Positions 1 to 64,000 of a stretch of DNA of 64,000 bases are shown here, one piece after another. Location: contig NZ_CP129964.1 of assembly GCF_030503675.1 (NCBI RefSeq), positions 992,001-1,056,000 of the forward strand, in the 5' to 3' direction. The DNA is from Lutimonas zeaxanthinifaciens (GTDB lineage: Bacteria; Bacteroidota; Bacteroidia; Flavobacteriales; Flavobacteriaceae). Each line of letters starts with the position of its first letter. The first letter of the stretch is position 1. The notes beneath the pieces were generated by a model. It saw only the letters and a program-made list of their open reading frames with translations, did no database searches and was not told the DNA's origin. The position numbers were made by a program, and so were the translations under genes.

Positions 1-142
1 CCAGAAAGCACCTCATGGTAACTTGAACCGCTTCCTTATCTTCTATATATTCAATCTGAGTAAGACTTACATAGTGTTTATGCAGAGTAAATGAGATAAG
101 AGGAATGGTTAAAAAGATGAACAGAAAAAAGTACTTACGCAT
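1..142 (-). CDS. DUF6702 family protein, N-terminal part (runs off the left edge)
   Basis: Reading the minus strand from the ATG at 142 gives about 47 residues, beginning MRKYFFLFIFLTIPLIS, a hydrophobic signal peptide, then FTLHKHYVSLTQIEYIED. The HKxYVSxTQIEY pattern right after the signal sequence is what I recall for the small DUF6702 periplasmic proteins of Flavobacteriaceae, usually next to an M1-type peptidase. That neighbour, if present, lies outside the window. A TAnnTTTG box (TACCTTTG on the minus strand, 177 to 170) precedes the start by 27 bases, which supports the gene being real and starting here. Function unknown. The family assignment rests on a short N-terminus and is moderately sure. 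Confidence 0.6.
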   Translation of the reverse strand, partial: MRKYFFLFIFLTIPLISFTLHKHYVSLTQIEYIEDKEAVQVTMRCFL

Positions 143-218
143 AATGTTAAAATGATTAAATTAGAAGTGCAAAGGTAAGTAGACATTTAATAAAATTCAC
201 AAGTTTTAATAAATAGAA

Positions 219-827
219 TTGAATTCACCTGAAAAAATATTAGAACATTACAAACGAGATAAATTACTTTTTGAGATGATCAAAAACCTCGAAGTTCAGA
301 TACGCCCCAAACCTGATACAGATATTTATCACTCACTGCTTGAATCTATTGTTTCTCAGCAATTATCAACAAAAGTCGTTCAGGTTATCTGGAGACGTTT
401 TACCGGCCTTTTTATTGATGGCTATCCGGATGCAGAAAGTTTGTTGATCAAGGAACATGAAGTATTACGAGGAATCGGATTGTCGAACAGCAAGGCCAAT
501 TATGTCAAAAATGTCGCTGAGTTTAGTTTAAAGAATGATATGAGTTTCGATTTTCTTCAGCAAAAGCGGGATGAAGAGATAATAGACTATCTGAGTCAGA
601 TCAAAGGGGTGGGAAGATGGACCGTTCAGATGATATTGATGTTTCCGATGGATCGCCCCAATGTTTTTCCTGTCGATGACCTTGGAATCCAAAATGCGAT
701 GAAAAAGCTTTATGGCCTGGAACTTGAAAAGAAAGAATTAAAGTTGAAAATGATTGAAATCGCTTCGGGATGGCATCCTTACAGGAGTCTTGCGACTAAG
801 TACTTGTGGAAATATCTCGGCACCTGA
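219..827 (+). CDS. AlkA-like DNA-3-methyladenine glycosylase (HhH-GPD family)
   Basis: A base-excision repair glycosylase that removes alkylated purines from DNA. The 202-residue protein is a bare HhH-GPD domain. The helix-hairpin-helix is at about residues 128-140 (IKGVGRWTVQMIL) and is followed by the FPVDDLG motif, whose second Asp (about 154) is the expected catalytic residue. There is no C-terminal Cys cluster, so it is not an Nth/MutY iron-sulfur enzyme, and it lacks the N-terminal TBP-like domain of E. coli AlkA, as do many short bacterial relatives. The start codon is TTG; no ATG fits before the conserved region. It stands alone, divergent from the DUF6702 gene. Subfamily and substrate range are inferred. 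Confidence 0.85.
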   Translation: MNSPEKILEHYKRDKLLFEMIKNLEVQIRPKPDTDIYHSLLESIVSQQLSTKVVQVIWRRFTGLFIDGYPDAESLLIKEHEVLRGIGLSNSKANYVKNVAEFSLKNDMSFDFLQQKRDEEIIDYLSQIKGVGRWTVQMILMFPMDRPNVFPVDDLGIQNAMKKLYGLELEKKELKLKMIEIASGWHPYRSLATKYLWKYLGT

Positions 828-854
828 GTCTTTTTTTATTTAAGGATTCGTTTA

Positions 855-1634
855 CTATTCGTCTATCGTGTTTAAGGATCTAAAATACGCTTCTTTATTT
901 TTAAGGAGAATATCGATTACTTCGATCATTCTGCCCTTGTCATAAAGGCCAACTATCCCTAAGGGGATACAATAATTGATGTAGGCATTGATATGCTCAA
1001 TCTCAATCTTTACCGAATCGATGAAAAAATCATCTTGTAATTGTTCTCTGAGTTTTTTTGAAAAGCTAAGGTTTCGTACATCCTGTTCATCCTGTTCAAT
1101 CAGGGCTTTTAACTTTCTGTCTCTTTTTCTGTTGCCCGAAACAATGTTGTAGATATCATCTATACCTCCCGGTTTAAAGAGCAGGGCCTGTAAGACGACA
1201 ACTGCGGTACTTTTCTGACTATAGTGGTTTAGGTTGCGCTCAAGCTTGTTCAAAGGCTTTTTACCGGCATTGGGAAGTCCTAGTTCTTCGGACATATCTT
1301 CATATTGCCTGACAATGACTTCATCGAGTTCATTGGTCAGTTCAAGCAGGTTGATCAATAGAAACTTATCGAGAATGTGGCCTTGGTTGACCAGGATGAC
1401 CCGCTCTTCAAACTGTATATCCGAAATGATCAGCGTATCGTTTACGGCAACCGAAATTTTAAAATGTCCAAGTTTGTTGGTGATTGTTCCTTTCTGAGAA
1501 TTTTTGTTTATGACATGAACGTTTTCCAGTGGGATGGAGTCGTTTAACACTTTACCTGAAATCATTTTCCGGTTCTCCTGACCATTGGCCAAAAAGGAAA
1601 GAAGAAAAAAGAACAGAAGAGGAGCCCGATTCAT
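855..1634 (-). CDS. secreted protein with carboxypeptidase-regulatory-like domain
   Basis: A 259-residue exported protein. Residues 1-18 form a signal peptide (LLFFFLLSFLANG, then QENRK). Residues about 22-105 match the CarboxypepD_reg-like beta-sandwich seen in many Bacteroidota surface proteins: ISGKVLNDSIPLENVHVINKN, then a GTITNKLGHFKISV repeat-type strand. The remainder is charged and helical (GKKPLNKLERNLNHYSQKS onward) and I do not recognise it. No TonB plug or barrel follows, so it is not a receptor. It is divergent from pepE and convergent with the glycosylase gene. Likely envelope-associated; function unknown. Confidence 0.7.
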   Translation of the reverse strand: MNRAPLLFFFLLSFLANGQENRKMISGKVLNDSIPLENVHVINKNSQKGTITNKLGHFKISVAVNDTLIISDIQFEERVILVNQGHILDKFLLINLLELTNELDEVIVRQYEDMSEELGLPNAGKKPLNKLERNLNHYSQKSTAVVVLQALLFKPGGIDDIYNIVSGNRKRDRKLKALIEQDEQDVRNLSFSKKLREQLQDDFFIDSVKIEIEHINAYINYCIPLGIVGLYDKGRMIEVIDILLKNKEAYFRSLNTIDE

Positions 1635-1687
1635 GATTCAAAGTAACGAATCTGTAACTGAAAAGAAAACCCTGATTATGATAATCT

Positions 1688-1717
1688 TTTGTTAAAGCGC
1701 ATATTTCCTTAAGTTTG
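1688..1717 (+). promoter_or_regulatory. Bacteroidota-type promoter of pepE
   Basis: TTTG at 1688-1691 and TAAGTTTG at 1710-1717 are separated by 18 bases. This fits the TTTG/TAnnTTTG consensus of the Bacteroidota primary sigma factor. The predicted start point near 1723 leaves a leader of only about 8 bases before the pepE ATG at 1731. Confidence 0.6.
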
Positions 1718-1730
1718 TATAAAAATCAAC

Positions 1731-2438
1731 ATGAAAAACCTTATCGTTGCCAGTACTTCTACATTACACGGAAGTTCTTTTCTAGAATATTTACTACCTG
1801 AGCTAAAAGACCATTTTCAACAAATAAAAACCTTGTTGTTTGTTCCCTTCGCTCGTCCTGGTGGCATAAGCCATGACGCCTATACCAATCATGTCAGGGA
1901 AGGTTTGAAAGCTTTAAAAATAGAAGTAAAGGGCCTTCATGAATTTAAAGACCAGGCCAGGGCAGTGGAGGAGGCTGAAGGGGTTTTTACAGGAGGAGGA
2001 AATACGTTTGTTCTGCTCGATGAACTGCACCGAAAAAACCTGATCGAACCACTTGCCAGAATCATCAGGAATGGAGTGCCTTATCTTGGGACCAGTGCCG
2101 GGAGCAATATTGTGGGACCCACTGTAAGATCAACAAATGATATGCCCATTGTCCATCCGAAATCTCTTGATGCCTTGGGTCTAATACCATTTAATATTAA
2201 TCCGCACTATCTGGATCCGGACCCTGATTCGAAGCATAAAGGAGAAACCAGAGAGACAAGGATTAAAGAATTTCATTGCTTTAACGATACTCCGGTAATT
2301 GGATTACGCGAAGGAAGCTGGATTTCGGTCAAAGGAGAACAAATGAAACTTAAAGGTAGTCTTTCAGCAAGGGTGTTCATAAAAAATAAGGTCCCCTTTG
2401 AAGCAGAACCGGGATATATGTTCAGTCAGTTATCCTGA
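1731..2438 (+). CDS. pepE: dipeptidase E (peptidase family S51)
   Basis: A cytoplasmic serine peptidase hydrolysing dipeptides with an N-terminal Asp. The 235-residue length is normal for the family. The nucleophile is Ser122 in YLGTSAGSN, inside the nucleophile elbow. Asp137 (STNDMP) and His159 (NPHYLD) line up with the other residues conserved in Salmonella PepE. The glycine-rich FTGGGNTFVLL loop (about 87-96) is also typical. The gene has its own promoter. Its 3' end is convergent with the DUF5362-like gene, one base away, so the two transcripts must overlap or terminate inside each other. Confidence 0.93.
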   Translation: MKNLIVASTSTLHGSSFLEYLLPELKDHFQQIKTLLFVPFARPGGISHDAYTNHVREGLKALKIEVKGLHEFKDQARAVEEAEGVFTGGGNTFVLLDELHRKNLIEPLARIIRNGVPYLGTSAGSNIVGPTVRSTNDMPIVHPKSLDALGLIPFNINPHYLDPDPDSKHKGETRETRIKEFHCFNDTPVIGLREGSWISVKGEQMKLKGSLSARVFIKNKVPFEAEPGYMFSQLS

Positions 2439-2439
2439 A

Positions 2440-2850
2440 TCAGCTTAAAAACAAAGCTCCGAATGCACCAAAAAGGATGAGGAACAAATAAAATACGGTA
2501 AAGACAATGAATAGAATTCCAATGAATTTATAGTGGGACTTTAATTTTTTTAAGCCAAAGGCCAATAAGTTATGGTCATCCTCTAAGATAGCCTGTTTTG
2601 TTTTTTGTCCGAATTGAAAAAGAAAAAATACAGGAATAAAGTATATACCTCCCGCAATCAAGTAGAAAAAGGAAAAGAATTTTGGAGACAAACCACCAAG
2701 AGATCCTTCAGGTAGGTTGGCCATTATACCGCTGATAGAGAAAGACATGATAACGAGTAGGCCGATGACTATAAATCCGAAAATGGCTATAAAATTGGCC
2801 CATTTAGAGGCTTCCAATAAGTATTTTTTTGCATTTTCACTTAGCTGCAT
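2440..2850 (-). CDS. DUF5362-like membrane protein
   Basis: A 136-residue integral membrane protein with four hydrophobic stretches at about residues 18-40, 57-80 and 108-134, the last long enough for two helices. They are separated by a basic cytoplasmic loop (GQKTKQAILEDDHNLLAFGLKKLKSHYK). The pattern, a short N-terminal amphipathic segment followed by paired helices and the FGLKKLKSHYKFIGIL segment, matches small Bacteroidota proteins annotated DUF5362. No catalytic motif is visible. It has no operon partner on its strand. Function unknown. Confidence 0.6.
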   Translation of the reverse strand: MQLSENAKKYLLEASKWANFIAIFGFIVIGLLVIMSFSISGIMANLPEGSLGGLSPKFFSFFYLIAGGIYFIPVFFLFQFGQKTKQAILEDDHNLLAFGLKKLKSHYKFIGILFIVFTVFYLFLILFGAFGALFLS

Positions 2851-2922
2851 AGTAAGAGTGTATAGTTAAATATTCTGCAATTTTACGAATTGCACCTCAA
2901 CTATCCAACAGATATTAACGAA

Positions 2923-3984
2923 TTAAAACTGGTAAACAATGGCATTGATGTTCATCCCTGCTCCAACTGAAGCAAGAATCACGGCGTCACCTTCTTCAAT
3001 TTTGTGATCTTCAAGGTTCTCATTCAGGATAAGATCCAGTAAAGTTGGCACGGTCGCAACAGAACTATTTCCTAATTTGTTGATACTCATCGGCATGATT
3101 CCTTTAGGCACGTTTGTTTTGAAAAGTCTATAAAATCGTTTGATTATGGCTTCATCCATTTTTTCATTGGCCTGATGGATAAGAATTTTTTTGATCTTTT
3201 CTATGGGAATACCGGATTGATCGAGTGCAGATTTCATGGCGGCAGGAACCTTGTTCAAGGCAAATTCATAGATCTTACGGCCGTGCATTTTCAGAAATTT
3301 CGCATTTCCGTTACTTTCCAGTTTATTGGATTCTCCAAAATAGATGTAATTCGATTCATCCGTAGTAAAGGTCTGGCTTGCATGACTTAAGATTCCCTTA
3401 CCCGTTTTATCTCTTTTCTCAACGACACAGGCTCCTGCACCATCCGAATAGATCATGGAATCCCTGTCATGTGGATCAATTATCCGTGAAAGCGTTTCTG
3501 ACCCAATCACCAAACACTTTTGAGCTACACCAGCTTTGATAAAAATATCGGCCTGAATCATTCCCTGCACCCATCCCGGGCAACCGAAGATCACGTCATA
3601 AGCAACGCAATCAGGGTTGTCAATTCCTAAAAGATGCTTTACCTTAGAGCCAACACTGGGCAGCATATCGGACTGATTCGAATCGTGGGCAAGGTTCCCA
3701 AAATTATGGGCTACAATGATCTGATCGATAGATTCCGGGTCAATGTTTGCCGCATCTATGGCTTTTCTTCCCGCAATCGCGGCTGCGTCGCTACTACTGA
3801 GTTCCTTAGATAAATACCTTCTTTCTTCAATTCCGGTTATATCCTTGAATTTTCTGATAATAACTTCATTGTCGTCTGTTAAAGGATCGTTGTTATCAGC
3901 GTAAAAATCATTGGACATAAAATGTGCATTTGATTTTATCAACTCTGGAATATAACTACCGGTACCTGTTATGATGGTGCCCAT
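2923..3984 (-). CDS. 3-oxoacyl-ACP synthase III family protein (FabH-like)
   Basis: A thiolase-fold condensing enzyme of the KAS III group, 353 residues. The catalytic triad is intact: Cys135 in the FGCPGW motif, His270 in LIHQANEKM and Asn306 in LGNSSV. True FabH is about 320 residues and usually sits with plsX and fab genes. This one is longer, stands alone and carries the HNFGNLAHDSNQSDMLPS segment seen in Bacteroidota paralogs. It may therefore make a special acyl or polyketide-like product, or condense acyl chains for membrane lipids, instead of priming fatty-acid synthesis. A perfect inverted repeat sits over its promoter, so it is probably controlled by a dedicated repressor. Confidence 0.85.
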   Translation of the reverse strand: MGTIITGTGSYIPELIKSNAHFMSNDFYADNNDPLTDDNEVIIRKFKDITGIEERRYLSKELSSSDAAAIAGRKAIDAANIDPESIDQIIVAHNFGNLAHDSNQSDMLPSVGSKVKHLLGIDNPDCVAYDVIFGCPGWVQGMIQADIFIKAGVAQKCLVIGSETLSRIIDPHDRDSMIYSDGAGACVVEKRDKTGKGILSHASQTFTTDESNYIYFGESNKLESNGNAKFLKMHGRKIYEFALNKVPAAMKSALDQSGIPIEKIKKILIHQANEKMDEAIIKRFYRLFKTNVPKGIMPMSINKLGNSSVATVPTLLDLILNENLEDHKIEEGDAVILASVGAGMNINAIVYQF

Positions 3985-4015
3985 GGTGATGTGGTTTAAA
4001 AAGGCTATTTTGCCT

Positions 4016-4023
4016 CAAAGGTA
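4016..4023 (-). promoter_or_regulatory. -7 promoter element of the fabH-like gene
   Basis: On the minus strand this reads TACCTTTG, a match to TAnnTTTG, 31 bases upstream of the ATG at 3984. No good TTTG lies 18-20 bases further upstream; that position is occupied by the inverted repeat at 4027-4054. Confidence 0.5.
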
Positions 4024-4026
4024 TGA

Positions 4027-4054
4027 AAATATATTATGCACGCATAATATATTT
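4027..4054. promoter_or_regulatory. perfect 13-bp inverted repeat, probable operator
   Basis: The arms AAATATATTATGC and GCATAATATATTT are exact reverse complements with a two-base AC spacer. The repeat begins 3 bases upstream of the -7 box of the fabH-like gene and covers the region where the -33 element should be, which is where a repressor dimer would block polymerase. Arm length and near-zero spacing suit a homodimeric winged-helix or TetR-type regulator. No regulator gene lies in the window. It has no T-tract, and its central bases would form too tight a loop for a good terminator. Confidence 0.55.
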
Positions 4055-4071
4055 GTACTTATCTGTTAGAA

Positions 4072-4446
4072 CTATTTCTGTGAAATCTTTAAGTTCATGA
4101 CTGTCGCTATTGATGATGCCCTGTTTTTTAAGGTTTCAGCATTAACTCCCTGAAACTTACTGTCGACCGCTTTATTAAAAAGTAAGATCCATTCTTCAAA
4201 ATGAACTGGCTTTATTGGATTTCTCTCATTCAGAATAAGATGAGGTTTCATTGCATTTTTGGTATAGGTCCCTGAATAGAAAAGTGTATTATCCCAGAAA
4301 TCCACAAGAATTTTGAGATGATCATCCAAAACCTCCGAATCTTTGAACTTTAAAAAAAAGTGATGCAGAACCTGGCTTTGGAAAAGAAACCGATAAAAAT
4401 CGGTAACGATAACAAAAAGATCTTCTCTTGATTCAATATCTTTCAT
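4072..4446 (-). CDS. group III truncated haemoglobin
   Basis: A small haem protein of 124 residues with a 2-over-2 globin fold, binding O2 or NO in the cytoplasm. Features seen are the N-terminal ESREDLFVIVTDFYRFL helix, the LVDFWDNTLFYSGTYTKNAMKPHL stretch (about 47-70) with the proximal His at about 69, and the C-terminal HFEEWILLFNKAVD helix; these fit group III (Ctb-like) members. The start overlaps the stop of cdd by one base (TGATG), so the two are translationally coupled and co-transcribed. The pairing with cytidine deaminase is not explained by function. Confidence 0.85.
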   Translation of the reverse strand: MKDIESREDLFVIVTDFYRFLFQSQVLHHFFLKFKDSEVLDDHLKILVDFWDNTLFYSGTYTKNAMKPHLILNERNPIKPVHFEEWILLFNKAVDSKFQGVNAETLKNRASSIATVMNLKISQK

Positions 4447-4931
4447 CAGGACAACATGGAATTATCAAACATCCATGGTAACAAATCTTTTATGGAATTA
4501 GATTTAACGATTTTACCTTTTTCACCTGTAAAGAAAATCTCGATATTCTCTTTCTGCCTGGTTTCATACTCGGCTATCGCCTGTCTGCACGCACCACATG
4601 GCGCAACTGGCTGGTCGACAACCGTTTTATCTGATCGGGCCGAAATGAATATTTTTTTTATCCGTCCCTGAGGAAGCGATGCCATTGCTGTCCAAATTGC
4701 AACCCTTTCTGCGCAAATTCCTGAAGGATATGCGGCATTTTCCTGATTGTTTCCGGTAAAGATTTCTCCGTTTTCCATCAAAACAGCAGCACCTACACTA
4801 AACCGGGAATAGGGGGCATATGCATGATCTCTTATTTCAATGGCCTTGAGAAGAAGCTTTTTTTGAGTTGATGATAATTCATCGATATTTTCGAAAATCG
4901 TGAAATCAGTTGTTATTTTATGATCGTGCAT
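4446..4931 (-). CDS. cdd: cytidine deaminase
   Basis: Hydrolytic deamination of cytidine and deoxycytidine to uridine compounds for pyrimidine salvage. The 161-residue protein has the zinc-dependent signature of the homotetrameric class: Cys73-Ala-Glu75 (GICAERVA), where Glu75 shuttles the proton, and Cys112-Gly-Ala-Cys115 (PCGACRQ), which completes three Cys ligands. The upstream AYAPYSRFSVGAA motif contacts the nucleoside. It is first in a two-gene unit with the truncated haemoglobin. Confidence 0.95.
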   Translation of the reverse strand: MHDHKITTDFTIFENIDELSSTQKKLLLKAIEIRDHAYAPYSRFSVGAAVLMENGEIFTGNNQENAAYPSGICAERVAIWTAMASLPQGRIKKIFISARSDKTVVDQPVAPCGACRQAIAEYETRQKENIEIFFTGEKGKIVKSNSIKDLLPWMFDNSMLS

Positions 4932-5038
4932 AGCTTATCGAATAGCCAAATTAATTTCAATAAATATAGGTCATTAAAGCCTAAAATTCAAGTTATCTGA
5001 AAAGGCATTCCAATACTCCCGATGTGCAAATCAGTTTT

Positions 5039-6184
5039 TTAGAAATAAGCGTAGGAATCACCCAGGTTAATTGTCAATGAAAATCTTAGCGTACTTTCTA
5101 ATGGATTATTGACATCCGAGGCATTGATCAAATAAGAAACGTCAAGAGTGGTGCTTCTAAATTTGAAACCGGTTCCTAAGGTAAAGAACTGACGGTTCCC
5201 TTTATTAGCAGATTCATGGAAATATCCCGCTCTTACTGAAAACACTTCATTGTAAAGATATTCTCCACTAACTGCCCAGATAAACTCTTCCATTTCCTCT
5301 TCAAAGCCCCTTGGAGCATCGTACCAGGATTGAACCATACCGGTAAGAAAATTCACATTATCGTCTCTTCCCGCAATGATTTCTCCTGTGGCGTTGTCTC
5401 TAATAGGGGGTGTTGGGACCAATAACTTGTTCAGTTCAAGATTCGCCGTTATCGTATTTGAATTATCCAGGATAAAATCGAATCCTCCGGCCATTTTTAG
5501 ATTCGTAGGGATAAAACTTTCATCCCCTCCCAAAACAAGTTCTACCTTAGGCCCTATGTTCGATATATTAACGCCGGCTCTCCATCTTCCATTAAAATTG
5601 TTATAATTTTTTTCCTCGCTTTGATAGAACATGGAAACATCAACCGCAAAAGTATTCACGGTTTGAATTTCAGAATTATCGACCCTAACGGCAAGGTCTG
5701 AATGAATAAAACGCAATCCGACCGCCATAGAAATCACTTCACTTAATTTTAGTGAATAGGCACCGTCAATAGCGAATTCATTTGGATTTTCGGATCCCAG
5801 TGATATGCCTGAACCATCCGTTAGTTCAATCGATCCCAAAGAAAAATAGGTGAGGCTGGTTGCCCATGCACTTCTTTCATTTATTTTATTCGATACAAAC
5901 AAACTGGTTAAACTCACATCATTTGTCAAATTACGAAGCCAGGGGGTATAATTTAATCCTATTTGCCACTGTGATTCAGAAAAAGCATATTTGGCTGCAT
6001 TGTAATGCAAAGAGCTAGCATCTGAAGAGGTAGCACCACCCATATCAGCCAGTCCGCCTGCACGAGCATCAGGTGCAATCAATAAAAATGGAGCTGCGGT
6101 TGTAATTGGATTTACTTCGTCTTGAGCATAAGAACTGAAAAGTCCTAGAAAAGTAGCGATGGCAATTAGACTTAGTTTTTTCAT
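5039..6184 (-). CDS. porV: type IX secretion system outer-membrane protein PorV
   Basis: A 381-residue outer-membrane barrel that shuttles T9SS cargo from the SprA translocon to the attachment complex. The signal peptide is MKKLSLIAIATFLGLFSSYA, cut before QDEVNPI. The next part, ITTAAPFLLIAPDARAGGLADMGGATS, is the highly conserved PorV N-terminus. The rest alternates barrel strands in the FadL-like pattern, ending in SLTINLGDSYAYF with a terminal Phe as expected of an outer-membrane protein. It lies 37 bases downstream of porU on the same strand, the standard flavobacterial porU-porV order, and porU is its functional partner. Confidence 0.95.
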   Translation of the reverse strand: MKKLSLIAIATFLGLFSSYAQDEVNPITTAAPFLLIAPDARAGGLADMGGATSSDASSLHYNAAKYAFSESQWQIGLNYTPWLRNLTNDVSLTSLFVSNKINERSAWATSLTYFSLGSIELTDGSGISLGSENPNEFAIDGAYSLKLSEVISMAVGLRFIHSDLAVRVDNSEIQTVNTFAVDVSMFYQSEEKNYNNFNGRWRAGVNISNIGPKVELVLGGDESFIPTNLKMAGGFDFILDNSNTITANLELNKLLVPTPPIRDNATGEIIAGRDDNVNFLTGMVQSWYDAPRGFEEEMEEFIWAVSGEYLYNEVFSVRAGYFHESANKGNRQFFTLGTGFKFRSTTLDVSYLINASDVNNPLESTLRFSLTINLGDSYAYF

Positions 6185-6221
6185 CTAATGATTTTGATTT
6201 TAGGGATTTAGATCTAAATTG

Positions 6222-9200
6222 TTATTGTAAAATGACAAGTTTTTCAAATTTTTCGGCTTGCGCCGTTGTGATTTGAGATCTAACATGAAGCTTGTATACA
6301 TAAACGCCCTTACCAATTTTGTTGCCGAAATCATCAAGACCATCCCAGGATATATCTCTGGAGAGAAGCCCGTCTGATTGCACAGATCGGTGAAGGGTTT
6401 TTATGAGTTTACCAGAAACCGTAAAAATTTGTACCTGAACGTCTAAAGGTTCGTTTGGTTTGTTATGATTAAACCAAAATTCGGTATAATTGATGAACGG
6501 ATTCGGATAATTCAATACATTACTTAATATTAAGTCGTTGTCATTGACTACAATAAAACTTAACGTTGATTCTGATGGATTATTGTATGTATCCCAACAT
6601 TTAAATTTAATTGTATGTAATCCGGGTTCCAAATCTCTGAATGGGAACTTAACTTTACCCTTTTTAAAGTTATCTAACTCGGTCTCATAATAGTCATTCA
6701 GGACGTAAGGATTGTTGTTGTCATCGTCCAGAATCGCAATGATATCATGGTCTACCGCGGTTATGGAGGTGTTGATTCCTGAATCATCTTCCAGGATGGC
6801 ATAAAGTACCGGTGACTCGCTCGTATTACCTCCGTCCACAAAGGATTCATCATTCATAAAGAGCCTTATTTCGGGCCCTTGTGAGTCTTCGGGTGCATTT
6901 TGATCAATTCCGCCTATGGTAATACTAAGGTCCGCTCCGTTTCTATCTGATAAATTATTTTCGCCGTATAAGCTAATTTTGGCATTTCCGTAGGCAATTC
7001 GAATATCTTTGGGTACAATAAAATCTAATTGAAACTTCCCGTTGTTAACCGATGACCTGCCGCTGAATATTTTACTCTCAACAGCCGTAAAAGGCATCTT
7101 TTTACCAAGATTGTCATTGTCAAGAGTTGTTTTGTTCAGAGGTTTATCATAAATGGTCGCGTTCAGGGTCCCGTTAAAATTATTTAATGGCTGGTTGTTT
7201 TCATCAGTAATCCTTCCTTCGAATTGTATTCTTGAAAGTGCTTTTAAGGTATCTCGTTTTTGGCTGAGATTGGTACCGTTCATTTTGGTTATCTCAATAT
7301 TCGGTTTTACCTGAGCCATTTTCATTGCAGGATCACCAAAACTATAAACAAAAAAACGCTGTGAGGTAAAGGATTCGTGTTTGGCATACATCAAAGCTTC
7401 TGAAATACTGTAATCCTGACCTTCAAACCCGAGAAGATTTTTAATCAGGTTTCTGTTAAAAACCTCTCCTACGCTAATAAATATTTCACGCGTAGTCGAG
7501 ATCAGGTGAGAGGCTCCACCTCCGGCATTCCATAAAGTATATTCTCCCGCAGTTGGCCTAATCGGATTGTCGAATCTGGCGAACTCACAAGTCACCGTAA
7601 CCAATAGGGGTAGGGTATTTGAATTATTCCAGCTCTGAATTTGTGGTACTTCCAAAATCCTTTCTTCTGCCCATCCGTTAACTCCTCCATGACCAAAATA
7701 GTCGATCATCAGCGTTCCTGTTTCAACTGCATTATTGATTGCTTCATTGACGGTCGGATACCTTTCACCACCTGCGGTTGATACTTGCTGATGGGCATCC
7801 GCATAGATTTTTTTAATGTTAAAAGAAGGTTTGTTTTCTTCGATGTCTTCAGTAATAAGATCCAGGGCCTTTTGAAGGACGAACTCTCCGGAATTATCGG
7901 GATCGTCGGCTATAAATGTCAATTTGTTTCGCCAGCTACCCAGAGCTTCAGCAGCGTAATAACTTAGCGTTTTATCCACAAGTTCTCGTGCCTGCTTGGG
8001 CGAAGATACAGGTAACCTTCCCATTGCAACATCCTGCATGTCAGAGCTCCTGAGTTCACCTTCCGCTTCATCCATCATGCCAAAATAATCGTCTGTAACA
8101 TAAGCTGTTGCCAGATTAAAGCTCTCATAGGATTGAAATGCCGGTACGATATTGTTATTATCAGTTATTCTGTCCTTAAAATCAAAGGAAGCATCTCCAA
8201 AAAGACATACATATTTGATCCTCGTCTCGTTGCCGGAGGCGTTTAGGTATAGGAATCTTATAAAATCACGGATCGCTGTCAGATCGGGAGATCCTGATCC
8301 GAATTCGTTGAAAATTTCATTTAAATCGATAACACCGGTGATAAAGCCTGATACATTGGAATGATGTTCTGTAAGGCGTTCAGCCTCTGATTTAAGATAA
8401 TCAGGAGTAATCACAATATAATCCAGATCCCTCAGGCCATGCAGATTTTGATTGGGTACTACATTGTCCTCAATTGCTTCAGGGATAAAATAATCATCTG
8501 TTCCATGCAGAAGAAAATAGCTATCCTGGCCCTGTGTTTTGAAAATGAAATTGTTTCCGGAATCCTGATTTTCGATTTTTTTCGGATGTAAAGGATCATT
8601 CAGGTCCCAGACCTGAGCTGCTCCGGAGGCATTTCTGATAACGTACTCATAGATGCTCCCCGGATCCGATGCTTCGGAATTTCGAAAAGAAAATTGACGT
8701 CCTTGCCAAACCAGTTCACATTTTCCAATTACCTCGATAAAGTCTAAATAAGCCCTTGATGAAGGATTTCCCGAATTGTTATAGGTAATTCCAATCTCGA
8801 TCTGATCACCATTTACGAGTGTGGTAGCTCTTCTGTCATCCGAAGTGGCCCTGGTAATACTGTTGTTTGCAATCGCTGAATAGCTGAGAGACATCAAGTC
8901 CTGATTGTTTAAAGTGATGTCCATGGAGGTATTACTTGTCGACGTTGCCACGCCTCTCACTCTTACACTTAATTCTTCATTTGGAAGAAGATCATCAAAA
9001 TCAAAAAGGAATTTTTGTGACGATTCAAAACTAAAATCTTCCCCCAGCCATTGCTGGCCATTGGCAAACAAATTAACCTCATCCAACTCGTAGAAGTCAT
9101 ACCTTTCATAGGCTCTGATCTGTTCCTGAGCGGGAATTTCAATTTGATTTTTAGTTTGTACCCGTTTACCGTTGCCAAGATCCGTGGTTATAAAGTAGTA

Positions 9201-10049
9201 ACTAAAATCACTGTAGATATTGTATTTATGTTCTGAGGAGAGAAAGTCATCTGAGTTCAGTTCCCAATGATGAGGTCCCTGCCCGAAAAAAAGGATATAA
9301 TCCTCCGAATCGAAAACCCCGTCTTCCTCACCACTTATAAAGATTGAATTTTCCTGTAAATCCTCATATCTGAATTCACTATTGAGCTGCGGAAGCATTT
9401 TCCCACCATTGCCATAAATTCTGATATTTCTTGGATCAAGCCCCGAGGTGGATACGCCTATTTTCTCCAGAAGTTCTCGATCGATTTTAAAAATTCCGGT
9501 TGTGTCTATCCTAAATTTAAACCAGTTTCCGGTTGAAAGTACGGAACGATTTGATTTTAAGCTGTTTCTATTCTCTGAACTAACAATGTTCGTCGTACGT
9601 TCTTTTAGGGTATAGGCCAAAGTAAAGGAGGTGATTTTTTGAATCGTACCGTTATTATTGATCAAAGGCGTTAATTGCAGAATGACCTTGTTCATATTTG
9701 CTGATTTCCCTAAGGATAATTCACTTTTAATTTCTGATGGAATGTCAGTTTTAACGATTCCTCCAAGATATCGATCAGACAGCGTCGAAAATTTAACATT
9801 TTTTATTTGGTATTCATGTACGATTGTGTTGTTTTGCACGTTAAATACTTGAGTATATGTTGGAAGGTTTTTTGCGTCGAAAAAGTTTCCTTCAACCAAG
9901 GGTAAAACAACGGACTTCGATTCGTTTAATTTTACGGTTTTTTGATCATCCCAAATGAGATCAAATGATTTTGAAGATGAATTTTGACCAACGGATTGCA
10001 AAGTGTACAATGCAACAAAACAAAAAAGAATATACTTTTTGAAAGACAT
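6222..10049 (-). CDS. porU: type IX secretion system sortase PorU
   Basis: A cell-surface gingipain-family (C25) cysteine peptidase that removes C-terminal sorting domains from T9SS cargo and attaches the cargo to lipopolysaccharide. The 1275-residue protein has a signal peptide (about 1-21), an N-terminal beta region, and the catalytic domain with His787 (IDYFGHGGVNGW) and Cys821 (TVTCEFARF), the expected dyad. It ends in a domain resembling a sorting domain (LNYPNPFINYTEF...GKGVYVYKL) that PorU keeps. It is divergent from gldJ, as in other gliding flavobacteria, and upstream of porV. A TAATTTTG box (minus strand, 10074-10067) is a candidate promoter. Confidence 0.95.
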   Translation of the reverse strand: MSFKKYILFCFVALYTLQSVGQNSSSKSFDLIWDDQKTVKLNESKSVVLPLVEGNFFDAKNLPTYTQVFNVQNNTIVHEYQIKNVKFSTLSDRYLGGIVKTDIPSEIKSELSLGKSANMNKVILQLTPLINNNGTIQKITSFTLAYTLKERTTNIVSSENRNSLKSNRSVLSTGNWFKFRIDTTGIFKIDRELLEKIGVSTSGLDPRNIRIYGNGGKMLPQLNSEFRYEDLQENSIFISGEEDGVFDSEDYILFFGQGPHHWELNSDDFLSSEHKYNIYSDFSYYFITTDLGNGKRVQTKNQIEIPAQEQIRAYERYDFYELDEVNLFANGQQWLGEDFSFESSQKFLFDFDDLLPNEELSVRVRGVATSTSNTSMDITLNNQDLMSLSYSAIANNSITRATSDDRRATTLVNGDQIEIGITYNNSGNPSSRAYLDFIEVIGKCELVWQGRQFSFRNSEASDPGSIYEYVIRNASGAAQVWDLNDPLHPKKIENQDSGNNFIFKTQGQDSYFLLHGTDDYFIPEAIEDNVVPNQNLHGLRDLDYIVITPDYLKSEAERLTEHHSNVSGFITGVIDLNEIFNEFGSGSPDLTAIRDFIRFLYLNASGNETRIKYVCLFGDASFDFKDRITDNNNIVPAFQSYESFNLATAYVTDDYFGMMDEAEGELRSSDMQDVAMGRLPVSSPKQARELVDKTLSYYAAEALGSWRNKLTFIADDPDNSGEFVLQKALDLITEDIEENKPSFNIKKIYADAHQQVSTAGGERYPTVNEAINNAVETGTLMIDYFGHGGVNGWAEERILEVPQIQSWNNSNTLPLLVTVTCEFARFDNPIRPTAGEYTLWNAGGGASHLISTTREIFISVGEVFNRNLIKNLLGFEGQDYSISEALMYAKHESFTSQRFFVYSFGDPAMKMAQVKPNIEITKMNGTNLSQKRDTLKALSRIQFEGRITDENNQPLNNFNGTLNATIYDKPLNKTTLDNDNLGKKMPFTAVESKIFSGRSSVNNGKFQLDFIVPKDIRIAYGNAKISLYGENNLSDRNGADLSITIGGIDQNAPEDSQGPEIRLFMNDESFVDGGNTSESPVLYAILEDDSGINTSITAVDHDIIAILDDDNNNPYVLNDYYETELDNFKKGKVKFPFRDLEPGLHTIKFKCWDTYNNPSESTLSFIVVNDNDLILSNVLNYPNPFINYTEFWFNHNKPNEPLDVQVQIFTVSGKLIKTLHRSVQSDGLLSRDISWDGLDDFGNKIGKGVYVYKLHVRSQITTAQAEKFEKLVILQ

Positions 10050-10066
10050 AAAGGGCTGAAATCAGT

Positions 10067-10074
10067 CAAAATTA
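10067..10074 (-). promoter_or_regulatory. candidate -7 element of porU-porV
   Basis: The minus strand reads TAATTTTG, matching TAnnTTTG, 18 bases from the porU start codon. No convincing TTTG is seen at the right distance upstream. Confidence 0.35.
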
Positions 10075-10214
10075 AACATTTTACAACATTACACATAATA
10101 AAGAATTAAAACAATCGTTATACAAGCATTGAAACTGGAAAATGTATCAGGCTCGACCTGGAATATCCATGTCAATAATTTTTGTATTTATCAAAAAATA
10201 GTTAATCAATAATT

Positions 10215-11885
10215 ATGAAAAAGTTTAGCAGTAACAAAGTACTACTCATATTGTTTTCAGCCGTTCTTCTTACGAGCTGTTCCAAAAGTAATAAGAGTGT
10301 TTCCACTTTAACCGGTTGGGAGTATAACAACCCTAAATATGGTGGGTTTCAGGCCAATTCGAATTATCGTGAGCAAGGGCCGCCTCCGGGGATGGTTTTA
10401 ATTGAAGGAGGTACCTTTACCATGGGTAGTGTTCAGGATGATGTGATGTTTGATTGGAATACGACGCCGGTAAAACAACAGGTGAGGTCATTCTATATGG
10501 ATGAAGCTGAGGTTACCAATATAGAATATTTACTTTATCTTCAATATCTGGAGAAAGTTTTCCCGCCATCTGACGATACGTACAGAAAGATCTATCAGGC
10601 AGCATTGCCGGATACTTTGGTTTGGAGAAATACATTAGGATACAATGAATTATTGACTGAAAACTATTTAAGGCACCCAGCCTACGCCGAATATCCGGTT
10701 GTGGGAGTTTCCTGGAGACAGGCTTCGGAATATTGTAAGTGGAGAACGGACCGGGTTAATGAAAAAATCCTGATTGACAAAGGTGTTCTTCATACCTTGT
10801 TTGACATGGATTCCCTAAAAGTTGAAGGTGCCAATAGATTTGATACGGAAACCTATTTAACAAATCCTAACTTGTTATTTGATGGAGATTCAACGATCTA
10901 CTACAAAGGAATTAAAGACTTTTCAAAAAAGGAGAAGAAAACGGAAGGATCGTTTACCGGACGTCATGTGAAAACATCTGATGGTATTCTTGCTCAGCGA
11001 TTCAGGCTTCCAACAGAGGCGGAATGGGAATACGCTGCGAAGGCTGAAATTGAAAACAGAGAGTACAACTCGATTCGAGGAAGAAAGAAATATTCGTGGA
11101 ATGGAAATTCTACTCGTGAACAATCGAGAAGATACAGAGGAGACCAAATGGCCAACTTTAAACAAGGTAAAGGAGATTATAGTGGTCTAGCCGGATGGAG
11201 CAATGACGGTGCGGATATCACAATGAGAATCAAATCATATAAGCCAAATGCTTTCGGACTTTACGACATGAGTGGTAACGTTGCTGAATGGGTGGCTGAT
11301 GTCTACAGACCAATTATTGATAACGATGCGAACGATTTCAGTTACTTCAGAGGAAATGTTTTTAACAAAAAGCAGATTGATAAGGAAGGAAATGTGGTAG
11401 TTGTTGATTACAATACGGTAGAATTCGATACCCTTGATAACGGTAGAATTGTTCCCAGAGACCTTCCCGGTAGCGTAAAATATGTACCGGTTACCAAGAG
11501 AGACGCATTTATGAGAAACAATTATGAGAAAGCTTATAATATTGATAATCGTGACGGGGACCTTGCATCGACAAAACAATTCTTCAGAGATGAAGACGAT
11601 TCAGATGAAAAACCAAGAATGTACAATTCACCGAAAATACCAAGGCAAATTGGAGAAAGCGGATTGATCATTCAGCAATATGATACCAAAACCAGAACTA
11701 CATTGATCAGCGACCAGACGAGAGTATTCAAAGGTGGTTCATGGAAAGACAGAGCATACTGGATGGATCCTGCTCAAAGAAGGTATCTTCCTGAATATAT
11801 GGCAACGAACTATATTGGATTCAGATGCGCCACAGACAAATTGGGTCAGATGTCTTATTCAAGAAGAAGAAAACAATCAAAATAG
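10215..11885 (+). CDS. gldJ: gliding motility lipoprotein GldJ
   Basis: A 556-residue outer-membrane lipoprotein needed for gliding and for T9SS stability. It has a type II signal peptide ending in LLTSCSKSN with the lipidated Cys at about 22. The formylglycine-generating-enzyme-like fold starts at MVLIEGGTFTMGS (about 60) and continues through VVGVSWRQASEYCKWR, RFRLPTEAEWEYAAKAE and FGLYDMSGNVAEWV to VFKGGSWKDRAYWMDP and IGFRCA. These are the FGE-sulfatase landmarks shared with GldK. The protein is structural, not known to modify sulfatases. It is divergent from porU and ends in a strong terminator just before murF. Confidence 0.95.
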   Translation: MKKFSSNKVLLILFSAVLLTSCSKSNKSVSTLTGWEYNNPKYGGFQANSNYREQGPPPGMVLIEGGTFTMGSVQDDVMFDWNTTPVKQQVRSFYMDEAEVTNIEYLLYLQYLEKVFPPSDDTYRKIYQAALPDTLVWRNTLGYNELLTENYLRHPAYAEYPVVGVSWRQASEYCKWRTDRVNEKILIDKGVLHTLFDMDSLKVEGANRFDTETYLTNPNLLFDGDSTIYYKGIKDFSKKEKKTEGSFTGRHVKTSDGILAQRFRLPTEAEWEYAAKAEIENREYNSIRGRKKYSWNGNSTREQSRRYRGDQMANFKQGKGDYSGLAGWSNDGADITMRIKSYKPNAFGLYDMSGNVAEWVADVYRPIIDNDANDFSYFRGNVFNKKQIDKEGNVVVVDYNTVEFDTLDNGRIVPRDLPGSVKYVPVTKRDAFMRNNYEKAYNIDNRDGDLASTKQFFRDEDDSDEKPRMYNSPKIPRQIGESGLIIQQYDTKTRTTLISDQTRVFKGGSWKDRAYWMDPAQRRYLPEYMATNYIGFRCATDKLGQMSYSRRRKQSK

Positions 11886-11910
11886 TACCGACCAAAATAT
11901 AATTTCAAAA

Positions 11911-11946
11911 AACTCAATATCACGAACTGATATTGAGTTTTTTTTT
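11911..11946 (+). terminator. intrinsic terminator after gldJ, close to the murF start
   Basis: Arms AACTCAATATC (11911-11921) and GATATTGAGTT (11929-11939) pair perfectly across a 7-base loop and run into a tract of nine T ending at 11946. It ends only 11 bases before the murF ATG. Any murF promoter must therefore lie inside the terminator or murF depends on read-through. Confidence 0.85.
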
Positions 11947-11957
11947 ACATTTACTTT

Positions 11958-13238
11958 ATGGGAATAGAAGAAATTTACGCTCGATTCAAAGAGAGTTTCA
12001 AAGTGGTAAAAGACACCAGGGAGAATGTGCGGGATTGCATGTATTTCTCTTTAAAGGGCGAAAGTTTCAACGGTAATAAATACGCAAAAGAAGCACTTGA
12101 CAATGGAGCCAGATATGCGGTAATTGACGAAAAAAAATATTTGGTTGATGATCGGATGATTCTTGTTGACGATGTTTTGAAATGTTTACAAGATCTCGCT
12201 CGATATCACAGAAATCAATTGAAGATTCCCATCTTAGCCTTGACCGGCAGCAACGGGAAGACCACTACAAAGGAATTGATACATGCCGTTTTGAAACGTA
12301 AGTTCAATTGCCTTGCCACTAAAGGAAATTTAAACAATCATATCGGAGTTCCTTTGACTTTGCTTGGTCTAACCAGTGAGCATGAGTTGGGGGTGGTGGA
12401 AATGGGTGCAAATCACCAATTGGAAATCGATGAATTATGCAAAATTGCCTTACCGGATTATGGTTATATAACTAATTTTGGAAGAGTTCATCTTGAGGGC
12501 TTTGGCAGTTTTGAGGGAGTTATTCAGGGAAAAACAGAAATGTACAGGCACCTTGCGTCCCATCGGAAAACAGTGTTTGTAAATAGTGAGGACCACATTC
12601 AAATGGAGAAAACTGAAGGAATGAACAGGATCTTGTTCGGTTCTGAACATAATGTGGACTTCAAAACCCGTTTTATCGACGCTGACCCCTTTGTTAGGAT
12701 GGAATTTGATCAGGTTGAAATTCAAAGCCAGCTTATAGGAAATTATAATTATGCCAATATAGCTGTCGCCGTTGCCATTGGGTCTTATTTTGGTATTGAA
12801 ACAGAGGAGATCAAAAAAGGAGTAGAGGCCTATGTTCCTCAAAACAACAGGTCCCAGATCATCGATATTAAGTCGAATCGAATTATCCTGGATGCTTATA
12901 ATGCCAATCCGAATAGTATGGAAGTCGCAATCGATAATTTATCAAAACTATCTGCCGATCAAAAAATAGCTATTTTGGGGGATATGTTCGAACTCGGAAA
13001 TGACAGTAGCCTCGAGCACGAACGGATCGCCTCTCTTGCCTCTGAATCAGGTGTGGATCAAGTATTTTTAATCGGAGAGAATTTTTCAAAAACGAAACTG
13101 TCAAAAGATTGTCTGATCAAATTTTCCTCTTTTGAAGAATTCAAAGATCAATTTTTGGGATTGAATATTGAAAACAGTACGATTTTGATAAAAGCCTCTC
13201 GCGGAATGGCTTTGGAGCGAACGCTGGATCTTTTATAA
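11958..13238 (+). CDS. murF: UDP-N-acetylmuramoyl-tripeptide--D-alanyl-D-alanine ligase
   Basis: Adds the D-Ala-D-Ala dipeptide to the UDP-MurNAc-tripeptide, the last cytoplasmic step of the peptidoglycan stem peptide. The 426-residue protein has the Mur-ligase layout: an N-terminal substrate domain (1-88, with VRDCMYFSLKGESFNGN), the ATP-binding central domain with P-loop TGSNGKTT (about 96-103) and GVVEMGANHQLEI, and a C-terminal domain with DAYNANPNSM. The start at 11958 fits the family N-terminus, so the close upstream hairpin is not an artefact of a wrong start. murF next to gldJ is common in flavobacteria. Confidence 0.95.
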   Translation: MGIEEIYARFKESFKVVKDTRENVRDCMYFSLKGESFNGNKYAKEALDNGARYAVIDEKKYLVDDRMILVDDVLKCLQDLARYHRNQLKIPILALTGSNGKTTTKELIHAVLKRKFNCLATKGNLNNHIGVPLTLLGLTSEHELGVVEMGANHQLEIDELCKIALPDYGYITNFGRVHLEGFGSFEGVIQGKTEMYRHLASHRKTVFVNSEDHIQMEKTEGMNRILFGSEHNVDFKTRFIDADPFVRMEFDQVEIQSQLIGNYNYANIAVAVAIGSYFGIETEEIKKGVEAYVPQNNRSQIIDIKSNRIILDAYNANPNSMEVAIDNLSKLSADQKIAILGDMFELGNDSSLEHERIASLASESGVDQVFLIGENFSKTKLSKDCLIKFSSFEEFKDQFLGLNIENSTILIKASRGMALERTLDLL

Positions 13239-13257
13239 TCAGGATAAAACGAATTAT

Positions 13258-13788
13258 TTACCAATTATCTTCCGTAGGCTCCATCTTATTATTGGAGACA
13301 AAATAGATCAGGCTCTCTATGGCCGTTGTCATTTCATTATCAATAGGTTCCTCGATAAGGATCTGATAATCTGTTGGAAATCTGTCTATGTAGGTCTTTA
13401 AATCCATGCCATCAACAGTTCCATTTACTAGTTTACCTACTTTAAAGTTATTAAAATCGTATTTATAGCGATTGTCTTTGGCAATGATTTTAAGGTCGAA
13501 AAACAAGTTTACCTTGATGTCTTTTCGAATTAATTTCCAATTAAAATGAAAGATGTTCAATTGTTTTATACTGTTCGAATCAATTTGCATCGAATCGATT
13601 TCTGTGTAATAGTTTCCAAGCCAGGCCATGGCTCTTGATTTGATCTCAGCACTGCTTAATCCTTCTGCCCTTACTACTTCTTCGTATCTGAATTCACCGG
13701 TTTCGTCATCAATCATTATCAATTGAGCATTACCGAAATAAAAAGATAAAAATAAAATGAGGGGGATAATTATTTTTCTTTTTTTCAT
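13258..13788 (-). CDS. DUF4468 domain-containing secreted protein
   Basis: A 176-residue exported protein if started at the second Met (MKKRKIIIPLILFLSFYFG, then NAQ), which gives a normal signal peptide; an ATG 15 bases further upstream would only add MIKII. The mature part begins LIMIDDETGEFRYEEVVRAEG and continues with SSAEIKSRAMAWL, the pattern of DUF4468 'TBP-like fold' proteins common in Bacteroidota. The C-terminal IDNEMTTAIESLIYFV stretch is also typical. Role unknown; probably periplasmic. It is convergent with murF and downstream of argS on the same strand. Confidence 0.75.
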   Translation of the reverse strand: MKKRKIIIPLILFLSFYFGNAQLIMIDDETGEFRYEEVVRAEGLSSAEIKSRAMAWLGNYYTEIDSMQIDSNSIKQLNIFHFNWKLIRKDIKVNLFFDLKIIAKDNRYKYDFNNFKVGKLVNGTVDGMDLKTYIDRFPTDYQILIEEPIDNEMTTAIESLIYFVSNNKMEPTEDNW

Positions 13789-13912
13789 AATAATTTTAAT
13801 CAAAAAAACACACCTCTAAAGTGTATTTTTAATTCATAACAAGGATGCAAGTTATCATTTTTATTTAAGTAATCAAAAAAAAAGCGCCTCCCCTTTAGAG
13901 GGTATTTGCCAT

Positions 13913-15682
13913 TTACATCCGGTCAGGAACATCAATTCCCAAAAGTTTAAAAGCTGAACGAATCACACAGGCAACCGCATAGGACAAGTAAACTCTAAAC
14001 TCCTTTTCTTCCTCTTTATCAGCCCCAAAAATAGGAACACTTTGATAAAATGAATTGTAATTTTTAACCAGGTCATAGCTATAATTTGCGATCAAAGCCG
14101 GACTTAGGCTATCTGCCGCATTTTTAATAACATCCGGAAAGTTTTCCAACAACTTCAATAACTCTTTCTCTTTTGAATTTAACTCGGTTATTGCTATTTC
14201 AGCTCCGGGTTTAAATTTTGCTTTTCTTAGTATAGATTGTATTCTTGCATATGTATATTGTATAAAAGGCCCTGTATTACCGTTAAAGTCGATGGATTCC
14301 TTCGGATCAAACAGAATTCTTTTTTTGGGATCTACCTTGAGTATAAAATATTTTAGGGCTCCCAAACCAATGATCTTATACAACCGGTTCTTTTCCTCAT
14401 CAGAATATCCTTCCAGTTTTCCAAGCTCTTCAGAAATTTCACCGGCGGTAGAACTCATTTCATTCATTAGATCGTCAGCATCAACAACCGTTCCTTCTCT
14501 CGATTTCATTTTTCCTTCCGGAAGGTCCACCATGCCATAAGAGAGATGATGTAAATTCTGAGCCCATTCAAACCCCATTTTTTTAAGAATTAAAAACAGC
14601 ACTTTAAAATGATAGTCCTGCTCATTTCCAACGGTATAGACCAATCCTTCTATATCCTGAAAATCTTTAATTCTTTGAATAGCCGTTCCGATGTCCTGGG
14701 TCATATAAACGGCTGTTCCATCTGCTCTCAAAACTATTTTTTCATCCAATCCTTCCTCGGTGAGATCGATCCAGACCGAACCGTCCTCTTTCTTGTAAAA
14801 AACACCTTTTTCAAGCCCCTGGGCCACAACTTCCTTGCCTAATAAATAGGTGTCACTTTCATAATAGTTCTTATCAAAGTTTACCCCCAATTCCTTGTAA
14901 CTGATATCAAAACCATCGTAAACCCATTGATTCATTTTTTTCCAGAGTGAGACTGTATCAGGATCTCCTGCTTCCCATTTACGCAACATTTCCTGAGCTT
15001 CTATAAGAACAGGAGCTTTTTTCTTGGCATCCTCTTCAGTCATACCATCTTTTCGAAGTGATTCGATTTCTTGTTTGTATTGTTTGTCAAAGGCAACATA
15101 ATAGTTTCCAACAAGTTTATCTCCTTTTAGTCCTGTAGTTTCGGGGGTTTCGCCGTTCCCGTGTTTTAACCAGGCCACCATACTTTTGCAAATATGGATA
15201 CCACGGTCGTTAATGATCTGGGTCTTGTATACTTTTTTGCCTGCTGCTGAAATGATCTCAGCCACAGAGTAACCAAGAAGATTATTACGAATATGACCCA
15301 GATGTAAAGGTTTATTGGTATTGGGTGAAGAATATTCAACCATAATGGCTCCTTTCTTATCCTTCACGATTCCAAAATTCTCGAATCTCGATACCATATT
15401 GAAGTTTTCAAGATAGTAAGAATCTGTAATTACTAAATTTAAAAACCCTTTCACCACGTTGAAATCTGAAACGATATCTGCATGAGATTTTAGATAATTC
15501 CCCAAATCAGTGGCAATTTGAAACGGATTTCCTTTGATCTGTTTGAGAAGAGGAAAAACAACGATTGTAATATCTCCTTCAAAGTCCTTTCTTGTTTCCT
15601 GAAACTCCAGTTTTTCTATATCAATATCGTATATAGATTTGATTCCTTCTTTGGCTATAGGATCGAGTATGTGTTGAACCAC
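13913..15682 (-). CDS. argS: arginyl-tRNA synthetase
   Basis: Class I synthetase charging tRNA-Arg, 589 residues. Seen in order are the N-terminal additional domain (to about 105), the HIGH box as HLGH in SPNTNKPLHLGHIRNNLLG, the KMSKS equivalent in EGKMKSREGTVV, and the anticodon-binding DALR domain with NGNTGPFIQYTYARIQSIL, ending in the characteristic PDRM. The start codon is GTG at 15682. A TATTTTTG box lies 25 bases upstream on the minus strand. Its promoter region is shared with the divergent cysteine-cluster gene. Confidence 0.97.
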   Translation of the reverse strand: MVQHILDPIAKEGIKSIYDIDIEKLEFQETRKDFEGDITIVVFPLLKQIKGNPFQIATDLGNYLKSHADIVSDFNVVKGFLNLVITDSYYLENFNMVSRFENFGIVKDKKGAIMVEYSSPNTNKPLHLGHIRNNLLGYSVAEIISAAGKKVYKTQIINDRGIHICKSMVAWLKHGNGETPETTGLKGDKLVGNYYVAFDKQYKQEIESLRKDGMTEEDAKKKAPVLIEAQEMLRKWEAGDPDTVSLWKKMNQWVYDGFDISYKELGVNFDKNYYESDTYLLGKEVVAQGLEKGVFYKKEDGSVWIDLTEEGLDEKIVLRADGTAVYMTQDIGTAIQRIKDFQDIEGLVYTVGNEQDYHFKVLFLILKKMGFEWAQNLHHLSYGMVDLPEGKMKSREGTVVDADDLMNEMSSTAGEISEELGKLEGYSDEEKNRLYKIIGLGALKYFILKVDPKKRILFDPKESIDFNGNTGPFIQYTYARIQSILRKAKFKPGAEIAITELNSKEKELLKLLENFPDVIKNAADSLSPALIANYSYDLVKNYNSFYQSVPIFGADKEEEKEFRVYLSYAVACVIRSAFKLLGIDVPDRM

Positions 15683-15706
15683 GATAAATTGTATTTACGA
15701 GAGCCG

Positions 15707-15714
15707 CAAAAATA
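15707..15714 (-). promoter_or_regulatory. -7 promoter element of argS
   Basis: The minus strand reads TATTTTTG, a TAnnTTTG match, about 25 bases before the GTG start. It lies beside the divergent promoter at 15725-15754, so the two polymerase footprints overlap. Confidence 0.45.
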
Positions 15715-15724
15715 ATTATTTTCA

Positions 15725-15754
15725 CTTGATAATGGATGAGTTATTGTACATTTG
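15725..15754 (+). promoter_or_regulatory. promoter of the cysteine-cluster gene
   Basis: CTTG (15725-15728), an 18-base spacer and TACATTTG (15747-15754) match the Bacteroidota promoter. The predicted start point is near 15760, which rules out the TTG and ATG codons at 15752 and 15755 and points to the ATG at 15764 as translation start. Confidence 0.55.
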
Positions 15755-15763
15755 ATGACTACG

Positions 15764-16267
15764 ATGGATGAAATGGATAAAATAATCAGGGATTTACCTG
15801 CAAGAGCCCTCGAAAAAAGCGTTGAGAACAAAAAGTATTTCAAGAAATTGAAAAGCAAACAAAGAAAACGTCTGGATTTGTTGATGCAGGAAATCCATGA
15901 AGCCGAATTTGAAAACACGGATTGTTTGTCCTGTGCAAATTGCTGTAAAACCACGAGCCCGATCTTTACCGAAAAGGACATCAGCAGGATTTCCAAATTT
16001 CTGAAAATGAAAGAGCGTAATTTCATCTCGCAATACCTCAGGAGGGATGAAGATGATTTTATGGTTTTACAATCATCACCTTGCACCTTTTTAGATCAGG
16101 ATAACAGCTGTTTTATCTATGAGGTAAGGCCCAGGGCCTGCAGTGAATATCCTCATACCAACAGGAAAAAATTTGCCCAATTAACAGATCTTACATTGAA
16201 GAACACAGAAATATGCCCTGCGGTGTATAATATTGTGGAAACTTTAAAGGAAAAACTTCCCTTGTAG
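15764..16267 (+). CDS. YkgJ family cysteine-cluster protein
   Basis: A cytoplasmic protein of about 167 residues carrying a conserved cysteine cluster thought to bind zinc or iron. The pattern is CLSCANCCKTTSPIF (about 46-60), then CTFLDQDNSCFIYEVRPRACSEYPH (about 107-131) and a final CPAV. This is the Pfam CxxCxxCC zinc/iron-chelating family. Biochemical function is not established. The start at 15764 (MDEMDKIIRDLPARALE) was chosen because an upstream promoter box overlaps the earlier candidate starts. It is divergent from argS and nearly leaderless. Confidence 0.85.
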   Translation: MDEMDKIIRDLPARALEKSVENKKYFKKLKSKQRKRLDLLMQEIHEAEFENTDCLSCANCCKTTSPIFTEKDISRISKFLKMKERNFISQYLRRDEDDFMVLQSSPCTFLDQDNSCFIYEVRPRACSEYPHTNRKKFAQLTDLTLKNTEICPAVYNIVETLKEKLPL

Positions 16268-16302
16268 TAAAATTGCCAACTTGAAGCCTGAGTTAAAAGG
16301 GA

Positions 16303-17571
16303 TCAGGGATAGATCAAATATTTTTCTCTGATCAGTTTGAAATTTTCAATACTTTCTGTCCAGCTTTTTCTGATTTCTTCCGAAGTCAGTCCCTTCTCAA
16401 TTTGCTTTCTCAGCATTTCATTACCCGCGTGCGCAGTAAAGGTTTTGCCAAAAAAACTTCTGTCTTCAGGCGTTTTACTAAATGCGTCCAGCAGCCATTC
16501 AAGGTTCACTTGATTCTGATTGTCAGCGTCAGTCAAGTCAACGCCATAGCATTTTTCGCCTTTGAATTTTGGGTATTTAGAACCAAAATTTTCTTCAGGT
16601 GTATAACTAAATTCTGTGGCCGGAAAGAACGGGGCACCATACCTCTGAAACTGGAATTCAGTGCCTCTCCCTGCATTGATAATGGTTCCTTCAAAAAATC
16701 CAAGGCTTGGATACAGGTTAACGGACCGGTCATTAGGAAGATTCGGAGAAGGCCTTACAGGAAGACTGTATTTACTTTGGTGTGTATAATTCAAGATAGG
16801 GATTATTTTTAATTGGCAGACAACACTGTCTTTAAGCCAAAATTCTCCGTTGACCATTTTGGCGTATTCCCCCATGGTCATCCCATAAACAAGAGGAACT
16901 TCATGCATGCCCAAAAAAGAGTTGTGTTCAGATTCGAGAACTGGACCATCTATATAATGGCCATTCGGATTGGGCCTGTCCAGAATAACCAAAGGTATTT
17001 CAGATTCGGCACAGGCTTCCATTACAAGGCTCATTGTCGATATATAGGTGTAAAACCTTACACCAACATCTTGTATGTCAAATAAAACAAGATCGACATC
17101 TTTTAATTGCGCAGCCGTTGGTTTTTTATTTTTTCCATAAAGTGAAATAATCGTCAGGCCGGTTTTTATGTCCTTATCATCGTCTACTTTTTCACCTGCA
17201 TCCATGCGTCCGCGAAACCCGTGTTCAGGTGCAAAGACTTTTTGAATAGTAATGTCATGGCTAAGCAATGTATCTATCAAATGCGTATACTCAATTTTAC
17301 TGCTTAAGGACCCTTTTTTTACGATACTGGTCTGATTGGCAACTACTGCAATTTTCTTACCCTGCAGATAGGGAAGGTAAGCATTCATAAGATCAGCAGC
17401 AGGAACGATGATCAAGCTGTCAGCATGTGCATCTGGAAGTCGTTTTTCATTGTAAGTCAGGGTAGAATAAAGTTCTGATTTTGCTGAAAAAGAGGAGAAC
17501 AAAAGAACCAAGGCTATTAATTCAGTTACTAAAATTAAATATGTATTTTTGGACCGAATTAACCTTTTCAT
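16303..17571 (-). CDS. DUF1343 exo-beta-N-acetylmuramidase (NamZ-like)
   Basis: A 422-residue envelope enzyme of the DUF1343 family. Bacillus subtilis NamZ (YbbC) of this family removes MurNAc from the non-reducing end of peptidoglycan fragments. The N-terminus has a hydrophobic segment (about 9-29), either an uncleaved anchor or a signal peptide. Family landmarks are GKKIAVVANQTS (about 70-81), the KVFAPEHGFRG motif with a conserved Glu, DLVLFDIQDVGVRFYTYISTM, VILDRPNPNG, and PNLPNDRSVNLYPSLGFFEGTIINAGRGTEFQFQ. It would take part in cell-wall recycling or scavenging. It is divergent from the FtsX-type permease by 6 bases. Confidence 0.85.
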   Translation of the reverse strand: MKRLIRSKNTYLILVTELIALVLLFSSFSAKSELYSTLTYNEKRLPDAHADSLIIVPAADLMNAYLPYLQGKKIAVVANQTSIVKKGSLSSKIEYTHLIDTLLSHDITIQKVFAPEHGFRGRMDAGEKVDDDKDIKTGLTIISLYGKNKKPTAAQLKDVDLVLFDIQDVGVRFYTYISTMSLVMEACAESEIPLVILDRPNPNGHYIDGPVLESEHNSFLGMHEVPLVYGMTMGEYAKMVNGEFWLKDSVVCQLKIIPILNYTHQSKYSLPVRPSPNLPNDRSVNLYPSLGFFEGTIINAGRGTEFQFQRYGAPFFPATEFSYTPEENFGSKYPKFKGEKCYGVDLTDADNQNQVNLEWLLDAFSKTPEDRSFFGKTFTAHAGNEMLRKQIEKGLTSEEIRKSWTESIENFKLIREKYLIYP

Positions 17572-17577
17572 TTCAAT

Positions 17578-18813
17578 TTGAATTACGAATTATTTATAGC
17601 TCGGCGCATTATCGCCTCAAGGGAACACAAAAATAGTGTTTCGTCACCTATAATAAAAATCTCTATTCTTGCTATTGCGATAGGGATCATCGTAATGCTT
17701 TTTTCAGTGGCCACCGGTGTTGGTTTACAAAAAAAAATAAAGGAAAAAATTTCGGGATTCAACGGAGATATCCAGATTATCAATTTTGACAGCAACAACT
17801 CTCGAGTGACTGTTGTTCCTATATCTAAAAATCAGGATTTTTATCCTGAATTTTCTTCGGTTCCGAACGTAAAAAAAGTTCAGGTTTTTGCCACTAAAGC
17901 CGGAATCATAAGAACTCCGAATGAGTTTGAAGGAATTGTCTTAAAGGGAGTTGATAAGGATTATAACTGGTCTTTTTTTAAAGAATACCTGAAGCAAGGA
18001 TCTGTTCCAGACTTTAGCGGGGACCTCTCAAATGAAGTACTCATGTCGGTAAAAACGGCATCGCGTTTACGATTAGGAGTAGGTGACGAATTTTATACAT
18101 TTTTTGTAAAAAACGATCCGAATAAAGCACCAAACTCGAGGAAATTTGTCATCAGTGGTATTTACGATTCAGGCTTTGAAGAATTTGACGAAACATTAAT
18201 GATTGGTGATATAAGGCATATTCAAAGAATAAATAAATGGCCGGAAGATCAGGTTGGCGGATTTGAATTGTTTATCCATGATTTTGACCAACTCAGAGAG
18301 ACGGGTTTCCAAGTATATGAAACCATTGATCCATCACTGAATGCTTATACAACGGCTGAAAAATTTCCGGCAATCTATGAATGGCTGGCTCTTTTTGATA
18401 CAAACATCGTAGTCATTATCGGAATAATGATCCTGATTGCTGGTATTAATATGATAACTGCTTTATTGGTTTTAATTCTGGAACGTACCCAAATGATAGG
18501 AATTTTAAAGGCTCTTGGAAATCATAACTGGAGCATCCGTAAAATCTTTCTGTACAACGCTTCTTTTTTGATTGCGAAGGGATTGTTTTGGGGAAACCTT
18601 ATTGGATTGGGACTCTTGCTCAGTCAAAAATATTTTGGAATTATTAGGTTAAATCCTGAAACTTATTATGTTAATCAAGCCCCGGTCTATATTGGGATTC
18701 CGGCGCTTATTTACATTAATTTGGGAACTTTGCTCTTGTGCTTATTGATGCTAATTGTACCTTCTTATATAGTAAGTAAAATTAGTCCGGTAAAAGCGAT
18801 AAAATTTGATTAA
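17578..18813 (+). CDS. ABC transporter permease of the LolC/LolE type
   Basis: A 411-residue inner-membrane permease. It has an N-terminal helix (about 27-49), a large periplasmic domain (about 50-265, MacB_PCD-like) and three C-terminal helices (about 275-300, 322-345, 367-395) of the FtsX fold, including the conserved LVLILERTQMIGILKALGNHNWSIRKIF stretch. LolC/E homologues extract lipoproteins from the inner membrane for transfer to LolA. No ATPase (LolD) gene is adjacent, which is common in Bacteroidota where lolD lies elsewhere. The start codon is TTG or the track's first codon at 17578; the first residues MNYELFIARRIIASRE are typical. Confidence 0.85.
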   Translation: MNYELFIARRIIASREHKNSVSSPIIKISILAIAIGIIVMLFSVATGVGLQKKIKEKISGFNGDIQIINFDSNNSRVTVVPISKNQDFYPEFSSVPNVKKVQVFATKAGIIRTPNEFEGIVLKGVDKDYNWSFFKEYLKQGSVPDFSGDLSNEVLMSVKTASRLRLGVGDEFYTFFVKNDPNKAPNSRKFVISGIYDSGFEEFDETLMIGDIRHIQRINKWPEDQVGGFELFIHDFDQLRETGFQVYETIDPSLNAYTTAEKFPAIYEWLALFDTNIVVIIGIMILIAGINMITALLVLILERTQMIGILKALGNHNWSIRKIFLYNASFLIAKGLFWGNLIGLGLLLSQKYFGIIRLNPETYYVNQAPVYIGIPALIYINLGTLLLCLLMLIVPSYIVSKISPVKAIKFD

Positions 18814-18818
18814 ATTTG
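18811..18818 (+). promoter_or_regulatory. candidate -7 element of lpdA
   Basis: TAAATTTG lies at the stop codon of the upstream permease gene and about 65 bases before the lpdA ATG. The -33 region is poor, so the call is tentative. Confidence 0.35.
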
Positions 18819-18882
18819 CATTCCTAAAATCGACCCTGAGCATGAGGGGTCCATTCGAATAGAATTAAATTATTTTGAACAT

Positions 18883-20271
18883 ATGAAATACGACATTATT
18901 GTTATCGGAAGCGGTCCTGGAGGCTATGTTACAGCAATCAGAGCTTCTCAGCTAGGTTTTAAAGTGGCTGTTGTTGAAAAAGCAGAATTAGGCGGAATTT
19001 GTTTAAACTGGGGTTGTATCCCAACCAAGGCACTTTTAAAAAGTGCCCAGGTTTACGAATATTTAAAACATGTGGACAGTTACGGCCTTAAAGCGAAAGA
19101 AATCGATAAGGATTTTGAAGCCGTTGTGAAGAGAAGTCGTGGAGTTGCTGAAGGTATGAGCAAGGGTGTTCAGTTTTTAATGAAAAAAAACAAAATTGAT
19201 ATCATCAACGGATTTGGAAAGATTAAGCCTGGAAAAAAAGTGGATGTTGAGGATGATAAAGGAAAATCTACCGAGTATAGTGCTGATCATATTATTATAG
19301 CTACAGGTGCGAGATCAAGAGAGTTACCATTTTTACCTATCGATAAGGAAAAGGTAATTGGCTACAGACAGGCCATGGTACTTCCAAAACAACCCAAGAA
19401 GATGATCATTGTTGGTTCGGGTGCCATTGGTGTTGAGTTTGCCTATTTCTATAATTCAATGGGAACTGAGGTAACTATCGTTGAGTTTTTACCTAACCTT
19501 GTTCCTTTGGAAGATGAGGAGGTTTCAAAGCAATTTGAACGCTCTCTGAAGAAATCCGGAATTAAGGTGATGACAAATTCCAGTGTAACAAAAGTAGATA
19601 CTTCAGGTAAAGGAGTCAAAGCAACTGTGTCAACTAAAAAAGGGGAGGTTTCACTTGAGGCTGATATCGTTCTGTCTGCGGTGGGAATTAAATCGAATAT
19701 TGAAAACATCGGATTGGAAGACGTTGGAATCGTAACAGACAAAGACAAGATTCTTGTGAATGATTACTACCAGACGAATCTGCCTGGATATTATGCTATT
19801 GGTGATGTTGTGCCCGGGCCGGCTCTGGCACATGTTGCTTCGGCTGAAGGAATTACCTGTGTTGAAAAAATTGCTGGTTTGAACCCTGAACCGATTGATT
19901 ATGGAAATATTCCGGGTTGTACCTATGCGAGTCCTGAAATTGCCAGTGTTGGTTTAACAGAGAAGCAGGCCAAAGAAAAGGGTTATGATATTAAAGTTGG
20001 TAAATTTCCTTTTTCAGCTTCGGGCAAAGCCTCTGCTGCAGGAACAAAAGAAGGTTTTGTCAAGGTAATTTTTGATGCGAAATATGGAGAGTGGCTCGGA
20101 TGTCATATGATTGGTGCCGGGGTAACCGATATGATCGCAGAAGCAGTACTGGGTAGAAAACTTGAAACAACAGGACATGAAGTTTTAAAAGCAGTTCATC
20201 CGCACCCAACAATGAGCGAAGCCGTTATGGAGGCCGTTGCAGATGCTTATGACGAAGTGATCCACTTATAA
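18883..20271 (+). CDS. lpdA: dihydrolipoyl dehydrogenase
   Basis: E3 component of 2-oxoacid dehydrogenase complexes and the glycine cleavage system: reoxidises dihydrolipoamide with NAD+. The 462-residue flavoprotein has an FAD-binding GSGPGGYVTAIRA, the redox disulfide Cys40-x4-Cys45 (GGICLNWGCIPTKALL), the NAD-binding IIVGSGAIGVEFAYF (about 174-188), YAIGDVVPGPALAHVAS and the C-terminal His-Glu pair in HPHPTMSEAV from the partner subunit's active site. No E1 or E2 gene is adjacent. A strong terminator follows. Confidence 0.95.
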   Translation: MKYDIIVIGSGPGGYVTAIRASQLGFKVAVVEKAELGGICLNWGCIPTKALLKSAQVYEYLKHVDSYGLKAKEIDKDFEAVVKRSRGVAEGMSKGVQFLMKKNKIDIINGFGKIKPGKKVDVEDDKGKSTEYSADHIIIATGARSRELPFLPIDKEKVIGYRQAMVLPKQPKKMIIVGSGAIGVEFAYFYNSMGTEVTIVEFLPNLVPLEDEEVSKQFERSLKKSGIKVMTNSSVTKVDTSGKGVKATVSTKKGEVSLEADIVLSAVGIKSNIENIGLEDVGIVTDKDKILVNDYYQTNLPGYYAIGDVVPGPALAHVASAEGITCVEKIAGLNPEPIDYGNIPGCTYASPEIASVGLTEKQAKEKGYDIKVGKFPFSASGKASAAGTKEGFVKVIFDAKYGEWLGCHMIGAGVTDMIAEAVLGRKLETTGHEVLKAVHPHPTMSEAVMEAVADAYDEVIHL

Positions 20272-20290
20272 AAGAAATAAATATTTAAGT

Positions 20291-20319
20291 AAAAAGCACT
20301 CCAAAAGAGTGCTTTTTTT
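20291..20319 (+). terminator. intrinsic terminator of lpdA
   Basis: AAAAGCACTC and GAGTGCTTTT pair across a 5-base CAAAA loop, followed by TTT. Located 20 bases after the lpdA stop. Confidence 0.85.
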
Positions 20320-20390
20320 GTTTGCCCGGAATACGCTTAAATTTCTCCTAAAATTCAATCACTTTTCACTGCAGTATTACCGAAACATAG

Positions 20391-20398
20391 TATCTTTG
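20391..20398 (+). promoter_or_regulatory. candidate distal -7 element upstream of the peroxiredoxin gene
   Basis: TATCTTTG matches TAnnTTTG. It lies 173 bases before the peroxiredoxin ATG and would give a long leader that includes the near-palindrome at 20464-20488. The rest of the 20320-20463 stretch shows nothing else I can name. Confidence 0.3.
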
Positions 20399-20463
20399 TC
20401 GCGCTTCAAAAAATCTATGGAAAAGTGTAAATTATGCTATTTCAAACTTTGATAAAGAAAATC

Positions 20464-20488
20464 TATTTCAGTATAAAATATTGAAATA
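20464..20488. promoter_or_regulatory. 25-bp near-palindrome upstream of the peroxiredoxin gene
   Basis: TATTTCAGTATA and AATATTGAAATA flank a central A and match as inverted repeats at 10 of 12 positions, with perfect 7-base outer arms TATTTCA/TGAAATA. The centre is about 57 bases upstream of the start point predicted from the box at 20520-20527, a normal place for an activator. A redox regulator such as OxyR is a natural guess from the genes controlled, but the sequence does not identify the protein. Confidence 0.4.
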
Positions 20489-20519
20489 ACGATAGCACTT
20501 TAAAAGTCCATGTATAGGT

Positions 20520-20527
20520 TATTTTTG
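20520..20527 (+). promoter_or_regulatory. proximal -7 element of the peroxiredoxin gene
   Basis: TATTTTTG matches TAnnTTTG and gives a leader of about 38 bases. There is no TTTG at -33, consistent with a promoter needing an activator. Confidence 0.45.
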
Positions 20528-20570
20528 CAAGCGAAAAAAATGAATTTTAACAATTTTAAAAAAATAGACT

Positions 20571-21209
20571 ATGGCTTTAGTAGGAAAAAAGTTTCCAAAT
20601 TTCGAAGTAGATGCAATGAATGAAATGGGAGATACATTTAAGTTAAATGTATTTGAAGAAGCAGTAAAAAATGGTAAAAAAGTATTGCTTTTCTGGTATC
20701 CTAAAGATTTCACATTTGTTTGCCCAACAGAGATTCGAGCTTTCCAAGACGCTCTTGGAGAATTTGAAGCAAGAAACACAATTGTAATAGGGGCATCTGT
20801 GGATACGGCAGAGGTTCATTTTGCATGGTTGAACACCTCAAAAGAAGATGGTGGTATTGAAGGTGTTACTTTCCCTTTATTGGCGGATACGAACCGTAAC
20901 CTATCTTCTCAACTGGGAATTTTGGATGTTGTTTCTGAAAGTTATGATGAAGAAACCGGAAATGTAATGATCGATGGTTCTTATGTAACATACAGAGCTA
21001 CTTATTTAATTGATGAGGAAGGAAAGATATTCCATGAAAGTGTTAATGATATGCCACTTGGAAGAAATGTGGATGAATTCCTTCGTTTGATTGATGCTTA
21101 CACGCATGTACAGGAAAAAGGAGAAGTATGCCCGGCAAACTGGGAAGAAGGCAAGGAAGCTATGCAGGCCACAAGAGATGGTGTTGCTTCTTACCTGAGT
21201 GCGAATTAA
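20571..21209 (+). CDS. 2-Cys peroxiredoxin (AhpC/Prx1 type)
   Basis: Reduces hydrogen peroxide and organic peroxides in the cytoplasm. The 212-residue protein has the peroxidatic Cys51 in DFTFVCPTEI and the resolving Cys187 in GEVCPANW, so it is a typical 2-Cys enzyme that forms an intersubunit disulfide. No ahpF gene is present. The next gene encodes a thioredoxin-like protein, 36 bases away, that is a plausible electron donor. A second peroxidase (Tpx) lies 0.7 kb downstream. The upstream region carries two -7 boxes and a near-palindrome, suggesting regulated expression. Confidence 0.93.
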   Translation: MALVGKKFPNFEVDAMNEMGDTFKLNVFEEAVKNGKKVLLFWYPKDFTFVCPTEIRAFQDALGEFEARNTIVIGASVDTAEVHFAWLNTSKEDGGIEGVTFPLLADTNRNLSSQLGILDVVSESYDEETGNVMIDGSYVTYRATYLIDEEGKIFHESVNDMPLGRNVDEFLRLIDAYTHVQEKGEVCPANWEEGKEAMQATRDGVASYLSAN

Positions 21210-21245
21210 GTATCGGTTTCTTTAAAACTTTTTAATAGAATAGTT

Positions 21246-21554
21246 ATGTTAACAGAATTAAATAGTGACAGCCTGAATGAGGTTGTTTCAGAAAAATCAA
21301 AGGTAGTGGTCCAATATTCGGCTTCCTGGTGTGGAAATTGCAGAATCATGAAGCCTAAGTTCAAAAAGCTGTCAGCGGAGAATGATGCCATGGAATTCAT
21401 CATCGTAGACGCCGAAAAGTTTCCTGAATCCAGAAAACTGGCGCAGGTGGATAATTTACCTACGTTTGCTACTTTTGTTAATGGAGAGAAAGTTAATCAG
21501 ACACAAACGAATAAGTTTGATGTATTGAAGGAACTCGTAAATGAAATTGTTTAA
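21246..21554 (+). CDS. thioredoxin-family protein with CGNC active site
   Basis: A 102-residue stand-alone thioredoxin fold. The redox site is Cys29-Gly-Asn-Cys32 (SASWCGNCRIMKPKF), differing from the CGPC of housekeeping thioredoxin, which should shift its redox potential. The cis-Pro loop is NLPTFATFVNG. No signal peptide, so cytoplasmic. Between the peroxiredoxin and a small acidic protein in an evident operon, it is most simply the reductant of the peroxiredoxin. That role is inferred from position only. Confidence 0.88.
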   Translation: MLTELNSDSLNEVVSEKSKVVVQYSASWCGNCRIMKPKFKKLSAENDAMEFIIVDAEKFPESRKLAQVDNLPTFATFVNGEKVNQTQTNKFDVLKELVNEIV

Positions 21555-21577
21555 GTAACTCTTTTGAAATTGCAATT

Positions 21578-21835
21578 ATGAAAATACCTATTATCAAACA
21601 GATCGGTAACTTTATTGAAAACAATGATGAAGACTATATTGTTGAGGCGTTGGAGGTTCTAGAGGATCTTACGGAGGTGAGTTCACTGAAGGATGAAGAA
21701 CTGGATGTGATAGGAGAATTGATTTCGAATATGTACGGGGCTCTTGAAGTTCAGGCTGAGGTCAAAAAAGGAACCCCGAGAAAGGAGGCTTTAAACGGAT
21801 TTATGAAGCGCGTACTAGGTTCGATCGATCAATAA
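21578..21835 (+). CDS. small DUF6952-type protein in the redox operon
   Basis: An 85-residue acidic, helical protein without cysteines, signal peptide or membrane segment. Its sequence (KIPIIKQIGNFIENNDEDY, then VEALEVLEDLTEV) matches small flavobacterial proteins I recall as DUF6952, which repeatedly follow a thioredoxin-like gene. It starts 23 bases after the thioredoxin-like stop and is followed by a terminator, so it is the last gene of the peroxiredoxin-thioredoxin unit. Conserved linkage suggests a helper in peroxide reduction, but no activity can be read from the sequence. Confidence 0.65.
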   Translation: MKIPIIKQIGNFIENNDEDYIVEALEVLEDLTEVSSLKDEELDVIGELISNMYGALEVQAEVKKGTPRKEALNGFMKRVLGSIDQ

Positions 21836-21862
21836 CATAAATTACTTGATTTTTTGAATTTT

Positions 21863-21890
21863 AAAACTCCCTAAATGTTTAGGGAGTTTT
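21863..21890 (+). terminator. intrinsic terminator of the peroxiredoxin operon
   Basis: AAAACTCCCTAA pairs with TTAGGGAGTTTT across a 4-base loop, with further T residues after it. It separates the operon from tpx. Confidence 0.85.
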
Positions 21891-21899
21891 TATTTTGCG

Positions 21900-21907
21900 T
21901 AAATTTG
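21900..21907 (+). promoter_or_regulatory. -7 promoter element of tpx
   Basis: TAAATTTG, 25 bases before the tpx ATG and only 10 bases after the preceding terminator. The -33 element would fall inside the terminator stem and is not a good match. Confidence 0.45.
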
Positions 21908-21932
21908 AGTAAGAAAACAAATTATTACCATT

Positions 21933-22433
21933 ATGACAAAAATAACACTGAAAGGAAATCAGATAAAAACAATTGGGAAATTACCAAAAGTTGGTAAAAA
22001 AGCCCCTAAATTTAAACTGACAAAAGTAGATCTGTCTACTGCTAAGTTAAAGGATTTTAAAGGCAAAAAAGTATTGATCAACATTACTCCAAGCATAGAT
22101 ACGGGCATCTGTGCCAATTCTTTGAGAAAATTCAATGAGGCCGCTGCTGGATTGGATAACACTGTTGTCTTGCATGTTTCTAAGGATCTTCCTTTTGCTC
22201 ATTCACGGTTTTGTGCGGCAGAAGGTATAGAGAATGTGATCACACTTTCAGATTTTATCACTAAAAAATTTGGACGTAAATATGGTGTAACTATTAAAAC
22301 AGGGCCTATGAAAGGGCTATTGTCAAGGGCTATCGTCATTGTAGATGAAGACGGGCTGGTAAAGTATACACAACAGGTTCCGGAAATAGCTCAGGAGCCC
22401 GATTATGAGGCCGCTCTTGAGGCATTGAAATAA
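21933..22433 (+). CDS. tpx: thiol peroxidase
   Basis: An atypical 2-Cys peroxiredoxin that reduces lipid and alkyl hydroperoxides with thioredoxin. The 166-residue protein has the peroxidatic Cys60 (SIDTGICANSLRKFN) and the resolving Cys94 (HSRFCAAEGIENV), both intact; the usual Thr before them is kept in SIDT. It has its own promoter after the terminator at 21890. Together with the upstream 2-Cys peroxiredoxin and CGNC thioredoxin it makes a compact peroxide-defence block. Confidence 0.94.
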   Translation: MTKITLKGNQIKTIGKLPKVGKKAPKFKLTKVDLSTAKLKDFKGKKVLINITPSIDTGICANSLRKFNEAAAGLDNTVVLHVSKDLPFAHSRFCAAEGIENVITLSDFITKKFGRKYGVTIKTGPMKGLLSRAIVIVDEDGLVKYTQQVPEIAQEPDYEAALEALK

Positions 22434-22488
22434 GCAAATTAATCATTCTGTTTTTAGAATATTAATCCAAAATTTTCAATCTGTAATT

Positions 22489-22857
22489 ATGAATGAACAA
22501 AATGGTTTTGTGTCGGGCAGAATCAAAAGTTTGAAATATGCTTTAAAAGGCTTATGGCTTTTGATAACAACAGAGCACAGTATCATGGTCCAGTCAGGAA
22601 TTGCTGTATTAATAACCTTTCTTGGTTTTTGGCTTGATATTTCAAAATTTGAATGGATGGCACAGATTTTCGCTATCGGACTCGTTCTGGTAGCGGAGTC
22701 TTTAAATACAGCTATAGAAAAACTTTGTGATTATATTCAGCCCGAATATGATAAAAAGATTGGCTTCATTAAAGACATTTCAGCAGGAGCTGTCAGCTTT
22801 GCTGCCATTATTGCCATCATCACCGGATTCATAATTTACCTTCCGAAACTACTATAA
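22489..22857 (+). CDS. dgkA: diacylglycerol kinase family protein (DgkA type)
   Basis: A small integral-membrane kinase of 122 residues with three helices (about 31-48, 52-74, 95-118). The signature VAESLNTAIEKLCDYIQPE followed by KKIGFIKDISAGAV is the DgkA/undecaprenol-kinase active site. In Gram-negatives it recycles diacylglycerol; many homologues outside Proteobacteria phosphorylate undecaprenol, so the substrate is open. Order tpx-dgkA-ftsK is common in flavobacteria. Confidence 0.9.
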   Translation: MNEQNGFVSGRIKSLKYALKGLWLLITTEHSIMVQSGIAVLITFLGFWLDISKFEWMAQIFAIGLVLVAESLNTAIEKLCDYIQPEYDKKIGFIKDISAGAVSFAAIIAIITGFIIYLPKLL

Positions 22858-22888
22858 TTTTCCTTAAATTTCGTTTTGATTACGAGGG

Positions 22889-22918
22889 TTTGTAAGCTAA
22901 ATTATTTGTGTATTTTTG
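22889..22918 (+). promoter_or_regulatory. promoter of ftsK giving a nearly leaderless transcript
   Basis: TTTG (22889-22892), an 18-base spacer and TATTTTTG (22911-22918) are an excellent match to the Bacteroidota consensus. The start point should fall at about 22923-22925, and the ftsK ATG is at 22925. Confidence 0.65.
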
Positions 22919-22924
22919 TGACCT

Positions 22925-25351
22925 ATGTCCAAAGGAAAAAAAACAACTTCCAGAAGAAAGAAAAAAGTAAAAAAACCATCCCGGATACTCGGCTTTTTTA
23001 GAAGTCAGCAAACGCATTTGGTTTTTGGTGTATTTGTATTTTCTTCAGCCATTTTTCTACTGATCTCATTTTACTCGTTTCTTCAACATTGGAAAGAGGA
23101 TCAGAGTGTGTTGGAAGGATTCTCCAATAAATCGCTTAGTGCCAATAATTTACTGGGAAAATTAGGAGCAAGTATAAGCGACTTTTTCGTTTATGACGGA
23201 TTTGGTGTGGCCACTTTTGTATTTCCCATTTTATTGTTCTTTACGGGTTTATACATCATTCTTCATATACCTGTAAAACAGTTATCCAAAACATGGTTCA
23301 ACGGATTGGCAGGGATGGTTTGGTTATCTCTGGGGCTGGCATATTTAAGGCCGCAGTATCCTCTTCTTGGAGGCAAAGTTGGGTATGAGATCAATGAGTT
23401 TCTGCAAATTTATATTGGTGGAATAGGGGTATTACTGCTTCTGATGATTTCCTTAACGCTTTTTTTGATTGTATCTTTTAGAATCACACCTTCAAAAGTT
23501 AAATCATGGATCCCCAAACCAAATCCCAGGATCAAGAAGGATAAAAAAAATGTTTTTGATGATGATGTTACGGAAGAGGGTTTTATTGCTGAAACCACCT
23601 ATGATAGTCTTGAGGAAGAAATTGATCTGGAACTCGAGTCTTTCGAAACTATAAGCCCTGGTCCTGAAGTTAAAGATGAAATAATCCTGGAGCCTGGAGT
23701 GACTTCAGAACCTGAGGAGACTTTCTCTGACACTGAAAATCCATCTGAGCCGGAAGAGGAGGAAATCAAAATTGTAGTTGAAGGCCCTATTGAAGAGGAG
23801 CACACGATTAAGAACCTTGCAAATAGCCTGGTCAAGGATTTTGGAGAATTTGATCCAAAACTGGAATTGGCCAAGTATAAATTTCCTGAGCTCAATTTGT
23901 TGAAAGATTATTCCAATGAAAACATTAATATAAACAAGCAGGAATTAGAGAATAACAAGAACAGGATCGTAGAAACCCTGAATAACTACAAAATCGGGAT
24001 TGCCAGTATAAAAGCTACAATTGGACCAACGGTTACTTTATATGAAATAGTGCCCGACGCGGGGGTTCGGATTTCTAAAATAAAGAATCTTGAAGATGAC
24101 ATTGCACTCTCGTTATCGGCACTGGGCATACGAATTATTGCCCCGATTCCGGGTCGTGGAACCATAGGGATTGAAGTTCCTAATAAGAAACCTTCCATCG
24201 TTTCAATGAAATCGGTTTTGTCTTCTCAGAAATTCCAGAATAATAAAATGGACCTTCCCATTGCATTGGGGAAAACAATTTCAAATGAGACCTATGTCAT
24301 TGACCTGGCAAAAATGCCGCATTTACTTATGGCCGGAGCTACGGGACAAGGAAAGTCTGTTGGTTTAAACGCAGTTTTAGCTTCCCTTTTGTATAAAAAA
24401 CACCCTGCAGAGGTCAAGTTTGTACTTGTAGATCCTAAGAAGGTAGAGCTCACCTTGTTTAATAAGATAGAGCGACATTATCTGGCAAAACTTCCGGATA
24501 CAGAAGAGGCTATAATCACTGATACCAAAATGGTCATAAATACACTGAATTCCCTGTGTATTGAAATGGATAATCGATATGATCTTTTAAAGAATGCCTA
24601 TGTCAGAAACATTAAGGAATACAACAATAAGTTCATTGCAAGAAAGTTAAATCCGGAAAACGGTCATCGGTATTTGCCTTATATCATCCTTGTTATCGAT
24701 GAATTTGCAGATCTTATTATGACGGCCGGAAAGGAAATAGAGGGCCCTATTGCGAGACTGGCACAACTCGCAAGAGCCATCGGAATTCACCTTATCGTTG
24801 CTACGCAAAGACCTTCTGTCAATGTGATTACCGGTATTATAAAAGCGAACTTTCCGGCTCGAGTGGCCTTTCGGGTGACCTCCAAGATAGATTCAAGAAC
24901 AATACTGGATTCACAGGGTGCTGACCAGTTAATTGGAAAGGGGGATATGCTTATTTCAACAGGTAATGATCTCACAAGATTACAATGTGCTTTTATCGAT
25001 ACCCCTGAGGTGGAGCATCTCACTGATTTTATCGGAGCACAGCGAGCCTACGCAACGGCACATATTCTGCCCGAATACATTGGAGAAGAAAATGGCACGA
25101 GTCTTGACATAGATATCGAAGACCGGGATAAACTTTTTGATGAGGCCGCAAGACTTGTAGTCATTGCACAGCAGGGATCGGCTTCCTTATTACAACGAAA
25201 ATTAAAATTAGGATATAACAGAGCAGGAAGAATTATTGATCAGCTTGAGGCCGCAAATATTGTGGGGCCTTTTGAAGGAAGTAAAGCCAGACAGGTGCTG
25301 GTTTCTGATATGGTCTCCCTGGAACAACTTTTAGATGATGAACAGAAGTAG
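22925..25351 (+). CDS. ftsK: DNA translocase FtsK
   Basis: A hexameric ATPase that pumps DNA at the division septum and activates dimer resolution. The 808-residue protein has a basic N-terminus (KGKKTTSRRKKKVKK), four membrane helices (about 30-52, 80-112, 120-140, 160-185), an acidic linker (about 200-300), the alpha/beta motor with Walker A GATGQGKSVGLNA (about 474-486) and Walker B YIILVIDEFADLI, and the winged-helix gamma domain (from about 735, LFDEAARLVVIAQQGSASLLQRKLKLGYNRA). The linker is short compared with E. coli FtsK, normal for the phylum. It heads a co-directional run through lolA, lptF/G, ribB, lpxK and punA. Confidence 0.96.
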   Translation: MSKGKKTTSRRKKKVKKPSRILGFFRSQQTHLVFGVFVFSSAIFLLISFYSFLQHWKEDQSVLEGFSNKSLSANNLLGKLGASISDFFVYDGFGVATFVFPILLFFTGLYIILHIPVKQLSKTWFNGLAGMVWLSLGLAYLRPQYPLLGGKVGYEINEFLQIYIGGIGVLLLLMISLTLFLIVSFRITPSKVKSWIPKPNPRIKKDKKNVFDDDVTEEGFIAETTYDSLEEEIDLELESFETISPGPEVKDEIILEPGVTSEPEETFSDTENPSEPEEEEIKIVVEGPIEEEHTIKNLANSLVKDFGEFDPKLELAKYKFPELNLLKDYSNENININKQELENNKNRIVETLNNYKIGIASIKATIGPTVTLYEIVPDAGVRISKIKNLEDDIALSLSALGIRIIAPIPGRGTIGIEVPNKKPSIVSMKSVLSSQKFQNNKMDLPIALGKTISNETYVIDLAKMPHLLMAGATGQGKSVGLNAVLASLLYKKHPAEVKFVLVDPKKVELTLFNKIERHYLAKLPDTEEAIITDTKMVINTLNSLCIEMDNRYDLLKNAYVRNIKEYNNKFIARKLNPENGHRYLPYIILVIDEFADLIMTAGKEIEGPIARLAQLARAIGIHLIVATQRPSVNVITGIIKANFPARVAFRVTSKIDSRTILDSQGADQLIGKGDMLISTGNDLTRLQCAFIDTPEVEHLTDFIGAQRAYATAHILPEYIGEENGTSLDIDIEDRDKLFDEAARLVVIAQQGSASLLQRKLKLGYNRAGRIIDQLEAANIVGPFEGSKARQVLVSDMVSLEQLLDDEQK

Positions 25352-26003
25352 ATTAAATTTTAAAGTAATGACCAGCCTGTTTCTAGGGTTGATCTGGATG
25401 AGTTCAATGAGTGCACAGAATGATGCGTCGGCAAAGTCGATACTTGACAATGCTTCATCTACAATGAGTGCCTATAAAAACTTGTCTATGGATTTTGATT
25501 ATGTCCTTGATAACAGGGCAGAAGACGTTACTCAGGAAATGTCAGGAGACGTTATTCTGCAAGGCGAAAAATATGTAGTGAACTTGTTTGGTTCGACACA
25601 GATGTATGACGGTGTAAAGACCTATACAATTATCCCTGAGAATGAGGAAGTGAATATTTCGGAAGCCGATATCGACGAAGAAAATACCTTTACCCCTTCA
25701 AAGTTTTATTCATTTTACAAGTCTGGCTATACCTATAAAATGGATGAACTAAAAAAACTTGGTGGAAAAAACATTCAATTTGTCCGGCTGACTCCTATTG
25801 ACAGTAATTCTGAAATCAAAAGTATTCTGGTTGGAATTGATACGAAAACGAACCATATCTATCAGATCATTGAGATTGGAAACAATGAGACGAGAACCAT
25901 ATTGACTGCGAAAAATATTAAAACAAATCAGGAGATCAATGGCGAAGTATTTGTTTTTAATGAGAAAAAATATGAAGATCTGAATTATATGATCAACAAG
26001 TAA
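25335..26003 (+). CDS. LolA-like outer-membrane lipoprotein carrier
   Basis: A 222-residue periplasmic protein that should carry lipoproteins (or a similar lipid) to the outer membrane. The signal peptide covers about residues 1-27 (VMTSLFLGLIWMSSMSAQ). The mature part begins NDASAKSILDNASSTMSAYKNLSMDFDY, the usual LolA opening, and goes on with GDVILQGEKYVVNLFGSTQMYDGVKTYTIIPEN. It overlaps the end of ftsK by 17 bases, so the pair is translationally linked. FtsK-LolA-LptF/G adjacency is conserved in this family. Confidence 0.88.
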   Translation: MMNRSRLNFKVMTSLFLGLIWMSSMSAQNDASAKSILDNASSTMSAYKNLSMDFDYVLDNRAEDVTQEMSGDVILQGEKYVVNLFGSTQMYDGVKTYTIIPENEEVNISEADIDEENTFTPSKFYSFYKSGYTYKMDELKKLGGKNIQFVRLTPIDSNSEIKSILVGIDTKTNHIYQIIEIGNNETRTILTAKNIKTNQEINGEVFVFNEKKYEDLNYMINK

Positions 26004-26032
26004 AAGCCGAGTGAACTGATGATTTGTGATGG

Positions 26033-27469
26033 ATGAAAATATTAAACAGATATATACTTAAGAGCTTTCTAGCCCCTTTTCTAGCAACATTTTTTATCAT
26101 CTTGTTTGTTTTAATTATGCAGGCACTATGGTTGCAGTTTGATAAAATTGCCGGTAAAGGAATTAGCATGGTGATTATTCTCAAGTTTTTGAGCTATATG
26201 TCTTTGATGATGGTTCCTACCGCGCTCCCTATCGCCATATTATTGTCTTCGATCATGGCTTTGGGAAATATGGCTGAAAATTATGAGTTTGCAGCAGTAA
26301 AATCAGCCGGTATCTCACTGCAAAGATTTATCAGACCATTGGTGGTCCTAATGTTCTTTATGAGTATCGCCAATTTTTTATTTCTGAATTATGTGTTCCC
26401 ATATGCTTCCTTAAAATCGAAAAACCTCATTTACAATATGAAGATGAAGGAACCCGGTCTGGCTCTCGTCCCTGGAACCTTCAATACAGAAATACCGAAT
26501 TACAGTATCAAGTTTGACGAGAAATATGGTGAGGAGGAAAATTTTCTAAGGAACGTTCTTATTTACGACCTTAGGTCTAACACAGTAAATAATAAGGTTA
26601 TTACGGCAAAAAAGGGTGAAATCGTCTCGGAAGAAGGAAGTAGGTATCTGACCCTCGTCCTGGAAGACGGTTATTACGCTGAAGACATGATCGGAAATAA
26701 AACGACCGTAGAATCACGAAAAAGAGCCCCTTTTACCAAAGCTCATTTTGATCATTATGAAGTGAATATTGATGTCTCAAATATAGGTGATTTTGACCCT
26801 GATGAGGTCCGGTATAAAACTGGTAAGGAAATGTTGAGTCTGAAACAACTCGATTTTTTTGTTGATTCCCTTCAAACACCGTACAGAGATTTCGTTACGA
26901 ATCGTGCTTCCCGGGTTTATACTACTTTAAAGGTGAATAAATTAGTGACGGATTCTCTTGGAGGGAAGTCTCTGGAGCCTGAAATTCTGGATAATTTTGA
27001 TGACAGAAACCGAAGGGTAATCGCAAAAAATGCAAGTACAACGGTTCTGGGGAATCTGGACAATCTCAGGAATTTTAAGAATACATTAAAGGATAAAACG
27101 AAGATTATCAACGGTTATAATGTTGAGTTTCATAAAAGAATCGCTTTTTCGGTTGCTTGCCTGGTTTTGTTTTTTGTCGGGACTCCCTTGGGTTCCATTA
27201 TTAGAAAGGGAGGCTTTGGGCTGCCCATGATCATTGCGGTCACTATTTTTGTGATCTATTTCTTTATCTCTACTTTCGGCAAGAATATGGCCGAATCTGC
27301 AAGAGTAACCCCATTTATTGGTGGATGGTTGGCTACATTTATCCTGTTGCCCTTTGGAGTTTTATTAATGATCAGGGCAACAAACGACAAAGGGCTGTTT
27401 AATTTGGATGCATTTTTACAACCCTTGACAACATTACTGAACAAACTATTTAAATTGAATAAAAAATAA
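26033..27469 (+). CDS. LptF/LptG-family permease (YjgP/YjgQ)
   Basis: An inner-membrane permease of the lipopolysaccharide export machine. The 478-residue protein has three N-terminal helices (about 15-35, 55-75, 100-120), a periplasmic beta-jellyroll region (about 135-370) and three C-terminal helices (about 365-385, 398-415, 425-445). NRYILKSFLAPFLATFFIILFVLIMQ at the start and VACLVLFFVGTPLGSIIRKGG are the family landmarks; quoted pieces are split here by position only. A single paralog is seen, so the partner permease must be elsewhere. It follows the LolA-like gene by 29 bases, and lpxK lies two genes downstream. Confidence 0.92.
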   Translation: MKILNRYILKSFLAPFLATFFIILFVLIMQALWLQFDKIAGKGISMVIILKFLSYMSLMMVPTALPIAILLSSIMALGNMAENYEFAAVKSAGISLQRFIRPLVVLMFFMSIANFLFLNYVFPYASLKSKNLIYNMKMKEPGLALVPGTFNTEIPNYSIKFDEKYGEEENFLRNVLIYDLRSNTVNNKVITAKKGEIVSEEGSRYLTLVLEDGYYAEDMIGNKTTVESRKRAPFTKAHFDHYEVNIDVSNIGDFDPDEVRYKTGKEMLSLKQLDFFVDSLQTPYRDFVTNRASRVYTTLKVNKLVTDSLGGKSLEPEILDNFDDRNRRVIAKNASTTVLGNLDNLRNFKNTLKDKTKIINGYNVEFHKRIAFSVACLVLFFVGTPLGSIIRKGGFGLPMIIAVTIFVIYFFISTFGKNMAESARVTPFIGGWLATFILLPFGVLLMIRATNDKGLFNLDAFLQPLTTLLNKLFKLNKK

Positions 27470-27479
27470 TTAAGGACTT

Positions 27480-28625
27480 ATGGAGGACAACACTGCATCA
27501 GTAATTAAGCTGAATACCATAGAAGAAGCCATCGAAGATATCAAAAATGGTAAGATGGTCATTGTGGTAGACGATGAAAGCAGAGAGAATGAGGGTGATT
27601 TTATCGCAGCGGCGGAGATGGTCACTCCTGAGATGATTAATTTTATGGCGACAAACGGTCGTGGTTTGATATGCGCTCCCCTTACGGAATCAAGATGTGA
27701 AGAACTGGATCTGCACCTTATGGTTGGAAAGAATACCGTATTACACAACACACAGTTTACGGTTTCTGTTGACCTGATAGGGCACGGATGTACAACAGGG
27801 ATATCAGCACATGACAGGGCTAAAACTGTAAAGGCCCTGACCTTAAAGGAAACTCAGGCGGAAGACCTGGGAAGGCCTGGACATATATTTCCATTAAGAG
27901 CTAAAGATGGAGGGGTACTAAGAAGAACCGGGCATACGGAGGCTGCCATTGATCTCGCTAAATTAGCGGGACTGGAACCCGCCGGACTTTTAGTTGAGAT
28001 TCTGAATGAGGACGGAACAATGGCACGTTTACCTCAGCTTATGGAGGTGTCTAAAAAGTATGATTTAAAGATTATATCCATTGAAGATCTTGTGGCTTAT
28101 AGAATGAATCATGATTCTCTGATCGATAAAATAGAAGATTTTTCTGTGGTCACAAGATTTGGCAAGTATTGTCTAAGGGCTTATCAGCAAACGAACAATG
28201 GCCAGGTTCATTTGGCGCTAACCAAAGGTAGTTGGAAATTAGGTGAGGAGGTACTTGTAAGGGTGAATTCGACCCTTATCAATAATGATATTGTTGGAAC
28301 CCTTATGAACAATCCGGATGACCGGCTTGGAAAGATGTTTGATATCATCAATAAGGAAGGAAAGGGTGCCGTAGTATTCATAAATCAGGAATATCAGTCT
28401 TTTGACTTAATTAATCGATTGAAGCATTTAAAAAAGATTGAATCCGATATGGATGCACCAGAACCTATGTTGAAAATGGATGAAAAGGATTTTGGAATAG
28501 GAGCACAAATACTGCATGATCTGAAAATCAACAAGATAAAATTAATTTCCAACAGCAAATACTCCGGAAAAAGGGTAGGAATGATCGGTTACGGGCTGGA
28601 AGTGGTTCGGTATGTTTCTTTTTAG
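27480..28625 (+). CDS. ribB: 3,4-dihydroxy-2-butanone 4-phosphate synthase with degenerate GTP cyclohydrolase II half
   Basis: The N-terminal half (about 8-210) is a complete RibB that converts ribulose 5-phosphate to the four-carbon riboflavin precursor: DDESRENEGDFIAAAE, ATNGRGLICAPL, GTGIS-type HDRA loop as ISAHDRAKT, and RRTGHTEAAIDL. The C-terminal half (about 215-381) has the length and order of GTP cyclohydrolase II but lacks its zinc ligands: the canonical VHSECLTGDVFGSLRCDCG position reads VNSTLINNDIVGTLMNNPDD, without any cysteine. The late DFGIGAQIL element survives. It is therefore probably monofunctional, with the second half structural. Located between the lipopolysaccharide genes. 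Confidence 0.9.
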   Translation: MEDNTASVIKLNTIEEAIEDIKNGKMVIVVDDESRENEGDFIAAAEMVTPEMINFMATNGRGLICAPLTESRCEELDLHLMVGKNTVLHNTQFTVSVDLIGHGCTTGISAHDRAKTVKALTLKETQAEDLGRPGHIFPLRAKDGGVLRRTGHTEAAIDLAKLAGLEPAGLLVEILNEDGTMARLPQLMEVSKKYDLKIISIEDLVAYRMNHDSLIDKIEDFSVVTRFGKYCLRAYQQTNNGQVHLALTKGSWKLGEEVLVRVNSTLINNDIVGTLMNNPDDRLGKMFDIINKEGKGAVVFINQEYQSFDLINRLKHLKKIESDMDAPEPMLKMDEKDFGIGAQILHDLKINKIKLISNSKYSGKRVGMIGYGLEVVRYVSF

Positions 28626-28649
28626 TATTTAGGCCTGGATTTTTGTAAA

Positions 28650-29693
28650 TTGCTGCTGGTGAATTCACTTAGAAAAATATTGTACCCCTTTTCCCTTCTA
28701 TATGGATTTATCATTAGTATCCGAAACACCTGTTTTGATTTAGGGATCCTTGAATCAAAATCTTTTGATTTTCCGGTAATCGTCGTGGGTAATTTGAATG
28801 TTGGGGGCACAGGAAAGTCACCGATGATTGAATATTTGATTCGTAGCTTCGAATCTGATTTCAAAACCGCGGTATTAAGCCGGGGATATGCCAGAAAAAC
28901 CAAAGGGTTTTTAATGGCTTCAGAAGGATGCACAGCAAGGGATATAGGTGATGAGCCCTATCAATTTTTTAGAAAATTTAAAAATTTGACGGTGGCAGTA
29001 GATGAAAAAAGAGTGAGAGGTATTGAAAAACTCAAACAGATCAAACCCGAACTTGAATTGATGCTTCTGGATGATGCCTTTCAACATCGCTATGTAAAAG
29101 CAGGTTTTAGTATTTTGTTAACTGCTTATGATGATTTGTATGTTGATGATCTATTGCTTCCCGCCGGGAATTTGAGAGAATCTGTATCAGGTGCAAGGCG
29201 CGCTAACGTGGTTGTTGTGACCAAATGTCCGGCGAGTCTGGATAAGAGAAAAAAGCGTGAAATTATTGCAAAGCTATCCCCATCTTTTAACAGGGACATT
29301 TTTTTTAGCACCGTCGATTATGATGATCTGATCATCAATGATAAAGGGGATAAAATAGATATGGGCGTTCTAAATGAGTATCAGGTATTACTGGTAACAG
29401 GAATTGCAAATCCAACAATACTTGAGGGCTTTCTCAGAGACAGACAAGTGAACTTTGAACCATTAAAATTTTCGGATCATCAGTTTTTTGGAGAAAAAGA
29501 GCACAAAGCAATTGAGAATAAATTTAATATGTTGTCCTCAGGCAAAAAGCTTATTCTTACCACTGAAAAAGATTATGTGAGAAGCTTTCAGAATGTTGAC
29601 CTGCCGGTTTATTATATTCCTATTAGGACGAGAATATTGTATGAGGATGAAAAATTTAATAATATAATTCAAAATTATGTACGACAAAATTAA
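28650..29693 (+). CDS. lpxK: tetraacyldisaccharide 4'-kinase
   Basis: Phosphorylates the 4' position of the lipid A precursor at the inner membrane. The 347-residue protein has an N-terminal hydrophobic helix (about 8-25, ILYPFSLLYGFIISI), the P-loop GNLNVGGTGKSP (about 48-58), YARKTKGF, the DDAFQHRYV motif typical of LpxK, and the C-terminal FSDHQFF and LTTEKDYVR elements. The start is uncertain: TTG at 28650 or GTG at 28659 (VNSLRKI); no ATG is available. It overlaps the next gene by 17 bases. Confidence 0.94.
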   Translation: MLLVNSLRKILYPFSLLYGFIISIRNTCFDLGILESKSFDFPVIVVGNLNVGGTGKSPMIEYLIRSFESDFKTAVLSRGYARKTKGFLMASEGCTARDIGDEPYQFFRKFKNLTVAVDEKRVRGIEKLKQIKPELELMLLDDAFQHRYVKAGFSILLTAYDDLYVDDLLLPAGNLRESVSGARRANVVVVTKCPASLDKRKKREIIAKLSPSFNRDIFFSTVDYDDLIINDKGDKIDMGVLNEYQVLLVTGIANPTILEGFLRDRQVNFEPLKFSDHQFFGEKEHKAIENKFNMLSSGKKLILTTEKDYVRSFQNVDLPVYYIPIRTRILYEDEKFNNIIQNYVRQN

Positions 29694-30501
29694 GGAGACC
29701 ACAAGGTTTCTGCTGGATATTGGAATTGATAAAGCTCAAGTGGGTATTGTTTTAGGTACTGGTTTGGGCGGAATAGTCAATATGATTAAAATTGAGAAAA
29801 AGATTCCATATCACGATATTCCTAACTTTCCTGTAAGTACAGTTTCCGGTCATTCAGGAACCTTGATCTATGGAGAATTATCCGGTAAAAAAGTCGTGGC
29901 CATGCAAGGTCGATTTCATTATTACGAGGGTTGGGAAATGTCTGAGGTAACTTTTCCCATTCGCGTGATGAAATTTCTTGGTATTGAAACGCTTATTGTA
30001 TCGAATGCCTGTGGAGGAGTCAATCCGGATTTTAAGGTTGGAGATGTAATGATCATTAGAGATCATATAAATATGATGCCAGAGCATCCCTTACGCGGAG
30101 AAAACGAGGATCGATTTGGGCCAAGGTTCGTCGATATGCATGAGCCTTACAGTTTGAAGATGATTGAACTGATGAAGAAAATAGCCGCGGAGAAAGGAAT
30201 TGAGGTTCAGGAAGGAGTTTACCTTGCCTTACAGGGGCCAACTTTTGAAACTCCTGCGGAATACAGAATGGTAAAATTAGTAGGAGCGGATGCGGTAGGT
30301 ATGAGTACGGTACCTGAAGTTATTGTAGCCAAACATATGAACATGGAATGTTTTGGACTCTCTGTTATAACCGATCTGGGAATAGAAGGAAAAGTTGAGG
30401 AGGTCTCACATGAGGCGGTTCAAATAGCCGCAAAATCTTCTGAAAAGAAAATTAGTACTTTGGTCGAAGACTTTATTGAAAAGTTAAAACTTAGAAAGTA
30501 A
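29677..30501 (+). CDS. punA: purine-nucleoside phosphorylase
   Basis: Phosphorolysis of inosine and guanosine to base plus ribose 1-phosphate. The 274-residue length and motifs fit the trimeric class: GLGGIVNMI phosphate loop, FPVSTVSGHSGTLIYGEL, MQGRFHYYEGW, SNACGGVNPDF, and EGVYLALQGPTFETPAEYRM with VGADAVGMSTVPEVIVA. It overlaps lpxK by 17 bases and is the last gene of the ftsK run. The first repeat-element hairpin begins two bases after its stop codon. Confidence 0.93.
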   Translation: MYDKIKETTRFLLDIGIDKAQVGIVLGTGLGGIVNMIKIEKKIPYHDIPNFPVSTVSGHSGTLIYGELSGKKVVAMQGRFHYYEGWEMSEVTFPIRVMKFLGIETLIVSNACGGVNPDFKVGDVMIIRDHINMMPEHPLRGENEDRFGPRFVDMHEPYSLKMIELMKKIAAEKGIEVQEGVYLALQGPTFETPAEYRMVKLVGADAVGMSTVPEVIVAKHMNMECFGLSVITDLGIEGKVEEVSHEAVQIAAKSSEKKISTLVEDFIEKLKLRK

Positions 30502-30502
30502 C

Positions 30503-30590
30503 AAAGCACCTCCGGATGTAGAAGTGCTTTAGCTTACTAACTCAAAATTAATCATAAATGAAGAACAAAATTTTGTGAGGAATCTTGTTG
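30503..30590 (-). ncRNA. putative small RNA, unit 1 of 3
   Basis: A minus-strand transcript of about 86 bases is predicted from the promoter at 30625-30594 to the hairpin at 30530-30503. The hairpin stem AAAGCACTTC/GAGGTGCTTT has ten pairs on the minus strand, one of them U-G; on the plus strand the same position is a C-A mismatch. The tract after the stem (GTTACTTTC) is a weak terminator tail. The core at 30555-30532 is identical in all units. An eight-codon frame MINFELVS with stop lies in it, too short to support as a gene. Confidence 0.45.
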
Positions 30591-30593
30591 ATT

Positions 30594-30625
30594 CAAATTT
30601 ATGAAATTAATGGTAAGTGAGCAAA
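30594..30625 (-). promoter_or_regulatory. minus-strand promoter of small-RNA unit 1
   Basis: On the minus strand TTTG (30625-30622), a 20-base spacer and TAAATTTG (30601-30594) match the Bacteroidota promoter fully. It points into unit 1 and away from lipA. The corresponding boxes in units 2 and 3 are poorer. Confidence 0.55.
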
Positions 30626-30751
30626 TATTTTGCTAGTTAAATTGATTTTAGGTTATTTTATTAATAAATACATAAAAACAATAAGGTTGATTTATGAGAT
30701 ATTTAAAAATATTCTAAATTCCGTTTTGGAATTATGAACTATTAAAATGAA

Positions 30752-30850
30752 AAAAGCACCTTTTATTCAAAGGTGCTTTTAGCTTACTAACTCAAAATTA
30801 ATCATAATGAAAACAAAATTAGTGGGGAATTTTGCTTCATTAGAAAATAT
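30752..30850 (-). ncRNA. putative small RNA, unit 2 of 3
   Basis: The hairpin at 30780-30752 is a perfect 12-bp stem (AAAAGCACCTTT/AAAGGTGCTTTT) with a 5-base loop. On the minus strand it is followed by further T residues (TTC ATTTT), making a good intrinsic terminator; on the plus strand it is followed by AGCTTACT. The core is at 30805-30782. The 5' end is uncertain; the upstream minus-strand stretch GGCACAG..CATATTTTC resembles the same region of unit 3 but has no clean TAnnTTTG. Confidence 0.45.
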
Positions 30851-31019
30851 GCAAATGCTGTGCCAAAACGGAAGGCAAATGTTAATATTTTATTAATTAT
30901 TGCTTTTTTTTACGATTTTAAGTGTTTTTGTGTCTTTTTTATCTAAAAAAATCGCACTTTTCTAAAGATTGAGGGTCGTTTTGCTGAAAGGTTTGAAGAA
31001 TCACATACGACCCTAACAG

Positions 31020-31110
31020 AAAAGCACCTCTTAAGGAGGCGCTTTTTGCTTACTAACTCAAAATTAATCATACGAAGTCAAAATTAATGGGGAATCTTGC
31101 TTCAAAAACT
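31020..31110 (-). ncRNA. putative small RNA, unit 3 of 3
   Basis: The hairpin at 31046-31020 reads AAAAGCGCCTC/GAGGTGCTTTT on the minus strand: 11 pairs with one G-U. On the plus strand that pair is an A-C mismatch. The core is at 31071-31048. The upstream block GAAGCAAGATTCCCCA is nearly the same as in unit 2 (GAAGCAAAATTCCCCA). The minus strand upstream has TTTTTG..GTTTTTG elements that only loosely fit a promoter. This unit lies about 65-150 bases beyond the lipA stop, so it could also be the lipA 3' end. Confidence 0.4.
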
Positions 31111-31173
31111 ATATATCAAAATCTGTACCAAAAAACAGATATATAAAGTTAATCATATGTTAATTTCAAAAAT

Positions 31174-32052
31174 TTAAATCAAATGCTTTTCGGCCCTGTA
31201 CGAAGAGCGCACCAAAGCTCCACTTTCAACATATTTGAAGCCAAGGTCCAGGCCGAATTTTTTATATTTTTCAAATTGTTCCGGTTTGATGAATTCATGT
31301 ACCGGAAGATGTTGTTTACTCGGTTGAAGGTATTGACCTATGGTGACAATGTCTACTTTTGCCTTATAAAGGTCATTTAGGGTCTCTATCACCTCTTCTT
31401 CTTTTTCACCAAGTCCGAGCATAATTCCCGATTTTGTTCTTTTTTGACCGGAATCCTTTATATATTCAAGAACCTCCAGGCTTCTGTCATACTGAGCCTG
31501 TATTCTTACCTCTCTAGTAAGGCGCCTTACTGTTTCCAGGTTATGAGAAATAACCTCCGGGGCGACCTCAACAATTCGATCAATATTGGTTTTTATTCCT
31601 CTAAAGTCAGGAATCAGTGTCTCGAGGGTGGTAGAGGGATTGGTCCTGCGGATCGCGTCAACCGTTTCTGCCCAGATAATTGAACCTCCATCCTTTAAGT
31701 CATCCCTGTCAACTGATGTAATTACAGCATGTTTGATTTTCATTAAATGAATGGAACGGGCAACTTTTTCGGGTTCATCCCATTCAACACTCTCGGGTTT
31801 CCCAGTTTTTACTCCGCAGAAACCACAAGATCGGGTACAGATATTTCCAAGAATCATAAAAGTAGCTGTACCTTCGCCCCAGCATTCACCCATATTGGGA
31901 CAACTACCACTGGTGCAAATCGTATTGAGCTTGTATTTATCCACCAAGCCCCTAAGATCGGTATACTTTTTACCCACCGGTAATTTCACTCTTAACCATT
32001 CTGGTTTTTTAGTTCTTGGGACGATCACAGATTTATCTGACATACTGTTCAT
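31174..32052 (-). CDS. lipA: lipoyl synthase
   Basis: Radical-SAM enzyme inserting two sulfurs into protein-bound octanoyl groups to make lipoate. The 292-residue protein has both iron-sulfur motifs: auxiliary cluster Cys46-x4-Cys51-x5-Cys57 ([12 protein letters not shown]) and radical-SAM cluster Cys72-x3-Cys76-x2-Cys79 (CTRSCGFC), plus the C-terminal SSYRAEKHL whose Arg-Ser-Ser-Tyr segment provides the unusual Ser ligand. Start is ATG at 32052 or the ATG three codons later; both keep all motifs. The lipoate-using E3 subunit is encoded 11 kb away. Confidence 0.97.
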
Positions 32053-32114
32053 ATTTTAGTGGCAGCAAATTTACGAAGAAAATCATTAAATAGAAGGAGG
32101 GATGATCAGCTTGT

Positions 32115-33350
32115 TCAAATGAAGGATCCTTTGATCATTACCTTATCAATAAGATTGCTTCCAAAAGCATATGGAATGAAGTTTAATGAAGGTATGTCTT
32201 TGTAAATAATAAGGCTGGCATCTTTTCCTCGAGCAATACTGCCACAGGATTTACTGAGGCCCATGGCATAAGCTCCGTTGATCGTAGCTGCATTTATGGC
32301 TTCTTCGGGAGTCATTTTCATTTTTATACAAGCAGTCGATACCACAAAATTCATATTTCCGCTGGGTGTGGATCCTGGGTTGAAATCTGTTGCCAGCGCC
32401 AGAGGAAGCCCCTCATCGATTATTTTCCTCGCCGGAGTATAAGGTATGCCTAAAAAATAGGAACATGAAGGTAATGCAACGGGCATTACCTGAGAACCCT
32501 TCAAAGTTTCAAAATCGTTCGGTTCCATAACTTCCAGATGATCCACGCTAAGGGCTCCGCATTGAACGCCCACCTCAATTCCCCCAATACTGTTAAATTG
32601 ATTTACGTGAATTTTTGGAATCATGTTATGTGTTTTCCCCACTTTCAGGATCTTTTCAGTCTGATTAACATCAAAATAGCCAACTTCACAAAAAACATCA
32701 ATGAAGTCTGCAAGGTTTTGTCGGGCTACTTCCGGAATCATCTGTTCACAGATCAGATCAACATAGTCCTCTTTTTTTTCTTTGAACTGAGCCGGAAAGG
32801 CATGAGCTCCAAGGAAAGTAGATTTGATATTCATTGCGTAAGTGTCCTTTAACATTTTGATCACCTTAAGCATCTTAACTTCTGCTTCAAGGCTTAACCC
32901 GTAACCGGATTTAATCTCAATAGAACCTGTTCCCAATCTCATAACCTCCTTGATTCTTTGTGAAGCCTGTTCAAATAATTCCTGCTCCGAACTTTCTTCC
33001 AGTTTTTTAGCCGAGTTGAGAATTCCACCCCCTCTTGCTGCAATTTCTTCATATGTCAGGCCATTGATGCGGTCAACAAATTCTGATTCCCTGTTTCCCG
33101 CATAGACAATATGCGTATGAGAATCACACCAGGCTGGAAGAATCATATGTCCCCTTGAATCGATAACCTGATCCGCATTGAAGTTCTGGAGATCGGACAT
33201 CGATCCGAAATCGGTGATTTTTTCATTCTCCACAACTAAAAATGCATTTTTTATCGTTGGTAAATTCTTCATTTCTTTACCTTGAACTTTCATGATAGAA
33301 GAATCCCTGACTTGAACCAGCTCTTTAATGTTAAAGAATAAAGTTTTCAT
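32115..33350 (-). CDS. hutI: imidazolonepropionase
   Basis: Third step of histidine degradation: hydrolyses imidazolone propionate to formiminoglutamate. The 411-residue amidohydrolase has the metal-binding His78-x-His80 (AWCDSHTHIVYAGN), RINGLTYEEIAARGGGI, TGSIEIKSGYGL, HVNQFNSIGGIEVG, VDHLEVMEP and ATDFNPGSTPS, all family landmarks. No hutH, hutU or hutG lies nearby, so the pathway genes are scattered. It precedes lipA on the same strand by 62 bases. Confidence 0.94.
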   Translation of the reverse strand: MKTLFFNIKELVQVRDSSIMKVQGKEMKNLPTIKNAFLVVENEKITDFGSMSDLQNFNADQVIDSRGHMILPAWCDSHTHIVYAGNRESEFVDRINGLTYEEIAARGGGILNSAKKLEESSEQELFEQASQRIKEVMRLGTGSIEIKSGYGLSLEAEVKMLKVIKMLKDTYAMNIKSTFLGAHAFPAQFKEKKEDYVDLICEQMIPEVARQNLADFIDVFCEVGYFDVNQTEKILKVGKTHNMIPKIHVNQFNSIGGIEVGVQCGALSVDHLEVMEPNDFETLKGSQVMPVALPSCSYFLGIPYTPARKIIDEGLPLALATDFNPGSTPSGNMNFVVSTACIKMKMTPEEAINAATINGAYAMGLSKSCGSIARGKDASLIIYKDIPSLNFIPYAFGSNLIDKVMIKGSFI

Positions 33351-33464
33351 GATTTCTTATCTGTGTTTAGTCCGTCGGGCTAATTTAATTATTTAATTCG
33401 CTTATCGGCTCTAAATAAGTTACAAATGTTACCACAGAATATGCTCCATAATTAAGGATATAAG

Positions 33465-33472
33465 TATCTTTG
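33465..33472 (+). promoter_or_regulatory. -7 promoter element of pta-ackA
   Basis: TATCTTTG, a TAnnTTTG match 15 bases before the pta ATG. No clear -33 element. Confidence 0.4.
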
Positions 33473-33487
33473 TGAAAATTTTGAAAA

Positions 33488-35581
33488 ATGAGCAGAGCCA
33501 TTTACATAGCCACAGGGGAAGCGGAAAGTGGAAAATCAATCATAACCCTGGGTTTGATGAGCATTTTATTGGGTAGAACAAGGAAAGTAGGGTATTTCAG
33601 GCCCATTATCGAGGTCAATAATCCTTCAAAAAAAGATAATCATATTGAAACCGTTTTGACCCATTTCAACCTTGAAATGGAGTATGAAGATTGCTACGCA
33701 TTGACAGGAGCAGAGGTTATAAAAAAGAAAACCAAGGGCCAAGAAGGTGAAATCCTCGATATCATAATCAAAAAGTACAAGGAACTAGAAGACCGTTTCG
33801 ATTTTATACTGGTTGAAGGTACAGATTTTTCAGGAGAAGCAGTGTTTGTAGAATTGGATGTAAATGCGGTAATCGCAAAAAATCTTGGAATTCCTGTGAT
33901 TTTAGTAGGAAGTGGTAAAGAGAAATCTAATGAGGAGCTTTTGACCAATCTTCATCTGGCTTATGATTCATTTGCTGAAAAAGAGGTCAAGATACTCGGA
34001 ATTGTCGCCAATAAGGTTGATGAGAATGAAGTAAATTCTGTATCTGATGATTTGGAAGCCATGGTTGACGAAAAGACCTTTGTTGGAGTTATTCCAATGA
34101 TCAAAAGCCTGAATAATCCAACCATCAAGGAGATTGCTGAAGAATTGGGCGCAAAAGTCCTGATTGGGGAGAATCAACTGGATAATCAGGTTGAAAACTC
34201 AGCCGTTGGAGCAATGCAGCTTAGAAATTTCCTGATTCATCTCAAGCAGAATTGTTTGGTTATTACCCCTGGAGACAGAGCTGATGTGATACTGAGCTCC
34301 CTTCAGGCGAGTTTATCGGACAACTACCCGAAAATTGCTGGAATTGTTCTTACAGGTGGGTTGCAACCCGAAGATTCTGTAATGAAACTGATCTCCGGAT
34401 TAAGAGAAGTTGTCCCTATTTTGGCTATTAACCGTGGGACATTTGAGGTGGCTAATAGAATTGGGGCGATCAGATCGCATATCTACCCGAGTAATGAACA
34501 ACGTATTTATACTTCGCTCAACACCTTTGACAAGTATGTGAACATCGGAGACCTTACACGGAAGTATCTGACTTTTAAACCAAAGGGACTAACCCCAAGA
34601 ATGTTTCAATACGATCTGTTGAGAAAGGCGCAAAAGGCCAAAAAACATATTGTCTTGCCAGAGGGTACTGATGATCGAATTTTATTGGCCGCAGCTCGGT
34701 TGACCGTTCTTGATATTGTTGAACTTACCTTGCTGGGTTCCAGAAGTAGTATTCAGGAAAAGATGAAAGAGCTTGGGGTAAGCATTAATCTTGATAAGGT
34801 TCATATTGTGAACCCTGAACATTCCCCGCATTTTGAAGATTATGTGAATACGTTTTATGAGTTGAGAAAGCACAAAAACATAAACATAAGTATGGCAAGG
34901 GATCTGATGCATGATGTTTCCTTTTTCGGGACCATGATGGTATACAAAGGGCATGCGGATGGGATGGTTTCCGGAGCCGTGAATACGACGCAACACACCA
35001 TTCGACCTGCACTACAATTCATAAAAACAAAACCCGGTGTTTCAGTCGTCTCATCAATATTCTTTATGTGCCTGGATGACCGTGTATCTGTTTTTGGGGA
35101 TTGCGCGATCAACCCGAACCCGACCGCTGAACAGTTGGCCGAAATAGCAATATCCTCGGCAGATTCAAGTGCTGCTTTTGGAATTGAGCCAAAAGTGGCC
35201 ATGCTTTCTTATTCTTCGGGATCATCCGGTCAGGGCGCTGATGTTGACAAGGTGAGAATGGCTACGGAGATTGTGAAAGAAAAACGTCCTGATATAAAAA
35301 TCGAAGGGCCTATCCAGTATGATGCAGCTGTTGATATCAAAGTGGGTAAGAAAAAGCTGCCCGATTCTGAAGTTGCAGGTGAGGCCAGTGTTTTAATTTT
35401 CCCTGATCTGAATACGGGCAATAATACCTACAAGGCAGTTCAAAGGGAAACAGGAGCCATTGCGATTGGCCCAATGCTACAGGGGCTGAATAAACCTGTT
35501 AATGATCTTAGTCGCGGTTGTACTGTCGATGACATTTTTAATACAGTGATCATCACTGCAATTCAGGCACAACAGGGTTGA
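33488..35581 (+). CDS. pta: phosphate acetyltransferase
   Basis: Interconverts acetyl-CoA and acetyl phosphate. At 697 residues it is the long form: an N-terminal P-loop-like/DRTGG regulatory region (about 1-350, beginning IYIATGEAESGKSIITLGL) and the C-terminal catalytic PTA_PTB domain (about 370-697) with LPEGTDDRILLAAARL, GMVSGAVNTTQHTIRPALQ, ISSADSSAAFGIEPKVAMLSYSSGSSG and VLIFPDLNTGNNTYKAVQ (positions approximate). ackA follows after 64 bases, giving the standard acetate overflow/assimilation pair. Confidence 0.96.
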   Translation: MSRAIYIATGEAESGKSIITLGLMSILLGRTRKVGYFRPIIEVNNPSKKDNHIETVLTHFNLEMEYEDCYALTGAEVIKKKTKGQEGEILDIIIKKYKELEDRFDFILVEGTDFSGEAVFVELDVNAVIAKNLGIPVILVGSGKEKSNEELLTNLHLAYDSFAEKEVKILGIVANKVDENEVNSVSDDLEAMVDEKTFVGVIPMIKSLNNPTIKEIAEELGAKVLIGENQLDNQVENSAVGAMQLRNFLIHLKQNCLVITPGDRADVILSSLQASLSDNYPKIAGIVLTGGLQPEDSVMKLISGLREVVPILAINRGTFEVANRIGAIRSHIYPSNEQRIYTSLNTFDKYVNIGDLTRKYLTFKPKGLTPRMFQYDLLRKAQKAKKHIVLPEGTDDRILLAAARLTVLDIVELTLLGSRSSIQEKMKELGVSINLDKVHIVNPEHSPHFEDYVNTFYELRKHKNINISMARDLMHDVSFFGTMMVYKGHADGMVSGAVNTTQHTIRPALQFIKTKPGVSVVSSIFFMCLDDRVSVFGDCAINPNPTAEQLAEIAISSADSSAAFGIEPKVAMLSYSSGSSGQGADVDKVRMATEIVKEKRPDIKIEGPIQYDAAVDIKVGKKKLPDSEVAGEASVLIFPDLNTGNNTYKAVQRETGAIAIGPMLQGLNKPVNDLSRGCTVDDIFNTVIITAIQAQQG

Positions 35582-35645
35582 TTCAATGAATCTGCGGAAA
35601 CAGAACTGGCAATATTAAATTTTAAAGAAAACCATAGACAGACAT

Positions 35646-36836
35646 ATGAAAATTTTGGTTATTAATTCGGGAAGTTCATCAATTAAATTTCAGCTTATTG
35701 AGATGCCTGAGAAAAATGTTCTTGCATCGGGAATGGTAGAAAGGATCGGACTGGATCAGTCGAAAATAAAACTTTCTGTGTCTGATGAGAACTTCGAAGA
35801 AATAAGAAATATACCAAATCATGAAACCGGGCTTCAGATGATTGCCGGGTTGTTGCTCGATGAATCTGTCGGGTTACTAAAAGATGCTGATGAGATAGAA
35901 GCCGTCGGACACAGGGTGGTTCACGGAGGTAGTTCATTTTCAAAAACAGTACGCATCGATAATCAAGTAAAAAGTAAAATCAAGGAACTTTTTAGTCTGG
36001 CTCCTTTGCATAATCCTCATAACTTCAAAGGAATTGAGGTCGCCGAGAAAATATTTGAGAAGGCTGCCCAGATCGCCGTTTTTGATACAGCATTTCATCA
36101 GACTATGCCGGAGGAGGCCTACAGATATGCTATTCCGGACAGATTTCTGAAAGAAGAACAAATAAGGGCTTACGGGTTTCATGGTACCAGTCATAAATAC
36201 GTTTCAGAAAAAGCAATCAATTATTTAGACAAGGAAAATTCCAAAATTGTAACGGTTCATTTAGGTAATGGTTGCAGTATTACTGCGGTAAAAGATGGCA
36301 AAAGCATGGAACATTCACTTGGATTCGGACCGATGAATGGTTTGGTGATGGGGACCAGAAGCGGTGACATCGATCAGTCTGTTATTTTCTTTTTGATGGA
36401 GGAGCTTGGTTATACCGCAGGTCAGGTGAAAAAAATATTACAGGAAGACAGCGGGATGCTGGGTCTTACAGGATATAGTGATCTTAGAGAAATAGAAGAA
36501 AAAGCTGAGCAAGGTGATAAAAACTGCTTGATGGCGTTAAAGATGAATGCATACAGAGTGAAGAAATATATCGGCGCTTACGTTGCTGTGATGAATGGAA
36601 TAGATGCAGTTGTGTTTACCGCCGGAATAGGAGAGAATTCTGATGTCATAAGAAAACTTGTCTGTGATGAGATGGAATATCTGGGGATCAAACTGGATCC
36701 GGAAAAGAACAGGATAAGAGCCAAGGAATTAAGAGAGATTCAGGCAGAAAATGAAAAAGTTAAAATTCTGGTGATTCCTACAAATGAAGAAATTGAAATT
36801 GCTAATCAGTCTTACAACCTTCTGAGTAACATGTAA
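35646..36836 (+). CDS. ackA: acetate kinase
   Basis: Converts acetyl phosphate and ADP to acetate and ATP, completing the Pta-AckA route. The 396-residue length is standard. ASKHA-fold motifs seen are ILVINSGSSSIKFQL (1-17), GHRVVHGGSSF (about 88-98), FDTAFHQTMP, YGFHGTSHKYV, HLGNGCSITAVKDGKS, GFGPMNGLVMGTRSGDID and FTAGIGENS. In-operon with pta. Confidence 0.97.
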   Translation: MKILVINSGSSSIKFQLIEMPEKNVLASGMVERIGLDQSKIKLSVSDENFEEIRNIPNHETGLQMIAGLLLDESVGLLKDADEIEAVGHRVVHGGSSFSKTVRIDNQVKSKIKELFSLAPLHNPHNFKGIEVAEKIFEKAAQIAVFDTAFHQTMPEEAYRYAIPDRFLKEEQIRAYGFHGTSHKYVSEKAINYLDKENSKIVTVHLGNGCSITAVKDGKSMEHSLGFGPMNGLVMGTRSGDIDQSVIFFLMEELGYTAGQVKKILQEDSGMLGLTGYSDLREIEEKAEQGDKNCLMALKMNAYRVKKYIGAYVAVMNGIDAVVFTAGIGENSDVIRKLVCDEMEYLGIKLDPEKNRIRAKELREIQAENEKVKILVIPTNEEIEIANQSYNLLSNM

Positions 36837-36941
36837 ATAAAGAGTTCCTTGTTTTTTAGCCAGTTTTTTTGGAAGAGCTTATTCGAATATTAACTGATTG
36901 ATTGGAATTGGTTAAATTAGCACGAATTTATTTTACGGTTT

Positions 36942-37454
36942 ATGAACAAGCTTCAAAAAAAGGATTACCCTGCATATTTCGACACGTATATCAAGGTTCT
37001 TGACAAAGACCTGTCCCTGCTGGAATATCTGGAACAGTCTCTCGAACTTTTTGAACAAATTTTATATGATGTAAGTGAAGAGAAATATGAATTCAGATAT
37101 CAGCCGGGAAAATGGACGATAAAGGAAGTGGTTCAGCATTTGATCGACACTGAGAGAGTATTTGTTTACCGAGCCCTACGTTTTTCGCGAAAAGATAAGA
37201 AACCTTTGGCGGGATATGATGAAAATGACTATGTGGCCAATTACGAGATCAATCAACGTGATTTCCATAAACTACTGGACGAATTTTGTTTATTGAGAAG
37301 GTCAACGATTTTGATGTTCGAAGATTTTGACAAAGAGGTTCTTGCTTTGACAGGGGAGGTTGAAAGTGGTGAATTTTCGGTAGAGGCTTTAGGATACATC
37401 TGTAGCGGTCACGTTCTCCATCACTTAAACGTAATTCAGGAGCGATACCTCTAG
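36942..37454 (+). CDS. DinB-family protein
   Basis: A 170-residue four-helix-bundle protein of the DinB/YfiT superfamily. The expected metal-binding histidines are present: VVQHLIDTERVF (His about 65) and GHVLHHLNVIQERY near the C-terminus, with KWTIKEV preceding the first. Members are often thiol transferases (bacillithiol-S-transferase) or metalloenzymes of unknown reaction; the substrate cannot be read here. It stands alone between ackA and the sugar-oxidation operon. Confidence 0.85.
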   Translation: MNKLQKKDYPAYFDTYIKVLDKDLSLLEYLEQSLELFEQILYDVSEEKYEFRYQPGKWTIKEVVQHLIDTERVFVYRALRFSRKDKKPLAGYDENDYVANYEINQRDFHKLLDEFCLLRRSTILMFEDFDKEVLALTGEVESGEFSVEALGYICSGHVLHHLNVIQERYL

Positions 37455-37629
37455 GTTTTGACAGGAACCAGAAATCGAATCCAAAAGGATAAAAAGTTTG
37501 TAAATTTTCACTGAAAAATTGTGAACAAGGCGCTTGGTAGATATATGTATTTTTCAAAAAACTACCGGGCCACAACATGAGATGTTAAGATTGAATAATC
37601 ATAAAAGAACTTAGATACAGGAAAAGAAA

Positions 37630-39333
37630 ATGAGTCAAAAGTATGATGCCATAGTAATTGGGACGGGTATTTCAGGTGGATGGGCTGCAAAGGAACTTTG
37701 TGAAAGCGGCCTGAAAACATTGGTTTTAGAACGTGGAAGAATGGTAAAGCATGTTACTGATTACCCAACCATGTTTAAGGAAAACTGGGATTTTAAATAC
37801 CGTAACAGGGCTTCCTTAGAAGATGCCAAAAGACAAGAAAAACAAGGCAGAACGGGTTATACAACAGCTGAGGAACACAGACACTGGTTTGTTGATGACA
37901 TCGATCATCCTTATTCTGAAACAAAACGATTTGACTGGATGAGAGGATATCATGTTGGGGGAAGGTCCATTACTTGGGGAAGACATTCCTATCGGTTGAG
38001 TGAAATGGATTTTGAGGCCAATAAAAAAGATGGATACGGTGTAGACTGGCCCATAAGATATAAGGATATTGAGCCCTGGTATGATAGAGTTGAAGAATAT
38101 ATTGGAGTTAGCGGGACTAACCTGGGCCTCAGTCAGCTTCCCGACGGTAAATTTACGGAAGCCATGGAATTCAACTGCGTTGAGGCTGATTTTGCTGAAA
38201 GAGTAGCGGATAAAATGAACGGTCGGGTGGTAACCCACGGTAGGATAGCACATATAACAGGAGATAAGGTGCATGAAGGGAGAGGTAAATGCCAGTTTAG
38301 AAACCGATGTATGAGGGGTTGTCCTTATGGAGGATACTTTAGCAGTAATTCGACAACCCTTCCTGCAGCTGAAAGAACTGGAAATATGACCATGAGGCCC
38401 AACTCCATAGTTTATGAAATTGTTTATGATGAGGCTATTGGAAAAGCCTCAGGGGTTCGGATCATAGATGCCGAAACAAAAGAAAGGCTTTTTTTTGAAG
38501 CTGAGATCATTTTTTGTTGTGCCTCAGCGATTGCCTCCACCTCGATCCTAATGCAGTCAAAATCAAAACGGTTTCCAAATGGATTAGGCAATGACAGCGG
38601 GGAGCTGGGACATAATATCATGGATCATCATCTCGGAGTTGGTGCTTATGCAATTGTGGACGAACATCAGGATGATTACTATAAGGGAAGGCGCCCAGGA
38701 GGGATGTATATTCCGAGATTCAGAAATCTGGATGAGAAATCGCAACGCTCAGATTATGTAAGAGGTTACGGATACCAGGGAGCCGCGAGCAGAAGGAACT
38801 GGAGAAGAGGTATAGCTGAAATGAGTTTTGGGGAATCCATGAAGGAGGAACTTGTAAAACCTGGCCCCTGGGTTATAGGAATTACGGGATTTGGAGAATG
38901 TTTGCCTTATCACGAGAATAAGATCACATTAAATTATGACAAGCCGGACCAGTGGGGATTACCCACCGTTGACTTTGATGTTGAGTTCAAGGAAAATGAA
39001 AGGAAGATGCGAGTCGATATCCAGGAACAGGCTGTTGCCATGCTGAAAGCTGCAGGTTACGAAAAAGTACAGGGATTTGACAACCCTAATGATTATGCGC
39101 CGGGATTGGCGATACATGAAATGGGAGGAGCAAGAATGGGTAGAGATCCTAAAACTTCGGTTCTCAACGAATACAATCAGGTTCATGAAGTCAAAAACGT
39201 ATATGTTACTGACGGGGCTTGTATGACTTCGTCCGGATGTCAGAATCCATCCCTCACCTATATGGCTCTCACGGCGAGAGCTGCTGATCACGCAGCTCGG
39301 GAATTTAATAAAAACAAGAATAAAAAGGTATGA
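37630..39333 (+). CDS. GMC-family oxidoreductase, large subunit of a membrane sugar dehydrogenase
   Basis: A 567-residue FAD enzyme. The FAD-binding Rossmann motif is DAIVIGTGISGGWAAKELCE (about 6-25), GGRSITWGRHSYR follows at about 112-124, a cysteine-rich stretch CQFRNRCMRGCPYGG lies at about 219-233, and the C-terminal catalytic part includes IHEMGGARMGRDP and TSSGCQNPSLTYMALTARA. This layout fits the gluconate/glucoside 2- or 3-dehydrogenase large subunits that work with a small 'subunit 3'. It has no signal peptide of its own and overlaps the next gene by four bases, so it is probably exported as a complex with it. First gene of a four-gene operon. Confidence 0.88.
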   Translation: MSQKYDAIVIGTGISGGWAAKELCESGLKTLVLERGRMVKHVTDYPTMFKENWDFKYRNRASLEDAKRQEKQGRTGYTTAEEHRHWFVDDIDHPYSETKRFDWMRGYHVGGRSITWGRHSYRLSEMDFEANKKDGYGVDWPIRYKDIEPWYDRVEEYIGVSGTNLGLSQLPDGKFTEAMEFNCVEADFAERVADKMNGRVVTHGRIAHITGDKVHEGRGKCQFRNRCMRGCPYGGYFSSNSTTLPAAERTGNMTMRPNSIVYEIVYDEAIGKASGVRIIDAETKERLFFEAEIIFCCASAIASTSILMQSKSKRFPNGLGNDSGELGHNIMDHHLGVGAYAIVDEHQDDYYKGRRPGGMYIPRFRNLDEKSQRSDYVRGYGYQGAASRRNWRRGIAEMSFGESMKEELVKPGPWVIGITGFGECLPYHENKITLNYDKPDQWGLPTVDFDVEFKENERKMRVDIQEQAVAMLKAAGYEKVQGFDNPNDYAPGLAIHEMGGARMGRDPKTSVLNEYNQVHEVKNVYVTDGACMTSSGCQNPSLTYMALTARAADHAAREFNKNKNKKV

Positions 39334-39953
39334 AAAGGAGAGAGGCATTAAAGGGATTAGGATTGGCAACAGGGTTCCTTGTTGCAACACCTGCGGCATT
39401 AAGTGTGTTACAGTCTTGCGAAGGCAAGGAGGAAACCTGGTCAGCTTTATTTTTAAACCCTGAAGAGAAGAAGCTGGTTACAGATTTGGTCGATATTATA
39501 TTACCCTCGGGATCTACCCCGGGTGGTTTGGAATTGAACCTTCCTCAGTTTATTGATCTCATGTGCAATGATACCTTATCTGAAGAAGAGCAGGGTTTAT
39601 TTCATGCTGGAAGTAAAGTTTTTTCCGACAAGTTGGAAGAATCTTCAGGGAAAAAGATCAAAAAAGCAAACAAAAAAGACATAGAGGAATTGTTTTTGAC
39701 TTATTTTCAGCTAAAACCTGAAGAAGAAGGAAAAGTAAAATATATGTTATATGGCAACCGGGATGACCTTGATGAAAATGAGAAAAAGAACTTTGATCTT
39801 TACAAATTTCTTTTTACGGTAAGAGGACTTGCATTGTTTGGATATTTTACCTCAGAGAAAGTAGGAACCGAGGTCCTTAATTTTGATCCTATTCCAGGAG
39901 AATATTTACCCTGTATACCGGTATCAGAGATAGGAAATGCCTGGACAATTTGA
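39330..39953 (+). CDS. gluconate 2-dehydrogenase subunit 3 family protein
   Basis: A 207-residue small subunit of a GMC-type dehydrogenase. The N-terminus KRREALKGLGLATGFLVA has a twin-arginine pair followed by a hydrophobic stretch, and LSVLQSCEGKE looks like a lipobox, so the subunit probably carries the cofactor-loaded GMC protein through the Tat pathway and tethers it to a membrane. The body contains the family's LVDIILPSGSTPGG and LNLPQFIDLMC. The ATGA overlap with the GMC gene indicates strict coupling. Confidence 0.85.
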   Translation: MKRREALKGLGLATGFLVATPAALSVLQSCEGKEETWSALFLNPEEKKLVTDLVDIILPSGSTPGGLELNLPQFIDLMCNDTLSEEEQGLFHAGSKVFSDKLEESSGKKIKKANKKDIEELFLTYFQLKPEEEGKVKYMLYGNRDDLDENEKKNFDLYKFLFTVRGLALFGYFTSEKVGTEVLNFDPIPGEYLPCIPVSEIGNAWTI

Positions 39954-39977
39954 TCACGTACTAATCATTTTTTTAGC

Positions 39978-40937
39978 ATGCAAAACAAATATATCACAGT
40001 ACTGTTCATCGGGTTCCTGATAACAGGGTTTTCTAACCAAGGAGAAACTGAGGAAATGAAGAATCACAAGGTTGAATTAAGTTTAAAAGTAAAGGCAAAA
40101 TTAGGAGAAGGTGCATTTTGGGATCATAAAGAGAAGGTTCTGTATTGGGTAGATATTGAAGACAGAAAGGTTTTTTTGTTTGACCCTTTAACAAAATCAA
40201 ACCGGGTTTTTGAAACACCCTCACGCGTTGGTACCGTGGTACCAAAAAACAAGGATGAAGCGGTCATTGCCCTGGAAGACGGGATTTACATTCTTAATAC
40301 CCAATCAGGAGGTATTTCACTTTTGTCGGATGTTGAATCCAAAATGCGGGAAAACAGATTTAATGATGGTAAGTGTGACCCCAACGGTAATTTATGGGTG
40401 GGATCCATGCATTTGGATCAGTCAGCACCCAAAGCGAATCTTTACAAAATAAGCCCATCAGGAGAGAGTACTAAAATGCTTGATAGTGTAACCATATCAA
40501 ACGGAATCGTATGGACAAAGGATAAAAGCACGATGTACTATATAGACACTCCCACAGGCCATATACGGGCATTTGACTACAATTCAGATACAAGTGAAAT
40601 CTCCAATGAAAGAATCGCAGTTGTGATTCCTGAATCGCTTGGGTATGGAGACGGAATGACCATTGATGAGGAAGATAAACTATGGGTTGCGCTTTGGAAC
40701 GGGAATTCTGTGGTCAGGTTCGATCCCGAATCAGGGGAACTATTGGAGAAAATAAAGGTGCCTGCACATAATGTAACTTCGTGCTCGTTTGGAGGGCCCA
40801 ATTTTGAAACCCTTTATATTACAACCTCAAGCCTGGATATGAATGAAGAGGAATCGAAGAAATTTCCAAACGCGGGATCCTTATTTGAGGTTAAACCAGG
40901 AGTAAACGGGGTAAAAGGAAATTTTTTTGCACAATAG
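39978..40937 (+). CDS. SMP-30/gluconolactonase family protein
   Basis: A 319-residue six-bladed beta-propeller lactonase. The N-terminus YITVLFIGFLITGFSN is a signal peptide, placing it in the periplasm. Metal-site landmarks are LGEGAFWD (Glu), RFNDGKCDPNGNLWVGSM, TISNGIVWTKD and GYGDGMTIDEEDKLWVALWNG (Asp). In this operon it should hydrolyse the lactone produced by the upstream dehydrogenase, giving gluconate if glucose is the substrate. It follows the small subunit by 24 bases, and its stop is two bases from the next start. Confidence 0.87.
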   Translation: MQNKYITVLFIGFLITGFSNQGETEEMKNHKVELSLKVKAKLGEGAFWDHKEKVLYWVDIEDRKVFLFDPLTKSNRVFETPSRVGTVVPKNKDEAVIALEDGIYILNTQSGGISLLSDVESKMRENRFNDGKCDPNGNLWVGSMHLDQSAPKANLYKISPSGESTKMLDSVTISNGIVWTKDKSTMYYIDTPTGHIRAFDYNSDTSEISNERIAVVIPESLGYGDGMTIDEEDKLWVALWNGNSVVRFDPESGELLEKIKVPAHNVTSCSFGGPNFETLYITTSSLDMNEEESKKFPNAGSLFEVKPGVNGVKGNFFAQ

Positions 40938-40938
40938 T

Positions 40939-42813
40939 ATGATCGTAATAGTGATGGGTGTTAGCGGATGTGGTAAAACCACGGTTGCCAGAGAACTTTC
41001 AAAGAGGCTTAAACTTCCGTTTTTTGATGCGGATAGTTATCACCCGCAGGAGAACATTGATAAAATGTCAGGCGGTAAACCTTTGAATGACGAAGACCGT
41101 GCTTCCTGGCTGGAAATATTATCCTCTAATCTGCAGCAGTGGGAAGAGGATAAAGGAGCGGTGCTCGCCTGTTCTGCCTTGAAGGAAAAATACAGAAAAA
41201 CATTATCCACAAACCTTCAACAGCTTCATTGGGTATATCTGGATGGATCGTACGAACTTATCATGAATCGAATCAATCAGAGAACAGGCCATTATATGAG
41301 TGGCCAACTTTTAAAATCACAGTTTGAGGCCCTCGAGATACCGCAGTATGGAATCCATGTGGATATAGATCGGTCTCCTAAAGAAATTGTAGATCAAATA
41401 ATAACAAATATGGAAAGTAAAAAGAGTGAATTTGGTGTCTTTGGTTTGGGTGTCATGGGAAGCAGTATCAGTCTGAATATTGCTGATAAGGGCTACCAGT
41501 TATCTGTGTATAACAGAGCTGATGGCGGTGAGGAAGATGTGGTGGATGATTTTTTGTCTAAACATTCAGGGTATCAAAATATAAGGGGGTTTACCGAACT
41601 AAAAGCTTTTATTTTATCGCTTTCCAGACCAAGAAAGATTCTTATTATGATCAAGGCCGGCCCAACGGTTGATTTGGTTCTTGGTCAATTATTTCCATTG
41701 CTTGAGAAGGGTGATATTATAATTGATGGTGGGAACTCTCATTTTAAGAATACCAAGAAAAGATACGACCTCGCGAGGCAGTTTGGTGTCGAGTTCATAG
41801 GCGCGGGAATTTCAGGAGGGGAAGAAGGGGCAAGGAAAGGACCCTCAATCATGCCGGGAGGAACCGCGGAAAGTTACAATCATGTATCGGATATTTTAGA
41901 ATCCATAGCCGCCAAAGATGATTTTGGTAAAACCTGTTGTACCTACATAGGACCGGAAGGATCCGGTCATTTTATTAAAATGGTTCACAACGGGATTGAA
42001 TATGTCGAAATGCAGTTGTTGGCCGAGATTTATACGCTGTTGTCAAAGCAGATGGATTACCAGGAAATAGCGTCGTTGTTTAAAAGTTGGAACAATGGAG
42101 AGGCTTACAGTTATCTTTTAGACATTACCATAAGAATCTTGGAGAAAAAAGAGGGAGATACTTATTTGCTCGATGTTATTTTGGACAAAGCAGGGAATAA
42201 AGGAACAGGATCCTGGTCGAGTAAAGCCGCTTTTGATCTCGGGATACCGAACACGATGATGTCCTCGGCAGTATTCGCAAGATATATTTCGTCCTTTAAA
42301 GAAGCGCGTGTAAAAATGGCTGCAAAAATGGAGGCTAAAAATGATAGCTTGATGGATGTAGACCTCAAATCCCTGGAAAAGGCTTATCGTTTTGGCAGAT
42401 TGATCAATCATCAACAAGGCTTTATGCTCATGGAATCGGCATCAAATTCGTATGGTTGGAATTTGAATTTTTCAGAAATAGCAAGAATATGGTCAAATGG
42501 CTGCATTATAAAGTCGCATTTGATGAATGAATTGCATGAGGAGTTTAAAACAGAGCAGGACTTAATGCAAATGAATTCTGTTTTTAACAGGCTTAAAGAA
42601 GCGGAGGAGTCAGTAAAGGAAATTTTATCCCTGGCTCTTGAAAAGAGGGTTTCCATGCATTGTCTGACAGCTTCTTATCACTATTGGATCGATATGACTA
42701 GTTCCAGGTTATCAGCCAACCTTATCCAGGCGCAGAGAGATTTTTTTGGAGCCCATACCTACCAGCGCACTGATGCGCCGGAATCGGAATATTTTCACAC
42801 TAATTGGTTGTAA
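40939..42813 (+). CDS. gnd: gluconokinase / 6-phosphogluconate dehydrogenase fusion
   Basis: A natural fusion of two consecutive enzymes, 624 residues from the ATG at 40939 (a TTG at 40927 would overlap the previous gene). Residues 1-160 are a GntK-type gluconokinase with P-loop GVSGCGKTT (7-15) and DADSYHPQENIDKMSGG. Residues about 165-624 are a decarboxylating 6-phosphogluconate dehydrogenase with GLGVMG (169-174), an Arg after the second strand (YNRAD) suggesting NADP, GAGISGGEEGARKGPSIMPGG (split motif) and KMVHNGIEY. It converts gluconate to ribulose 5-phosphate in two steps. No zwf or pgl is adjacent. Confidence 0.93.
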   Translation: MIVIVMGVSGCGKTTVARELSKRLKLPFFDADSYHPQENIDKMSGGKPLNDEDRASWLEILSSNLQQWEEDKGAVLACSALKEKYRKTLSTNLQQLHWVYLDGSYELIMNRINQRTGHYMSGQLLKSQFEALEIPQYGIHVDIDRSPKEIVDQIITNMESKKSEFGVFGLGVMGSSISLNIADKGYQLSVYNRADGGEEDVVDDFLSKHSGYQNIRGFTELKAFILSLSRPRKILIMIKAGPTVDLVLGQLFPLLEKGDIIIDGGNSHFKNTKKRYDLARQFGVEFIGAGISGGEEGARKGPSIMPGGTAESYNHVSDILESIAAKDDFGKTCCTYIGPEGSGHFIKMVHNGIEYVEMQLLAEIYTLLSKQMDYQEIASLFKSWNNGEAYSYLLDITIRILEKKEGDTYLLDVILDKAGNKGTGSWSSKAAFDLGIPNTMMSSAVFARYISSFKEARVKMAAKMEAKNDSLMDVDLKSLEKAYRFGRLINHQQGFMLMESASNSYGWNLNFSEIARIWSNGCIIKSHLMNELHEEFKTEQDLMQMNSVFNRLKEAEESVKEILSLALEKRVSMHCLTASYHYWIDMTSSRLSANLIQAQRDFFGAHTYQRTDAPESEYFHTNWL

Positions 42814-42942
42814 TAAGCTAGTTTTTAGTAGATTATTTGAGTCGGGTTTAAGCGAAGTTTATATTTAAAATCGAGATCATCTCTGCACGGCGATATAATA
42901 AATTAACCGTTTCTTCCGTTTATTAATAAAAATTGCGAAGAA

Positions 42943-43092
42943 ATGAAAACTGACGGAAAAGGATTTTCTAACAATCAAGATAGAAAAAAACGCAGCGAAA
43001 AAGAGATCTTTAACAGCAAGGCGCAACGACTTGCAGAAAAGGAATACGAAGAGTATTACAACAGGATCAGGCAATTAAGCCGAGGACTCTAA
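42943..43092 (+). CDS. small charged protein, 49 residues
   Basis: An open frame of 49 codons with an ATG preceded by the A-rich GCGAAGAA. The product begins KTDGKGFSNNQDRKKRSEK and continues EKEYEEYYNRIRQLSRGL; about half the residues are charged, with no cysteine or membrane segment, and the second half should be one helix. The codon content looks like coding sequence and the frame fills an otherwise empty 279-base gap. It is convergent with, and stops at, the neighbouring minus-strand gene. I do not recognise a family. An overlapping minus-strand frame (42877-43074) looks like a shadow of it. Confidence 0.5.
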   Translation: MKTDGKGFSNNQDRKKRSEKEIFNSKAQRLAEKEYEEYYNRIRQLSRGL

Positions 43093-43500
43093 TCAGCTGA
43101 TCTTATAGAAATCTCTCACATAAGCCAGTTTCTGATTATGCGTCATATTTCCTGAAGTATTTGTTGCTTTCAGCTTTAAGGCTAAATCAGGCGTATCCGT
43201 AATAATTTTTTCCAATTTGAATTTCATTTGAGCGGGCCCAAATAAAAGTATTTCATCAGCCCCTGCTAACTCTTTGACTATTTTTTGAAGAAATTTGTTG
43301 GTGTATTCTTTGATTCTGTTCTCTTTGCCTTTTTCATCAACCATGTACTGATCGCCAAACCTTCCAAATTGCTTTTTCTCCCCTTCTTCCCTTATTCTCG
43401 TTTCAATCTCAGAATAGATGATTTTGGATTGCACTGATTTTTTAGTGAGCGTAATGAGGTTAGCTTCCTTTTGATCGATCCAGATACCTAGTTTTCGCAT
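43093..43500 (-). CDS. baeRF-like (release-factor-fold) small protein
   Basis: A 135-residue protein with the pattern of bacterial proteins loosely annotated as 'translational machinery protein', related to the archaeo-eukaryotic release-factor fold. It begins RKLGIWIDQKEANLITL (the GxWxDxKxA opening), has a basic helical stretch ending KFLQKIVKELAGADEILLFGPAQMKFKLEKII, where FGP is the family's conserved turn, and a final helix MTHNQKLAYVRDFY. No GGQ motif is present, so it is not an active release factor. Ribosome-linked roles are inferred from fold only. It follows the guanine deaminase gene by 16 bases. Confidence 0.55.
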   Translation of the reverse strand: MRKLGIWIDQKEANLITLTKKSVQSKIIYSEIETRIREEGEKKQFGRFGDQYMVDEKGKENRIKEYTNKFLQKIVKELAGADEILLFGPAQMKFKLEKIITDTPDLALKLKATNTSGNMTHNQKLAYVRDFYKIS

Positions 43501-43516
43501 AACAGAATCATTTAAA

Positions 43517-44062
43517 TTAATACTCTATTTTATCTTCTTTTTCTTCCCAGGCCTTAAAGGCTTTCATAGCTTCTTTCCTATTTAATTGTTCAAATGGAAT
43601 TTTTCTTTTGCTCAATTCCATATTGAGTTCCTGATATATAAATTTGTCGTCGAAACCGATTTTTGCTGCATCGGTTTTACTACATCCGTAATAAACTTTT
43701 TTGGGCCTGGCCCAATAGATTGCACCAAGGCACATCGGACAAGGTTCGCAACTTGTATAAATGATACAATCTTCAAGTTGAAAAGAATCAAGTTTTTTAC
43801 AGGCCTCTCTGATCGCTATAATTTCAGCATGAGCAGTTGGGTCATTTGTAGAAGTGACTTTGTTATTGCCTCTGCCAATGATTTCCCCGTCTTTAACTAT
43901 AATACATCCAAAAGGGCCTCCTTCATTCTGTACAACTCCTTTGATTGCTATAGCCGCAGCCTGTTCCATATATTCATTCTCGTCATATGAGACTTCGTCA
44001 TTCTGTTCATTCAGCGCTTTGGCCGCTTCATCAATAAATTTTTTATTAAAATTATTGCACAT
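43517..44062 (-). CDS. guaD: guanine deaminase (nucleoside deaminase family)
   Basis: Converts guanine to xanthine. The C-terminal 150 residues closely follow the Bacillus GuaD pattern: GGPFGCIIVKDGEIIGRG, NDPTAHAEIIAIREAC with the zinc His and catalytic Glu, YTSCEPCPMCLGAIYWARP with the two zinc Cys, and GFDDKFIYQEL, which distinguishes GuaD from the tRNA deaminase TadA. At 181 residues it is about 25 longer at the N-terminus than B. subtilis GuaD; translation may start at Met32 (MEQAAAIAIKG) instead. Located downstream of fumC on the same strand. Confidence 0.85.
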   Translation of the reverse strand: MCNNFNKKFIDEAAKALNEQNDEVSYDENEYMEQAAAIAIKGVVQNEGGPFGCIIVKDGEIIGRGNNKVTSTNDPTAHAEIIAIREACKKLDSFQLEDCIIYTSCEPCPMCLGAIYWARPKKVYYGCSKTDAAKIGFDDKFIYQELNMELSKRKIPFEQLNRKEAMKAFKAWEEKEDKIEY

Positions 44063-44082
44063 GAATATACAAGTTGATATGT

Positions 44083-44116
44083 AGGTGAAAGCCGGCTTAC
44101 AATCCAGCTTTCACCT
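44083..44116 (-). terminator. long hairpin at the 3' end of fumC
   Basis: On the minus strand AGGTGAAAGCTGG pairs with CCGGCTTTCACCT across an 8-base loop: 13 pairs with one U-G. The plus strand would have a C-A mismatch there, so the fumC transcript is the likely functional strand. No T-tract follows, so it may stabilise the 3' end or end transcription inefficiently before guaD. Confidence 0.5.
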
Positions 44117-44126
44117 TTAATTTAAA

Positions 44127-45527
44127 TTATACTTTCAGGCTTCCCACCATATCCTCTGGTTTTACCCATTCATCAAATTCTTCTCCGGTCAGAAAACCAA
44201 GGTTGATGGCTTCTTCCCTTAAGGTTGTACCATTTTTATGAGCAGTCTTGGCAATTTTAGCAGAATTCTCGTAACCGATCTTTGTATTCAATGCGGTAAC
44301 CAGCATCAATGAATTATTCAGCAATTCCTGAATTTTAGGATAGTTTGGTTCAATTCCTACCGCACAATTTTCATTGAATGAAACACAGGCGTCACCGATA
44401 AGTTGAGCCGAATGTAATGCGTTGGCAGCCATTACAGGTTTAAATACATTCAATTCGTAATGTCCTGTCATGCCCCCAACAGTCACGGCAACATCATTTC
44501 CTATGACCTGAGTACAAACCATGGTAAGCGCTTCTGATTGCGTAGGATTTACTTTCCCCGGCATGATGGAAGACCCTGGTTCATTTGCTGGAATAATAAT
44601 TTCTCCAATACCACTTCTTGGTCCTGAAGCCAGCATTCGGATATCATTGGCTATTTTCATCAGTGATACCGCAAGTTGTTTTAAAGCCCCGTGTGTTTCA
44701 ACCACAGCATCGTGGGCCGCAAGGGCCTCAAATTTATTCTCGGCCGAAACAAAAGGCAATTCAGTAAATTCTGCTATATACTTCGCTACAAGTTCGGAAT
44801 ATCCTTCCGGAGTATTGATTCCCGTTCCTACTGCGGTACCTCCCAAGGCCAGTTCAGAAAGGTGTTCCAGTGTATTTTTAAGGGCTTTTATACCGTGATC
44901 AAGTTGCGAAACATATCCTGAAAACTCTTGCCCCAAGGTAAGTGGCGTTGCATCCATTAAATGTGTCCTTCCAATTTTTACAACGTTGGAGAATTCAATA
45001 GACTTTTGGTGAAGGGTATTTCTTAATTGTTCCACACCCGGAATTGTAACTTCCACCACCTTTTTGTAGATGGCAATATGCATACCCGTGGGGAAGGTGT
45101 CATTCGAAGACTGAGACTTGTTCACATCATCGTTTGGATGAATGAATCGCTCGCTATCTGTAAGGTCACCTCCACGATTGACATGCGCTTTATTGGCAAT
45201 TACTTCATTGCAATTCATATTGCTCTGGGTGCCGGAACCTGTTTGCCAAATGACCAATGGGAACTGATCAAATAATTTACCTTCCAGTATCTCGTCACAT
45301 ACGGTTCCTATGGCATCTCTTTTTTCCTTGTCAAGCACACCAAGTTCATGATTTGTATAGGCGGCTGCTTTTTTCAAATATGCAAAACCTTCAATAATTT
45401 CTTTTGGCATAGAGGCTGCCTCACCAATTTTAAAATTGTTTCTTGATCTTTCGGTTTGAGCTCCCCAGTATTTGTCTGCGGGTACCTGGACATCTCCAAT
45501 TGTATCGCGCTCTATTCTGTAATTCAT
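44127..45527 (-). CDS. fumC: class II fumarate hydratase
   Basis: Iron-independent fumarase of the TCA cycle, interconverting fumarate and malate. The start was set at the ATG at 45527 ([32 protein letters not shown], split here as the family N-terminus), since the 15 codons upstream do not fit the family. Length is 466 residues. Landmarks are [17 protein letters not shown], the active-site region [18 protein letters not shown], and the signature [14 protein letters not shown] strong hairpin follows the stop. Confidence 0.96.
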
Positions 45528-45653
45528 GTGTGATAAATTTGATTCTAAACGTGCTTCAAAGATACAAAACAACGGGCAGAAAAGGCCTTAAAACCATGTG
45601 ATTTTTGTCATGAAATACTTTAGGTTAAGCTTGTATTTTCGCAGGTTTGCATT

Positions 45654-48125
45654 CTATCCGCCAAATTCTCCTCCTTCATCACCACCCATTCCGTTACGCT
45701 GTCTCTGACGTTGCTTTTTCTGATTGAAGCGATAGGTAAACGATAGTCTGAATTGCCGTTGCCTCCATTGGAATTCGCTCTTTTGTTCAAAGGAATCTGT
45801 AAGGGTGTTTGAAACGCGCTTTCTTGAATTAAACATATCATCCACGTTGAAAACCAGCGTGCCATTTCCTTTTAAAATATCCTTGCTGAATGCCATATTC
45901 GCCATAAACATCCCATCTGTTTTTGTTTGAGCGTTCTGTCTTGGCCCTCGGTACATGAGTGTTGTCTGCCAGTCTATTTCGGCAGGTAATGTGATTTTGG
46001 AACTTGCTCTTGTAAACCAGCTGTTAAAATTGGATCCAAAGTCAACCCCATCGTATTCTCCGTCAAGGGTTGAGTTATAGAAATTAAAGCTCAGGTTGAA
46101 CCTCCAGTTTTTCTTTGGGGTATAATTGGCTGAAAATTCAGTTCCATAACGATCTTCAGTGCTCAGGTTTATAGGCGTTCTTCTTATAATTGGAATCCCG
46201 TCCTCAGTAGTTTCTCCAGTGTCCTGGCTTATAAATTGAAAAACATCCGTAGCACGGCTGTAATAAACAGATGTGTTAAAAGTAACTTTTTGCCATCTTT
46301 TGAAATACCCCAGGTCCACCCCGTGAGAAATAGAGGGGTCAAGATCGGGATTTCCTTGAAATATGGTTGTTTGACTTGATTGTGAAGGGAATGGATTGAT
46401 AAACCAGGATCTTGGTCTCCTGATCCTGCTGTTATAGCCAAGTGTCAGATTCTCACTCTCAGTAAATTCATAAACCAGGTTTACCGTTGGAAAAAAGTTC
46501 ACATAATTTTTGGTGTTGACCGAGTCAATATTTTTTCCGGTTGATCGGATATCTATATCTGTTCCCTCAACCCTTAATCCTACCAAAGCTGAAAATTTTC
46601 CGAATTTGTTTCCGTACTGCCCGTAAATGGCCGAAATCATTTCCTCATATTCAAAAAAGTTGGTAAGGCTGTCATTCACAATAAAATCGCCATTTTCATC
46701 CTCGTCATAAAACCTGTAATCTGTATCTCGGTCTTCTGCATTGATTCGAACTCCCAGTTCAACCTGCTGATTCTCACCAATAGGCAGGACATAGTCACTT
46801 TGAAGGAGAAAGCGTTTTTGTACCTCATCCGAAAAAATCGTTTGCGAGGGCAGATCCAATTGTTCCGGATAAAGTTCCTGGTTAGTGATCAGGCTGTTTT
46901 CGGTTTGACTATTGTCCTGATATTGCAGGTCGAGATCAATCTGGTGCCCTTCATTTTTGAATTTATGCAAAAAATTCAGGTCATACTGAAAAACGTTTCC
47001 ATCAGACTCTTGATTTTCATTTCGGAAGGTGGTATTGGCTAAAGCATTAACATCATTATAGGCATCAGTGAAGTTTTCAGAGCTATTGGCTCTTTTGGAA
47101 TCCCGGTACAAAAAACTTCCCGTAAGAGAGGTGTTTTTCGTGAAGTAATATTCAAGGCCAATATTGGCATTTAAGTTTTTTCTCGACCTGTTATAGTCTA
47201 TCTTTTGATCTGTATATGGATAGGTGGCATTTGGAGAGAAATAATTCGTCTCATAACTCGCATTACCCGGTGCTTCTCTGTCTGAATAGCCAATATTAGT
47301 AAAGAAATTTACTTTTTCTAATCGGTAATTCAAACTGGCAGATCCACCATAGTATTTTGGTTCACCAAGATTTAAAGTACCGACTCCGTTAAAACCTGTT
47401 GCCTTGTCTCTTCTTAATATGATATTTAAAATTCCCGCGGTACCCTCAGCATCATATCTTGCTGAAGGACTCGTTATAACCTCTACTTTTGCAATGGCAT
47501 CTGCAGGGAATTGGCGCAGAGCTTCAGTATCATTTAATCCTATCAATCCACTTGGTTTACCATCAATAAGTATTCTGACATTTTCATTTCCTCTAAGGCT
47601 CACTACCCCCTCGGCATCGACGGTTACTGAAGGGACATTGTCAAGTACATCACTTGCAGTTCCACCCTTTACGGTCATATCCTTACCCACATTATAGATC
47701 TTTTTATCGAGTCTGACTTCCATGGTGCTTTTTTCTGCAATAACTTCAACCTCCTCCAAAGCTTCGGAATCTTCCTCAAGAAAAATTTCCCCGAGATCGA
47801 GATTTTTGTTTAGTTCAATATTCTCAAGGGTTATGGTTTTAAATGACAGAAATTCAAAGCTGATATTGTATCTGCCCTTTGGGGCTTCAACGAGGAAATT
47901 CCCCTTGTCATCGGTCATTCCGCCGAAGATCTTAGGCCCCCTTAAGGGTTTTACAATAACCGTGGTAAACTCCAAAGGGATTTTTTCATTCTTCTCATAA
48001 ACCTGACCAACAATTTCAAACATTTCACGTTGCTGTCTCCCGTCTCCCGGAGGTCTTTTACGCTCCTGGCTCGATAAGTGTGCCGTTATAAAAAAAAATA
48101 GGATAAAAATTAAGGGAAGTTTCAT
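45654..48125 (-). CDS. outer-membrane receptor-like protein, OMP_b-brl_3 family (first paralog)
   Basis: An 823-residue TonB-dependent-receptor-like barrel. The order is signal peptide (1-19, FILFFFITAHLSS), CarboxypepD_reg-like domain (about 37-110, IVGQVYEKNEKIPLEFTTV), plug domain (about 125-225, with GGTASDVLDNVPSVTVDAEG and VRILIDGKPSG) and a barrel (about 235-800) ending LSFTYRFNQ. An unusual Gln/Arg-rich then Gly/Glu-rich tail follows the last strand. It lacks a nearby SusD, so it is not a SusC/D pair; substrate unknown. A paralog lies 370 bases upstream. Confidence 0.85.
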   Translation of the reverse strand: MKLPLIFILFFFITAHLSSQERKRPPGDGRQQREMFEIVGQVYEKNEKIPLEFTTVIVKPLRGPKIFGGMTDDKGNFLVEAPKGRYNISFEFLSFKTITLENIELNKNLDLGEIFLEEDSEALEEVEVIAEKSTMEVRLDKKIYNVGKDMTVKGGTASDVLDNVPSVTVDAEGVVSLRGNENVRILIDGKPSGLIGLNDTEALRQFPADAIAKVEVITSPSARYDAEGTAGILNIILRRDKATGFNGVGTLNLGEPKYYGGSASLNYRLEKVNFFTNIGYSDREAPGNASYETNYFSPNATYPYTDQKIDYNRSRKNLNANIGLEYYFTKNTSLTGSFLYRDSKRANSSENFTDAYNDVNALANTTFRNENQESDGNVFQYDLNFLHKFKNEGHQIDLDLQYQDNSQTENSLITNQELYPEQLDLPSQTIFSDEVQKRFLLQSDYVLPIGENQQVELGVRINAEDRDTDYRFYDEDENGDFIVNDSLTNFFEYEEMISAIYGQYGNKFGKFSALVGLRVEGTDIDIRSTGKNIDSVNTKNYVNFFPTVNLVYEFTESENLTLGYNSRIRRPRSWFINPFPSQSSQTTIFQGNPDLDPSISHGVDLGYFKRWQKVTFNTSVYYSRATDVFQFISQDTGETTEDGIPIIRRTPINLSTEDRYGTEFSANYTPKKNWRFNLSFNFYNSTLDGEYDGVDFGSNFNSWFTRASSKITLPAEIDWQTTLMYRGPRQNAQTKTDGMFMANMAFSKDILKGNGTLVFNVDDMFNSRKRVSNTLTDSFEQKSEFQWRQRQFRLSFTYRFNQKKQRQRQRNGMGGDEGGEFGG

Positions 48126-48228
48126 TTAGTCGTTTCAATATGAATCTTTTTATTGGACATGCAATATAGATTTTAGTTTAATTCAAGATCTGTTAATATT
48201 ATGTTAATTTAAAATACTCATATATTTA

Positions 48229-48259
48229 ATTGTCATTTTAAAATAATGTATTATTTTTG
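48229..48259 (+). promoter_or_regulatory. promoter of the 56-residue membrane protein
   Basis: ATTG (48229-48232), a 19-base spacer and TATTTTTG (48252-48259), with the ATG at 48290. Good match to the Bacteroidota consensus on the plus strand, opposite to both flanking receptor genes. Confidence 0.55.
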
Positions 48260-48289
48260 GCACATAATTAAAACCAAGTATACGCTGAT

Positions 48290-48460
48290 ATGGAAATAGG
48301 TCAATTTTTAGGATTTTTAGTTTTCTTAACCATCTTTACAATGGGGTTCTGGATGTTGATTTTTCTATTGACGACAGTTGTTCCATACTGGTTGTTTGGC
48401 AATTTGATCGAAAACTGGAAATTAAAGAAGGAAGCCAAAAAGGCGGCCAAATCAAAATAA
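48290..48460 (+). CDS. small membrane protein, 56 residues
   Basis: A complete mini-gene: promoter, ATG, 56 codons, stop and terminator. The product starts MEIGQFLGFLVFLTIFTM and has two closely spaced hydrophobic segments (about 4-18 and 20-38), then a strongly basic tail (NWKLKKEAKKAAKSK). By the positive-inside rule the tail is cytoplasmic. It is too short for most gene finders and encodes no recognised domain. It sits on the opposite strand between two paralogous outer-membrane receptors, though nothing shows it works with them. Confidence 0.75.
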   Translation: MEIGQFLGFLVFLTIFTMGFWMLIFLLTTVVPYWLFGNLIENWKLKKEAKKAAKSK

Positions 48461-48466
48461 TATCAG

Positions 48467-48497
48467 AAAGCTTGTTGAATAAACAAGCTTTTTTTTT
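48467..48497 (+). terminator. intrinsic terminator after the small membrane protein
   Basis: AAAGCTTGTT pairs with AACAAGCTTT across a short loop and runs into nine T. It lies 6 bases after the stop of the 56-residue gene and overlaps the last bases of the convergent receptor gene (stop at 48496). Confidence 0.85.
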
Positions 48498-50931
48498 ACT
48501 GATTAAGCTGGTCCTCAATTTCAAAAATATTCTTGTCTATATCCTTTGACCTGTTTTGGCTGTTTCTTCGGCTGCTCTTGTTGAAACGATACGAAAAGGA
48601 AAGCAGGTACTGGGTATCAAAAATAAAATCTCTTTGGGTTATTGTGTTTGCCTCCAATGAACTGAACTGTGCTTTCTTGGTGTAAAAGATATCATTGATT
48701 TTAAAGCTTAAAGTAGATTTTCCTCCCCAAAAATCTTTGGAAATGTTAAGATTAGCATACTGTATGGCTTTTAATTCAGTTATCGCCGTTTTTTGAGCCG
48801 ATTGATAGGTGTAATCGATATTGAAGCGTAAGGTATTATTGATTCTGTACAATAACCTGAAATTTCCGTACCAGACCCAGTTATCAAAGTCATAGGCATT
48901 ATCACGGGTATCTGAAAGTTGAGAATAGTAAGGGCTCAATACTCCGTAAAGCCTCAGTTTATTGTTGGGGCTATATGTAGCTTCCACCTCTATACCGGTA
49001 TAGTTCAATGTTCCGTTGTTGATAGGGATTCTTCGATAAATATCAAAACCATCTACTGTCTGGTTACCCGTCTTCTCCAGAACATTTAATATCCTGTCCG
49101 TGGAATTGGAATAGAAAAGTGCGGTATTCATTGTAACTTTCTCAAATTCATGATAGTATTCGAGGTAGAAATAGTTGGTGTAATAAGGCTGAAGATAGGG
49201 ATTCCCAACAAGGATAAATCTTTCATCCGTAAAGGAGTTGAATGGATTTAGTTGTGAAATTGAAGGCCTGTCGATATACTTCGTGTAACCTATTGAAAGT
49301 AAATTCTCATCCTTCAGAGAATACGTGATCAAGGCATTTGGAAAAAGATTTGAATAATCATTGACAAAAGTAGAATCTATAATTTTTTCGTTAATCTCCG
49401 TATTTGTGATTTCAGTACGAAGGCCAAAAGAAAAACTCAATTTTTCAAGTTGTCTGGAATAACTAGCATAAAATGCAGTTATGGTTTCTTTATATTCAAT
49501 CTTACTCGTAAAATCAGGAATCAAATCAAATCTGTTCGTTGACGGATTAAGATTGCTTGAGGCAAAATCATTATCATAATTTCTGAAATTGGTTTTTATT
49601 CCAGCTTCAAAGTTTGCGTCATTTTTCAGCGGAAGCGCATAATCCGCTTTCACATAAAAGTTATCGACGGATTCATCCTTTACGTATTTTTGTTCAGAAA
49701 GGCCGGCTCCTGGATAGGTTTCCGTATTCAGGATGTCAGTTTCATTATCCGCAAGACTATTATCGTATTTCAGGTCAAAGGACAGTTGATGTCCTTCCTC
49801 GTTAAATTCTGTGGCATAACGAATATAAGCCTCCAAAAATCCTTCATCTGTGTTGTCGTCCACATCTCGAACCGAGGATTTTATCAATTCATTTAAAGGT
49901 TGGTAATCATTTAAAAATAATTCGGAATCATAATTTTTGTTGGCGTTAGTGTAAAGAACCGAAGTAGTAAGCGTGTTCTTTTCATCAAGATAAAAGTCGC
50001 TACCCAAATTGATCAAGAAACTATTTCGTTGTCTGTAATCAGAGCGAATCTGATCAAAATTTCCCGTTGGTTCCTGGTTTCCGTCCAAAAAAATCTGTTC
50101 GATCTCTGTATCCTTGATTTTGACGGCATGGTTGAAACTAACCGTAGAATACATATTTATTTTATCTGTTTTATAATTGACAAAAGCCGATAATCCATCG
50201 TTATCCGGTATTCCCAGATGTCCTTCAATGGTACCATTATAACCTTCACTAGATCTTTTTTTGAGGATAATATTTAAAATAGCACCACTTCCTTCAGCGT
50301 CGTATTTAGCTGACTGAGAAATGATTTCCACTTTGTTAATGGTGTTTGCAGGAATCAGGCTCAGAACATCTGCATTGCTCTTCTGTCCGGCATATGGTTT
50401 TCCGTCTACAAGAACAAGCGCTGTGTTACCTCTTACCGTAATGTTTCCTTGAATATCTACTCTAACCGTTGGCGTATTTTCAAGAACTGTAACCGCGTTC
50501 CCCCCAATATTAGCGATATCTTTTGAGGCATTGTAGATCTTTTTAGTCATTTCATGATCCACCAGTTTTGACCTCGCGATCAACTCTATTTCTTCCAGGT
50601 TCTCTATATTCTGTTCGAGCTCTATAATACCCATCTCGATGTCCTGATTGACCGAAAGAACCTGAATGATAAAAGGCTGGAAGGATAAGGACTCAATGAT
50701 ACAGTAATATTTAGAATCCTGAACTGATAATTCGAATTTACCTTCTTTATCCGTTACATCCCCGGTAAGTTCACCGGTATCGATATCCTGAAGTGTCACT
50801 GTAACGAATTGCAACGGCAAGTGAGTTTCGGCATCTTTCACGTAACCGACAACAAGGTTCGTTTCGTTTAGTTCCTGACCTAATAAACTGAAGGAGAGGA
50901 GAAAGATGAGCAGAATACTAAATAGTTTCAT
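48496..50931 (-). CDS. outer-membrane receptor-like protein, OMP_b-brl_3 family (second paralog)
   Basis: A protein of 811 residues from the ATG at 50931 (MKLFSILLIFLLSFSLLG, then QELNETN); five codons upstream (MRLFE) are probably not translated. Same architecture as the gene downstream: CarboxypepD_reg-like domain (about 25-105), plug with GGNAVTVLENTPTVRVDIQGN and LVLVDGKPYAGQ, then a barrel ending LLSFSYRFNKS and a short polar tail. Sequence identity with the neighbour is limited beyond these landmarks, so the duplication is old. Ligand unknown. Confidence 0.85.
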   Translation of the reverse strand: MKLFSILLIFLLSFSLLGQELNETNLVVGYVKDAETHLPLQFVTVTLQDIDTGELTGDVTDKEGKFELSVQDSKYYCIIESLSFQPFIIQVLSVNQDIEMGIIELEQNIENLEEIELIARSKLVDHEMTKKIYNASKDIANIGGNAVTVLENTPTVRVDIQGNITVRGNTALVLVDGKPYAGQKSNADVLSLIPANTINKVEIISQSAKYDAEGSGAILNIILKKRSSEGYNGTIEGHLGIPDNDGLSAFVNYKTDKINMYSTVSFNHAVKIKDTEIEQIFLDGNQEPTGNFDQIRSDYRQRNSFLINLGSDFYLDEKNTLTTSVLYTNANKNYDSELFLNDYQPLNELIKSSVRDVDDNTDEGFLEAYIRYATEFNEEGHQLSFDLKYDNSLADNETDILNTETYPGAGLSEQKYVKDESVDNFYVKADYALPLKNDANFEAGIKTNFRNYDNDFASSNLNPSTNRFDLIPDFTSKIEYKETITAFYASYSRQLEKLSFSFGLRTEITNTEINEKIIDSTFVNDYSNLFPNALITYSLKDENLLSIGYTKYIDRPSISQLNPFNSFTDERFILVGNPYLQPYYTNYFYLEYYHEFEKVTMNTALFYSNSTDRILNVLEKTGNQTVDGFDIYRRIPINNGTLNYTGIEVEATYSPNNKLRLYGVLSPYYSQLSDTRDNAYDFDNWVWYGNFRLLYRINNTLRFNIDYTYQSAQKTAITELKAIQYANLNISKDFWGGKSTLSFKINDIFYTKKAQFSSLEANTITQRDFIFDTQYLLSFSYRFNKSSRRNSQNRSKDIDKNIFEIEDQLNQ

Positions 50932-51030
50932 TTCAAAAAGGCGCAATTTGATAAAAATAGGTTATTCCCGAGGAAAAAAAAATAGTGGTTTCGGGGTATT
51001 TTCAGTCATTTACAATTCGTTCGAAAATAT

Positions 51031-51369
51031 TTAAAGGAGATCCCTGATTTTTTCCGGTGGCCTGCCTATTACTGCCCGTTCACCCTTGACCACAATTGGT
51101 CTTTCAATCAATTTTGGAAATGAAACCATTGCTTCGATTACTTCCTGTTCGCTGAGATTTTTATTCTTGAAATTTTCTTTCCAGTCCTTTTCATTTTTCC
51201 TAACCAGTTCCAGAGCAGGTATGTCTAATTTCCTTATAATATCAGTAAGTTCCTCTACAGAAACGGGCTCTTTTAAGTATTCTCTTATTTCTAAATCCTC
51301 ATCGGCTTCCTTTACAATTGCAAGACCTTGTCTGCTTTTGCTGCACCTTGGATTATGGTAGATTTTCAT
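51031..51369 (-). CDS. arsC: arsenate reductase (ArsC, glutaredoxin-dependent type)
   Basis: A 112-residue thioredoxin-fold protein of the ArsC/Spx superfamily. The N-terminal KIYHNPRCSKSRQGL puts the catalytic Cys at position 9, and IERPIVV carries the conserved Arg that binds the oxyanion. It therefore fits ArsC better than Spx or YffB. No arsB, acr3 or arsR is adjacent, so a role in arsenate resistance is uncertain. Confidence 0.85.
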   Translation of the reverse strand: MKIYHNPRCSKSRQGLAIVKEADEDLEIREYLKEPVSVEELTDIIRKLDIPALELVRKNEKDWKENFKNKNLSEQEVIEAMVSFPKLIERPIVVKGERAVIGRPPEKIRDLL

Positions 51370-51429
51370 TTTTTACAGATTTGATTCGTTGTGAGTTCAA
51401 AAATAAAGTATTTTTTGTTTATGTTAAAT

Positions 51430-51437
51430 TATATTTG
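51430..51437 (+). promoter_or_regulatory. candidate -7 element of tatD-ogt
   Basis: TATATTTG only 4 bases before the ATG pair at 51442 and 51445. If used, the tatD transcript would be leaderless. No -33 element at the right spacing. Confidence 0.3.
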
Positions 51438-51441
51438 CCCT

Positions 51442-52209
51442 ATGATGATAACAGATACACACACCCACTTGTATGTCGAACAATTTGATGATGACAGGAC
51501 GGAAGTTATAGAAAAGGCTATCTCAATGGGTATCAAACGATTCTTTATTCCTGCAATTGATGCCTCTTATTATTCAAGAATGTATGAATTGGAGCAGTCC
51601 TTTCCTGAGAATATATTTTTGATGGCCGGCCTGCATCCTACTCATGTAAAGAAGGATTACTTGAGGGAGTTATCGGAAGTAGAGAAACAACTGGATAACC
51701 ATAAGTTTTACGCGATTGGTGAAATTGGAATTGACCTTTACTGGGACAGGACCCATCTAAAAGAACAGGTAGAGGCTTTTCAAATCCAGATATCCTGGGC
51801 AAAAAAACGAAACTTGCCCATTGTTATCCATTGCAGGGAAGCCTTTGATGAGATTTTTGACGTGCTGGATCAGGTCAACGATGAAAACCTGACCGGAATT
51901 TTTCACTGTTTTACGGGGAACAGAGAGCAAGCCGAAAAAGTTTTGTCTTATGGGTTTAAGATGGGAATTGGGGGAGTTGTAACCTTTAGGAATGGTGGCC
52001 TGGATAAATTTATAGGGGAAATACCTCTGGAACATATTGTGCTTGAAACGGATTCTCCTTATCTTGCTCCAACGCCATTTCGAGGGAAAAGAAATGAAAG
52101 TAGCTATTTGATGAATATTCTGGATAAACTAGCTGATATTTACGGCTGTAGTACTGAAAAAATAGCTCAGATCACAACGCATAATTCTAAGGAAATCTTT
52201 GGTGTTTAA
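51442..52209 (+). CDS. TatD-family metal-dependent hydrolase
   Basis: A 255-residue amidohydrolase-fold nuclease, with 3'-5' exonuclease activity in characterised members. The start was placed at the MMITDTHTHLY position because the HxH metal pair is always near the N-terminus; a GTG 17 codons upstream gives an extension with no family support. Other landmarks are AIGEIGIDLYWD, LPIVIHCREAFDE, GIFHCFTGN and LETDSPYLAPTPFRGKRNE (split motif). The stop overlaps the ogt start by one base (TAATG). Confidence 0.92.
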   Translation: MMITDTHTHLYVEQFDDDRTEVIEKAISMGIKRFFIPAIDASYYSRMYELEQSFPENIFLMAGLHPTHVKKDYLRELSEVEKQLDNHKFYAIGEIGIDLYWDRTHLKEQVEAFQIQISWAKKRNLPIVIHCREAFDEIFDVLDQVNDENLTGIFHCFTGNREQAEKVLSYGFKMGIGGVVTFRNGGLDKFIGEIPLEHIVLETDSPYLAPTPFRGKRNESSYLMNILDKLADIYGCSTEKIAQITTHNSKEIFGV

Positions 52210-52700
52210 TGACCGTAATGAATTCATACGAAACAGCTTATATAAAGACACCTTTAGGGATTGCCAGAATAGTTGGGAATCAGGAAGGTATTTCGGAAGT
52301 TTCTGTACTTGAAGAAAAGTTACCCGTTACTGAGAATCCATCTCAGGTACTTATGGAGTGTATCCAGCAGTTAAACGAGTATTTTTCGGGTGAAAGAAAA
52401 AGGTTTACTATTCGATTAAATCCGGCAGGCACAGCATTTCAAAAAAAAGTTTGGGAGGAATTATTGACAATACCTTATGGGAAGACTTCAACATATATGA
52501 AGCAAACCATGAAACTTGGGGATAAAAAAGCGATTAGGGCCGTGGCAAGCGCCAACGGCAAAAATCCGATATGGGTGATCGTTCCATGCCATAGAGTAGT
52601 TGGTAAAGATGGTGCACTTACAGGTTACGCAGGGGGACTATGGAGAAAAAAATGGCTACTTGAACATGAAAGCCCTTCCCGTCAGACGAGTTTATTTTAG
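52209..52700 (+). CDS. ogt: methylated-DNA--protein-cysteine methyltransferase
   Basis: Suicide repair enzyme that takes O6-alkyl groups from guanine. The 163-residue protein has the acceptor Cys in WVIVPCHRVVGKDG, the helix-turn-helix segment TAFQKKVWEELLTIPYGKTSTYMK, and the Asn-Ala region RAVASANGKNP. It is translationally coupled to tatD. No Ada-type regulatory domain. Confidence 0.94.
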   Translation: MTVMNSYETAYIKTPLGIARIVGNQEGISEVSVLEEKLPVTENPSQVLMECIQQLNEYFSGERKRFTIRLNPAGTAFQKKVWEELLTIPYGKTSTYMKQTMKLGDKKAIRAVASANGKNPIWVIVPCHRVVGKDGALTGYAGGLWRKKWLLEHESPSRQTSLF

Positions 52701-52748
52701 GATCGTGGAAGTTGGAGGAATAATTTGATATGATTGATTGATTATCCC

Positions 52749-55700
52749 ATGAAAAATATCCTGTCTTTATTGATTCTTTTTTTGGCTGCTGTAGGTTTTG
52801 GTCAGGAATCAACTAAAGATATTGTTAAGAAGCTGGTCGAGGTTCGAACGGATACCATCCAAATTGACAGCGTCAGTATTAATCCGGGCCATTTTGAGGT
52901 TTATGACCGAAACGGAATTCAAATTTCCCGAATTGAATATGTTGTGGATTATGCCAGGGCCATACTCTGGTTCAATGATACCGATCTGTTTTACGGAAAA
53001 ACAATTCATATTGAATATTTACCTTATCCTGAGTTTCTTACGAAGACCTATTCAGCGTTTGACAGGTCCTTGATCGTTTCCGAAGCCACTGATCAATCCA
53101 GTCTTTACAGTTCAAGAACCAATAATCGAGTTAAAAACAGCAAACCTTTTGAGGGCTTATATACAAGTGGAAGTTTATCTCGTGGTGTAACAATTGGAAG
53201 TAATCAGGATGCCGTTGTAAATTCCAATTTTAACCTTCAGATCGAAGGGAGGTTATCTGAAAAGGTCGGGATCAGAGCTTCCATAACAGATAATGAAATC
53301 CCTTTGCAATCGGGAGGGTTCACGCAACGTCTGGATGAGTTCGATCAGGTATTTATTGAGCTTTTTTCTGATAACTGGTCTTTAACGGCCGGGGACATAG
53401 ATCTCTTAAATACCGAGAATTACCTTATGCGATTTCAAAAGAAAATATCAGGTGTACTGGTCAAGGGAAAGATACAGAAACCCCTTGCCACAACCGATTT
53501 TTTTGCCTCCGGAGCATTGGTGCGGGGTAAATTCAGAAGTTACAAATTTGTTGGAATTGACGGAAATCAAGGCCCCTATAAAATTTTAGGAGAGGATAAT
53601 CAGCAATACATCATCATGATTTCAGGAAGCGAACGTGTATATGCCAATGGTGTTTTACTGAGGCGAGGAGAGAATTTTGATTATACCATTGATTATAATA
53701 CGGGGGAAATCAGCTTCACAACACTGTACACGGTCACTTCTAACTTGAGATTTACGGTTGAATACCAGCTTTCCGAAAGGAATTATACCCGGTTTCTTAC
53801 TTATGACGGAGTCGGCTTTAAATCAGAAAAGCTCAAATTAGGGATCAAATATTTCAATGAAACGGATGCCAAAAACAGTCCTCTTGACCAAAATTTATCC
53901 GATGAACAGAAAAAAATCCTTTCCGAGGCCGGTGATGACAAATCAAAAATGGTATCACCTTCTGAAGTTGAGTCAGAGTACAATGAAAACAGAGTTCTTT
54001 ACCGTAAAACCATAGTTAACGGAAAAGAGATATTCGAATTTTCAAACGATCCGAATGATGAATTATACCAGGTGACTTTTAGTTATGTCGGTGAGAATAA
54101 CGGGGATTATGACCTGGAAAATACGCTTGCCGCAGGTAGGGTTTATGCCTATGTTCCGGAATTCAACAATCAGAAACAAGGGGATTATCTGCCTGTTGTT
54201 CAGCTTATCGCTCCTGAAAAATATCAAATGCTTCATCTGGAGGCTGATTATAATCCCGGAGAAAAGACCCTGATTTCTTCAGAGCTGGCTTTGAGTGATA
54301 ATGATCAAAACCTTTTTTCATCGCTGGATAATGAAAACAATGAGGGATTCGCGGCGAAAGTTTCATGGAAACAAGGAATTCTTGACAAAAAATGGAAGCT
54401 TAATTCTGAATTGGATTACGAATATTTCAGCAAGGATTTTGTGTCTATCGAGCGAATTCGGAACGTTGAGTTTTCAAGGGATTGGAATATTTTATCAAAT
54501 GATCTTGCAAACCTTGGGGAACAACAATTTATTAGAGGTGGCCTGGAGTTGAACCTAGATAGTCTTGGTACCGTGGCCTATCGATATGAGCATCTTAGTT
54601 TAGGAGATGATTATCAGGGTGACAGACATAACCTGCAGGCTGCCATGCAATTTAATCAAACGCACATACTCTTGAACGGAAGCAGTATGAAGAACAAAAA
54701 TCAAATTGAGAAAAATTCCTTTGACCGTTTATATTCTTCGGTTGTTCAAAATATTTCAAAGTACTGGGTCGGAGGAAAATTCAACTACGAAAAGAATCAA
54801 ATTCAAAATGCAACAGACCTGTCTCTGAATGAATTATCACATGCATTTTCAGAAATTGAAGGTTTTGTGGGAGTAGGGGATTCCAGTAAGGTTTTTGTGG
54901 AAATCGGTTACAATTTTCGACTCACGGATAGTGTTCAGAATGAAAGTCTAAGTGAGGTGAACAGGTCTCATACTTATTTTTTAAAATCAAGGCTCATACA
55001 GAATGCGAATACAGATCTCTCGATTTTCGCCAACTATAGAAATGTGCAGAATCTGAATATTCAAAATGAGAATTCACTTAATGCCCGATTAGCCTATCGT
55101 CAGCGAATATTAGGGGATTTCATCAGTTTGCAGACTTTATTGGAAACAAATTCAGGAACTTTACCACAGCAGGAATTTAGTTATGTTGAAGTCGAACCGG
55201 GGAAGGGATTTTACGAATGGATTGATTTCAATGATAATGGTATTCAGGAACTGGATGAATTTGTCATCGCCCGATTTCAGGATCAGGCCATTTATGTAAG
55301 GGTTTTGCTTCCTACGGTTTCTTTTATAAGAACGAACCAAAATAAATGGAGTCAATCGATTAATCTTAAAGGAGCAGGGTGGAGAAATGAAGCGGGACTC
55401 AAAAAAGCCATATCACATTTTAGCAATCAGACCTATTTTCTTATCGACGTGAAAACCAAAAGGGACGGAGATGATTTTACCGTTACTCCTTTCATCAAAG
55501 ATGAAAATGATGTCCTTGGAATGGATCAGAATTTTAAGAATAGTTTATTTTTTAACAGAGGTATGCAACGATACAGCTTCGTTTATACCTATTTGAATTT
55601 TAGAAAGAAAACGATCTTTTCCTTTGGAGATCAGGATGTTTCATCCAATACGCATCAGTTCCGGTTTATTCATAAGCTCGGATCCAACTGGTTGTTTGAT

Positions 55701-56165
55701 TTAAATTCGGGCTTGAGCAACACCCAGAGTGAGTCTGTTACTTATTCGAACAGGAATTACAACCTGGATCAATATGATTTAAATCCTAAACTATCCTATT
55801 TGTACGATCAGAACACTCGCCTTGAGTTTTTTTATAAATTCAAGGACAAGAAAAATACAACCGGAGGTCAGGAGACCCTGCTGATGCATATAGCCGGATT
55901 GAATTTCAACTATGCCGGCGGGAAGGGTTTTTCGATCAATTCGAATTTTAATCTATACCTGAACGACTTTGTGGGAAGTACCAATTCTCCCGTAGCCTAT
56001 CAAATGCTGGAAGGATTGCAACCCGGCACTAACCTGACCTGGTTACTCGGAATGCAGAAAAGGCTAACTTCATTTCTTGATTTGAATCTTAATTATTCGG
56101 GAAGAAAATCAGAAAGTTCTGATACAATCCATACGGGAAATATTCAGCTCAGAGCTACTTTCTAA
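52749..56165 (+). CDS. large outer-membrane beta-rich protein of unknown function
   Basis: A protein of 1138 residues from the ATG at 52749 (signal peptide KNILSLLILFLAAVGFG, then QES). Five codons upstream are unlikely to be translated. The N-terminal domain (about 25-115) is beta-rich. At about 140-260 there is a conserved block, TSGSLSRGVTIGSNQDAV, LQIEGRLSEKVGIRASITDN and LTAGDIDLLNTENY, that I recall from large uncharacterised Bacteroidota proteins. The remaining 850 residues alternate barrel-like strands, ending in NIQLRATF with the terminal Phe of outer-membrane proteins. Function unknown. Its last 11 bases overlap the convergent glyQS. Confidence 0.8.
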   Translation: MKNILSLLILFLAAVGFGQESTKDIVKKLVEVRTDTIQIDSVSINPGHFEVYDRNGIQISRIEYVVDYARAILWFNDTDLFYGKTIHIEYLPYPEFLTKTYSAFDRSLIVSEATDQSSLYSSRTNNRVKNSKPFEGLYTSGSLSRGVTIGSNQDAVVNSNFNLQIEGRLSEKVGIRASITDNEIPLQSGGFTQRLDEFDQVFIELFSDNWSLTAGDIDLLNTENYLMRFQKKISGVLVKGKIQKPLATTDFFASGALVRGKFRSYKFVGIDGNQGPYKILGEDNQQYIIMISGSERVYANGVLLRRGENFDYTIDYNTGEISFTTLYTVTSNLRFTVEYQLSERNYTRFLTYDGVGFKSEKLKLGIKYFNETDAKNSPLDQNLSDEQKKILSEAGDDKSKMVSPSEVESEYNENRVLYRKTIVNGKEIFEFSNDPNDELYQVTFSYVGENNGDYDLENTLAAGRVYAYVPEFNNQKQGDYLPVVQLIAPEKYQMLHLEADYNPGEKTLISSELALSDNDQNLFSSLDNENNEGFAAKVSWKQGILDKKWKLNSELDYEYFSKDFVSIERIRNVEFSRDWNILSNDLANLGEQQFIRGGLELNLDSLGTVAYRYEHLSLGDDYQGDRHNLQAAMQFNQTHILLNGSSMKNKNQIEKNSFDRLYSSVVQNISKYWVGGKFNYEKNQIQNATDLSLNELSHAFSEIEGFVGVGDSSKVFVEIGYNFRLTDSVQNESLSEVNRSHTYFLKSRLIQNANTDLSIFANYRNVQNLNIQNENSLNARLAYRQRILGDFISLQTLLETNSGTLPQQEFSYVEVEPGKGFYEWIDFNDNGIQELDEFVIARFQDQAIYVRVLLPTVSFIRTNQNKWSQSINLKGAGWRNEAGLKKAISHFSNQTYFLIDVKTKRDGDDFTVTPFIKDENDVLGMDQNFKNSLFFNRGMQRYSFVYTYLNFRKKTIFSFGDQDVSSNTHQFRFIHKLGSNWLFDLNSGLSNTQSESVTYSNRNYNLDQYDLNPKLSYLYDQNTRLEFFYKFKDKKNTTGGQETLLMHIAGLNFNYAGGKGFSINSNFNLYLNDFVGSTNSPVAYQMLEGLQPGTNLTWLLGMQKRLTSFLDLNLNYSGRKSESSDTIHTGNIQLRATF

Positions 56166-57693
56166 GCCAATTGGCCATGGATACCTCCTTGTTGATCAAA
56201 CTGTTTAAGTCCTGAATATGAACACGTTGTTGTTCCATTGTGTCTCTGTTCCTGATTGTAACTGTATTGTTTTCTTTCGTTTCGTGATCTACTGTAATAC
56301 AAAATGGTGTTCCTAATGCGTCTTGCCTTCTGTACCTTCTGCCTACCGCATCCTTTTCGTCATAAGCCACATTGAAATCATACTTAAGCTGATCGATAAT
56401 TTCCCTTGCAATTTCGGGTAAGCCGTCTTTTTTAACCAATGGTAAAACAGCGGCTTTTGTTGGGGCAAGTACCGCTGGAAGTTTAAGGACGATTCTTTCT
56501 GAACCATCTTCGAGGGTTTCGTTTTGAAGTGCGGTTGAGAAAATTGCCAAAAACATTCTGTCCAGACCGATCGAAGTCTCAACCACATAAGGCACATAGT
56601 TTTTATTCATCTCAGGATCAAAGAACTGTAATTTTTTCCCTGAATATTCTTCATGTGCTTTCAGGTCAAAATCGGTTCTTGAATGAATTCCCTCAAGCTC
56701 CTTAAAACCAAAAGGAAACTGAAATTCTATGTCTGCCGCAGCATTTGCATAATGGGCAAGTTTTTCATGATCATGAAATCTGTACTTTTCCTCTCCGAGC
56801 CCTAATGAAAGATGCCATTTAAGCCTTGTTTCCTTCCAGTCTTCATACCATTTCAATTCTTCTCCCGGACGCACAAAATATTGCATTTCCATTTGTTCAA
56901 ACTCTCTCATTCTGAATATGAATTGTCTTGCCACAATTTCATTTCTAAATGCTTTACCTGTCTGAGCGATTCCAAAAGGAATCTTCATTCTACCTGTTTT
57001 TTGGACATTTGCAAAATTCACAAAGATACCCTGAGCGGTTTCGGGCCTTAAGTAAAGATCCATTGCTGAATCAGCAGAGGCCCCGAGTTTGGTGCCGAAC
57101 ATCAAATTAAATTGTTTTACGTCAGTCCAGTTCCGGGATCCTGAAACGGGACATGCAATTTCTAATTCTTCGATGAGCGCCTTAACATCCGCCAGGTCCT
57201 CATTTTCAAGAGAGCGGGCCATGCGGCTCAATACCTCATCTTTTTTTGAAAGGTATTTTACTACTCTGGGGTTGGTAGTGACAAATTCATTTCGGTCAAA
57301 GGCATCTCCAAATCTTTTCGCAGCTTTCGTAATTTCCTTTTCCGCTTTGACATTTAGTTTCTCAGCATAGTCTTCAATAAGAACATCCGCTCTATACCTT
57401 TTTTTAGAATCCTTGTTGTCGATCAACGGATCGTTAAAGGCATCAACGTGACCTGAAGCCTTCCATGTAGTGGGATGCATGAAGATAGCAGCGTCAATAC
57501 CCACGATATTTTCATTCATCTGTACCATGGATTTCCACCAATACTCACGAATGTTGTTTTTCAATTCAACCCCGTTTTGAGCATAGTCATAAACTGCGCT
57601 TAAACCATCATATATTTCACTCGATTGAAAGATGAATCCATACTCTTTGGCATGGGAGATAACCTTTTTGAATTTGTCTTCTTGATTTTTCAT
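56155..57693 (-). CDS. glyQS: glycyl-tRNA synthetase (single-chain dimeric type)
   Basis: Charges tRNA-Gly. The 512-residue protein is the eukaryote-like homodimeric class II form, not the alpha2beta2 bacterial form. Landmarks are FQSSEIYDGLSAVYDYAQNG (split at the N-terminus), motif 2 FRNEIVARQFIFRMREFEQMEMQYF (split), DLYLRPETAQGIFVNF, SIGLDRMFLA, and a C-terminal anticodon domain with CITVDHETKENNTVTIRNRD. It overlaps the upstream outer-membrane gene by 11 bases tail to tail. Confidence 0.96.
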   Translation of the reverse strand: MKNQEDKFKKVISHAKEYGFIFQSSEIYDGLSAVYDYAQNGVELKNNIREYWWKSMVQMNENIVGIDAAIFMHPTTWKASGHVDAFNDPLIDNKDSKKRYRADVLIEDYAEKLNVKAEKEITKAAKRFGDAFDRNEFVTTNPRVVKYLSKKDEVLSRMARSLENEDLADVKALIEELEIACPVSGSRNWTDVKQFNLMFGTKLGASADSAMDLYLRPETAQGIFVNFANVQKTGRMKIPFGIAQTGKAFRNEIVARQFIFRMREFEQMEMQYFVRPGEELKWYEDWKETRLKWHLSLGLGEEKYRFHDHEKLAHYANAAADIEFQFPFGFKELEGIHSRTDFDLKAHEEYSGKKLQFFDPEMNKNYVPYVVETSIGLDRMFLAIFSTALQNETLEDGSERIVLKLPAVLAPTKAAVLPLVKKDGLPEIAREIIDQLKYDFNVAYDEKDAVGRRYRRQDALGTPFCITVDHETKENNTVTIRNRDTMEQQRVHIQDLNSLINKEVSMANWLRK

Positions 57694-57729
57694 TCGGCAA
57701 AAATAATTAATTTATGGTAAGGGCATAAA

Positions 57730-57758
57730 AAAAGGAAACACAATTTGTGTTTCCTTTT
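57730..57758 (-). terminator. intrinsic terminator of the coiled-coil gene
   Basis: AAAAGGAAACACA and its complement TGTGTTTCCTTTT form a stem of about 13 pairs with a 3-base loop. On the minus strand it runs into TTTTTTT, so it ends the 57781-58686 transcript just before glyQS. Confidence 0.8.
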
Positions 57759-57780
57759 CTCTATCAATTTTAAACCTTTT

Positions 57781-58686
57781 TTACAACCCTAAGAACGAGT
57801 CATTTAATTCGAGATTTGCAGATCCAACAAGTTTGCCTTCCACAAATACTTCAATCGGGTAGACTCCAGCTTCGTATTTATCTCCTTTTCTTTCTACAAG
57901 CATCACAACATCAAGGTCAGCATTTTCGTAGTTAACCATTGTCTGATCTGTATATTTAACCTCTGTACCTTCCTGAACCGTGAAAGTTCCTTTAGCATTA
58001 ATTACCTGTCCTGCAGGGTTTCTTAAAATAATGTAAGCTTCTTTATCTCCCGGTTCAGCAATTTCATTTTCCATCAATCTGAAAGCTACTTTTATCGCAT
58101 CGGTTTTTTGAGCCTTATTTGTTTCTGTATACTTTCCGTTCGAACGCATCTTCATGGCAGTTACCTCAACATTTTCAACGTTGATTGCACCACCTATTTC
58201 AACTTTTCTTGCCAACTCCATATTTTGAGCTACCAAGGTATCGTTGTAGGTTGTCTGAATTTCCAGCTGGCTGTTGATACTGTCTTTTTCTTCAGTAAGA
58301 ATGTTGTTGGCAAGTTTTAAAGAATCAACCTCATCCAATAGACGGTTGTTTGTTTTTTCCAAAGCAGCCAATTGACCCCGGTACCTTCTTAATACACTAG
58401 AGTTAATTTGTTTCAGGTTCTGCACAGAATCCTTAAGAATCGCAATTTTCTCTTTTTCCATGGCAAGAGAATCAGATAAACTTGTGTTTTGAGCAATTGC
58501 AACGTCATATTTCTCCTCCATTGCGGTCAGATTTCCAATAATCTGTTCCTTTTCATCTTGCAAAAACTTCACGGCTTCCTTATGATCATTATTGTTATAA
58601 AAGGTATAGCCGATAAGTCCAAACAGCAGAATGGTAAGTGCAATTATTAGAATTTTACTGTTTGAAGATTTAGAATTTTCTTCCAT
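57781..58686 (-). CDS. membrane-anchored coiled-coil protein
   Basis: A 301-residue protein. A single helix at about residues 12-28 (ILIIALTILLFGLIGYTFY) anchors it, with the rest outside the cytoplasm. Residues about 35-170 are a long heptad-patterned coiled coil (EKEKIAILKDSVQNLKQ and following). A C-terminal beta domain covers about 175-301 (AMKMRSNGKYTE, VAFRLMENEIAEPGD, VYPIEVFVEGKLVGSANLEL). Bacteroidota genomes commonly carry such proteins labelled 'SMC-like', but there is no ATPase. Function unknown; possibly an envelope spacer. Single-gene transcript with its own terminator. Confidence 0.75.
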   Translation of the reverse strand: MEENSKSSNSKILIIALTILLFGLIGYTFYNNNDHKEAVKFLQDEKEQIIGNLTAMEEKYDVAIAQNTSLSDSLAMEKEKIAILKDSVQNLKQINSSVLRRYRGQLAALEKTNNRLLDEVDSLKLANNILTEEKDSINSQLEIQTTYNDTLVAQNMELARKVEIGGAINVENVEVTAMKMRSNGKYTETNKAQKTDAIKVAFRLMENEIAEPGDKEAYIILRNPAGQVINAKGTFTVQEGTEVKYTDQTMVNYENADLDVVMLVERKGDKYEAGVYPIEVFVEGKLVGSANLELNDSFLGL

Positions 58687-58813
58687 AATTATAGAATTAG
58701 GTTTACATTTTAGATTAATCTTAACTTATATAACGTAATAAATCAGAAAAATTGTGTGTAAATGTAATTTTTTTTAAAGTGATGGCAGCATATATCTCAA
58801 CAAATTGTCTTAG

Positions 58814-59524
58814 GTGTTGATAAATAAATATTTAAGTCATGTATTCGTTAAAAATTTAGTCGAATTATTTTTTCCTGAATGCTGTGTCAATTGCCATAGG
58901 ATTGTAGAGGAACCCAAATTTTATCTCTGCTATCTGTGTATTTCAGAAATCCCGCTGACACATTATAGTTTTTACTGGTATAACCCCCTGGAAATTTCTT
59001 TTAAAGGACGTGTGGAACTCGTTTCGGGAGCATCCTTGATGTATTTTGAAAAGGGAGGTCTGGTTCAGAAAATGTTGCATGAGATAAAGTACAGGCAAAA
59101 ACCAGCTATTGCCTCCTTTTTTGGTAAGTGGTTGGGAGCTGAAATGCTGGCTTCCAAACGTTTTGAAAGTGTTGATATGATACTTCCTTTACCTTTACAC
59201 AAGGACAAAAAGAAGCAAAGAGGATACAATCAATCGGAATATTTTGGAAAGGCACTGGCTGAAACAATGGGCAAGGAATACCGGGATGATCTGTTGTTAC
59301 GCCTCGCAGGTGCAGAAAGCCAGACAAATAAAGACAGATCTGACAGGATGCTTGCGATTGACAATGAATACATGGTTACGGATGGTAATTTTTTGATCAA
59401 AAGACATGTAATGATAGTAGATGATATTATTACCTCCGGAGCCACACTTCAGGCCTGTTCTGCCGCATTTTTGAGTCTACCTGATATTCGATTGAGTTTT
59501 GCTTCCATCGCATTTACACCTTAA
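58814..59524 (+). CDS. comF: ComF-family phosphoribosyltransferase-like protein
   Basis: A 236-residue protein with a cysteine-rich N-terminal zinc-ribbon-like part (FFPECCVNCHRIVEE, YLCYLC) and a C-terminal phosphoribosyltransferase fold with MILPLPLHKDKKKQRGYNQSE and the PRPP-binding loop MIVDDIITSGATL. ComF/GntX members act in DNA uptake or related metabolism; the exact role in this phylum is not fixed. The start codon is GTG at 58814, with TTG one codon later as an alternative. Confidence 0.9.
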   Translation: MLINKYLSHVFVKNLVELFFPECCVNCHRIVEEPKFYLCYLCISEIPLTHYSFYWYNPLEISFKGRVELVSGASLMYFEKGGLVQKMLHEIKYRQKPAIASFFGKWLGAEMLASKRFESVDMILPLPLHKDKKKQRGYNQSEYFGKALAETMGKEYRDDLLLRLAGAESQTNKDRSDRMLAIDNEYMVTDGNFLIKRHVMIVDDIITSGATLQACSAAFLSLPDIRLSFASIAFTP

Positions 59525-59581
59525 TTTGAAAAAAAATGAGAAATCGATCAAAATAGTCGTTAATTTGTACTTTTTAGAGAC

Positions 59582-61180
59582 ATGAAATATCTTTATTTGT
59601 TGATCATCGTAGCAGTTTCTTTTTTAAGCAGCTGTGCAAGAATGGGAAGGCCCGAGGGAGGACCCAAGGACTTTGATAAACCCGTGATGGTAAAGTCGGA
59701 TCCTGAATTGAAAAGCATTAACTTCAAGGAGGATCAGATTAAAATTTATTTTGATGAGTTTGTCAAGCTTCAAAATGTCAATACAGAACTCATTATTTCA
59801 CCACCCCTGAAAAATGCACCTGTTATTTCCCCACTCGGAACACCAAGTAAAAAGATAACCATCAAAATATCAGATACACTAAAAGAAAATACCACCTATA
59901 CATTTAATTTTGCACAAAGCATCATTGACAATACGGAGGGAAACATCCTTGATAACTTTAAATATATTTTTTCAACAGGAGATTATATTGACTCTCTGAA
60001 AATCAAGGGCCAGATAAAGGATGCATTTGACCTTGAAATGCTTGAAAACCCCACTATTATGCTTTATCCGGTTGAGGAATCGTACAAAGACTCAATTGTC
60101 TTTTTGGAGAAACCTACCTATGTGGGAGGAACTTTAGATAGTTTGAACTGGGAGATTACCAATATCAAGGCCGGAGACTACAGGTTGATCGCCCTGAATG
60201 ATCTAAGCAAAAATTATAAATTCAATCCCAAGGAAGATAAAATAGCGTTTTATCCGGAAGTGATCTCAATTCCCGGGGATAGTATTTTTGATCTGAAACT
60301 CTTTAAGGAGATTTTACCGTTTAAGGTGGTTTCAAGACCCAAGGATGTTTCAAAAGGACATGTGATAATAGGTTTTGAAGGTGATCATCGGGAGGTGTCA
60401 ATAAGGAATTTATCTGCTTCGTCCGATGATTTTAAATCTTTTTTTACAAAAGACAGAAAGACAGATACCCTCAACTATTATTTTAATAATTTCGAGCTGG
60501 ACAGCATGCTTCTTGAGATTTCAAAGGGTGCCTATCTGGACACCATTACAGTCAAAATCAATGAGGAAGAGATTGATTCGCTTCGCATTCAAATGTCCAG
60601 TTATGGCGTATTGCATATGAGGGACACACTCAAGTTGGGCGCTTCAGTTCCCCTGATGAAGATCGATACCTCAAAATTTCATTTATTAGACAAGGATTCA
60701 ATAAAAGTCCCGTTTCAACTTGAATTGAAACCGAACAGAAATGAAATGGACTTTGATTTTAAAAAAGAGACGAATCAAACCTATGATTTGTTCATTGAAC
60801 CAGGTGCGGTTGAGGATATTTTTGGAGTCATGAATGACACGATCAAGTCAAAACTAAAGACAGGGAAGATTTCAGATTATGCCTCGATCTATTTAACACT
60901 TCGAAATGTTGACAGGTACCCGGCAATTATTGAATTAATGAATGATAAAGGAGAAACCGTAGCCACCGAATATGCAACCCAAATGAGGGAATTTGAATTC
61001 CGCTATTTAGAACCTTCCAGATTTATGATCCGTATAATTTATGATGATAACGGCAATAAAAAGTGGGATACTGGTAACTTCCTTTTAAAGATTCAACCTG
61101 AGGAGGTATACTATGTAAAGACGATTCTGGAGGCAAAGGCCAATTGGGAACTCGAGGAAAATATCAGCCTTCAACCCTGA
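59582..61180 (+). CDS. Ig-like domain lipoprotein
   Basis: A 532-residue lipoprotein: signal peptide II ending FLSSCARMG (Cys about 19), then RPEGGPKDFDKPVMV. Residues about 30-130 are an Ig-like (SbsA/Big_5) domain with IYFDEFVKLQNVNTELIISPPL and the TYTFNFAQSIIDNTEGN strand. Later residues are beta-rich with repeated SxDSLNW-type strands, ending in a segment with IIYDDNGNKKWDTGNFL. Such proteins are widespread, single copy and uncharacterised in flavobacteria. Likely on the periplasmic face or surface of the outer membrane. Confidence 0.82.
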   Translation: MKYLYLLIIVAVSFLSSCARMGRPEGGPKDFDKPVMVKSDPELKSINFKEDQIKIYFDEFVKLQNVNTELIISPPLKNAPVISPLGTPSKKITIKISDTLKENTTYTFNFAQSIIDNTEGNILDNFKYIFSTGDYIDSLKIKGQIKDAFDLEMLENPTIMLYPVEESYKDSIVFLEKPTYVGGTLDSLNWEITNIKAGDYRLIALNDLSKNYKFNPKEDKIAFYPEVISIPGDSIFDLKLFKEILPFKVVSRPKDVSKGHVIIGFEGDHREVSIRNLSASSDDFKSFFTKDRKTDTLNYYFNNFELDSMLLEISKGAYLDTITVKINEEEIDSLRIQMSSYGVLHMRDTLKLGASVPLMKIDTSKFHLLDKDSIKVPFQLELKPNRNEMDFDFKKETNQTYDLFIEPGAVEDIFGVMNDTIKSKLKTGKISDYASIYLTLRNVDRYPAIIELMNDKGETVATEYATQMREFEFRYLEPSRFMIRIIYDDNGNKKWDTGNFLLKIQPEEVYYVKTILEAKANWELEENISLQP

Positions 61181-61260
61181 TACCTTCCGGCACATTCAAA
61201 ATTTACCTTTTTTAACCAAGTATTGTGATTCTTATTGCTTTTTACTTCGACATAAGTTAG

Positions 61261-61268
61261 TATCTTTG
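61261..61268 (+). promoter_or_regulatory. -7 promoter element of mrp
   Basis: TATCTTTG, 30 bases before the ATG at 61299. The nearest TTG lies 23 bases further up, longer than ideal. It also argues against the earlier in-frame start at 61266, which would lie within the promoter. Confidence 0.45.
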
Positions 61269-61298
61269 TTGTTTAGAATCATTTTAATTAAGAAAGTA

Positions 61299-62423
61299 AT
61301 GAGTTTTAAAAAACAGGATATATATAAAGCACTCGAATCGATCACTGCTCCGGGTGAAGGCATGAATCTTATTGAGAGTAATGCAGTTACAAATGTGGTG
61401 ATTTTTGGAAAAGAGATTCTCGTTGATGTCACCATTAAAAATCCGTCGCTGCAGGCAAAGAAAAAAGTTGAGGTTGAAATCATGAAAGTGATTCACGATC
61501 AGGTCGACGAAAAAACAGATGTCAAGGTCAATATTAAGGTCGACGCACCGGCCAAACCAGCTCCCATCAGAGGTAATGAGATTCCTGGAATTAAAAATAT
61601 CATTGCGGTGGCTTCCGGAAAGGGTGGTGTAGGTAAATCTACCGTAACCGCAAACCTGGCAGTTACCCTTGCTAAAATGGGCTTTAGTGTAGGTATATTG
61701 GATGCAGATGTGTATGGACCTTCGATGCCCATTATGTTTGATGTTGCCAAAGAGCGCCCTCTTTCTGTAAATGTTCAAGGTAAGTCTAAAATGCAACCTA
61801 TTGAGAATTATGGAGTAAAGCTATTGTCTCTCGGATTCTTTACCGATCCGAATCAAGCCGTTATCTGGCGTGGTGCCATGGCGTCAAAAGCATTAAATCA
61901 GATGATTTTTGATGCGAACTGGGGAGAATTAGACTTCCTGCTTGTGGATCTTCCTCCGGGAACAGGAGATATCCACCTTTCTATGGTTCAGGCGGTTCCA
62001 ATTACAGGTGCGGTAATCGTAAGTACGCCTCAGCCCATTGCTTTGGCTGATGCCAAAAGGGGAGTGGCGATGTTTCAACAGGAAAATATTCAGGTTCCGG
62101 TTTTGGGAATCATTGAAAATATGAGTTATTTCACACCGGCAGAGTTACCTGACAACAAATATTATATTTTTGGGAAGGATGGAGCCAAAAATTTATCGGC
62201 AGACCTTGAAACGGCTCTTTTAGGTGAACTTCCCCTTGTGCAAAGTATCAGAGAAGCAGGAGATGTTGGGCACCCCGTAGCCCTTCAGGAAGATACGGCC
62301 CTCGAAAAAGCCTTTATCGATACAACACAGAATATGTTGACTCAATTGGTGAAAAGAAATGAAGATCTGCCACCGACAGAAGTTGTGAGGATCACAACAA
62401 TGTCAGGTTGCAGTACAAAATAA
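61299..62423 (+). CDS. mrp: Mrp/ApbC-type iron-sulfur carrier ATPase
   Basis: A 374-residue P-loop ATPase that carries iron-sulfur clusters to apoproteins. The N-terminal MIP18-like domain (1-85, KKQDIYKALESITAPGEGM) is followed by the ATPase with deviant Walker A IAVASGKGGVGKST (about 102-115), Walker B FLLVDLPPGTGD, and VIVSTPQPIALADAKRG. The CxxC after ENMSYF that binds the cluster in E. coli ApbC is absent (FTPAELPDNKYYIFG instead); the only late Cys is in SGCSTK at the C-terminus. The start was placed at 61299 by the promoter box and family N-terminus. A NifU-type gene follows 46 bases later. Confidence 0.9.
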   Translation: MSFKKQDIYKALESITAPGEGMNLIESNAVTNVVIFGKEILVDVTIKNPSLQAKKKVEVEIMKVIHDQVDEKTDVKVNIKVDAPAKPAPIRGNEIPGIKNIIAVASGKGGVGKSTVTANLAVTLAKMGFSVGILDADVYGPSMPIMFDVAKERPLSVNVQGKSKMQPIENYGVKLLSLGFFTDPNQAVIWRGAMASKALNQMIFDANWGELDFLLVDLPPGTGDIHLSMVQAVPITGAVIVSTPQPIALADAKRGVAMFQQENIQVPVLGIIENMSYFTPAELPDNKYYIFGKDGAKNLSADLETALLGELPLVQSIREAGDVGHPVALQEDTALEKAFIDTTQNMLTQLVKRNEDLPPTEVVRITTMSGCSTK

Positions 62424-62469
62424 CAGAATCCCGACAGACCAATCGGTTTCTCGGGTAAATTCAAATAAA

Positions 62470-62706
62470 ATGGCAGAGAAAGAACTTTTGGAGAATATCG
62501 AAAAAGCCCTAGGCGAAATAAGACCCTATCTACTCACAGATGGAGGAGATATTTCTTTTGTATCAGTAGAGGATGACATAGTCAATGTAAAATTTCACGG
62601 AGCCTGTACAGGATGTACTGTCAATCAAATGACCTTGAAAAACGGGGTTGAGGCTACGATTAAAAAATACGCCCCGCAAATCAAAAAAGTAGTGGAGGTT
62701 AAATAA
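62470..62706 (+). CDS. NifU-domain iron-sulfur carrier protein
   Basis: A 78-residue stand-alone NifU C-terminal domain. RPYLLTDGGDISFV and the cluster-binding Cys46-x2-Cys49 in HGACTGCTVNQMTLKNG are complete. Such Nfu proteins hold and transfer [4Fe-4S] clusters. It follows mrp on the same strand, so the pair probably serves cluster delivery, which also suits the presence of the iron-sulfur enzyme lipoyl synthase in the genome. Confidence 0.92.
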   Translation: MAEKELLENIEKALGEIRPYLLTDGGDISFVSVEDDIVNVKFHGACTGCTVNQMTLKNGVEATIKKYAPQIKKVVEVK

Positions 62707-62749
62707 TTTTCAGTTTCCGATTATTTTCATATTCTTAAAAAATATTCTT

Positions 62750-62757
62750 TATATTTG
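62750..62757 (+). promoter_or_regulatory. -7 promoter element of the homogentisate dioxygenase gene
   Basis: TATATTTG with TTTC 21 bases upstream in the -33 position. The predicted leader is about 145 bases and contains a 21-codon frame (62783-62848). Confidence 0.4.
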
Positions 62758-62782
62758 TTAAAATCGAAAGAACAAATATAAT

Positions 62783-62848
62783 ATGACTTGCTTTTTTGCT
62801 GAATTATTATCATTTCTAAAATTTCTTATGAAGAGAAAACCTGAATAG
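62783..62848 (+). other. possible 21-codon leader frame upstream of homogentisate dioxygenase
   Basis: ATG to TAG frame MTCFFAELLSFLKFLMKRKPE, written here as a 21-residue peptide, containing four Phe codons (TTT each). It lies inside the predicted leader of a gene in phenylalanine/tyrosine breakdown. AT-rich sequence produces Phe codons by chance, and no alternative hairpin pair is evident. I record it as an observation, not a gene. Confidence 0.2.
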
Positions 62849-62908
62849 TTCGAGGAATTCTTCATTTGCCTGCATCTTTCTTTTATTAACATCAAAAATA
62901 TTCTAACT

Positions 62909-64000
62909 ATGCCCAGATACCATACCCTAGGCAGCATTCCTTTAAAACGGCACACAGTTTTTAAAGATGAAAATGATAATTTTCTATACGAAGAATTGTT
63001 TGGAACCATTGGTTTCGATGGTATGTCAACCTTATTATATCATACGCAGCGGCCAACCCAGGTAAAAAAGATCTTATCGTCTTATGATGCAAGTCCAAAA
63101 ATTGCTGTTAAGAAGAATATGAAATCCTTGAGTTTGAAGGGATTTAAAGTAGCTCCTGAGCAGGATTACCTTAAAAGCCGTATTCCTGTTCTGGTGAATA
63201 ATGACTGTTTAATAAGCCTGGCCTCACCGAGTGCCTCTTTACGAGACTATTTTTATAAAAATACAGATTCGGACGAGGTGATTTTTATTCATAAAGGAAC
63301 GGGTAAACTAAGGACGATGCTTGGGAATATTGATTTTTCATATGGAGATTATCTCGTCATTCCGCGAGGTATGATCTATCAGATTGATTTTGATGATAAG
63401 GATAACAGATTATTTATAGTTGAGTCGAAAAATCCGATATACACACCTAAAAGATACAGGAACTGGTTTGGACAAATGCTTGAGCATGCTCCTTTTTGCG
63501 AACGTGACATGCATCCGCCGTCAGAACTGGAAACCTATAATGAAAAGGGGGATTTTATAATCAAAGTAAAGAAACAGGATTATGTGCATGAATATATTTA
63601 TGCTGCTCATCCATTCAGTGTTGTGGGATGGGATGGATACAACTTTCCTTATAAATTCTCCATACATGATTTTGAACCCATAACGGGCCGTGTGCATTTA
63701 CCGCCGCCTATTCATCAGACCTTTGAGTCGGCCGGATTCGTAATTTGTTCTTTTGTGCCCAGATTATATGATTATCATCCAAAAGCTGTACCGGCGCCTT
63801 ACAATCACAGTAATATAGATTCTGATGAGGTGCTTTATTATGTTGATGGTGACTTTATGAGTAGAAATAATATTGAAAAAGGCCAGATCACCTTGCATCC
63901 TGCAGGAATTCCGCACGGGCCTCACCCAGGTGCCATGGAGCGTAGCATAGGAAAGAAAGAAACAGAGGAACTTGCGGTAATGGTTGACACCTTTAAGCCA
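62909..64000 (+). CDS. hmgA: homogentisate 1,2-dioxygenase, partial at the right edge
   Basis: Ring-opening enzyme of tyrosine catabolism: homogentisate to maleylacetoacetate. The frame from the ATG at 62909 is open for 364 codons to the window end, so only a short C-terminal piece is missing. It begins PRYHTLGSIPLKRHTVFKDE. Iron-ligand motifs are the His and Glu in APYNHSNIDSDEVLYY and the His in GIPHGPHPGAME. EVIFIHKGTGKLRTMLG and SYGDYLVIPRGMIYQI form the N-terminal cupin, and LPPPIHQTFES is also conserved. Neighbouring tyrosine-pathway genes would be to the right. Confidence 0.93.
   Translation, partial: MPRYHTLGSIPLKRHTVFKDENDNFLYEELFGTIGFDGMSTLLYHTQRPTQVKKILSSYDASPKIAVKKNMKSLSLKGFKVAPEQDYLKSRIPVLVNNDCLISLASPSASLRDYFYKNTDSDEVIFIHKGTGKLRTMLGNIDFSYGDYLVIPRGMIYQIDFDDKDNRLFIVESKNPIYTPKRYRNWFGQMLEHAPFCERDMHPPSELETYNEKGDFIIKVKKQDYVHEYIYAAHPFSVVGWDGYNFPYKFSIHDFEPITGRVHLPPPIHQTFESAGFVICSFVPRLYDYHPKAVPAPYNHSNIDSDEVLYYVDGDFMSRNNIEKGQITLHPAGIPHGPHPGAMERSIGKKETEELAVMVDTFKP

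Follow-up and report, generated by a model that had tools for sequence, protein, structure and literature searches.

The window analysed here is a 64,000-nucleotide stretch of the Lutimonas zeaxanthinifaciens genome (Flavobacteriaceae; contig NZ_CP129964.1).

A three-unit array between two convergent genes

A 672-base gap between two convergent genes holds three related units. On one side lies a purine nucleoside phosphorylase gene (29677..30501, plus strand; Pfam PNP_UDP_1), and on the other a gene on the minus strand (31174..32052, 3′ end at 31174; Pfam Radical_SAM), which we take from its sequence, read by eye, to be lipA (lipoyl synthase). The units have 25 identical bases in common, GCTTACTAACTCAAAATTAATCATA, at 30532-30556, 30782-30806 and 31048-31072, which bears out the three-unit array of the preliminary description. 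The 24-base core given there at 30532-30555 is real but sits one base away, at 30533-30556. Each unit also has the hairpin and the looser block, GGGGAATTTTG, that had been described. In the host genome, a single contig of 3.53 Mb, the 24-mer core with up to three mismatches matches the three units alone, with no match at any susC start and none for the reversed control. The array is far beyond chance. What had been noted on the reading frames holds: on the plus strand, unit 1 reads MKNKIL followed by a stop, unit 3 has ACG where ATG is expected, and unit 2 is open for 29 codons but departs from the xGIL pattern.

The stretch is matched in 20 of 22 Lutimonas genomes, the host counted, with up to six BLAST matches in one relative (G014). 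Several Lutimonas genomes keep the three-unit array at the same place. Other relatives carry further copies between other genes, with neighbours that we presume, by eye from 17 loci viewed, to be folA/sppA-like, clpX/dnaG-like or rodA/rpsT-like. From the loci at hand we collected 53 distinct units and aligned the 51 complete ones; drawn from related genomes, these are not independent of each other. Rfam 15 gives no match at the gathering score in the window and five other stretches, and below threshold, within 30300-31400, it gives GcvB (E 0.19), BTnc231 (E 0.33 and 0.8) and SNORD109A (E 0.93). No description of this RNA was found in the literature covered, a scope that excludes preprints and most subscription papers.

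Anatomy, strand and folding of the units

Read on the minus strand, each unit consists of a promoter, a 5′ hairpin with a C-rich loop, the nearly invariant core and an intrinsic terminator. The predicted small RNA of unit 1 (about 90 nt, 30500..30589, minus strand) comprises the 5′ hairpin at 30564-30589, the core at 30532-30556 and the terminator at 30500-30530. For unit 2, the best partner of the MKTK susC start discussed below, the predicted RNA (about 89 nt, 30750..30838, minus strand) has its CCCC-loop hairpin at 30809-30838, core at 30782-30806 and terminator at 30750-30780. The predicted RNA of unit 3 (about 86 nt, 31018..31103, minus strand) has the 5′ hairpin at 31074-31103, the core at 31048-31072 and a terminator hairpin at 31018-31047. 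The stem of the 5′ hairpin is CAAAATT/AATTTTG, and the loop in unit 2 is CCCCACT.

In the alignment, three A-U pairs of this stem have turned to G-U on the minus strand in 21 cells (7, 9 and 5). These changes are one-sided: on the plus strand they would be A-C mismatches, and the reverse type, A-C on the minus strand, is absent among the unpaired cells. Only the minus strand tolerates the G-U pairs, which supports it as the strand of the RNA. The stem is paired in 97% of cells, compared to 32-61% when the partner is slid. The gain over shuffled 3′ letters is small (97.0 versus 96.4%), and covariation is modest, with a score of 0.114 versus 0.099 that was reached by 3 of 500 shuffles. Folding energy is lower on the minus (small-RNA) strand in 45 of 51 units. 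The terminator was left out of the consensus fold because its columns align poorly. Its T runs hold 6.0 T per 9 nt on the small-RNA strand versus 4.8 on the other, the direction seen in 44 of 51 units; as this is only somewhat richer, the hairpins may serve the other strand too. The G-U pairs and terminators, along with the promoter motifs, support the minus-strand small RNAs that had been proposed, and on these sequence features we predict with high confidence that the units are small-RNA genes.

Promoter motifs and an upstream direct repeat

The motifs upstream of the units, all on the minus strand, add sigma-54 to what the preliminary description contained. Unit 2 is preceded by a sigma-54 promoter motif, TTGGCACAGCATTTGC (30851..30866), and above it by a TTAAT-N6-TTAAC box (30881..30896) with one mismatch to TTAAC-N6-TTAAC. 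Unit 3 has a sigma-54-like -24/-12 element, TTGGTACAGATTTTGA (31116..31131; GG-N10-GA, deviant at -12), and above it a TTAAC-N6-TTAAC box (31148..31163). The motif before unit 1 is of the housekeeping type, TTTG-N20-TAAATTTG (30594..30625), after the TAnnTTTG consensus reported for flavobacteria (PMC9723704).

The same arrangement recurs among the 51 aligned units. TGGYAY-N5-WTG (-24/-12) is found 59-61 nt before the core in 33 of them, 26 in strict form, compared to 0.04% of dinucleotide shuffles and 0.00% for the strict form. The housekeeping motif TTG-N19-22-TAnnTTNS occurs in eight, all first units (shuffles 1.5%). Ten units satisfied neither rule. By eye, two of these (in L053 and L077) have a sigma-54 site at a shifted distance, two (units 3 of L042 and L043) have GG-N10-GC with an altered -24 box, two (the unit-1 copies of L042 and L043) have a near-miss housekeeping box, and four have no clear promoter. 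A TTAAC-N6-TTAAC direct repeat with at most one mismatch stands above the sigma-54 site in 35 of 37 sigma-54-type units, the 37 being defined by a slightly wider motif rule than the 33 above; 34 of the 35 boxes begin 31-33 nt before TGG (mononucleotide shuffles 1.3%). The exact repeat occurs seven times in 864 kb of host sequence, always outside ORFs of at least 80 aa. Other spacings (2-13) occur 0-8 times, so the enrichment is modest. In the window, one exact box (48192-48207, minus strand) precedes by 82 nt a TonB-dependent receptor-like ORF with its start near 48125.

The RpoN DNA-binding domain (PF04552) is encoded in 21 of 22 Lutimonas genomes, the host included. Strict sigma-54 sites (TTGGCAY-N5-TTGC) are rare in the host genome, where a scan returns six matches versus two for reversed controls. 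Besides that of unit 2, four of the other five lie inside same-strand open frames, one of them just before its frame's ATG, and the fifth is 30 nt before a helicase-like ORF. In F. psychrophilum, the usual -24/-12 elements are reported on chaperone, envelope and gliding genes and on a candidate small RNA, Rfp36 (PMC9723704). Judged by motif, control by sigma-54 is highly likely for unit 2 and likely for unit 3.

Predicted pairing with a susC translation start

TIGR04056 gives 30 matches in the host genome, of which five susC genes are over the cut-off. One of the five begins MKTKLSGILTLLLAF (MKTKLSGIL) and is the upstream gene of a susCD pair (host position 909874, minus strand). It lies at 0.91 Mb, about 113 kb from the array at 1.02 Mb. 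The predicted duplex of unit 2 with this start has an energy of -41.9 kcal/mol, a z of -7.8 against shuffles (500 each; shuffled targets -17.7, sd 3.1; shuffled small RNA -18.1, sd 3.1). Unit 1 reaches -32.5 (z about -5) and unit 3 -31.6 (z -4.0), with at least one of 500 shuffled small RNAs below the latter. The unit 2 duplex spans about -29 to +34 around the AUG, a position in which it would hide the ribosome site, and includes GUGG/CCAC and the AUGAAAAC pairing.

As background we used 1,244 candidate starts from 686 ORFs in the window and 40 stretches of 20 kb, with susC left out. By predicted duplex energy, susC ranks first for unit 2 (-41.9 versus -31.2 kcal/mol for the best background start) and for unit 1 (-35.6 versus -34.2, with a slightly longer RNA body than for the -32.5 above). 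Unit 3 is not exceptional: two of the 1,244 starts do as well as susC or better. Net of folding, susC scores -28.1 for unit 2 and -22.1 for unit 1, ahead of -19.4 and -19.0 for the respective runners-up; for unit 3 it scores -16.2, and one start is better (-17.0). The complementarity to a susC translation start put forward in the preliminary description is thus supported for one conserved susC. Its extension to many susC starts is not supported: of the five host genes over the cut-off, strong pairing is confined to the MKTKLSGIL gene, and another, L006, lies on the margin of the background, at -31.6 with unit 2 versus -31.2. On the complementarity itself, it is highly probable that unit 2 pairs directly with the MKTK susC start.

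Elsewhere in the genus and here, an MKTK susC from the same genome was available for 33 of the 51 units and not for the other 18. In 25 of those 33 it outscores every one of 622 background starts (15 of 21 with the sigma-54 motif and 10 of 12 others), the background for all units being every second of the 1,244 host starts. Two traits of a trans-acting small RNA are present, an intrinsic terminator and no adjoining target: by eye, susC neighbours the unit in none of the 17 loci viewed. A role of the core as a marker of many gene leaders was rejected: TAACTCAAA-N5-25-ATG gives 23 matches in the host genome, three of them the units themselves, versus 27 in the reversed control, and is thus not enriched. 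The host genome also has a small lipoprotein ORF (MKLIKGIF...; L244:7723-8054, host near 623,723) with the leader TTAACTTAAAATTAAC 20 nt before its ATG.

On the susC side of the pair, 30 susC loci of the genus yielded 17 MKTK genes, which share their leader and opening codons almost letter for letter. Where the amino acid is identical, the codon is too in 96% of cases in codons 2-9, 82% in codons 10-18 and 54% in codons 19-248, for gene pairs with at most 93% protein identity and as a comparison within susC rather than with the starts of other genes. By this measure the susC start is constrained at the RNA level. An exact TTAAC-N6-TTAAC lies 102-104 nt before the ATG in 11 of the 17 (best match within 200 nt upstream), and three more have a one-mismatch box at 92-105 nt. 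The best one-mismatch site in L080 and L102 is at 50-51 nt, and L082 has two mismatches. Right after the small-RNA site, all 17 genes also have ACGC-N8-GCGT (codons 10-15), with short-hairpin potential, which may be a further RNA element. The susCD pair in L279 (9192-15726) adjoins a POTRA-type outer-membrane protein and a cluster that we take, by eye, to be rpsL/rpsG-like; the pair resembles a core importer more than a polysaccharide utilisation locus.

Relatives in other genera

Among 397 family genomes, a covariance-model search matched eight: three Lutimonas, G166, G349, G258, G288 and G045. Weak members were possibly missed, since 10 candidates per genome were scored. The G045 match was judged false: the promoter motif is missing, and the match overlaps a receptor-like ORF at that ORF's end. 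The pattern TTTGTTTTCATT-N3-15-TTGAGTTA matched 11 of the 397 genomes, including two in which real gene starts are read antisense (G232 and G129) and one that looks unrelated (G095). Relatives adjoin lipA in genera g146, g4, g47 and g119. We located lipA in 98 of 100 family genomes, and among the 40 best-scoring non-Lutimonas stretches downstream of it the sigma-54-like motif is present in two (G023 and G024), one more member in g4 and one very divergent in g3. With two of 40, the RNA is either limited to few genera or too diverged elsewhere to be seen. The divergent RNA downstream of lipA in G023 (L197 / L284) has the promoter motif TTGGCACGATACTTGT and the stretch GGGGGTGG, and its antisense reads TTAACCAAACTTAATTTTATGAAATG, resembling a different gene start.

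All lipA-side relatives keep the sigma-54-like site (with GA for GC at -12 in g4) and the terminator, and the TTAAC box is readable by eye in g146, g4 and g47. The small RNAs of g4, g47, g119 and g146 complement ATGAAAACAAA(G) and letters upstream of it. We compared pairing across genera with one or two susC starts per genus. In g4, all three small RNAs pair best with the g4 susC, sharing 18, 22 and 22 perfect bases with it and 12-13 with Lutimonas susC; before the ATG, the g4 gene has ACAA (TTACAA) and the Lutimonas gene TATA. Both partners thus changed together in g4, in this one genus and not in all. For the g47 small RNA, perfect bases number 19 with a g47 susC and 22 with Lutimonas susC; the latter also gives the best energy. 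In g47, g119 and g146 the cognate pair is not the best, and susC starts of other genera pair better.

Discussion

The array is best explained, with good probability, as a set of small RNAs under sigma-54 or housekeeping promoters that repress the MKTKLSGIL susC. From the anatomy and conservation of the units, their promoter motifs, the presence of rpoN, the complementarity beyond background and the RNA-level constraint on the target, we infer transcription, the use of sigma-54, duplex formation in the cell, repression and an inducing signal. The three paralogous, tandem units would be trans-acting small-RNA genes on the minus strand. RNA polymerase with sigma-54 would transcribe units 2 and 3, probably controlled by a regulator that binds TTAAC-N6-TTAAC, and the housekeeping sigma factor would transcribe unit 1. 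The RNAs of ~90 nt, chiefly that of unit 2, would form a duplex with the MKTKLSGIL start over most of their first 58 nt and block ribosome access, such that less of that outer-membrane importer is made. That the unit RNAs repress MKTK susC we consider probable. The interpretation in the preliminary description is partly supported, being largely right for one conserved susC.

The units could also be real small RNAs whose main target lies elsewhere and is reached through the invariant core, e.g. a small lipoprotein mRNA or a protein. The likeness to susC would then be secondary, or a trace of descent from a susC start copied in antisense. We consider this unlikely, and several observations speak for it. 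The core is the most conserved part of the units, yet alone it pairs weakly with susC (-11.8 versus -17.7 kcal/mol for the best background start), so that susC leaves the strongest conservation unexplained. The L244 lipoprotein start has 17 contiguous pairs to the core, G-U included, and net of folding it is first or second of the 1,244 background starts for every unit (-19.0, -17.4 and -17.0). In addition, a susC other than the cognate one pairs better in three of five genera. On the other side, susC stands above all sampled starts for units 1 and 2, the complementarity is held in other genera with co-change in g4, and by core energy alone L244 is only fifth of 1,308. Judged by this pairing, the core may serve a second target, for which the L244 start is a candidate.

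The remaining alternatives do without a regulatory RNA of this kind. On the plus strand the units look like MKTK starts whose frames are broken, and copies are scattered over intergenic gaps in relatives, as would be expected of functionless relics of duplicated susC gene starts or of a repeat family. This origin, which the preliminary description had offered as its alternative, is very unlikely because promoters, terminators and pairing are conserved: the promoter motif has a fixed spacing, the stem is kept through G-U changes, the lipA-side site is the same in several genera, and pairing is maintained over distance. It is still less plausible that the hairpins are only terminators or 3′ UTR elements of the two convergent genes. 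The array does fill the convergent gap with T-run hairpins after both genes, and the T runs are only somewhat richer on the small-RNA strand (6.0 versus 4.8), but each of the three units is complete and has its own promoter motif, and the unit also occurs at other intergenic sites in relatives. A minus-strand octapeptide, MINFELVS, is the most improbable of these readings. The core ATG opens exactly MINFELVS-stop in 28 of 51 units, and 36 of 51 have an ATG and a stop within 14 codons. In contrast, nine of 51 have no ATG, the wobble bases are as fixed as the rest, and the g4, g47 and g119 members are without the frame, which is probably a by-product of an invariant RNA.

Small RNAs acting on susC, under sigma-54 or on outer-membrane proteins are known from other systems. 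DonS of Bacteroides fragilis is antisense to a susC-like gene, like the RNAs proposed here, and adjoins it, according to the preliminary description. The array is about 113 kb from its susC (1.02 versus 0.91 Mb), and a cis-antisense arrangement of the DonS type was therefore set aside. The Qrr RNAs of Vibrio are siblings, each about 100 nt long, that have intrinsic terminators and are transcribed from sigma-54 promoters, much as predicted for the array; they belong to another phylum and have other targets. MicA and RybB of E. coli depend on sigma-E and shut off outer-membrane protein starts. The likeness would lie in a stress-type sigma factor driving small RNAs against such starts; the sigma factor differs, and no sequence relation is claimed. 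By analogy, a circuit of this type might run on sigma-54 here, with envelope stress inducing the sibling small RNAs to turn off the rpsL-linked susCD, and with a response regulator that binds TTAAC-N6-TTAAC acting with sigma-54. We regard this extension as tentative and rather doubtful. Since susC carries the same TTAAC box, one regulator would touch both the small RNA and its target, as in a feed-forward loop. The sigma-54 regulon of F. psychrophilum covers protein quality control, envelope stress and gliding (PMC9723704). The same source lists Rfp36 as a putative regulatory RNA with a sigma-54 promoter, which by description is a similar flavobacterial candidate (PMC9723704).

The closest known system is the FopS family, with GibS, reported in 2025 to control susC homologues post-transcriptionally in gut Bacteroides (PMC11697453). 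In Bacteroides thetaiotaomicron, FopS RNAs bind near the start codon of susC-homologue mRNAs and repress their translation; the family has 14 members with canonical sigma-ABfr promoters (PMC11697453). Both are multicopy paralogous small RNAs directed at susC-type starts, in our case in silico only. The mechanism proposed for the array would be the same, on a comparison of descriptions rather than sequences. The array differs from what is described for FopS in lineage (Flavobacteriaceae rather than Bacteroides), in promoters (sigma-54 motifs at units 2 and 3 and in 33 of 51 units, rather than sigma-ABfr) and in number (three in tandem, plus dispersed copies in relatives, rather than 14).

SusCD importers are the main nutrient gates of Bacteroidota. 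A second susC-repressing small-RNA system, in marine Flavobacteriaceae, under sigma-54 instead of the housekeeping factor and directed at a conserved importer, would suggest a strategy of broader reach in the phylum that uses different promoters. If the envelope-stress circuit outlined above is real, the SusC signal-peptide coding region (MKTKxxGILTLLLA) would owe its conservation in part to RNA targeting and not to the protein. The array offers a concrete target site open to testing and may explain why this SusC type is so unusually conserved in its first codons.
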